Source: a virus. Taken from it: DNA of 28,526 bases. Below are positions 1 through 28,526 of the stretch, one piece after another (positions within the stretch are counted from its first letter, which is position 1; each line of letters opens with the position of its first letter). The notes beneath the pieces are model-generated. The model worked only from the letters and a program-made list of their open reading frames with translations. It searched no databases and was not told the origin of the DNA. Location: the IMG/VR virus record IMGVR_UViG_3300027793_000235, positions 1-28,526 of that record. One strand, written 5' to 3'. The translations under genes were made by a program, and so were the position numbers.

Positions 1-39
1 AATAGCAGCAGGTGACGCTACTTTGGCTACAGGTTTCAC
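1..39 (-). CDS. Start of a gene cut by the window edge, possibly endolysin
   Basis: Thirteen codons are visible, starting with GTG and reading Met-Lys-Pro-Val-Ala-Lys-Val-Ala-Ser-Pro-Ala-Ala-Ile before the window ends. I chose this GTG because a GAGGAG ribosome site lies four bases upstream, inside the end of the holin-like gene. The overlapping ATG at 41-43 directly abuts the ribosome site and gives a less protein-like reading. A gene directly after a holin candidate is often the endolysin, but nothing in these codons proves it. Confidence 0.45.
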   Translation of the reverse strand, partial: MKPVAKVASPAAI

Positions 40-243
40 TCATCTCCTCAATGCTTCTCTTACTAAATCAGTTAATAGTTCTACTTTTTCTTCAAGTGAA
101 TTGACTTTATCCTTAAGGCTTGAGCCACCATTAGGGCGTAGTTCGTATAGATAGTGCTTGACTAACCAGCGCACAGCGCCAGCAAATCCAGTAACTAAAG
201 TTAGTACGGCTACGGCTATTCCAGCCCATTCAGTTGGTGTCAT
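40..243 (-). CDS. Holin-like small membrane protein
   Basis: A 67-residue protein with one hydrophobic membrane segment at about residues 6-28, then a basic turn (Arg-Trp-Leu-Val-Lys-His) and the motif RPNGGSSL, followed by a charged C-terminal helix (residues 43-67) that could form a coiled coil. This layout and the PNGGSSL signature are common in small actinophage membrane proteins annotated as holins, which form the inner-membrane lesion that ends infection. Its ATG overlaps the stop of the upstream tail gene as TAATG, so the two are translationally coupled. With one membrane segment it could instead be an accessory lysis protein. The holin role is inferred from size, topology and place at the end of the late operon. 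Confidence 0.6.
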   Translation of the reverse strand: MTPTEWAGIAVAVLTLVTGFAGAVRWLVKHYLYELRPNGGSSLKDKVNSLEEKVELLTDLVREALRR

Positions 244-2450
244 TACACAGTCCTTACGGTTATAGTCAGCATGCCCCCGTAACCAGTAAATCCTCTATCT
301 GGTGGAGTCATGCGGGTAAATGTGATTTGTTCTATAGCAACCTGACGAGATTCGCCAGTTGTTAAATCTTGCCAAGTAACAATGTCGCCGTCTTCTTCGA
401 TAGCTTCTAGAGCATCGATTCTATCTCGGGCTCTGCCCTCGTATCCTACTAGGACATTATACTTGTCTGTCTCCACGTCAAAGCAATAGACGGGAAATCT
501 AATTACTCGCTGTCTAGGTGTAGCGATAGTAGCCTTAGCCTGATAACCTTTGAAGATAGGTCCCTTGGTATTATCAGTGCCATCTCTATTAAGAATAAAC
601 TTATAGGCTATGTATTCTTGGGCGCCTGCTGGCTGGCTAGTAGTTACTTCTACTGGGTCAACCGATGAGTCATAACTAATTATGTCATACTCTGTGCCTT
701 CGGCATCTACAGTTTCTAAAGTCATAGAGCCTTTACTAAAATCACCGCGTCCTAATAGGCGCTTAAAGTTCTTAGGTTCTAGTGTGTTGTATCTAATGTA
801 ACCTGTCTGTAGATAGCCATCAGGCATCTTAGCCCCAGATGATTCTATGTTGATAGTTCCAGTCTCATTGACTAGCGCTGTGGCTGAAGAGACTGCTGTT
901 GATGCTACGTTTGTGGCTGCTTTTGTATAACTAAATGTTGTAGTTGTTGCTGCAGTAACTGTGTATTGACCATTGAATGTAGCATCTACGCCTTCTACCC
1001 AGATACTATCGCTGACTTCTAGGTTGTGTGCTGCTGATGTAGTAAGTGTGGCTACGTTAGAGGTTAACTCTTTATTAGTAATTGTGCCACGATTAACAGC
1101 AGTAGTGACAAATACGAGTCTATCTGTTTCTCCAGCAAAAGCGCAGGAGGTTGTGACATAGCCAGTGACTCCATTGTCTAGCCATAAATCATTAGCATAA
1201 GCAAAGCGCAGGCCACCCAAGTCATTACCTAAATCAATACGGACAACTCCGCCTTCGCCTTCTACTCCTGTAGTAGCCCAAACAAATCTATCGCGGAATG
1301 CAAAGTCATATACAGGCTGGCTAGTCTCAACCATCAAAGGTCCATAGATAATAGAGCCATCATCGCTTACAGTTGCTACTCGGATACCCTTGCTGGTACC
1401 GATTAACATATAGCCTAAGTAATATTCAATCTTAAATATCTTTTCGCCAGTAGGCATCTGAGCAGCAGTGATAGCACTGGTCAATGAAGGCATAGAACCA
1501 GTGCTTGTGCTCAAGGTAAACTTGTAGATGTATGACTGGATGCCCTCAAAAGCAGATACATATATGGCAGTACCAGAAGCAGTTACGCTAGTAAATACTA
1601 CGCTAGTACTGGTATGGGTATAGACTGCAGTAGGTAGAGCAGATGCATTTGTAGCAAATTCAAAAATCTTATTATTAACCGCCATAACAATACGGTCTTT
1701 TACATACTCCATAGTTGCTTCATTGGCAACAATAGTGCTACTACTAAAGAGCAGAGTATTAGATGTAGAAGCATCGCCAGTTAATGGCTTTTTGTATACA
1801 GCAGTTTTGTCTACACCTGAGTCAAGGATTGCAGTTACCCAGTAAGCATTGACACCATCATCACAGATAGCAAAGACTTGCTTATCTGTGCCAGCAGCAT
1901 AGTCAATAAAGTGGGTATCAGTTCCATCTACTGCAATCTTGTCAACATCATAACCATCTACTAGTAGTACGCCGTTAGTGCCAGCCCATTGGATGCTGCG
2001 TGCAATCTGACTTGGTTTACCATTAGCACGAACAACACCAGTTGTATAGTGAGAGGTAGCAGTATTATTAAGAAGGGTTACTTCGCCTTCTGTCCATACA
2101 TCTACACCTTTGCTATCGGCAAAGCGAGATGTACCTTCCCCTGGAATAAGTCCTGGGTCATAGAAGTTAATGCCAGTCCCCTCGTGAAAGGAAGACTGGC
2201 TACGAAGCCACCAACCAGTGAGGCTCTGCTCACCTGGTTCTGTCTGATTATCAAACTGTTCTTTTCTATATGGAGCAGTCTGACGTATGTAAGGATTAGC
2301 GTCACTGATAGCATAGATAAATGGCATGCCACCAATAGCTACATCATAGGCTACATCGGTGTTCTGCCAGATGGAATCAGTAGCAACTACACCTACATCA
2401 ACAGCAATCGCTCTACTAGAGCGACCTTCTGTAATATCACGACCAGCCAC
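243..2450 (-). CDS. Large tail protein, probable beta-propeller nozzle or tip protein
   Basis: 735 residues, starting with GTG behind an AAGGAGA ribosome site, one base after the stop of the glycosyltransferase gene. The sequence is rich in beta-strand, Thr, Ser, Val and Ala, with repeated blade-like stretches between about residues 130 and 440 that suggest a propeller. Residues about 447-525 hold a separate small domain (motifs TNKELTSNVATLTTSAAHNL and GVDATFNGQYTV) that recurs as a mobile module in many phage structural proteins. The C-terminal part is again beta-rich. Large beta-propeller proteins form the tail nozzle of podoviruses, such as T7 gp12, and the gene sits at the end of the tail module. 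I see no direct match to gp12, so the exact tail position is inference. It could also be a minor tail tip protein. Confidence 0.6.
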   Translation of the reverse strand: MAGRDITEGRSSRAIAVDVGVVATDSIWQNTDVAYDVAIGGMPFIYAISDANPYIRQTAPYRKEQFDNQTEPGEQSLTGWWLRSQSSFHEGTGINFYDPGLIPGEGTSRFADSKGVDVWTEGEVTLLNNTATSHYTTGVVRANGKPSQIARSIQWAGTNGVLLVDGYDVDKIAVDGTDTHFIDYAAGTDKQVFAICDDGVNAYWVTAILDSGVDKTAVYKKPLTGDASTSNTLLFSSSTIVANEATMEYVKDRIVMAVNNKIFEFATNASALPTAVYTHTSTSVVFTSVTASGTAIYVSAFEGIQSYIYKFTLSTSTGSMPSLTSAITAAQMPTGEKIFKIEYYLGYMLIGTSKGIRVATVSDDGSIIYGPLMVETSQPVYDFAFRDRFVWATTGVEGEGGVVRIDLGNDLGGLRFAYANDLWLDNGVTGYVTTSCAFAGETDRLVFVTTAVNRGTITNKELTSNVATLTTSAAHNLEVSDSIWVEGVDATFNGQYTVTAATTTTFSYTKAATNVASTAVSSATALVNETGTINIESSGAKMPDGYLQTGYIRYNTLEPKNFKRLLGRGDFSKGSMTLETVDAEGTEYDIISYDSSVDPVEVTTSQPAGAQEYIAYKFILNRDGTDNTKGPIFKGYQAKATIATPRQRVIRFPVYCFDVETDKYNVLVGYEGRARDRIDALEAIEEDGDIVTWQDLTTGESRQVAIEQITFTRMTPPDRGFTGYGGMLTITVRTV

Positions 2451-3176
2451 TTATTCTCCTTGTTGCTCTTTAAGTTTAGTCTTTAAATGTTCATTAGACC
2501 AATACAATGCATAGTAGTCATAGTCAACGCTAAAGCGTTTCATATGCTTTACTAGCGCCCCAGTATGGGCGTGTAGTGGTATACCTGCCTTCTTCATACG
2601 GCGGAAGAAGATAATATCTTCGCCGACAAATTTACTATCATCAGCATCACCGCGTTCCATAAACATAGACTGTCCTGGGAATACTTCTCGCATCTTAGGA
2701 ACAATAGACTTATGCATTAGGACAAAACCAAAGCCTGCTGAGTCACACTTGATGACTTGGTTATCAGGTAATGGGTGGTGATAGCGCACTTGGAATTCAT
2801 CTACATCATCAAACAAGACAGGAAACGGGCGCATTAGACTGCCCTCATTCTCCTTAGATATGAAGTAAACACCACTAACTACAGGGCGGTTAATCTTATC
2901 TGCTGTCTGCCAGAGTTTCTGCATAGCCTCTAGGTTTAATACTATGTCTGAATCTACCCATAGTATCCAGTCTGTCTTTAGTTTATCTGCCCAGTAGTCA
3001 AAGAGTATCTGGCGTTGTCTGCCTATCTGATTACCCTGAACACGGATAGAAGTAGTAAAGCGCATACCATTGTTAGGACCAGCAATGACTGCTGTCATTA
3101 GTCCTTCGGTAAACTTACCATCGGTGTTGCCGTTATCGCACCAGCCGATGGCTACTGTCTCTTGTTTTTGTATCAT
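2451..3176 (-). CDS. Glycosyltransferase, GT-A fold, GT2-like
   Basis: 241 residues. Residues 73-79 read WVDSDIV, a classic Asp-X-Asp metal and nucleotide-sugar site after a hydrophobic strand. Upstream, the GRQRQILFDYWADKL segment (about 52-66) resembles the helix before DXD in GT2-like enzymes. Later GEDIIFFRRMKKAGI (about 195-209) fits the catalytic-base and acceptor region, where ED is often conserved. No membrane segment is visible, so it should be cytoplasmic. Its ATG overlaps the stop of the sulfotransferase gene (ATGA), so the two are almost certainly translated together. The likely role is adding a sugar to a virion protein or a host surface glycan. Donor and acceptor cannot be read from the sequence. 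Confidence 0.8.
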   Translation of the reverse strand: MIQKQETVAIGWCDNGNTDGKFTEGLMTAVIAGPNNGMRFTTSIRVQGNQIGRQRQILFDYWADKLKTDWILWVDSDIVLNLEAMQKLWQTADKINRPVVSGVYFISKENEGSLMRPFPVLFDDVDEFQVRYHHPLPDNQVIKCDSAGFGFVLMHKSIVPKMREVFPGQSMFMERGDADDSKFVGEDIIFFRRMKKAGIPLHAHTGALVKHMKRFSVDYDYYALYWSNEHLKTKLKEQQGE

Positions 3177-3916
3177 TGTGTCCCCATCTCTTTATCTAGT
3201 TGTATTGCTTTTTCATACAATTCATCTGATAGTTTTACTTTAACTTCTCTGCGTTTTAACTCTGGTCTAATATCGTGTAGACCTAACAGCCCAAGCAAGT
3301 CATCACGCTCTGGAGTTAGATTCTTTATGTTATCAAACTGATGGTTAAACTTTTCCCAACCGCAGAAATCATAAACTTTATTTATAGTCTGCTCTGGATT
3401 GGTCACTAAATCGTCATACCAAAGGTATAAAAACTGTCCTGAGTCAATAGACTTAGCGTGTTTAATACCATCAAGAGAACGCATAATAGGCTCTGAGCCA
3501 TTATCTAATAGTCCTGCTTCTGGATTGTTCCATCCATTCATATCCCTAATAAGAACAAAACTTTTAACTATATCAACAATAGGTCGTAGCATTACGATTA
3601 TCTTTGGTGACTTAGTTATGTATTTGTCTATTAGTTCTAGGTTGGCTGGTAGTGTCCAAGAGCGACACTTATCAATAATGTTACCCTCTACCCCTTGGTA
3701 AAAAACTTCAGGGATAGAGGTCAGTAACTTATCTTGCATATCGGGTTTATTCTGCAACTGCTCAGTATTCCAACAGGATACTTGCATATCCCACATCAAC
3801 TGACAAAGGGCTGAGTTGCCTTCTGTATGCAGTGCAGAGTTCTGACTTAAAATAGAAGTCAGCAGTGTTGAGCCAGTTCTAGGTAATCCGCTTAAGAAAG
3901 TTATGTTTGTCCCCAT
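3173..3916 (-). CDS. PAPS-dependent sulfotransferase
   Basis: 247 residues. Residues 10-20 read GLPRTGSTLLT, the 5'-phosphosulfate binding loop of P-loop sulfotransferases. Residues about 104-120 hold the 3'-phosphate binding pattern, a strand-Arg-Pro-...-Ser arrangement with Arg111 and Ser119. DKCRSW at about 82-87 and the C-terminal LTPERD region also fit family members that transfer sulfate from PAPS to a hydroxyl of a glycan or peptide. No signal peptide or membrane segment is seen. The gene lies inside the tail module just before the glycosyltransferase and overlaps it. Sulfation of a sugar added by that enzyme is an attractive but unproven idea. Similar genes occur in some environmental phages. 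Substrate unknown. Confidence 0.85.
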   Translation of the reverse strand: MGTNITFLSGLPRTGSTLLTSILSQNSALHTEGNSALCQLMWDMQVSCWNTEQLQNKPDMQDKLLTSIPEVFYQGVEGNIIDKCRSWTLPANLELIDKYITKSPKIIVMLRPIVDIVKSFVLIRDMNGWNNPEAGLLDNGSEPIMRSLDGIKHAKSIDSGQFLYLWYDDLVTNPEQTINKVYDFCGWEKFNHQFDNIKNLTPERDDLLGLLGLHDIRPELKRREVKVKLSDELYEKAIQLDKEMGTQ

Positions 3917-3924
3917 TTACTTTC

Positions 3925-4293
3925 CTAACTAACCCAATTTGGTAACTTTAGTTTAATCCACTCTTTATTTATTTCAGACCACCTAAAGATAAAACCTTCT
4001 TCTCTTTGTGGCATTGGAATAGGAGAAACCCAATTAAAAGTTTCATAATTTAATTTCCAAGAATCATATGGTTTTGGTGGAATAAAAGCATCAAACTCTG
4101 TGTCATAGGTATATCCTATACCAGCATAGTTATATCTAATATTTCCATTGTAAGATGTACGAACACATTTCATATTGTGAAACTCGCCATACCATTGTTC
4201 AGGAGTTTTACCCTCAATAGATTCTGTTTCATCAATACCCGTAATTACTTTAACTACTGTATTGTTTTCATCTAATAGTGCATAGTGTGCCAT
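3925..4293 (-). CDS. Small tail-fibre-associated protein of a widespread phage family
   Basis: 122 residues from the ATG at 4293, which overlaps the stop of the upstream fibre gene as TAATG. A longer reading from TTG at 4302 is possible but less likely. The protein begins MAHYALLDENNTVVKVI, and later has NYAGIGYTYD and FIPPKPYDSW. I recognise this arrangement (a short N-terminal beta repeat about the value of the variable, then an AGIGYTYD-DAFIPPKPYPSW core) from small proteins found next to fibre genes in many cyanophages and other environmental phages. Its function is not established there; a fibre-associated or virion surface role is likely. The N-terminal MAHYALLDENN resembles the start of many fibre-tip domains. 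Confidence 0.65.
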   Translation of the reverse strand: MAHYALLDENNTVVKVITGIDETESIEGKTPEQWYGEFHNMKCVRTSYNGNIRYNYAGIGYTYDTEFDAFIPPKPYDSWKLNYETFNWVSPIPMPQREEGFIFRWSEINKEWIKLKLPNWVS

Positions 4294-5894
4294 TATGACC
4301 AACTCACATTTCCGCTACCAGCAGTAATGGTAGCCCTCTTAAATCCTCCGCTTGCAGAACTTTCAGTTCCTGTTAAGCCTGCGCCAATAGTAATAGTTTT
4401 AGTATCAGGATAACGAAGAATAACTACACCGCTTCCACCAGCACCGCCTGCCCTTACATAACCTTCACTGCCAGATGAGGCTCCACCTCCGCCACCACCA
4501 GTGTTGGCTGAACCAGCAGAGCCAACATTTCCAGCAGTGCCAGTGGTTGCTGCGCCAGCAGCACCTCCGCCGCCTGAACCGCCATTTCCAGCAGTACCGC
4601 CTCGGTAGGTTCCTCCACCGCCACCGCCACCACGAGTTACAGATGAGCCAGTAATATCAGATGAAATTCCATTTCCGCCATTACCACCACTTGTGGTAGT
4701 TCCATTTGCACCAACTGCCCCAGCACCTCCGCCGCCGCCACAGCCGTAATTAGGGTCACCACTACCATTGCCACCTGCAGAACCCTGATTAGCAGTTCCA
4801 GCCTTACCAGCGTTAGGTATCGCTTGGCCACCGCCACCAGAACCACCAGTACTACTATTATTGCTATTACCAACTGATGAGCCGCGCCCACCACCAGTTG
4901 AAGTTATTGTACTAAAAACTGTATCAACACCAATCCCTGCCGTAGTACCTGAACTGCCAGGACCACCAGCGCCACCTGCACCAATAGTAACTGTGTAATT
5001 GCTTCCAGTGTTTAATGTTAATGATGACTCAGCCGCTGACCCAGCGCCAGAAGTTCCTGCAGAAGTTCTGTAACCACCAGCACCCCCGCCTGCGCCGTAT
5101 CCACCGCCGCCTCCACCGCCTCCTGCAATTACAAGATAATCAACTGTAAAAGCAACAGGAATGGTTACAGAGTTTGTAGCAGTAGAGTCTGCAGAAGTTC
5201 CATTAGCATTAGTTGCTTTTACCTTAAAGGTATAACTAGAACCTCCAGTTAAACCTACAATTGTTGCTGATGTTGATGAAGTTGTAGCAGCAGTTGTTGC
5301 TGTCTGTGCAGTTGTTCCATTAAGAAATGGAGTAATAGTAATAGATGTAAGATTTTTACCACCATTGTTGCCGTTTGTCCAAGTAACTGTTACATCTGAA
5401 GTTGCTCCTGAAGTAGTAGCAGTACCGATAGTTCTTACTTCAGGTAATGTTGTCGGAGTTACTGCTGTTGCATTTGCGGTATTAGTAGAAACACCATAAC
5501 CATTTTGAGCAGTGCCATAAACTGTATATGAAGTACCTGGAGTTAAACCAGTAATTGTTACAGTAGTATCAGATGATGAAGCAGTGTGTCCTCCAGTAGT
5601 AGTGTAAGCATTGTATTGAGTTTCTGATGCGGGTCCGATGCCTGGAGTAAATACAACAGATAATTTTCCAGCAGTAGATGTATAAGCATCGCCAGTAGAA
5701 GCATCGGTTGGGGTTGCAATACTTGGAGTTGGTGGTGGAGCAGAACAAGGAACCCAATTATTGCCATCATAAATTTCAAGAATAATTAATTCACCATTGT
5801 AATAAACATCACCGATTACAGGGTTGGCTGGTCTGCCTGCCGTATTACCTGTAGGAATACCACCTTCTGGTAAAGGAAATTGTGAAATTGTCAT
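4293..5894 (-). CDS. Receptor-binding or fibre protein: two FN3-like domains plus glycine-rich domain
   Basis: 533 residues. An N-terminal segment (about 20-50, GRPANPVIGDVYYNGEL then YDGNNWVPC) resembles the attachment region of fibre proteins. Two fibronectin type III-like domains follow at about 55-148 and 150-247, each ending in a GLTPGTSYTV or GLTGGSSYTF motif typical of the F-G strands. Residues about 251-500 form a glycine-rich domain bounded by DYLVIAGGGGGGGG and GGSGVVILRYP, a widespread phage and bacterial surface module. In T4-like adhesins such as S16 gp38, related glycine-rich sequences form polyglycine helices that hold receptor-contacting loops. The probable role is host surface recognition outside the virion. 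The gene overlaps both neighbours by TAATG junctions. The FN3 domains may bind carbohydrate weakly, which would fit the adjacent sugar-modifying enzymes. Confidence 0.75.
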   Translation of the reverse strand: MTISQFPLPEGGIPTGNTAGRPANPVIGDVYYNGELIILEIYDGNNWVPCSAPPPTPSIATPTDASTGDAYTSTAGKLSVVFTPGIGPASETQYNAYTTTGGHTASSSDTTVTITGLTPGTSYTVYGTAQNGYGVSTNTANATAVTPTTLPEVRTIGTATTSGATSDVTVTWTNGNNGGKNLTSITITPFLNGTTAQTATTAATTSSTSATIVGLTGGSSYTFKVKATNANGTSADSTATNSVTIPVAFTVDYLVIAGGGGGGGGYGAGGGAGGYRTSAGTSGAGSAAESSLTLNTGSNYTVTIGAGGAGGPGSSGTTAGIGVDTVFSTITSTGGGRGSSVGNSNNSSTGGSGGGGQAIPNAGKAGTANQGSAGGNGSGDPNYGCGGGGGAGAVGANGTTTSGGNGGNGISSDITGSSVTRGGGGGGGTYRGGTAGNGGSGGGGAAGAATTGTAGNVGSAGSANTGGGGGGASSGSEGYVRAGGAGGSGVVILRYPDTKTITIGAGLTGTESSASGGFKRATITAGSGNVSWS

Positions 5895-6196
5895 TAGATA
5901 ATCTCCACTCCGCTAATATGAAAGTTAACAGCAGTAGTTGAAGCAGAGCCTTTGATGGTATCGCTGGCATCTACTACCTGCTTCAGGTCTATAAAGATAG
6001 ACGTCTTAGCATCTACTGATACATCTGAGAGTATAGCAACATCGTCAAGTAATATAGATGCAGTCACTGCGCTAGTCGTAGTATTGGTTACTCCGATGTT
6101 AGTTACTACCGCAGTAGCAGTAGCAGGAGTTGTATAGAGTGTTGTGCTTGTTGTTGTAGCAGCCCCCCTAAAGAGGACTTTAGATGTTACAGCCAT
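5894..6196 (-). CDS. Small beta-rich tail or fibre-associated protein
   Basis: 100 residues, almost wholly Thr, Ser, Ala and Val in alternating patterns, ending in FHISGVEII. The reading KVLFRGAATTTSTTLYTTPA-then-AVVTNIGVTNTTTSAVTASI looks like a single beta-sandwich domain. Proteins with this layout are common as small structural genes next to fibre genes in environmental phages, but I know no tested function. It lies between the Ala/Ser-rich fibre gene and the glycine-rich adhesin, and its stop overlaps the start of the latter. It may cap or decorate the fibre. Confidence 0.6.
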   Translation of the reverse strand: MAVTSKVLFRGAATTTSTTLYTTPATATAVVTNIGVTNTTTSAVTASILLDDVAILSDVSVDAKTSIFIDLKQVVDASDTIKGSASTTAVNFHISGVEII

Positions 6197-6215
6197 TAGT
6201 TACTGTATTCCTTTC

Positions 6216-7865
6216 CTAGAGTAAAACGCCCATAAGGGTTTTAACTTCAATTGATTGTGTATCTACTTCAGCCCAAGCCAGACCAGTAGTTGTTGCAGAT
6301 GAAATTGTTAATACATAGCCATTGGTAGAAGCAGCAGCAAGAGCCACAGGGGTTGAGGCTCCGCTTGCCGAGATAAGACTGCCTTTGGCTGTAAGAATTG
6401 CCTTGTCAATAAAGTTAGATGTATCAGGGGCTACTAAATCCCATTGTGCTCCGTCATATACTTTCATTGCTCCAAGCACAGAGTTAAAGTAAAGCGCACC
6501 AGTTATCAGTGCACCGCCATCATTATCTAAAGTTGGGTCAGAAGTTTTGCTACCTAGATATCTATCATCAAACTGGTCATAACTAGCAGCAGCAGAAGTT
6601 GCTGATGTGGCTGCTGCGGTAGCAGATGCCGCTGCAGATGTAGCGCTAGTTGCTGCAGCCGTTGCTGAGGCTGCTGCCGAAGTTGCCGACGTAGCAGCAG
6701 CACTGGCTGATGTAGCAGATGCAGTTGCTGAATTAGAAGCAGATGTAGCAGAAGTAGCAGCGGCAGTAGCCGATGCTGCAGCGCTAGTAGCAGAAGTAGC
6801 CGCTGCCGTAGCAGAAGCGGCTGCAGATGTGGCTGATGTAGCGGCTGCAGTGGCTGAAGCAGCAGCGCTTGTGGCGCTGGTTGCAGCAGCAGTCTCTGAA
6901 GCCTGAGCAGCAGCAACGCTGGCTGCCATAGTAGAAGCAGAAGTTGCAGCGCTATTAGCCGAAGTTAAAGCCGATGAGGCAGAAGTAGATGCGCTGGCTG
7001 CAGAGGTAGCAGCAGCAGAGGCTGAGGAAGATGCACTGTTGGCGCTAGTAAGGGCGCTAGAGGCGCTTGTAGCCGCGCTAGAGGCACTTGTAGCGGCACT
7101 GGCAGCCGATGTGGCTGCAGCAGCAACTTGAGCATCAGCAAAGGTTTTATTGACAGCATCATTGGCATCTACTGGTGTAGCAATATTTGTAATCCTAAAG
7201 CCACCAGCGTTAAGAGCATCGCCCATAGTCTTGTTGGTTAGGGTCTGGACTGCGTTAGCAATGACTACAGTACCTGTCGTATTAGGCAGGGTGATTGTAT
7301 TGTCCTGAGTAGGGTCAACTACAGTCAGGGTAGTTTCAAAGTCATCTGACGTAGTGCCCTCAAATACAACGCTAGCAGCAACAGAGGTTGTGCCAGTAAA
7401 GGTAGGGTTAGAAATTGTAGGGCTGGTAAGAGTCTTGTTGGTAAGAGTTTGGGTCTTAAGAGTTCCTACTACTACACCTTCGCCAGATGCAATGCCGTGC
7501 ATTGTATGGGCGCTACCTGCTCCATCATTATAGGAAGCATCAGCCTCTGCGTGTAGGTTGGCATCGCGGTAATCTCTACCGATAGCCATATGTCTTACTA
7601 CTGCACCTGCTGAGTGTGCTTGTGCAGATGAGCCGTCAATGGCTCTGGTTATTGTAAAGGTATTAGTAGATACCGCCGTAGCATCTACGATTTCTTCAAG
7701 AGCAGTATCTACATCTATAACCAATGTAAATGTTCTGCCTGCAGGGATAGTGACACCACCTAGCAGACCAGTGCCTGATACTACAGTCATAGTATTAGCA
7801 CCTGCGGTAATAGCGCTAGTCAGTGTTGACTGCTGGCTACGGGACGAGTATTGGCGTGTTGTCAT
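6216..7865 (-). CDS. Tail fibre with long Ala/Ser/Thr heptad repeat shaft
   Basis: 549 residues. The N-terminal 115 residues are a beta-rich domain (TLTSAITAGANTMTVVSGTG, then FTITRAIDGSSAQAHSAGA) that is widespread at the start of phage fibres and probably joins the tail. A stretch at about 130-230 carries repeated TLTNKT segments (LKTQTLTNKTLTSPTI, VQTLTNKTMGDAL), typical of fibre beta-shafts. Residues about 240-430 are nearly all Ala, Ser and Thr with a 14-residue unit, two heptads long. The C-terminal 110 residues (YDQFDDRYLGSKTSDPTLDN, then GALYFNSVLGAMKVYDGAQW) form a head domain of a kind seen in many fibres. The protein is likely a trimeric fibre or the adaptor that carries the glycine-rich adhesin encoded downstream. 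Confidence 0.75.
   Translation of the reverse strand: MTTRQYSSRSQQSTLTSAITAGANTMTVVSGTGLLGGVTIPAGRTFTLVIDVDTALEEIVDATAVSTNTFTITRAIDGSSAQAHSAGAVVRHMAIGRDYRDANLHAEADASYNDGAGSAHTMHGIASGEGVVVGTLKTQTLTNKTLTSPTISNPTFTGTTSVAASVVFEGTTSDDFETTLTVVDPTQDNTITLPNTTGTVVIANAVQTLTNKTMGDALNAGGFRITNIATPVDANDAVNKTFADAQVAAAATSAASAATSASSAATSASSALTSANSASSSASAAATSAASASTSASSALTSANSAATSASTMAASVAAAQASETAAATSATSAAASATAAATSATSAAASATAAATSATSAAASATAAATSATSASNSATASATSASAAATSATSAAASATAAATSATSAAASATAAATSATSAAASYDQFDDRYLGSKTSDPTLDNDGGALITGALYFNSVLGAMKVYDGAQWDLVAPDTSNFIDKAILTAKGSLISASGASTPVALAAASTNGYVLTISSATTTGLAWAEVDTQSIEVKTLMGVLL
6590..7140 (-). repeat. Coding repeat: 42-bp units encoding Ala/Ser/Thr double heptads
   Basis: Within the fibre gene, about 185 codons encode near-identical 14-residue units such as SATSAAASATAAAT. 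The units nearest 6590-6900 are the most alike in amino acids, while their codons differ at third positions. This suggests older expansion with synonymous drift. Such tracts form trimeric coiled-coil shafts whose length can change by recombination. Antisense reading gives an Ala/Val-rich open frame that is a by-product of the repeat. Confidence 0.8.
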
Positions 7866-7873
7866 TTATGTTC

Positions 7874-8806
7874 CTATCGGCTGTAGTGAACTCGGGTTGG
7901 GTACTGACCCTGGAAGGCTTGTATCTCTTCTCTAAGTCTTTGTTGATAAAGTGAAAATATTTGTCGCACTGCTGTGTTGGCTGAGCCGAACGGACGCTTA
8001 GCATCAATCTCATCAGCCTGTGGGCTAATCTGAGAAGCACGTGCTGGGTCAAGGTAGGTTAGAAGTCTGTATGCTGTACCAAGGATTACCACATCTCTTG
8101 CTGTTTCAGGGTATCCTGTCTGAGTAGTAAAGACTTGGTTAGAAGCTGTGAAGGCTGATGGCTGTTTGACATAGTTAACCTTGACTGTACGTCCTGAGGT
8201 AATGTAATCTCCGATGGTAACTGTCTGTGCGTTTGCACCCCAAGTTCCAGATTCAGCCTTTGGGTCAAAGGTATAACGACGAACATTTATCCACTCTTTG
8301 CTTGGGCCAATATCCTGCCAAGACATAGTTAGGATGTTCTCAATATTAAGTGGGTTACCACTACCATCACTTAGCTCATAGGTTGTAATAGCTGAGTTGT
8401 ATGTAAAGGTAGTCTGGTCTACAATAAGAAGCTGTGTGCCCATGGCACGGATTGTATCATTGATAGCACGCTTGATTACATAGCGTGGGAAGATTGGGGA
8501 GATAGTAACCTTAGTATCTACAGCAGCAGTTGAGGCAGTAGTGCCTAGGTAGCCACGACCATATGGCGCAATGGTTGCTGTGTTAGCAACGCGGTCAAAG
8601 GAATCAACCCACATTAACTCTTCGCCTACTTCAATGATACCCTTGCCTACTGAGTCAGTAGAGCCTAGGCTTAGCACGGTAGGAGATGAGCTAGGGGAAG
8701 TAAGAGTAGTTACTGCTGAGGTTAGGTAGGTACTTCTATCTTGCAGATAGGTATAACCTGATAGATTGATTAAAGTCTCATCAATCATTTCGCTAAGTGT
8801 TGTCAC
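7874..8806 (-). CDS. Head-tail connector or tail tubular protein A-like
   Basis: 310 residues with Met-Thr-Thr-Leu-Ser-Glu-Met-Ile-Asp-Glu-Thr at the start, a helix typical of tail adaptor proteins. The centre holds a beta domain (residues about 55-105, EVGEELMWVDSFD, then APYGRGYLGTTAS) and the C-terminal third is helical (LGTAYRLLTYLDPARASQI, then AVRQIFSLYQQRLREEIQAF). A helical bundle with an inserted beta domain is the layout of tail tubular and adaptor proteins that bind beneath the portal in podoviruses. The gene follows the capsid module and precedes the fibres, as expected for such a protein. No sequence signature fixes the family. Confidence 0.6.
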   Translation of the reverse strand: MTTLSEMIDETLINLSGYTYLQDRSTYLTSAVTTLTSPSSSPTVLSLGSTDSVGKGIIEVGEELMWVDSFDRVANTATIAPYGRGYLGTTASTAAVDTKVTISPIFPRYVIKRAINDTIRAMGTQLLIVDQTTFTYNSAITTYELSDGSGNPLNIENILTMSWQDIGPSKEWINVRRYTFDPKAESGTWGANAQTVTIGDYITSGRTVKVNYVKQPSAFTASNQVFTTQTGYPETARDVVILGTAYRLLTYLDPARASQISPQADEIDAKRPFGSANTAVRQIFSLYQQRLREEIQAFQGQYPTRVHYSR

Positions 8807-9078
8807 AGGTTAATGCTCCTTAAGGCGTCAGTAGGTGATAAGTCTGTTGTTCCTGCTAGTTCATTACAGATACCGCCAAGAGCCTTGAAGTCATTAGGCT
8901 GACGATTAGCATCTGCTTCTAGGTTCAGTGCACCAATGAGTGCCTTACCTGTTGTTCCTGCATATTGGTTGGCAGCACCAGTGGCAGCCAAGTATGAAGT
9001 CAATACTGGATATGTCCCACTATTTGCTAAGCGATTTAGTTCGCTTGTAAATGAACTACCTGCTGTGCCTGTCGCCAT
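8803..9078 (-). CDS. Small structural protein, function unknown
   Basis: 91 residues rich in Ala, Gly, Asn and Leu. It begins MATGTAGSSFTSELNRLANS and has the pattern ELNRLANSGTYP, then YAGTTGKALIGALNLEA, then GGICNELAGTTDLSP. The Asn-Xaa-Leu-Ala-Gly-Thr motifs appear as an internal repeat, which suggests two or three copies of a short helix-turn unit. Its stop overlaps the start of the connector gene (ATGA). The layout is familiar from actinophage genomes, always near tail connectors, but no function is known to me. Confidence 0.55.
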   Translation of the reverse strand: MATGTAGSSFTSELNRLANSGTYPVLTSYLAATGAANQYAGTTGKALIGALNLEADANRQPNDFKALGGICNELAGTTDLSPTDALRSINL

Positions 9079-9473
9079 TATCTATACCTTGCCGTTTTCT
9101 TTGCGATTGACTTGGGTTGTTTGACAAACTGTTTGCCTTTTTTCATACCTTCACGCTTTGCTTTGCTAGTAGCAGCATACTCACTGCTTGATAAAGCTTC
9201 GCGTGCTTTCTTAGGAAGATATCTTTCACCAGTAGCTTCTTTGCCTTGGGTGCTAGGCTTACCAGATTTAGTTCCCCATTTTTCTTTAGTCCATTTAGAT
9301 AAGGACTTCTGCTTGCTGGTCTTGCTACCTGAGTAACCGCCTCCAGCTTTCTTATATTCTTGTGCTACAATCTGAGCCTTACGAGCAGACCATTGTCCTG
9401 CCTTGCCACCTTTGGTGCCAGCCATTACTTTGTTCTTAATGCGTTCTCTTAACTCAGGCTTGGTGTATGACAT
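9078..9473 (-). CDS. Basic protein of a family shared with algal viruses (DUF5872-like)
   Basis: 131 residues from the ATG at 9473, which overlaps the preceding stop as TAATG. A GTG at 9479 would add two residues. The protein starts MSYTKPELRERIKNKVMAG and includes KAGQWSARKAQIVAQEYKKA, KSLSKWTKEKWGTKSGKPS, ERYLPKKAREALSSSEYAA and KKGKQFVKQPKSIAKKTARY. I recognise this motif order from proteins of phages and of large DNA viruses of algae, listed as a domain of unknown function (DUF5872 as I remember it). It is strongly basic, with Lys and Arg spread over its whole length. Binding to packaged DNA or to an acidic virion surface is plausible, but no function is proven. It is one of a run of small basic proteins behind the capsid gene. 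Confidence 0.65.
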   Translation of the reverse strand: MSYTKPELRERIKNKVMAGTKGGKAGQWSARKAQIVAQEYKKAGGGYSGSKTSKQKSLSKWTKEKWGTKSGKPSTQGKEATGERYLPKKAREALSSSEYAATSKAKREGMKKGKQFVKQPKSIAKKTARYR

Positions 9474-9754
9474 TACCACTTCACCTTATCTGCCCAGTAA
9501 GCAGCAGACATCTTTCCTTTGGCAATGTTCTTTGAGTGGCGTGCTTTAAATGATGCACGCTTCTTTTTCATTCTGTCAGGCTCTCCAGCCTTTGGTTTGC
9601 CAGCAGTCTTAGCACCTTGTTCGCCAAAGCGAATAGTCTTTACTTGGCTACCTTCTTTAGCCACAACAATGTGTGACTTCTTTGGGTGACTAGGTGTGCG
9701 CTTAGGTTTATTGAAACCTGATACGCCTGCTCTCTTAAGCCTTGGGTCCGCCAT
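9473..9754 (-). CDS. Small basic phage protein, conserved type
   Basis: 93 residues, highly basic. Motifs are RAGVSGFNKPKRTPSHPKKS, VKTIRFGEQGAKTAGKPKAG and FKARHSKNIAKGKMSAAYWA followed by DKVKW. The last block is a signature I recognise from short proteins of many marine and freshwater phages, where it is usually listed as hypothetical. The protein has no membrane segment. Its stop overlaps the start of the next gene (TAATG), so production of the two is coupled. A role in the virion or DNA packaging is likely because of the place between capsid and tail genes, but is not shown. Confidence 0.65.
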   Translation of the reverse strand: MADPRLKRAGVSGFNKPKRTPSHPKKSHIVVAKEGSQVKTIRFGEQGAKTAGKPKAGEPDRMKKKRASFKARHSKNIAKGKMSAAYWADKVKW

Positions 9755-9763
9755 TGTTAGTCC

Positions 9764-9970
9764 TTAGTCGTTGTATATATCGTATTGAGTTTTGCGGTAT
9801 TTGCCTGTATTGTATAACCATTCATATAATTTATCTACATTAGATTGGTCATCAAAGTTATTACGTGCTTTAGGTTTTTTAGATTGAGCGCGACTTTTAG
9901 CGCTTGCTTCTTTTTCTTTCCTACGTCTGTAATTGCCAGGAGTTTCACCAGTGCTTGAGATTAGACTCAT
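9764..9970 (-). CDS. Small basic hypothetical protein
   Basis: 68 residues. The first half (residues 10-36) is almost all Lys, Arg, Glu, Ser and Ala and is probably a charged helix or unstructured; the second half is aromatic and acidic (DDQSNVDKLYEWLYNT, then GKYRKTQYDIYND). The start overlaps the stop of the 46-residue gene by ATGA. No family recognised. Its place in the run of short basic genes suggests a virion or assembly role. Confidence 0.5.
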   Translation of the reverse strand: MSLISSTGETPGNYRRRKEKEASAKSRAQSKKPKARNNFDDQSNVDKLYEWLYNTGKYRKTQYDIYND

Positions 9971-10107
9971 TTGTTTTCCTTCTTATACTCTCCGTATTTA
10001 CCCAATACTGCTCTTACTGTTCCATTCTTGTTTAACCGCACCACGTATCCGTCTTTAATTTGCACGGAGTTAAAACCGCGGTGCGGTTTCAATTGTCCTG
10101 ATGACAT
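9967..10107 (-). CDS. Short basic hypothetical protein (46 residues)
   Basis: An open frame of 46 codons that exactly fills the space between its neighbours. It begins MSSGQLKPHRGFNSVQIKDG and continues with YVVRLNKNGTVRAVLGKYGE. The start overlaps the previous stop as TGATG and its stop overlaps the next start as ATGA, which is strong evidence that it is real despite its length. The pattern of short strands around VQIKDGYVVRLNKNGTVRAVLG looks like a small beta-hairpin domain. No function recognised. Confidence 0.6.
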   Translation of the reverse strand: MSSGQLKPHRGFNSVQIKDGYVVRLNKNGTVRAVLGKYGEYKKENK

Positions 10108-10325
10108 CACTTACTGCTTTTCTTTAAGGCTTTTTTACTTTCCGCTAGCATTTTGCTTGCGTCTTTAAATGCCCTACCTGCTGCACGAGCCTGTAATCTA
10201 GGTTCTGATTTAACCCGAGAAGCATAATATTCTTCATAAGGAATATAATTTTCCGCTGTTGAATATCTAGACTTCAACCATTCCTCACGGAATGTATGAG
10301 GAGTCTTCATATTTTCCATAGGCAT
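10107..10325 (-). CDS. Small basic hypothetical protein
   Basis: 72 residues. The first half carries aromatic residues (HTFREEWLKSRYS, NYIPYEEYYASRVKS) and the C-terminal half is a basic helix (RLQARAAGRAFKDASKMLAE, then SKKALKKSSK). The start lies just after the 57-residue gene. No family recognised. The basic C-terminal tail resembles those of other products in this cluster. Confidence 0.5.
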   Translation of the reverse strand: MPMENMKTPHTFREEWLKSRYSTAENYIPYEEYYASRVKSEPRLQARAAGRAFKDASKMLAESKKALKKSSK

Positions 10326-10327
10326 AA

Positions 10328-10501
10328 TTACTTTTTCTTGCCCATCTTCTTCATTGCGGCTTTCTTCTTAGGTGCAGCCTTCTTCTTTGACATCTTCATC
10401 ATCATTGCTTTGCCTTCCATCTTCTCGGCCTTAGCGTACATCTTTGCTGCTTTCTTGCCCTTTGCTGTGTATGGGAATTTCTTATCGCCTACCATTGGCA
10501 T
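10328..10501 (-). CDS. Very Lys/Met-rich short protein (57 residues)
   Basis: 57 codons between its neighbours, with start ATG at 10501 behind an AGGAG ribosome site. The product begins MPMVGDKKFPYTAKGKKAAK and ends in a tract of Lys, Ala and Met, finishing GKKK. Close to half its residues are Lys or Met. The opening MPMVG-KKFPYT-GKKAAK is a signature I recognise from short proteins of environmental phages of several host groups. The extreme charge suggests binding to nucleic acid or to an acidic partner. Function unknown. Confidence 0.65.
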   Translation of the reverse strand: MPMVGDKKFPYTAKGKKAAKMYAKAEKMEGKAMMMKMSKKKAAPKKKAAMKKMGKKK

Positions 10502-10502
10502 A

Positions 10503-10814
10503 TTATGCTCCTAGTTGATTTAGTACTGCTGCTGATTTTTTGGTTATATGTTTTGCTGGTGCCATTTTGCTAGAGTCATATGGTTTACCCAATATCTCAC
10601 TAGCCTTTACTGCCTCTTGAATCTTCTTCATAGAAGTTCCAGCGGGCTGAATACCTTGGGCTCTTGCAGCCTTGTAGGCATCCAATTCTTTATTAAATGC
10701 TTTAGTTGGCATAGACCTTTGGCTATGTGCATCACCAGTGTTCATCTGTAAACTTAAACCCTTACAGCCAAAGCATCCTTCGACTGGCTCAGGGTGATGT
10801 TCCCAATGTTTCAT
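10503..10814 (-). CDS. Small protein with possible zinc-binding N-terminus
   Basis: 103 residues. The N-terminus (residues 1-20, HWEHHPEPVEGCFGCKGL) has His3, His6, His7, Cys14 and Cys17, a combination that could bind one zinc ion. Next comes NTGDAHSQRSMPTKAFNKEL, a pattern I recognise from short actinophage and marine phage proteins located near the capsid gene. The rest is basic and helical. Its ATG overlaps the stop of the upstream gene (ATGA). Role unknown; a structural or assembly part is likely from the context. Confidence 0.6.
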   Translation of the reverse strand: MKHWEHHPEPVEGCFGCKGLSLQMNTGDAHSQRSMPTKAFNKELDAYKAARAQGIQPAGTSMKKIQEAVKASEILGKPYDSSKMAPAKHITKKSAAVLNQLGA

Positions 10815-11083
10815 ATTGCTGTAAAGTTACTTTCTGTGACACCAACTCCACCAGCGATAAGTGCTGCCTTTGTGGCATCATCTACTATGTGGTTGTAACC
10901 ACCTTCATAGACTTGTGGGTAACTAGCTAAATCTCCATCAACAGGATATCGAATTTGTGCGTACCCACCAGTTGGCTTTAGTACTATTGTAATACCTCTG
11001 TCAAGTTTATAAAAGTAAAACAGTCGTCCACCACCAGCAGGACCCTCTTCAGCCGTGGGGGTTGTGAAGATATATTCGGTCAT
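10811..11083 (-). CDS. Small conserved structural protein downstream of the capsid gene
   Basis: 90 residues from the ATG at 11083, chosen because AGGAGG lies five bases upstream; a longer frame to 11143 would run into the hairpin after the capsid gene. It reads MTEYIFTTPTAEEGPAGGGR, then LFYFYKLDRGITIVLKPTGG, YPVDGDLASYPQVYEGGYNH and ends GVTESNFTAI. I recognise the layout from actinophage genomes, where it occurs beside the capsid or head-completion genes. The Tyr-rich strands and a short helix near the C-terminus (DDATKAALIAGG) fit a small virion-surface or head-completion protein. Function unproven. Confidence 0.65.
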   Translation of the reverse strand: MTEYIFTTPTAEEGPAGGGRLFYFYKLDRGITIVLKPTGGYAQIRYPVDGDLASYPQVYEGGYNHIVDDATKAALIAGGVGVTESNFTAI

Positions 11084-11107
11084 AAGTCCTCCTAATGAAC
11101 TCACCCC

Positions 11108-11134
11108 AAGGGGTAGGTTTCTAGGCCTACCCTT
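11108..11134 (-). other. Hairpin after the capsid gene
   Basis: On the minus strand AAGGGTAGG pairs with CCTACCC(C)TT around an eight-base loop; seven pairs are uninterrupted and a bulged C separates two more. It lies in the 64-base gap between the capsid stop and the next ribosome site. No run of T follows, so it is unlikely to be a full terminator. It may protect or process the 3' end of the capsid message to raise its level. Confidence 0.55.
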
Positions 11135-11147
11135 CAGAGTCAATCAA

Positions 11148-12341
11148 CTAGAGAGCTGCGATTGAGGAGCCTGATTCGATACGATACAGTGCTTCTTCAC
11201 GATAACGTGCAAAGCCGAGTACGCCGTACCAACCCATTGGGCGGAAGCGCATCAACTTATCGGTTACGTTTCCGATAACAATGTGTGGCTCTTCTGCAAC
11301 AGCCTCAGCAAGTGCTTGCTGTCCGCAGAGGATAGTATCAAATACGCGTGTTACTGGAGTTACTGTAAGAGTGTTTGTTCCAACAGTTCCAGAGTTAGCA
11401 ACGTCAACTGTAAATGTAGTGTTTGTTGCACCTACAGAGATTGCTGTAATCTTAGCGCCAGTTCCTACGTTAGTTCCAGAGATTTTATCTCCGACTTCAG
11501 CACGGCCACCGAAGGCACCATTTGCTGCTACGATAGTGAACGCACCAGAAACACCGCTAACTGCAGCAGCAGTTGTTAGTGCGGTCTGGTCTGCGCCAGC
11601 CTTAGCGCTTGGCAAACGAGAAGACTCAACAAAGAATGCTCCTTCGTAGTCGCCAATTTCTCCTGCCCATACGTTATTAACGGCTGGGTCAGAGTTAATG
11701 TGAGCAAAGTTCCAGCCTAGGTTTCCAGACTCTGCACGCAGGTCGTGGGAAACTTCTGGGTGGATTCCGCACCAGTAGTAAGAACCACGGCGAGCCTTGG
11801 CCTTATTAGCACGGAGTTTAGCAACAGCCTTACGAATATCTGCTGAATCAATTGTTGCAGCAGCAGTAATTGTAGCAGTGCTGGTAGCAGTGCTTCCGCT
11901 GTAGATTACGTTAGTTCCGCCAGTTAAAGTTGTTGAAACAACCTGGTCGATAGAATCAGCAAGGTTGTATGCAATGATGTTTGCAATAGCTGGGTCTACG
12001 TCTGCTAGTGAGAATAGCTCAAGAGCACGGGTTACTAGGACAGCATTACCGTACTCGTTAAGAGTAATGGTTACTGATGTCGGAGTTGTTAGAGCAACTG
12101 CATCTGGGTCAGTTGTCTCTGTTAGTGTTGAAGTTTTTGCATCCAAATCAACATAGCGCTGTAGCACTACGGTTGAACCTGGGATTGCTTGACGGGCAGG
12201 ACGCTTATCTGCTACAGAACGAAGTAGTGGTTCTGAACGGAGAGCGAACTCGAGAAGACGGTCATACGCCTTCTGTACGAGACCTGCGCCACCAACTGTT
12301 CCTCCGAGAGATGTACTCGCGGTTGATGTATATTGTGACAT
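11148..12341 (-). CDS. Major capsid protein, N4-gp56-like, HK97 fold
   Basis: 397 residues. The N-terminal half reads like the N4-gp56 family: LLRSVADKRPARQAIPGSTV, then an acidic L(T)ET segment (73-78), SVTITLNEYGNAVLVTRALE, and the helix IIAYNLADSIDQVVSTTLTG leading into the backbone helix. IDSADIRKAVAKLRANKAK (about 164-182) is the helix before the Tyr-Trp strand and GIHPEVSHDL of the P-domain. The C-terminal block DTILCGQQALAEAVAEEPHI to RFRPMGWYGVLGFARYREEA is also characteristic. Residues about 247-330 hold a probable extra beta domain. It assembles the head shell around the scaffold. It lies immediately after the scaffold candidate and has an AAGGAGA ribosome site. Confidence 0.85.
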   Translation of the reverse strand: MSQYTSTASTSLGGTVGGAGLVQKAYDRLLEFALRSEPLLRSVADKRPARQAIPGSTVVLQRYVDLDAKTSTLTETTDPDAVALTTPTSVTITLNEYGNAVLVTRALELFSLADVDPAIANIIAYNLADSIDQVVSTTLTGGTNVIYSGSTATSTATITAAATIDSADIRKAVAKLRANKAKARRGSYYWCGIHPEVSHDLRAESGNLGWNFAHINSDPAVNNVWAGEIGDYEGAFFVESSRLPSAKAGADQTALTTAAAVSGVSGAFTIVAANGAFGGRAEVGDKISGTNVGTGAKITAISVGATNTTFTVDVANSGTVGTNTLTVTPVTRVFDTILCGQQALAEAVAEEPHIVIGNVTDKLMRFRPMGWYGVLGFARYREEALYRIESGSSIAAL

Positions 12342-12371
12342 TAGTTTTTAGTCTCCTTGACTATGAACGGA

Positions 12372-12848
12372 TTATTGTTGTGACTGAAGGATAGATAGTA
12401 GCTCTTCGGCTGAACCAGCTTGGTTCATACGCTGTTCTACATCTAGTCCTCTGTCAGGTGTTAGAGCACCTTGTGTCAGGATATCTTGCTGGCGAAGCCG
12501 AGCAATCTCCTGTTGATTTACTGGTGCTTCTTGTTCCGCTACCTTGATTCCAAACAAGTCTGCGTTATCATCGAGCCAATTAGAAACTGACTCCTCGTTA
12601 ACATCATCCAGGTCTTTTAATACAAGGCGTGCGGCTTTCTCATTAACACCTTTTTTTGCTAGGACTTCTTTGACAACTCGCTCACGCTGCACCTTGGTTA
12701 AACCCTCAAGTTGCTCAGTCAGTTCCTTGATTCTCTTTTCATCTGCACGTTTGGCTTTGCGTAACTTCTTTAACAAGTCACTGCCATCACCTGCATACTC
12801 TTGAGTATCTAGGTCGTCGTCTTCTTCATCCCAGTAGTTGTTGCTCAT
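12372..12848 (-). CDS. Capsid scaffold candidate
   Basis: 158 residues from the ATG at 12848, chosen because of an AAGGGTGG ribosome site; a TTG at 12881 would add 11 residues. The N-terminus is very acidic (NYWDEEDDDLDTQEY), followed by a long charged helix (LLKKLRKAKRADEKRIKELT, then EQLEGLTKVQRERVVKEVLA) and an Ala/Gln-rich C-terminal end. An acidic start, a coiled-coil middle and a place directly upstream of the capsid gene are the usual marks of phage scaffolding proteins. No sequence family is recognised. It could be the substrate of the nearby proteasome-like hydrolase during head maturation. The 115-base gap before it (12849-12963) holds no clear promoter; it is GC-rich and shows only weak pairing (ATCGG with CCGAT). 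Confidence 0.7.
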   Translation of the reverse strand: MSNNYWDEEDDDLDTQEYAGDGSDLLKKLRKAKRADEKRIKELTEQLEGLTKVQRERVVKEVLAKKGVNEKAARLVLKDLDDVNEESVSNWLDDNADLFGIKVAEQEAPVNQQEIARLRQQDILTQGALTPDRGLDVEQRMNQAGSAEELLSILQSQQ

Positions 12849-12963
12849 AGCAACCACCCTTCTATTCGTTGTTAGTCGCAAGCCTCAAGTCTATTCGGGG
12901 AAATAGGTTGGCTCTTGCTATCGGTCTGATACGCTGGCGGGGCCGATGGGTCCGCTCAGGATT

Positions 12964-14427
12964 CTAGTATTGTCCGCCTGTTGCTGTGCCTAGTGAGCCT
13001 CTGCCGAGTCCAGATTGTCCACTGAACTCTGCAATCTCACGGCCTACAAGGCGTTGACGCTTGCGTTGTGCTGATGCAAGGGTATTAAATACTTCTTGCT
13101 CAGCTTCAGCTTGGCCATATCCTTCTAAAGTAGTTCCGTAAATCTGAGATAACTTCTCTGATGTAGGCAAGATATCAGCTATTGTAGCATAACCCTTTTG
13201 GGCTTGAGCTTCAGTAATACCCTGTGCTGCAAGTTGCTCAGCAACTGTTACTCCTGCTTCAAGTCCTTGCTTTCTAGCAGCTACTCCAATTTCAGCTGCA
13301 GCAACCTGACGCTGAATCTTTTGTAGTTGTTGATTAGGGTCAAGAACATAAGCAACTAAATCTGTTTGGCCAATGCCATAGTAATCACGCAATGTTCGGC
13401 CTATTGCAGGGTCAGCGTTCTGTACTCGCTGTACTGCTGTAGCAACTCTATCAGAAAGTTCTGCTGCGGATATATCGTTTTCAATAAATTGACGAACATA
13501 TTGGTCATTATCGAATTGCTTTAATCCGTATGTACGTAAAGTCTGACGATAGGCATCTTCAACCCTAAGGTATTCCCCTGGAGTAAGGACTCGTAGTCCT
13601 TTCTTTAAACGACCTTCGTTAGCAATAAAACGATTTTTATATGCCTCGGATTGCCGAAGCTCTACGGCGAATTCTGATGGACTAACATCCTTCTGAATTA
13701 ATCCTCGTAGTGGCTCAACAAGGGCACCTAAACCTAGAGCATCCATCTCTGCACGCAATACATCAAAAGCTGATTGACGCTCAGCTAACTTCTCGGCAGC
13801 CTTTGTTGCAGCTGCGGTTGCAGCATTGCCTGTGGTTAGATTTGCAATTTGAGTCTGTAAAGATTTAATTAATTCTAAAGTAGCCGAATCTAAACCTGTT
13901 GAAATTATTGGTTGTGTAGTAACCGAACTGGTTGTTGAAGTTTTTATTAATCCATTTTGATATGTCTTGCCTTGCCAGGTTCCAGTGAAAGGTGAGCCAT
14001 TTATTGTTAGTGGGTCGCCTTGAGTACCTGCTCCTCGATATTGATTACCTTGAGTGTCCATACCATAGCCTGCTGCATATTTACTAGCATATAAAGAATC
14101 GCTAGAAGTAGACGCTCCAGATACCATTGACTGAGTAGCATCTGTTCTTTCGCCAGTAGCAGGGTCTACGATTGTATTGGTAGAAGCATCATAGTATGCA
14201 TTGGGAGATTTAATTAATTTAAGTTGACCTTCAGGGGTACCAACGCCTTGTCTCCAAGCGTAGTCATAAACATAAGCATCTGGCTTTGGAAGTGGAGGAG
14301 CGGCGGCAGCTGCCTTTGCTTTAGATTCTTCCTGTGCTTTAAAGTATGCTTCTCGGCGGGCAGCGGATTCATCTGCTACTTCTTTTTGAATGCGAAGACG
14401 GCGTTCTTCTTTTGTTTCTTTAGCCAC
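12964..14427 (-). CDS. Large helical virion protein, candidate ejection protein
   Basis: 487 residues. Residues 1-45 form a charged Lys/Glu/Ala-rich helix, followed by a Tyr/Gly-rich segment (PKPDAYVYDYAWRQGVGTPE, then a Ser/Thr-rich part to about 175) and a long helical part (about 185-460, with LELIKSLQTQIANLTTGNAA, AEKLAERQSAFDVLRAEMDA). The C-terminus is Gly- and Arg-rich (GQSGLGRGSLGTATGGQY). No domain is recognised. Together with the two preceding genes and the 1688-residue gene it forms a block of long helical proteins between the portal and capsid modules. By analogy with podovirus internal core proteins it could be packed inside the head and ejected. A role in assembly is the alternative. 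Confidence 0.5.
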   Translation of the reverse strand: MAKETKEERRLRIQKEVADESAARREAYFKAQEESKAKAAAAAPPLPKPDAYVYDYAWRQGVGTPEGQLKLIKSPNAYYDASTNTIVDPATGERTDATQSMVSGASTSSDSLYASKYAAGYGMDTQGNQYRGAGTQGDPLTINGSPFTGTWQGKTYQNGLIKTSTTSSVTTQPIISTGLDSATLELIKSLQTQIANLTTGNAATAAATKAAEKLAERQSAFDVLRAEMDALGLGALVEPLRGLIQKDVSPSEFAVELRQSEAYKNRFIANEGRLKKGLRVLTPGEYLRVEDAYRQTLRTYGLKQFDNDQYVRQFIENDISAAELSDRVATAVQRVQNADPAIGRTLRDYYGIGQTDLVAYVLDPNQQLQKIQRQVAAAEIGVAARKQGLEAGVTVAEQLAAQGITEAQAQKGYATIADILPTSEKLSQIYGTTLEGYGQAEAEQEVFNTLASAQRKRQRLVGREIAEFSGQSGLGRGSLGTATGGQY

Positions 14428-15428
14428 TAGATTACCCCCATATCTGTTCCAACCTGATAAATAGCATTGTATACAGACTCTCTAGCATTGTTAGTATACT
14501 GCCAACGAGGGTCTTTACGTAGTTCTTGTTCAAACATCCACACTGGCATAACTGCTGGTTTCCCATCCTGAGTATACTGTAGAGCTTTACGCAATAATGG
14601 TTCATTAAAGTCCACAGAGTCTGCGTCTAGTTCAAGTATGTTAGCAAAAGAAGATTTGAATGCAGAGCCAATACTATCCACAGATGTACCACTAAGAATC
14701 TTATCGGCATACACTGGGAAGGCGCTAGCAGAGTCTTGACGTATCTTAGATTGAATATCGTTAGCCGTGGTTGTTCCTGAGAAGATTTCACTAGACCAAC
14801 GGTTGTAGTCAGCATCTGTGTACTTAATACCAAATGCTTTAGCATAAGCACGCAAGTCGGCAATAGAACCACCAGTAGCTCCGCCAATTACTTTGCCACT
14901 GTTTAGGGCAAGGGCTTTGATATCAACTTGATTATCAGTCTCAGCATTGTCATATGCTGTCTCAAGCATGTCCCTGACAGCTTTGTCATTTGGGTCTAAC
15001 TTGATACCAGATAGGGTTAGACGGCGAACTTGTTCGTCAATGAATTTATTTAATTCCTGGGTGTATACGCCAAACTGACCTAGCTTTGTCTTTAATCTTT
15101 TGTCAGATGTTGGCAGGGTATTGATATAATACTGGCTCTCTTTGAAAGCAAGTTCTGCGCCAGCAATATCATTATCTAATAATAAAGCCCAAGATTCCTG
15201 TAGCTTAGTGTCATTGGGATACTTATCCAAAAAGGCTTTCATAAAGCCAAAGACTTTACCAGCGGTTTGAGCCTTAGTATCTTTTTGTTCCGCTGTTAAA
15301 CCTGGTCTACCGTTTGGATATTTCTGATTGAATTTTACCGTAGCTTCTGACTTAGCTTCGCCAGCTGGCATTGTTTCAATCTTTGCTAACTCTTGGTCAT
15401 AAGCAATTTGTTCTGCTGTGTCTGCCAC
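14427..15428 (-). CDS. Helical virion protein, candidate ejection protein
   Basis: 333 residues, mostly helix with Lys, Asp and Ala. It begins MADTAEQIAYDQELAKIETM and has repeats of amphipathic segments, such as AGKVFGFMKAFLDKYPNDTK and VRDMLETAYDNAETDNQVDI. The C-terminus ends in an aromatic helix (VWMFEQELRKDPRWQYTNNA, then RESVYNAIYQVGTDMGVI). The sequence KALALNSGKVIGGATGGSIA at about 165-185 is small-residue-rich and might be a flexible hinge. No catalytic motif is visible. Its stop shares one base with the next start, so expression is coupled to the 487-residue gene. Function inferred from context only. Confidence 0.5.
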   Translation of the reverse strand: MADTAEQIAYDQELAKIETMPAGEAKSEATVKFNQKYPNGRPGLTAEQKDTKAQTAGKVFGFMKAFLDKYPNDTKLQESWALLLDNDIAGAELAFKESQYYINTLPTSDKRLKTKLGQFGVYTQELNKFIDEQVRRLTLSGIKLDPNDKAVRDMLETAYDNAETDNQVDIKALALNSGKVIGGATGGSIADLRAYAKAFGIKYTDADYNRWSSEIFSGTTTANDIQSKIRQDSASAFPVYADKILSGTSVDSIGSAFKSSFANILELDADSVDFNEPLLRKALQYTQDGKPAVMPVWMFEQELRKDPRWQYTNNARESVYNAIYQVGTDMGVI

Positions 15429-15431
15429 CCG

Positions 15432-16445
15432 TTAGCTCCTCATCCATTGCGAGAAATAATCTGTAGCATCAAGGCTTTTAGCCTCAAGGAAGTCTTGATT
15501 ATTTTCATTATAGTATTTATCAATCTTAGCTTTAACTAGCGCGTCGGTTACCCCACCAGTGCGCTTTACAATTTTCTTACCAGTCTTAGGGTCAACGGTT
15601 GTTGTACTTGTCTCACCCTTTTGATATAAACTTTTTACATCACTGAATAAAGCTTGGAAATCTGGGTCGTCATCCTTGACTTCTTTTCTTAATAGAGGAG
15701 ATAGCCTATCCTTTAATATTTGCTTTAATTCTATATCCCTTGGTACATCCAGGTATGTTGTGACATCTGGCCTACCGCCTGCTTTAGATAAAGACATATT
15801 AAGAATATCTACTGGCGTAAACTTAGGGCCTTTGCCAGCATTGTATAGTTGAGCTGACTGTTGGACTACTGACTGCCATGTAGCAAAGGCATCTAGCTGT
15901 GTAGCATTAGAATTGCCTGAAGCGATTAAGGCACTAAGAACTTTCTTTTGTATGTTCTTGTCGGTCCAATAGGAGCTGACAACATTATTGACTAATGCGA
16001 CATCATCTTGTTTTGTAGCATAAGTTCCACCAGTTGGGCTGGTAGCCTTACCTTTTTTCTCTCCTTGATATACAAGTACATTTGCCCCTACGCCACCTTG
16101 GGCAAAAGCCTCAGGCGAGAACTGGGGGCCAAGGAAAACCTTAAGTTCATTTATCAGCTTATCATCAGTAAAAGATAGAGTTCCCTTTACGGCTGATTCT
16201 TGTATAGATTTCTTTTCTTCAGGAGTAAAAGTTTCGTTTAGCTTTTCAGTCTTCTTGCTGGTTATTTTTTTATTTAAGTCAGCAATGCTTGCCTTTAACC
16301 TAGTTACTTCTTTCCTGGCTTTTAGCAATCCTTCAGAAGGTTCTTTTCCAGAGCGCTCAAGTGAGGCTTCGCTTTGTTCAACCAAGAATTGTGCTTTACG
16401 AAGTTTATCTTTTTCAGCTGCTAGTTGTTCTTTTAGGGTCGCCAT
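15432..16445 (-). CDS. Coiled-coil virion protein, candidate ejection protein
   Basis: 337 residues. The first 75 residues are a long charged coiled coil (MATLKEQLAAEKDKLRKAQF, then LVEQSEASLERSGKEPSEGL and KKITSKKTEKLNE). The middle and end are helical with Lys, Asp and Ala, and include a TTVDPKTGKKIVKRTGG hairpin at about 280. The C-terminal KYYNENNQDFLEAKSLDATD, then YFSQWMRS, is typical of proteins that pack against the portal or the core. No enzyme motif seen. The gene follows the 1688-residue gene after one base. Confidence 0.5.
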   Translation of the reverse strand: MATLKEQLAAEKDKLRKAQFLVEQSEASLERSGKEPSEGLLKARKEVTRLKASIADLNKKITSKKTEKLNETFTPEEKKSIQESAVKGTLSFTDDKLINELKVFLGPQFSPEAFAQGGVGANVLVYQGEKKGKATSPTGGTYATKQDDVALVNNVVSSYWTDKNIQKKVLSALIASGNSNATQLDAFATWQSVVQQSAQLYNAGKGPKFTPVDILNMSLSKAGGRPDVTTYLDVPRDIELKQILKDRLSPLLRKEVKDDDPDFQALFSDVKSLYQKGETSTTTVDPKTGKKIVKRTGGVTDALVKAKIDKYYNENNQDFLEAKSLDATDYFSQWMRS

Positions 16446-16446
16446 A

Positions 16447-19400
16447 TCACATTCCGCTATCTAGGTATCTGTCGAATATCATATCTCTTGATAGATATCT
16501 TTCGTATATATCAGCAAATTGTACATCTCCACGTTTAAGTTGATTCACATAGAAATCAAGCATTAATCTTAAATCTGCATTTGATTTAGCGTCAATGCTA
16601 CTCACTTGTCTACCCCTAAGTTTCTTTGCAAACTCTTCACGAATCTTTAGGTATAGAGAAACCGATTTCCAAGTTGGGTCATCAGCGTTATCTTCCATGA
16701 ATCGCTCATCAGCCACAATTCTTTTTAGGCCAATGACAACCTTAGCGGTTTTTAATCCATCGATATCTTTGTAGTCTTGATACCAGGCAGACGGGACATT
16801 GGTTTGCTCTCCAGTAACTGGGTCAATCTCTGTTGATAGTGCATCTATTACAGCTTGACGCATTGCCTTTAAGTCAGAGGCAGCACTCTGTTCATATGAT
16901 GTCAGCCCACGCTTCTCTAGCTCTAGGTCTAGTAAAGCTGTAGCCTTGCGGTACTTGGCCCAACCCTCACGAGCTTGATTCTTTTGAGCTGCCTCAATAG
17001 GAGTCTGCTTGCCACGGAACTTCTCTGGTGTGCCAGGAGAGATAGATGTCTCTGATTGCCACCAGTATGCTGTTGGGTCATACTTAGCAGCATTGCTGCC
17101 ACGGGTAACTAAACCAATAAGCGTTGAGTCATACTGATTCAATTCAGCAATTAAACCCTTGTATCGCTTAGCATTTTGTACATCGTCCATTGTGGCACGA
17201 GAGCCAGTAGGATTCTTAGACAGTGTAGTAGCAAATGAGAAGTATTCTGGGAAGTCATCTAGGAATTTAGCATCTGCACCTAGGCCATACTTCTCTGAGT
17301 ATTGTCTCCACTTATCCATATAGAAACGATAAGGGCTGTTAAACTGTGGGGAAAATGGTAGAAGTAAAGATGCAGCAGTACGCATATTGTAATACGCATT
17401 TACTTTCTTGACGATTTCTCCCTCAGAAAGATATGGGCGCATCTCTTCTCTAGCCTTCTGTTGTTCAGTCAACCATATAAGTTGGAACATCTTGGCATAG
17501 TCGGAGTTCTCTTGCCCCTCTAACTTCTCCCATTGACGGCGTAACCATGTAGGAGCGAACTGCTTTATAGAAGCATCAGGGCCAAATGGGAAGGCAAAGC
17601 CTAGAACTTCAGATAGTTCTGGCTTTAATTTCATAACATTAGCTACTGGAATAGCACGCAATGGGCCTAGGTTTACACCGAATGGATTACCTTGGAAGGC
17701 AACATCTAGGCTTCGCTTGCTAATACCAATCTCATCAAGGGTTGATAAGCCCTCTCCGATGAGTGGTAACTTCTTAAATATCTTAGGAACTTGTAGCCAC
17801 ATTGTATCATTAGCATTATATTCTTTATTAGGTGGTACTGGCTCACCATTTTCATCAACTACCAAACCTCCACGGTTTGGAGCGTTCCAGATTACCTGTG
17901 CGCGATATACAATTTGTGGCTTATCGGCAGCAATCCTGAGCCATGTCTTGACAGCATTCTCTTGAGCTGAGAAGAATGGCATAATAAAGCGCATCACATA
18001 CGCAGCATTAGTGCGGCGTTCTACGTTATAAAGGGTAGACTTTATACCCTTGAGTGCATCAGCACGGGCTGACTTTTCTAATGCAAATTGGATAGCTTCA
18101 AACTCTTCACGTGGAATTGACTTACCCTTTAATTGCTCTAGGGTAGCAATGCGACTAGCTATGCTCTTGCGATATAAATCAATAAATAATGGATGACGTG
18201 CCAAAGCATCTTCAGGCATTGTAGCTAGCCATTTAAATGATTGATTAATTATTTTCTTAGATATTCCAACGCTACGAAGATTTAGATTTTCATCAAGTAA
18301 ATGTCCATGAACTACTGGCAGTTTCTCTGGGTCTTTAACTGCATTACGTAAAAATTGCTCATTTACTTTTGATGTGCCAGTATCTGCTGTTACTACTAAA
18401 CCCTCATCAAAAACATATTTTGGGTGCATCTCTGGTGGAACATAATTCTCATCACGTACCTTACCAGCATTTGGCCCATAAGTTTCTGGAAATTGTGGTT
18501 GTTTATTATTTTTAATTTGTTTTGGAAATTTGCCTACTTCAGCATCAGTTACCATCTCTGACTTATTTCCTTTAACTACCCGAACTGGAACATATTCTAC
18601 GCCCTCAGCGAGTGCAGCTTGAAGCCTATGGTTACCTTCTCCGATATATGCTAAACCTGTTTCATTATCATAAACAACCATAATTGGTTCATTGTATGTT
18701 TCGCCACGGAAATCTTTACTAAACCCTTTACCTTCTCGCAACGATTTACGATAGAAATCTATTGCTTCTTTGTTCCCAGCAACGTTTCCCGACATGTCTT
18801 TAAGGGAGGAAGTCCTTACAAAACCAACTACGCTTCTCGTGCCTACTATTCCACCACTACCGCCATCACGGTACTCTTGCAGACCAGGCCATTTATTTTT
18901 AAGTGTAGAATAAGAACCCATAAGTTCTTGACGAATTCCGTATCCTTCAGGAATATAGTTATCAACAAAGCCTTTGACTGTACTTACATATTCTGTTGAG
19001 TCTGTTTTTGCTAGATTCAGGCGGCTTCTTAAACCAGCTTCACCCTCTAGCCATCTACCTACATCCTCAACTCTTTCGCCAGCAATAAGCTTGCGAGCTA
19101 CGGCAGAGTTCATGAAGTCTTCATTGATAGCCTTAGTCCAAGACTGATAGTACTGTGGGTCTTCAGGGCGAACAGCTCCACGACTCTTTGACATAATACG
19201 TGGGCCATATAGGGCTGAATAATCCTGTAGTAAAGAACGGAATGTGGTATCAGAAGATGACAGTTCTCGGAATAGTTCCCCATTAGGGCTTCCAAATGCA
19301 TCGTTTACTGTATATACTAAACCATCTGCTCCATTAATGCTACTTGCAATATCAAGAGCACCTTCACCTTCCTTGAGTTTCTTAGAAGGTATAGCAACTT

Positions 19401-21513
19401 TTTCTAGTTCAGATAAATATTTATTTTGTCCATCATATACTGCTAGCTTAGTCTTTAATTCTTGGGTTAGCGCTACGATTCTACCAGTGATATCTGCATT
19501 TTCAGGCTCAAGTGCTAGCTTTCCGTCTAGTTTCTTAAGGCCATTCTGCAGTTCAGTAATTTCGCGCCCTAAAGATTGCAGGCCAATACGAACTTGGTTT
19601 ACATCTGGACGTTTGACCATCTTAAATCTGTCAACTAAGCGTGACTTGGTAGCAAAATCAGAAACATTGTTCATTAAGTTACGGCTACCAGGGCCTAAGT
19701 GGCGCAGAGATGCCATAGCTCCTACGGTTGCCCATATACGAAGCTGGGAATCTACAGCATTTCGAACAGGATAACCTAGGCGAAGTAGTACTGAAGCCTT
19801 CCACAAGTCAGAAACGCTCTCTTGAATGTCAATAGTGCGTCCAGCTAGAGCCTTAATGACACTACTATTAGCGCCAAGCACTCTATCAATCTCATCAAAG
19901 TTTGCAATAGGTAGGAAGTTTGCTGTCTGAGACTCTAGTAATGGTACTCGAATCATACGATTCTCAATAGCATCCCAGAGGAAACCTTCTTCTCTAATCT
20001 CACGCATCTTTCCAGAGCGAGCAGAGATATGGAAATTAAATAGTTCTTCTGCTGTGTTTAAATCAACACCATTCTTAGCAGCAACCCTACGATATCCCGT
20101 TCTTTCTAGTTCGTTAACAACTAGGCCACGGGCTTCAGGAGATACCGCTGCAGCATAACGAGTAATAAACTGTGCCGCTTCGTTGTCACTCATCAAACGC
20201 TTTGAGCGCAAACGTTCTACTGTTGCAGTGATTTCTCTAATTGATTCACCATCGTTTAGATTAACTAAACCACTAGGGCGTTCTCTTTGAGACCATTGTA
20301 CTATAGAATATAGTTTATGATACGGAGTAGGTTGATACATTGTAACGGTAGCATCGCCTACATCACGATTATAATAAGGCACGGTACGAGCCGTAGCTTT
20401 GAATTTTCCTGTTGCTGCTTCACCAAGACCAATACCTCGTGTGGCTGGAGCTTCAGCTGCAACCTGTTGCAATTGTCCAAAGTATCTATCGTGTTGAGCC
20501 CATGCTTGAATGTATGCTCTATCCTGAGCAATCTCTTCAGGGGTACGCATAATGAACTGAAGCATATCTTCTTGCTGTCCGCCAAGCATTCTCTCTTCTT
20601 CACGAAGTAGAATCTTTAAAGATGAACGGTCAAGCTCACCATTAGCAATACGAATAGGTTCTGCCAAGTCTGGACGGCGTAGTTCTTCTAAACGCTTAAT
20701 ACCTGAATCGTCACCAAGAATAGCAAGCATTGTATCTAGCGCTTCTTCTTTAGTGCGTGTCTGTCCTAGTAAGTAGGCAACATCTGTCTCATTGTTAGTT
20801 GCTCTAACCCAAGGATGAGCAGCAGCCCATACAGCATCATTGTTTGCAAAGTCTTCTGCTAGGTTAACATACTCATTGACTTCATCGCCAGCACGAGCAA
20901 CGCGAATCTTTTGAATAGCTTCCCAAGCGTCATCTACACTGCGAATTGCCTTGACGGTTTTTCCAACAATTAAAGTTGGGTCAAATGCAAACTGCGCTAC
21001 TGTATCTAATGAGCCAGAGATTGCTCTACCAAATACGCTCTTTGAGAAAGCTTCTTTTCTTTTCTTCTCATCATAGATGTTAAAATCTTCATCAAGAAAC
21101 TCAGGGGTAATCTGGTCAGGCAATAATTTAGCTGGGGCTAAAAGAGCTGAAGCAGCAGATTGTCCTATTGAAATTTCATTACGAGCATTCCATGCTCTTT
21201 GCAAACCACTTCTTGAAAAGTCCTGTTGTCCAGCTACTAGGAAAGCAGCGCTTAATGGCTCACGAAGAATGTTCTGTGCTGTTTTATCAGCTGCTGCTAT
21301 AATACCGCCGATAGGGCGTCCAACGTTCTTACCTAAATCAATACCAGCTTGACGCAAAGTATTTGTAAATCCATTAAATTCTTCTCTGTCGTTAAATGGC
21401 GCAGTAGCTATATCCCAAACAAACTTAGCTGGTGAGACGACAGCAAGGCCAACATCTCCAACCCAGTCAGCTGTACCTCTAGCCAGCTTACCTATTCTGT
21501 TCCAAATCTCCAC
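16447..21513 (-). CDS. 1688-residue polyvalent-type internal virion protein with ParB-like insertion
   Basis: This gene is about a fifth of the late operon. Residues 1-150 form amphipathic helices (WVGDVGLAVVSPAKFVWDIA, then AAADKTAQNILREPLSAAFL) that could enter a membrane. Residues about 660-715 look like a coiled coil. Residues about 861-1037 hold an inserted domain with PIMVVYDNETGLAYIGEGNH, then RLQAALAEGVEYVPVRVV, the sulfiredoxin/ParB fold core with its Gly-X-His-Arg motif. From about 1168 the segment AAYVMRFIMPFFSAQENAVK, then RAAADKPQIVYRAQ-like helices and MRTAASLLLPFSPQFNSPYR resembles the conserved C-terminal part of very large actinophage and marine phage virion proteins of the polyvalent type, which enter the cell with the DNA. 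The size, place beside the portal and lack of a signal peptide support an ejection role. Enzymatic activity cannot be claimed. Confidence 0.65.
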   Translation of the reverse strand: MEIWNRIGKLARGTADWVGDVGLAVVSPAKFVWDIATAPFNDREEFNGFTNTLRQAGIDLGKNVGRPIGGIIAAADKTAQNILREPLSAAFLVAGQQDFSRSGLQRAWNARNEISIGQSAASALLAPAKLLPDQITPEFLDEDFNIYDEKKRKEAFSKSVFGRAISGSLDTVAQFAFDPTLIVGKTVKAIRSVDDAWEAIQKIRVARAGDEVNEYVNLAEDFANNDAVWAAAHPWVRATNNETDVAYLLGQTRTKEEALDTMLAILGDDSGIKRLEELRRPDLAEPIRIANGELDRSSLKILLREEERMLGGQQEDMLQFIMRTPEEIAQDRAYIQAWAQHDRYFGQLQQVAAEAPATRGIGLGEAATGKFKATARTVPYYNRDVGDATVTMYQPTPYHKLYSIVQWSQRERPSGLVNLNDGESIREITATVERLRSKRLMSDNEAAQFITRYAAAVSPEARGLVVNELERTGYRRVAAKNGVDLNTAEELFNFHISARSGKMREIREEGFLWDAIENRMIRVPLLESQTANFLPIANFDEIDRVLGANSSVIKALAGRTIDIQESVSDLWKASVLLRLGYPVRNAVDSQLRIWATVGAMASLRHLGPGSRNLMNNVSDFATKSRLVDRFKMVKRPDVNQVRIGLQSLGREITELQNGLKKLDGKLALEPENADITGRIVALTQELKTKLAVYDGQNKYLSELEKVAIPSKKLKEGEGALDIASSINGADGLVYTVNDAFGSPNGELFRELSSSDTTFRSLLQDYSALYGPRIMSKSRGAVRPEDPQYYQSWTKAINEDFMNSAVARKLIAGERVEDVGRWLEGEAGLRSRLNLAKTDSTEYVSTVKGFVDNYIPEGYGIRQELMGSYSTLKNKWPGLQEYRDGGSGGIVGTRSVVGFVRTSSLKDMSGNVAGNKEAIDFYRKSLREGKGFSKDFRGETYNEPIMVVYDNETGLAYIGEGNHRLQAALAEGVEYVPVRVVKGNKSEMVTDAEVGKFPKQIKNNKQPQFPETYGPNAGKVRDENYVPPEMHPKYVFDEGLVVTADTGTSKVNEQFLRNAVKDPEKLPVVHGHLLDENLNLRSVGISKKIINQSFKWLATMPEDALARHPLFIDLYRKSIASRIATLEQLKGKSIPREEFEAIQFALEKSARADALKGIKSTLYNVERRTNAAYVMRFIMPFFSAQENAVKTWLRIAADKPQIVYRAQVIWNAPNRGGLVVDENGEPVPPNKEYNANDTMWLQVPKIFKKLPLIGEGLSTLDEIGISKRSLDVAFQGNPFGVNLGPLRAIPVANVMKLKPELSEVLGFAFPFGPDASIKQFAPTWLRRQWEKLEGQENSDYAKMFQLIWLTEQQKAREEMRPYLSEGEIVKKVNAYYNMRTAASLLLPFSPQFNSPYRFYMDKWRQYSEKYGLGADAKFLDDFPEYFSFATTLSKNPTGSRATMDDVQNAKRYKGLIAELNQYDSTLIGLVTRGSNAAKYDPTAYWWQSETSISPGTPEKFRGKQTPIEAAQKNQAREGWAKYRKATALLDLELEKRGLTSYEQSAASDLKAMRQAVIDALSTEIDPVTGEQTNVPSAWYQDYKDIDGLKTAKVVIGLKRIVADERFMEDNADDPTWKSVSLYLKIREEFAKKLRGRQVSSIDAKSNADLRLMLDFYVNQLKRGDVQFADIYERYLSRDMIFDRYLDSGM
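18402..18933 (-). other. ParB/sulfiredoxin-like domain inside the 1688-residue protein
   Basis: Codons for residues about 861-1037. The core pattern is a strand (EPIMVVYD), a turn, a second strand (LAYIGEG), then the NHRLQAALAEG helix and the strand VEYVPVRVV. The His-Arg after Gly is where ParB-like proteins contact CTP or nucleic acid and where sulfiredoxins bind ATP. The DNA here looks more AT-rich than the flanking codons, and the flanks are Asn/Lys/Pro-rich linkers (KQIKNNKQPQFPETYGP). This suggests a domain acquired by insertion. Confidence 0.65.
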
Positions 21514-21515
21514 TA

Positions 21516-22043
21516 TTAAATAGCCTCCACTGATGGAGCAGCTCTCATCAATGCGTTAATAATTTGACGAGTATCTTCAGATGTATCGTCTCTGCCTTGA
21601 ATGTATGAAAGAACTGAATAGTAAGAATCTATATTAGATTGAAATTTAGCATCACCTTGTCCGCCGCCAGGAAGCGTTAAAGCTTCAGGGCCAGGAGTCA
21701 TCATACCTATTGGATTAGCAAGAGAGCCAGTTGTGATATCTTCTTCTCCACGAAGTGATGGGTCAGCAATTCCTACTGTTGGAGCAAGTTCTGATGCAGG
21801 AATACGTAATGGTCGAACGCCACCTTGGGTAGCAGTAGCGGTAGTTATTACACCAGGCGCACCAGACATTTGCTGAGTTAGAGCTTTAGTAGCACCAGAG
21901 GCTCCACCGCCAGATGGGCGAAGTTGCATAGCCTTTGCGGCTTTTTTACCGCTTTGTCCATTTCCACCATTAGGAGAAATCTTATATGGATTGTTTTGTC
22001 CCGCTGTAGGGCGCATACCGCCACGATTCTCAGTTGTTGCCAC
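21516..22043 (-). CDS. Gly/Pro-rich virion-associated protein, function unknown
   Basis: 175 residues from GTG at 22043, chosen because GAGGAGG lies six bases upstream; the ATG at 22049 abuts that site. The first 130 residues are rich in Gly, Ser, Thr and Pro and low in hydrophobics (GGNGQSGKKAAKAMQLRPSG, then GITTATATQGGVRPLRI-type segments), so probably flexible. The C-terminus is an acidic helix (FQSNIDSYYSVLSYIQGRDD, then TSEDTRQIINALMRAAPSVE). It sits between the 80-residue and 1688-residue genes and overlaps the former. It may be a linker or chaperone for the giant protein. No family recognised. Confidence 0.5.
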   Translation of the reverse strand: MATTENRGGMRPTAGQNNPYKISPNGGNGQSGKKAAKAMQLRPSGGGASGATKALTQQMSGAPGVITTATATQGGVRPLRIPASELAPTVGIADPSLRGEEDITTGSLANPIGMMTPGPEALTLPGGGQGDAKFQSNIDSYYSVLSYIQGRDDTSEDTRQIINALMRAAPSVEAI

Positions 22044-22272
22044 GAGCATCCTCCTCAGGACTATAAGAATATTCTTCTGCTGATAACAGCATACCCTTGG
22101 CTAACCAAGGATTCATGTTTTCACTTACATCTGTCATAAGATAGCGTGTGCCTTCGTAGTCACTCCACTCACTTACTAATACCCAGCCAGTACATATCTG
22201 GCTTTCTGAATCTTCTAACTCTTCAGCAAGTACTCTCATCGCCTTTTCAATGGCTTGATTAAACTTACTCAT
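22030..22272 (-). CDS. Small acidic protein of an actinophage-like type
   Basis: 80 residues, acidic (many Glu and Asp). Motifs are AIEKAMRVLAEELEDSESQI, then CTGWVLVSEWSDYEGTRYLM and NPWLAKGMLLSAEEYSYSPE. The GWVLV-EWSD-EG-RYL layout is one I recognise from small actinophage proteins of unknown function. Its ATG overlaps the stop of the proteasome-like gene (ATGA), which suggests coordinated production. An adaptor for the hydrolase or a chaperone for the giant protein is possible, but this is only context. Confidence 0.6.
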   Translation of the reverse strand: MSKFNQAIEKAMRVLAEELEDSESQICTGWVLVSEWSDYEGTRYLMTDVSENMNPWLAKGMLLSAEEYSYSPEEDARGNN

Positions 22273-22814
22273 TTGAGTTGTTCTTCTACTTGGTATGGTG
22301 GGGCTGTGTATACACTAATTCGTGCAGCCACTTCCATTGCACCGATGACATCGCTACCCGCGTAAAGCGCTCCAAGAGCGTAACTACCACCGCTTCCGAT
22401 TGCGTAGAATCCTTCTTCACTTTTCATTACCGCCAAATCTTGGTCAACATCAAATAGCTCACCACCTACTGCGATGAGAAATTGAAATCTTAATCCATCT
22501 TTATTCTTATCATGAGCTTCATCAAAGTTGTAACCATTCTCTGTAAGACACTTACGAAGAGAAGGCATAGCTTTGACTATCATGTAGCGATAGACATCTT
22601 TCTTGTCTTTCGCTGAGAATACTGGTGGAATCCAAATGTTCTGGGCAATGTCGCAGGGTGATACTTCTCCTGCTCCTGCTATTAGTAACGCGCCGCGTGA
22701 TGATATCTTACGCATAAATGGATGTGAGTAAGATTTACCGCTATCGTCTGTAATGCGACTGTCGGCAACAATGACAGATTTATCTTTATATTCGACACCG
22801 ATAATCGTTGTCAT
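22269..22814 (-). CDS. Proteasome/HslV-type N-terminal threonine hydrolase
   Basis: 181 residues, the length of HslV. After removal of Met1 the first residue would be Thr, the nucleophile of the family. The family frame is present: MTTIIGVEYKDKSVIVADSR has Asp at position 17 of the mature protein, MRKISSRGALLIAGAGE provides the Lys equivalent to Lys33 (here at mature position 35) and the Gly-Ala-Gly turn, and FYAIGSGGSYALGALYAGSD provides the Gly-Ser-Gly-Gly loop near Ser129. Hydrolases of this type assemble as rings and cut proteins at the centre. A very strong AGGAGG ribosome site precedes the gene. It follows the portal gene, where many phages have a prohead protease, and no other maturation protease is visible. 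Head maturation is the natural inference. Degradation of host proteins is an alternative. Confidence 0.8.
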   Translation of the reverse strand: MTTIIGVEYKDKSVIVADSRITDDSGKSYSHPFMRKISSRGALLIAGAGEVSPCDIAQNIWIPPVFSAKDKKDVYRYMIVKAMPSLRKCLTENGYNFDEAHDKNKDGLRFQFLIAVGGELFDVDQDLAVMKSEEGFYAIGSGGSYALGALYAGSDVIGAMEVAARISVYTAPPYQVEEQLK

Positions 22815-22828
22815 TGTCCCCTCCTAGA

Positions 22829-24550
22829 TTATCTAAGTCCTGCTAATAAACTCATTATATCTGGAACTCCGCCCGCTTCTGGGCCTGGAGTAATAGCGCC
22901 TCCTACTGGGGCGCCAGCGGGAGCAGGGGACGGTTGCTCAACCATCGGGGCACCAGCAGGAGGAACTTGTTCGACGGGTGCGAAGATTTCTTCAATCGCA
23001 TCCTCTATCGCTTGTCCTTTTTGGCGAGCCTTAATCACCTGTGCAATCTTAGATACTATCTGACTTGCATCTCCACCACCTGCAGCAATCTGTGGAATTG
23101 CTTGGGTGTATGCTTGAAGTGATGCAACAAGTGCTGCACGCATATCTTCAATTTCAATCTTCTCAACTTCTTGACCAACGTTAACAGTAAATGGTAGTTC
23201 ACGCATTGCCATATCCTTGGAGATTAATTTACCACCAAGTGCCTGTAGCATGAATATCAAACCTTGTGCTGGGTTAAGACCAGCAAGCATACCGTAGCGA
23301 ACATCAGCTGAGTAATCATTCTTGATGTCCTTCTTAGGATTATAAGTAATCTCGTAAGGAGCACCAGCATCTACACCGCGAATTGTCTTCTCTTCTGGAA
23401 AGATAAGTTCATCAACCTGGAAACAAATCTGAATGACGTCACGGAGGGCGCTGGCGAAGATTGCCTGTGCAGATTTGACCTGAGTATCGAACGCACCCAT
23501 GAGAGCCTGTACGCCCTGACCCGTGACAATCGATGCATTAATGTTACCTGTACGTCCCTCAGGGTAACGTGCTCCAACACGCAATTCTTGATTAAGCAGA
23601 GTCTGCTCAGTGAATGCGCCTTGTGGCAGTGTAAGCTCTACGCGTCGTACGCCAGCTGGATTTGATGTGCGGATAACCGCATCGCCACCAAGCTGTAGCT
23701 CTTGTACATCTTGTGGAAGTACGATAGGAGCTTGTACTGATTTCTCTGCTGCTTCCATAGCAAGAAGAGCAAAGCGGTTGCGGAGCAACTGAATACCTAA
23801 TATGTCATCAAACTGTCCACGCAGTTCACCATCAATAGATGGTTTGCGGGCTACAACAATCATCATCTTACCAAGAGGATTCTTAGCTTGAGATAATACA
23901 AGATTGTTTTTATCTGGTAGATAGATTACCGATTGGTCTTTATCATAGTAACGAACCATTTCGATAAGAGAGTTTAACTCTTGCTTGTATCCAAGTCCAC
24001 CAAGGAGCGCACGCTCATACTCAGGGAATTGTGCAACAAGCTCACCGAGTGTCATAGAGTAACGCTTAGCAAATGCTATGCATCGTCCATATCTATCAAA
24101 CTCTGGATATGCACCAACTGGATTCTCTAGACGAATACGAGGTAGCTTAGCTTCTGAATCTAATTCAATTACAAATGGTAGGAAGCCGTAGGTTATATAC
24201 CAGTCCGCTCCCGAGTACATCTGCACAGCCATATCCGAATGGGCAAAGTAATTGCTCGCAATACGAGTACGCTTGTCAGCAAAGCTGCGAGCCCTGTCTG
24301 AAACCGAATTCGCCGCGGAGCAGTTGACCGCAGGCAGAGGCGCCATGACTTCAGATAAGTCTCTAGCAACAATGTCAATAAAATTCGCAACGACATTTGC
24401 ATCTACCCCATCTGGAAAGAAGTCAGGATATACGCTGGCAATCTGACCTTTGCGGACAGCAAGAACGTCTTGATTACGAGCGTCCCTATCTGCATTACGA
24501 AAGCGCAACGAGTCAACTCGTGCTGCAATCTGTTCAATTGAAAGTGCCAT
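22829..24550 (-). CDS. Portal protein
   Basis: 573 residues. The N-terminus (AARVDSLRFRNADRDARNQD, then FIDIVARDLSEVMAPLPAVN) and the helix-rich body with NYFAHSDMAVQMYSGADWYI, GYKQELNSLIEMVRYYDKDQ and FDDILGIQLLRNRFALLAME fit the portal class that starts with a helical wing domain. The stem and crown region, about 360-470, has AFDTQVKSAQAIFASALRDV and helices toward the C-terminus. The last 80 residues are Pro/Ala/Gly-rich (PPAGAPMVEQPSPAPAGAPV), a low-complexity tail. A portal is the ring through which DNA enters and leaves the head. Place after the terminase and ahead of the hydrolase fits the usual order. Confidence 0.8.
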   Translation of the reverse strand: MALSIEQIAARVDSLRFRNADRDARNQDVLAVRKGQIASVYPDFFPDGVDANVVANFIDIVARDLSEVMAPLPAVNCSAANSVSDRARSFADKRTRIASNYFAHSDMAVQMYSGADWYITYGFLPFVIELDSEAKLPRIRLENPVGAYPEFDRYGRCIAFAKRYSMTLGELVAQFPEYERALLGGLGYKQELNSLIEMVRYYDKDQSVIYLPDKNNLVLSQAKNPLGKMMIVVARKPSIDGELRGQFDDILGIQLLRNRFALLAMEAAEKSVQAPIVLPQDVQELQLGGDAVIRTSNPAGVRRVELTLPQGAFTEQTLLNQELRVGARYPEGRTGNINASIVTGQGVQALMGAFDTQVKSAQAIFASALRDVIQICFQVDELIFPEEKTIRGVDAGAPYEITYNPKKDIKNDYSADVRYGMLAGLNPAQGLIFMLQALGGKLISKDMAMRELPFTVNVGQEVEKIEIEDMRAALVASLQAYTQAIPQIAAGGGDASQIVSKIAQVIKARQKGQAIEDAIEEIFAPVEQVPPAGAPMVEQPSPAPAGAPVGGAITPGPEAGGVPDIMSLLAGLR

Positions 24551-24567
24551 TATATCCTAACTAAATC

Positions 24568-24978
24568 TTAGTATGTGTTGTAGGTAGGGTTAACATTCTT
24601 GGAACCCTTACCTGTAATTCCACCAGAAGCACGGCCTGTAATAGCTCTTTTTGTTCTAGCCTTACTTGCTGCTTCTTGACCACGACGCTCTGCGCTTTGG
24701 GCGCGAAGTGCGCTACGCTCTAGTTCAGCAGCACGTGAGTTCGACATCAATAGAGCAGCTCTAGATTCTTCTTTTGTAGGATGTGAAAACGCACGAGCAA
24801 TCTTCCCTAATCCTTTTGCTTTGCCACGACTAAGATTCATTGCTGTTTCTTGAAGTTCATATTCTGCCTCTGAACCGCCGTACATTCCCGCACTAGATGG
24901 GTCTTGGTTAGCGTATAGTCTTGCCTTCTCCGCTTTGCGCTGTACTTTAGCAGCTGACTGGCGCTTTACTTTTGCCAT
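24568..24978 (-). CDS. Small Ala/Arg/Lys-rich protein between terminase and portal
   Basis: 136 residues from the ATG at 24978, chosen because AGGA lies seven bases upstream and the upstream terminase stops at 24987. A start at 25008 would overlap the terminase and lacks a ribosome site. The protein is strongly basic with long charged helices (MAKVKRQSAAKVQRKAEKAR, then SRAAELERSALRAQSAERRG) and a Gly-rich end (TGRASGGITGKGSKNVNPTY). No family recognised. Its place and charge would fit a packaging accessory or a head-internal protein. Confidence 0.55.
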   Translation of the reverse strand: MAKVKRQSAAKVQRKAEKARLYANQDPSSAGMYGGSEAEYELQETAMNLSRGKAKGLGKIARAFSHPTKEESRAALLMSNSRAAELERSALRAQSAERRGQEAASKARTKRAITGRASGGITGKGSKNVNPTYNTY

Positions 24979-24986
24979 GTTATATC

Positions 24987-26855
24987 CTATCCGTATGTCT
25001 GTTGCCATTGCTCTGCAACAGCTTCATCTAAGTTGATTGAGAATCTTCTCTCCGTTTGAGCTCTTGTTGCCCAACGGTTTTGCATCCATCTTGCTGACTG
25101 TGAGTGTTGTTGCATTAACTCGCGGACGCGAATGACTGCAAACCAGAGAGCCATTACACAGTCTGTAGGGTTTCTAGTCTCAGGCTTCCAAGTAATCAAC
25201 TGTTGTACTAAAGCCTTAAGGCCTTCGCTTCCTTCGTTAGAAGGTAGCTCTATCGAGTTGTTATCTTGAAATCGTCCATCTCTAATACTGCCAAATAAAC
25301 TCGCCATAGAAGCCACACCAAAAGAAGTGTCCCACTTGTTCTTACCAGTGAAGTGAGAGTTGAGTTGGCATCCGTACATCGAAAGCCAGTTACGCAGTTC
25401 ATCATCGAGTGCGTATGCTTTCTGGTGTGCGTTGATTTCAATTCGTAATTCCTGTGGCTTATAGCGTTGTACCCAATCTTCGATAAGGGCACGAATTTTC
25501 GCAGGGGTAGGCTCTGTCATATTGACAGCATCTAAAACATAAATCATACTATCGCCACGGTTGTAAGTAATAGCTACCGCAGCAGTATTGCCAGTCATCG
25601 CTGGGTCTAGGCCTATAACTGTATAAGCAGACTCTAGGTTCTTTGGATGTCCTGGGACTCCTGGTTTGAGGGGTCCACGCTTTCGCATACCATTAACGCA
25701 TCCTGCAATTGCTGTGGGTGAGAATATTGAATCTTCGGTGACATCCTCTTGTTGGTAGACCATCGCCCAGATGGAAGGTGCCACTTCACTACGCCGAGTA
25801 AAAAGTGAAGGACCGTCCCACTTAGGGTAAAGTCCTTCGGCATTAGCTTCATCTTTATCGCCTTCAGCCCTATCCGTCCATGGCCAAAGCGTTTTCCAGT
25901 TCTTCGGGTTTTCATCAAACTCCAGTACGGCTGGCTGGGCAAAGTAGGTAAAGGGAGATTTACCACCTGTCCATTGTTGACCGTCCCGAATCATTTTATA
26001 TAAATCTACTGGAGCAACACGGGTCCCTACGATAAGTAGTTTCCCGTGTCGTCCTAAGCGTGTGATGACTTCTTTTTGAAGCCATTCAATTTGCTTCTCC
26101 CATTCGTGGGAATTGGAGTTCATCACAACATCGTCGAGGATAATCAAGTCGGCACGAGCACCGTAAATTTGACTACCAAAACCAAGGGCTTGTACTGTAG
26201 GGTCCTTTTCACCAGAGTCCCTACCAGTGCCAAGGTAAATCATATCAGCACTCCAGGTTTGGCTATCAGCCTTGTATCCGCCTTGCGGACCGAAGGCTGT
26301 CTGAAGCTTTATCCAATTCGGGTGTGAGAGTCTTGTCTTAATCGCCGAGAGAAACTTGCGGGCCATGCCCTGGGTCTTAGAGACGATAATGATTCTAACA
26401 TTCGGGTCTACAGCTAGTCGGTAGGTAACATAGTTAATCGTCACCACGGTAGACTTAGCATGTTCAGGGGGTACGTTAATCAGGACTCGGTTAGATGCCC
26501 CTGGCTCGTATGTCATGGCAGGGTGCATATAGCGGGGCTCGCGCCCCTCAATCAGGTCAATCCAGTCCTTATGATGGTCAAAGAGGCTGGTGTCTAGAAA
26601 CTGCTGAGAGAAGTCCTCAAAGCTAATATCCTTAAGATTCTTAAAGTCAGCCTTGATACCTTTGCCTTCGAGGCGGGCCTTGTCGGCCCTGTCTTTGAAG
26701 TCAGTATCCTTCATGGACCACTGCCTAAAGGTTACCTCATTGCGGTTCACTGAGCCCATTGCCTGGGCTATGGTGCTACCTTGGGCTAGCATCAGGAGAA
26801 CTTTCTCCTTAGCCTCATGCATCGGTATATCTACCTTGCCAGGCTTTCTACCCAT
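24987..26855 (-). CDS. terL: Terminase large subunit with N-terminal HTH
   Basis: 622 residues. Residues about 14-60 (EAKEKVLLMLAQGSTIAQAM, then NEVTFRQWSMKDTDFKDRAD) have the helix-turn-helix pattern of small-terminase N-termini. The ATPase follows with an unusual Walker A PPEHAKST (129-136, Lys134), Walker B LIILDD (237-242) and a coupling motif near GTRVAPVDLY (277-286). The C-terminal RNase H-like nuclease begins at YTVIGLDPAMTG, with metal-binding Asp417. It packages DNA into the prohead. No separate small-terminase gene precedes it, so the N-terminal region may do that job. A GGGGGA ribosome site lies five bases upstream of its ATG. Confidence 0.9.
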   Translation of the reverse strand: MGRKPGKVDIPMHEAKEKVLLMLAQGSTIAQAMGSVNRNEVTFRQWSMKDTDFKDRADKARLEGKGIKADFKNLKDISFEDFSQQFLDTSLFDHHKDWIDLIEGREPRYMHPAMTYEPGASNRVLINVPPEHAKSTVVTINYVTYRLAVDPNVRIIIVSKTQGMARKFLSAIKTRLSHPNWIKLQTAFGPQGGYKADSQTWSADMIYLGTGRDSGEKDPTVQALGFGSQIYGARADLIILDDVVMNSNSHEWEKQIEWLQKEVITRLGRHGKLLIVGTRVAPVDLYKMIRDGQQWTGGKSPFTYFAQPAVLEFDENPKNWKTLWPWTDRAEGDKDEANAEGLYPKWDGPSLFTRRSEVAPSIWAMVYQQEDVTEDSIFSPTAIAGCVNGMRKRGPLKPGVPGHPKNLESAYTVIGLDPAMTGNTAAVAITYNRGDSMIYVLDAVNMTEPTPAKIRALIEDWVQRYKPQELRIEINAHQKAYALDDELRNWLSMYGCQLNSHFTGKNKWDTSFGVASMASLFGSIRDGRFQDNNSIELPSNEGSEGLKALVQQLITWKPETRNPTDCVMALWFAVIRVRELMQQHSQSARWMQNRWATRAQTERRFSINLDEAVAEQWQQTYG

Positions 26856-26885
26856 CAGTGTCCCCCGTTAAATCACAGAAATAAC

Positions 26886-26903
26886 GCCCGTCATAAAACG
26901 GGC
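26886..26903 (-). other. Hairpin in the leader of the late transcript
   Basis: GCCCGT pairs with ACGGGC across six bases. On the minus strand it sits about 30 bases upstream of the terminase ATG and would lie in the 5' leader of RNA from the late promoter candidate. It could stabilise the long late mRNA. On the minus strand it is followed by GTTATTT, too few T residues for a convincing terminator. Confidence 0.55.
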
Positions 26904-26934
26904 ATAGCTTCCCCATATATATATTATATATATT

Positions 26935-26962
26935 ATATTATATAAGAGCTTGCGTAGTTCAA
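26935..26962 (-). promoter_or_regulatory. Candidate promoter of the late operon
   Basis: On the minus strand TTGAAC (26957-26962) is followed after 16 bases by TAATAT (26935-26940), giving a start near 26928, about 70 bases before the terminase ATG. The -35 lies in the loop of the GAGCTTGC inverted repeat and AT-rich DNA lies upstream of it. The repeated TATAAT-like words nearby make the exact -10 uncertain; TATAAT also occurs with a 19-base spacer. No other good leftward promoter was seen in the region. Confidence 0.45.
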
Positions 26963-26975
26963 GCGGAGCAAGCTC
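26946..26975. promoter_or_regulatory. 8-bp inverted repeat around the late -35 element
   Basis: GAGCTTGC (26946-26953) and GCAAGCTC (26968-26975) form a perfect inverted repeat with a 14-base loop. Inside it GCTTG (26948-26952) can instead pair with CAAGC (26960-26964). As DNA it could be an operator, because the late -35 is inside. As RNA on the plus strand it could be a terminator, since CTTATTATAAAT follows. Confidence 0.5.
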
Positions 26976-27008
26976 CTTATTATAAATATTTATTATTACA
27001 TATATAGA

Positions 27009-27041
27009 AAACCTGTTCAAATCGGGAAACCGAACAGGTTT
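27009..27041. terminator. Hairpin, possible bidirectional terminator
   Basis: AAACCTGTTC (27009-27018) pairs with GAACAGGTTT (27032-27041), ten perfect pairs. Inside, TCGG-GAAA-CCGA offers a GAAA tetraloop alternative. A-rich DNA precedes and T-rich DNA follows on both strands (TTTTATTTTA after a short gap on plus, TTTTCTATAT on minus), so it could stop RNA in either direction and insulate late from early transcription. Confidence 0.55.
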
Positions 27042-27070
27042 CCTAGATATATTTTATTTTAGGGGGTATT

Positions 27071-27202
27071 ATGTCCGATTTGTATATATATTGGGGGGCT
27101 TATAACAGAAAATTTTGGAGGGACTCTATATATACCGTGCCGTGCCGATTAACAATGTCTGGGGTCAAAACCTTTCCTGAGAATTGCCTGAGAACTTCCT
27201 GA
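27071..27202 (+). CDS. Possible 43-residue protein, doubtful
   Basis: An ATG frame of 43 codons with AGGGGG four bases upstream. The product begins MSDLYIYWGAYNRKFWRDSI, rich in Tyr and Trp, and ends LRTS. No promoter is evident before it, and the last part overlaps the 11-bp direct repeats. No family recognised. It could be chance, as the region looks regulatory. Confidence 0.25.
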   Translation: MSDLYIYWGAYNRKFWRDSIYTVPCRLTMSGVKTFPENCLRTS

Positions 27203-27208
27203 GTATCT
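27176..27208. repeat. Three 11-bp direct repeats (iteron-like)
   Basis: CCTGAGAATTG, CCTGAGAACTT and CCTGAGTATCT follow each other without spacing. The first six bases are identical. The 11-bp period is about one DNA turn, so a protein could bind each copy on the same face. Such arrays serve as replication initiator or regulator binding sites. Confidence 0.6.
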
Positions 27209-27369
27209 ATTCCATAATGAACCCTAAACCTATGGTAAAGAGTTAGTCCTGTGTGTTTGCTGGGAGATAACTTAATAATGGTTGAGTAGATAAATAAACT
27301 TAGGGCTACCGACTATCTCCCCACCGATATTGAGAACGATTACCATTACCAATTAGCCCCCATATATTA

Positions 27370-27381
27370 GAACAAATGTTC
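27370..27381. promoter_or_regulatory. SOS (LexA) box
   Basis: GAACAAATGTTC fits GAAC-RNRY-GTTC, the LexA site of actinobacteria and Bacillus, and its arms extend it to TAGAAC-N4-GTTCTA (27368-27383). It lies 36 bases upstream of the first rightward promoter's -35. Damage-induced loss of LexA could therefore raise early transcription, or a phage repressor may use the same site. Confidence 0.65.
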
Positions 27382-27417
27382 TATGACCTATATCACAATT
27401 TCCTCGGCGTGTCGGAA

Positions 27418-27446
27418 TTGACAAGCGGATAGGGGTAGGGTATAAT
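27418..27446 (+). promoter_or_regulatory. Consensus sigma-70-type promoter P1
   Basis: TTGACA (27418-27423), a 17-base spacer and TATAAT (27441-27446) match both consensus hexamers exactly. Start is expected near 27453. It is the first of three rightward promoters with the same TTGACAAG start. A small GCCC-TAGAC-GGGC hairpin (27487-27499) lies in its RNA before P2. Confidence 0.85.
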
Positions 27447-27503
27447 TCTCCCCGTCATCAGATATTCGCAAGATTATCCAAGACACGCCCTAGACGGGCA
27501 GAC

Positions 27504-27532
27504 TTGACAAGATAAGTTGAGTCTGATAAGAT
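27504..27532 (+). promoter_or_regulatory. Sigma-70-type promoter P2
   Basis: TTGACA (27504-27509), a 17-base spacer and TAAGAT (27527-27532). The -10 matches four of six consensus bases. The start would be near 27539, the 5' end of the structured-RNA candidate. Confidence 0.7.
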
Positions 27533-27540
27533 AGGGCTCA

Positions 27541-27635
27541 CAAGTAAATAGAGAGAGATAGTCGGGCAGGATACGCCCCACGATAAGACGGGTCGCCCGT
27601 CGGGATACCGCTAGACTATCTCCCTCGCTTACTTG
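27541..27635 (+). ncRNA. Candidate structured non-coding RNA, multibranch
   Basis: CAAGTAA (27541-27547) pairs with TTACTTG (27629-27635). Next, GAGAGAGATAGTC (27551-27563) pairs with GACTATCTCCCTC (27614-27626) at 12 of 13 positions. Inside this basal stem are two hairpins: GGGC-AGGATAC-GCCC (27564-27578) and GACGGG-TCG-CCCGTC (27587-27601). The predicted P2 start falls within a few bases of the 5' end. The 3' arm overlaps the P3 -35, so no terminator is evident after it. It lacks a T-loop and is not a tRNA. I do not recognise a known family. Confidence 0.6.
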
Positions 27636-27661
27636 ACAAGCACTAAGCACTATGATATACT
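27633..27661 (+). promoter_or_regulatory. Extended -10 sigma-70-type promoter P3
   Basis: TTGACA (27633-27638), a 17-base spacer and TATACT (27656-27661), with TGA before the -10 as an extended -10 element. The start is near 27668, giving a short leader of about 23 bases to the 109-residue gene. The -35 overlaps the closing stem of the structured-RNA candidate. Confidence 0.8.
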
Positions 27662-27690
27662 TACGCAACTACTAGAGAGAGGATAGCGAA

Positions 27691-28020
27691 ATGCCGAGCC
27701 CCTACGCGGGGTCGGGTAGTATAGTTAAGACACCGCCTACCATTAAGGCTAGCAAGCCTTGGGGAAAGCGACACTACAACCTAACGGGCGCACAATGCTC
27801 ACCCGTAGTTATTACCGATAGGCAGGGCAACACGCGAGTTGTCGCACCCCTTGTAGTCGGTAGCGTAGTTCGCCTAGCCCGTAAGTCGCACAAGGCTATC
27901 ATGGCAGGGGAACGCTCAACTACGCCCGACTTGACCGAAGCACAGCAGGACGCTATACTAGCGCAACTACACGCTAACGCGCCTAAACGGGAGCAAGCGT
28001 TCAACATACACGATAAATAG
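27691..28020 (+). CDS. Hypothetical protein, first rightward gene
   Basis: 109 residues from an ATG behind AGAGAGAGGA, seven bases away. The N-terminal half is basic and rich in Pro, Ser and Thr (PSPYAGSGSIVKTPPTIKAS, then KPWGKRHYNLTGAQCS). A short beta stretch follows (PVVITDRQGNTRVVAPLVVG, then SVVRLARKSHKAI), and the C-terminus is a helix (LTEAQQDAILAQLHANAPKR). No family recognised. It is served by P3 and probably by P1 and P2. Codon choice is more GC-rich than in the late operon. An early host-modifying or regulatory role is typical for such a position, but unproven. Confidence 0.7.
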   Translation: MPSPYAGSGSIVKTPPTIKASKPWGKRHYNLTGAQCSPVVITDRQGNTRVVAPLVVGSVVRLARKSHKAIMAGERSTTPDLTEAQQDAILAQLHANAPKREQAFNIHDK

Positions 28021-28028
28021 GAGAGAGC

Positions 28029-28193
28029 ATGGCGAGAAGTATTGAGGAGATACTTGCCCACTATGAGCGCCTTAACCGCGCCCTAGATAGGCAGGAGAAG
28101 CGAGAGATTTTCGGGCAGAAGGTTATCCTAGCCCGACAAGATTGGCAACCTGCTACCAAGCAGACCCGACTAATCGGGGCGCAAGGATACTAG
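28029..28193 (+). CDS. Small charged helical protein (54 residues)
   Basis: 54 codons starting eight bases after the previous stop, with GGAGAGAG as ribosome site. The product begins MARSIEEILAHYERLNRALD, continues RQEKREIFGQKVILARQDWQ and ends LIGAQGY. The first 35 residues form one amphipathic helix. No family recognised. It is likely co-transcribed with the 109-residue gene. Confidence 0.6.
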   Translation: MARSIEEILAHYERLNRALDRQEKREIFGQKVILARQDWQPATKQTRLIGAQGY

Positions 28194-28200
28194 AAGGATA

Positions 28201-28246
28201 GTCGCGCACACCTAACGGGTGCGAGGGTTCAAGACCCTAGCGCGAC
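28201..28246 (+). ncRNA. Candidate three-way-junction RNA with tRNA-like T-arm
   Basis: GTCGCGC (28201-28207) pairs perfectly with GCGCGAC (28240-28246), seven pairs like a tRNA acceptor stem. Within it are CACC-TAACG-GGTG (28209-28221) and AGGG-TTCAAGA-CCCT (28224-28238). The last loop matches the seven-base TTCRANN T-loop. With no D-arm or normal anticodon arm it is not a normal tRNA. A further hairpin, GCGG-AGATA-CCGC (28249-28261), follows. Confidence 0.5.
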
Positions 28247-28264
28247 ACGCGGAGATACCGCAAC

Positions 28265-28293
28265 TTTACAACTTGAAAGGGTTGTGATATACT
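28265..28293 (+). promoter_or_regulatory. Promoter P4 abutting a start codon
   Basis: TTTACA (28265-28270), a 17-base spacer and TATACT (28288-28293) with TGA before it, the same extended -10 as P3. The -10 touches the ATG at 28294. An ACAAC/GTTGT hairpin covers the spacer and could be an operator. Confidence 0.6.
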
Positions 28294-28440
28294 ATGGATA
28301 ACTTCATAGAGTTTAGCGTGAGCGATTGGGGACTTACCTTCTCAAGCGCACCGATATACTTTAACCTACAATGGTGGTTGATTATCACCGCGCTAGGTGT
28401 TATGGTAGCCCGTAAGGTTATCAAGCACAAGAGAGGCTAG
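28294..28440 (+). CDS. Small single-pass membrane protein (48 residues)
   Basis: 48 codons. The product begins MDNFIEFSVSDWGLTFSSAP and continues IYFNLQWWLIITALGVMVAR, then KVIKHKRG. One membrane helix (about residues 26-40) is followed by a basic tail, so the C-terminus should face the cytoplasm. The nearest purine-rich ribosome site (GAAAGGG) is 12 bases from the ATG. Because P4 would start RNA inside this frame, the functional start may be the in-frame GTG at 28318, giving 40 residues. No family recognised. Confidence 0.5.
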   Translation: MDNFIEFSVSDWGLTFSSAPIYFNLQWWLIITALGVMVARKVIKHKRG

Positions 28441-28443
28441 GTT

Positions 28444-28526
28444 ATGAGCAGAAGTGATTATCTGCTAGTATTAACTCCTAATGAGTTAGATACTATCCGC
28501 ACCGCGCTACGCGCCGAGAGCGATAG
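28444..28526 (+). CDS. Gene cut by the window end
   Basis: Begins three bases after the previous stop with AGAGG upstream. Twenty-seven codons are visible: MSRSDYLLVLTPNELDTIRT, then ALRAESD. The LTPNEL-TI-AL helix resembles the start of many short early phage proteins. Function unknown, and length unknown. Confidence 0.55.
   Translation, partial: MSRSDYLLVLTPNELDTIRTALRAESD

Follow-up and report, generated by a model that had tools for sequence, protein, structure and literature searches.

Organisation of the locus

The window, i.e., the whole stretch of 28,526 nucleotides that was analysed, carries three tandem promoters, a structured RNA and a gene of unassigned function (gene 1). P1, P2 and P3 and their start sites are predictions by consensus match. 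The features are as follows:

27382–27397, + strand: CRP/GlxR-type palindrome TATGACCTATATCACA, with one mismatch to TGTGA-N6-TCACA; its centre is at about -63 of P1
27418–27446, + strand: predicted promoter P1, TTGACA-17-TATAAT, matching the consensus at 12 of 12 positions
27482–27489, + strand: motif GACACGCC, 14 nt upstream of the P2 -35 box
27504–27532, + strand: predicted promoter P2, TTGACA-17-TAAGAT, 10 of 12 positions, TG before the -10; predicted start at about 27540
27540–27550, + strand: initially transcribed tail ACAAGUAAAUA; A-x-A-A-x-U-x-A-A-U-A is nearly invariant across the RNA family
27541–27635, + strand: structured RNA, a basal stem of 7 + 3 + 9 pairs followed by a bulged apical core, from folding and covariance models
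27576–27604, + strand: apical core, CCC (27576–27578) paired with GGG (27602–27604), 8-nt bulge CACGAUAA (27579–27586) and hairpin with UCG triloop (27587–27601)
27633–27661, + strand: predicted promoter P3, TTGACA-17-TATACT, 11 of 12 positions, with TG; the first three bases of its -35 box pair in the 3' arm of the RNA
27691–28020, + strand: gene 1, 109 aa, function unassigned, motif PYxGSGSI; located downstream of the RNA in relatives

The adjacent terminase gene encoded 622 aa and was assigned to phrog_38, terminase large subunit. Comparison of gene 1 proteins with Pfam and PHROGs produced no credible match, RNA-binding domains included, and no terminator-like site was found on the + strand between the RNA element and the end of the window. 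Related viral loci were gathered through the terminase (80), through gene 1 (8) and through an alignment of gene 1 (37), many of them being overlapping pieces of the same contigs; the RNA family was found in roughly 45 related phage contigs. Gene 1 came next after the RNA in almost every RNA-bearing locus, the two exceptions by tblastn being L139, which was cut near the RNA, and L065, where the following gene had a different N-terminus. By terminase, the closest deposited genomes (78% identity) were OX376640 and OX376641; the latter is named LanE43-AprF5, as is one member of a pair of phages obtained with strain LanE-43 of 'Ca. Planktophila' as host (PMC10202952). Judging from this terminase kinship, the window phage and its relatives are probably freshwater phages, with very abundant lake actinobacteria as hosts.

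Several short motifs accompanied the promoters. The motif GGCGTGTC/GACACGCC was located near each tandem promoter (27406–27413 and 27482–27489 in the window, as well as in relatives), in reverse orientation just before the -35 box of P1 and in forward orientation 13–16 nt upstream of the -35 boxes of P2 and P3, relatives included; it is a possible activator or repressor site. The -35 boxes themselves sat within the palindrome ACTTGACAAGT (the 27504 and 27633 regions of the window, and many relatives), which may be a repressor operator. Of 46 related loci, 18 had exact TGTGA-N6-TCACA sites in the intergenic region, 26 in all where 0.005 were expected, and only two such sites lay elsewhere in 173 kb; in some relatives one CRP/GlxR-type site preceded each tandem promoter. 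These sites suggest that phage transcription is tied to host cAMP-CRP/GlxR.

Structure of the RNA in the window

The + strand of 27541–27635 folded with a minimum free energy of -41.1 kcal/mol, compared with -24.5 ± 3.6 for shuffled sequences (z = -4.58; 0 of 200 shuffles as good), which bore out the closed fold proposed by an earlier, sequence-only reading of this DNA. Its count of 19 pairs for an interrupted basal stem was also exact: 27541–27547/27629–27635 (7 pairs), 27551–27553/27624–27626 (3) and 27555–27563/27614–27622 (9). As sequence geometry, the ends were placed correctly too; the predicted +1 of P2, at about 27540, falls one base before the helix, while the last base of the 3' arm, 27635, lies within the -35 box of P3 (TTGACA, 27633–27638).

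The same reading had two GC-rich hairpins branching from the stem. The hairpin with a three-base loop was found (27587–27601, GACGGG-UCG-CCCGUC), but the other (27564–27567/27575–27578, GGGC/GCCC) was one among several equal-energy solutions and was not upheld. On a slightly longer segment, the multibranch form and an unbranched form, in which CCC/GGG closes the 8-nt bulge, both reached -42.2. Homologues preferred the unbranched fold, i.e., a long stem that bears a helix, then a conserved 7–8 nt bulge and a GC hairpin. In L122 the closing pairs changed from the CCC/GGG of the window type to CCU/AGG. Subtype C lacked the GGGC/GCCC hairpin, which the multibranch form requires; the unbranched fold was therefore favoured, and the branching detail proposed earlier is probably wrong.

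Covariation among related phages

Eight sequences of a single subtype, the window not among them, were used to build a covariance model (R1), which had a sole match in the 28.5 kb of the window, on the + strand and over the full model length (E = 0.0067). It also matched upstream of gene 1 on the transcribed strand of numerous further loci (lowest E, 1e-28), and other type A members, likewise outside its training, were matched at 1e-4 to 3e-3. A second model (R2) had a training set of 32 matches that included the window, whose value as a member of that set was 2.2e-10; this model found untrained members of subtype C (L130, 4e-8; L052, 5e-6; L126, 9e-5; L068, 1e-3; L122, 0.03).

Covariation had been set beforehand as the test that could refute an RNA at this position. 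Across 30 distinct sequences, in an alignment that was fitted to the model and leans towards the structure, standard pairing occurred in 93.8% of pair cells, against 66.8% when shuffled and 37–42% when partners were slid; two-sided changes affected 30 of 34 pairs, and the covariation score was 0.623 (shuffled, 0.200 ± 0.012; slid, no more than 0.115). An unfitted MAFFT alignment of 8 members contained compensated changes in 22 of 34 pairs, and a core alignment of 13 members over three subtypes in 11 of 11. Compensatory changes were abundant, strongly favouring an RNA; indeed, the covariation is overwhelming and the segment is an RNA under selection for structure.

The strand was indicated by wobble pairs. 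There were 111 G-U pairs on the + strand versus 32 A-C mismatches, in an alignment biased to + strand pairing, and column 59-81 was U-G in 24 of 30 sequences; this excess points to a + strand RNA. Folding energy was lower on the + strand in 20 of 32 comparisons, which is too weak alone, the G-U excess being the better indicator. One strong copy was present per searched record, including seven records of 39.3–40.9 kb. Some B' members had a weak echo after P2 (E about 0.5–3), which looks like a degenerate duplicate.

Consensus anatomy and subtypes

Read from 5' to 3', the consensus opens with the nearly invariant tail, at or just after the start, and continues into a long stem of variable sequence (about 12 to 26 pairs, varying about twofold in length). 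A small helix follows, then a short internal loop opening with an invariant A, and lastly a helix of ~3–7 pairs, a 7–8 nt bulge and a GC hairpin with a UCG triloop, the triloop being conserved in types A and B. The bulge was AGUAGCA or AGAAGCA in most members, CUAGAUAA in the nearest relatives of the window and CACGAUAA in the window itself. Compensated forms of the GC hairpin included CGGG/CCCG, CGAG/CUCG, UAGG/CCUA and ACCC/GGGU, and the tail changed together with the -35-proximal sequence (ACAAGU-ACUUGAC; ACUGAAU-AUUUGGU; AUUAAAU-AUUUGAU). By covariation, the whole element is one unbranched interrupted stem of 84–130 nt, in which the bulged apical core and the initial 11 bases of the transcript are retained while the outer stem varies freely.

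Two further likenesses were considered and dropped. The GATTAGATAC of one subtype resembles the 790 loop of 16S rRNA, and this was not kept in other subtypes; a sigma-dependent pause signal in the conserved tail was discarded after inspection by eye revealed no -10-like hexamer with A2 and T6.

In subtypes A (to which the window belongs), B and D, the additional promoter P3 starts in the 3' arm, such that the same bases are doubly used, in RNA pairing and in the upstream region of P3; a promoter and at least 40 nt then lie between the hairpin and the start codon of gene 1. The 3' arm of subtypes B' and C contains no promoter, and their hairpin leads straight into the ribosome-binding site of gene 1. 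The gap from the -10 hexamer to the element was 6–8 nt in A/B, 10–12 nt in B' (where the tail is unpaired and the stem has up to ~26 nearly uninterrupted pairs) and ~60 nt in D, where another hairpin precedes the element. In every subtype the element was promoter-proximal and headed the divergent, rightward operon. Since ~60 nt separate it from the -10 in D, the element need not lie at the extreme 5' end; coincidence with a predicted start site is common, not obligatory.

These arrangements also bear on the function suggested by the sequence-only reading. The proposal that P3 output competes with RNA formation for DNA that they share is weak, because folding of the transcript leaves the DNA unoccupied and because a promoter is missing from the 3' arm in B' and C. 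The idea of a dedicated RNA survives insofar as the RNA is evolutionarily maintained, belongs to the + strand and begins at or near a tandem promoter start. A free sRNA or decoy is unsupported, however, since no intrinsic terminator follows the RNA and the B'/C hairpin runs into the gene-1 ribosome-binding site; the RNA may bind polymerase, as that reading also suggested. Unless processed, the segment is, as far as its sequence context indicates, a leader segment.

Other RNA elements nearby

Downstream of gene 1, a tRNA-like element of 46–51 nt was observed in the window (28201–28247, + strand) and in L111, L113–L115, L119, L120, L122, L126, L065, L068, L023 and L090 (the isolated Planktophila phage F5). 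Its 7-bp acceptor stem covaries (GTCGCGC/GCGCGAC, GTCGTAG/CTACGAC, GTCCTAG/CTAGGAC, GCCCCGC/GCGGGGT); its T-arm has a tRNA-like GTTCRA loop, a single small hairpin replaces the D and anticodon arms, and CCA is not encoded. ARAGORN reported none in the loci scanned, and a reversed-sequence control over 1.1 Mb gave 0 matches.

Four loci with near-identical terminase (L003, L004, L005 and L009) had a different leader. This was a strongly folded, apparently covarying RNA before a gene (GCCUAG...CUAUGUAGG...GGGCGCGGGUAGGUGGG), about 900–1080 nt upstream of the terminase start on the opposite strand; Rfam gave no match to the copies in L004 and L009. It seems that leader RNAs are exchanged in modular fashion.

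Database searches

Rfam covariance models, those of 6S RNA, phage pRNA and riboswitches included, had no match to the window, either at gathering thresholds or at E ≤ 5, and against the relatives produced only a sub-threshold microRNA match (E = 0.12). BLAST of the RNA region, of the corresponding regions of relatives and of gene 1 against 50,697 phage records returned no match; hence, the RNA is invisible by sequence in deposited phages. The core pattern occurred twice in 84,980 prokaryote genomes, both matches being judged chance by the covariance model, and the literature covered by the search contained no published freshwater or actinophage leader RNA. The element can be regarded as a new RNA family of an already known kind, absent from Rfam, of which the dual-use 3' arm is a variant feature.

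Lakes commonly contain phages of this group, yet little is known of their transcription programme. A covarying RNA heading a main operon provides a concrete, testable handle on phage transcription: either phage leaders in Actinobacteria can steer polymerase by a novel means, or the RNA is a novel signal for mRNA processing. Its consensus is clear enough for a family model and for searches in infection transcriptomes.

Possible functions

The preferred reading, held tentatively and at somewhat less than even chance, is a cis-acting leader of the rightward operon, the core of which is recognised on the nascent transcript and alters elongation. A host-type polymerase would read the operon from P1 and P2, transcribing the leader; the apical core would be recognised while nascent, by the polymerase or by a travelling host or phage factor; and the bound core would alter elongation (through anti-pausing or antitermination) across the long operon, following the logic of HK022 put and lambda nut. 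That something recognises the core is suggested by its conserved unpaired bases, conservation that is not found in the stem, while nascent recognition and an effect on elongation are suggested by an element that is promoter-proximal, unterminated and also placed away from the extreme 5' end. The 'early' status of the operon is assumed here, and the effect on elongation is what we infer. Covariation, the conserved bulge and tail, promoter-proximity, the single copy and the lack of a terminator behind the element are in favour of this reading. Against it, P3 in A, B and D would make gene-1 mRNA without the element, and put has two stem-loops in two copies, where here there is one bulged stem in one copy. 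When the rightward arm was scanned in two genomes, terminator-like sites were few and close in number to the shuffle mean, so that a need for antitermination is not visible. That the RNA is a polymerase-modifying actinophage leader, acting alone or with a host factor, with put-analogous antitermination or anti-pausing, an independent fold and a 3' arm that doubles as upstream sequence for the promoter that follows, is rather unlikely.

A role in mRNA handling, with the hairpin stabilising the 5' end of the early mRNA, serving as a site for its processing by RNase III, or both, is somewhat unlikely; mature mRNA would then start in or after the 3' arm. The stems of B' would make a good double-strand substrate, having up to ~26 nearly uninterrupted pairs where RNase III needs ~20 or more stacked pairs, while that of the window is interrupted (7 + 3 + 9). 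In the window, pairing of the 5' end sets in at about +2, and several relatives also have small hairpins after P1 in the alignment; yet the tail is unpaired in B', and in D, with ~60 nt between the -10 and the element, 5'-end protection would be lost. Such a role would account for the long stem, but stem length varies about twofold, and the conserved bulge, UCG loop and 11-base tail are left unexplained. A further reading is translational control of gene 1, in which the leader is an operator for the gene-1 product or for a host ribosomal or RNA-binding protein. Translational control is improbable: gene 1 lies next downstream in almost every RNA locus and the hairpin of B' and C stops just before the ribosome-binding site, but in A, B and D a promoter and at least 40 nt intervene before the start codon, P3 transcripts bypass the leader, and gene-1 proteins have no credible RNA-binding domain match.

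Release of the segment as a trans-acting RNA (an sRNA, a decoy or a polymerase-binding RNA) is equally doubtful. The element is compact and stable, with a conserved core and one copy per searched record, and in A and B its 5' end falls at a promoter start; set against this, the window has no terminator at the 3' end, the element of B' and C is fused to the gene-1 ribosome-binding site, and the core pattern had no true homologue in the 84,980 bacterial and archaeal genomes. An element acting as DNA, the inverted repeat being an operator, a cruciform or a packaging or replication site, is very improbable. ACTTGACAAGT palindromes do enclose the -35 boxes, and the terminase gene lies nearby, but G-U wobble pairs are conserved on the + strand, the conserved bulge is asymmetric, the position is fixed downstream of a promoter and the sequence of the outer repeat is unconserved.

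Comparison with known systems

The early region of T7 has tandem A1-A2-A3 promoters and intergenic sites cut by RNase III. The present locus is similar in that three tandem strong host promoters head an operon with an irregular hairpin in its leader; it differs in that the hairpin lies between P2 and P3 and its apical bulge is conserved in sequence. Lambda nut comprises boxB, a 15-nt hairpin with a GNRA-like loop, together with boxA, and needs N. Both are leader RNA hairpins of an early operon; here, however, there is a UCG triloop (types A and B) rather than a GNRA-like pentaloop, a bulge of 7–8 nt, and no known N gene.

The put RNA of HK022 is ~70 nt long, forms two stem-loops, is present in two copies per genome (left and right early operons), binds the zinc-binding domain of the E. 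coli polymerase beta' subunit and suppresses termination (PMC9378689). Like putL, the element described here is a structured RNA right after an early phage promoter ('early' being assumed here), with no terminator, at the head of a long operon. Unlike put, it is one unbranched interrupted stem of 84–130 nt with a bulged core, not two stem-loops, and has one strong copy per searched record, not two, in phages of a probable actinobacterial host. By analogy, the element is put- or nut-like in its logic, and is not a member of put.
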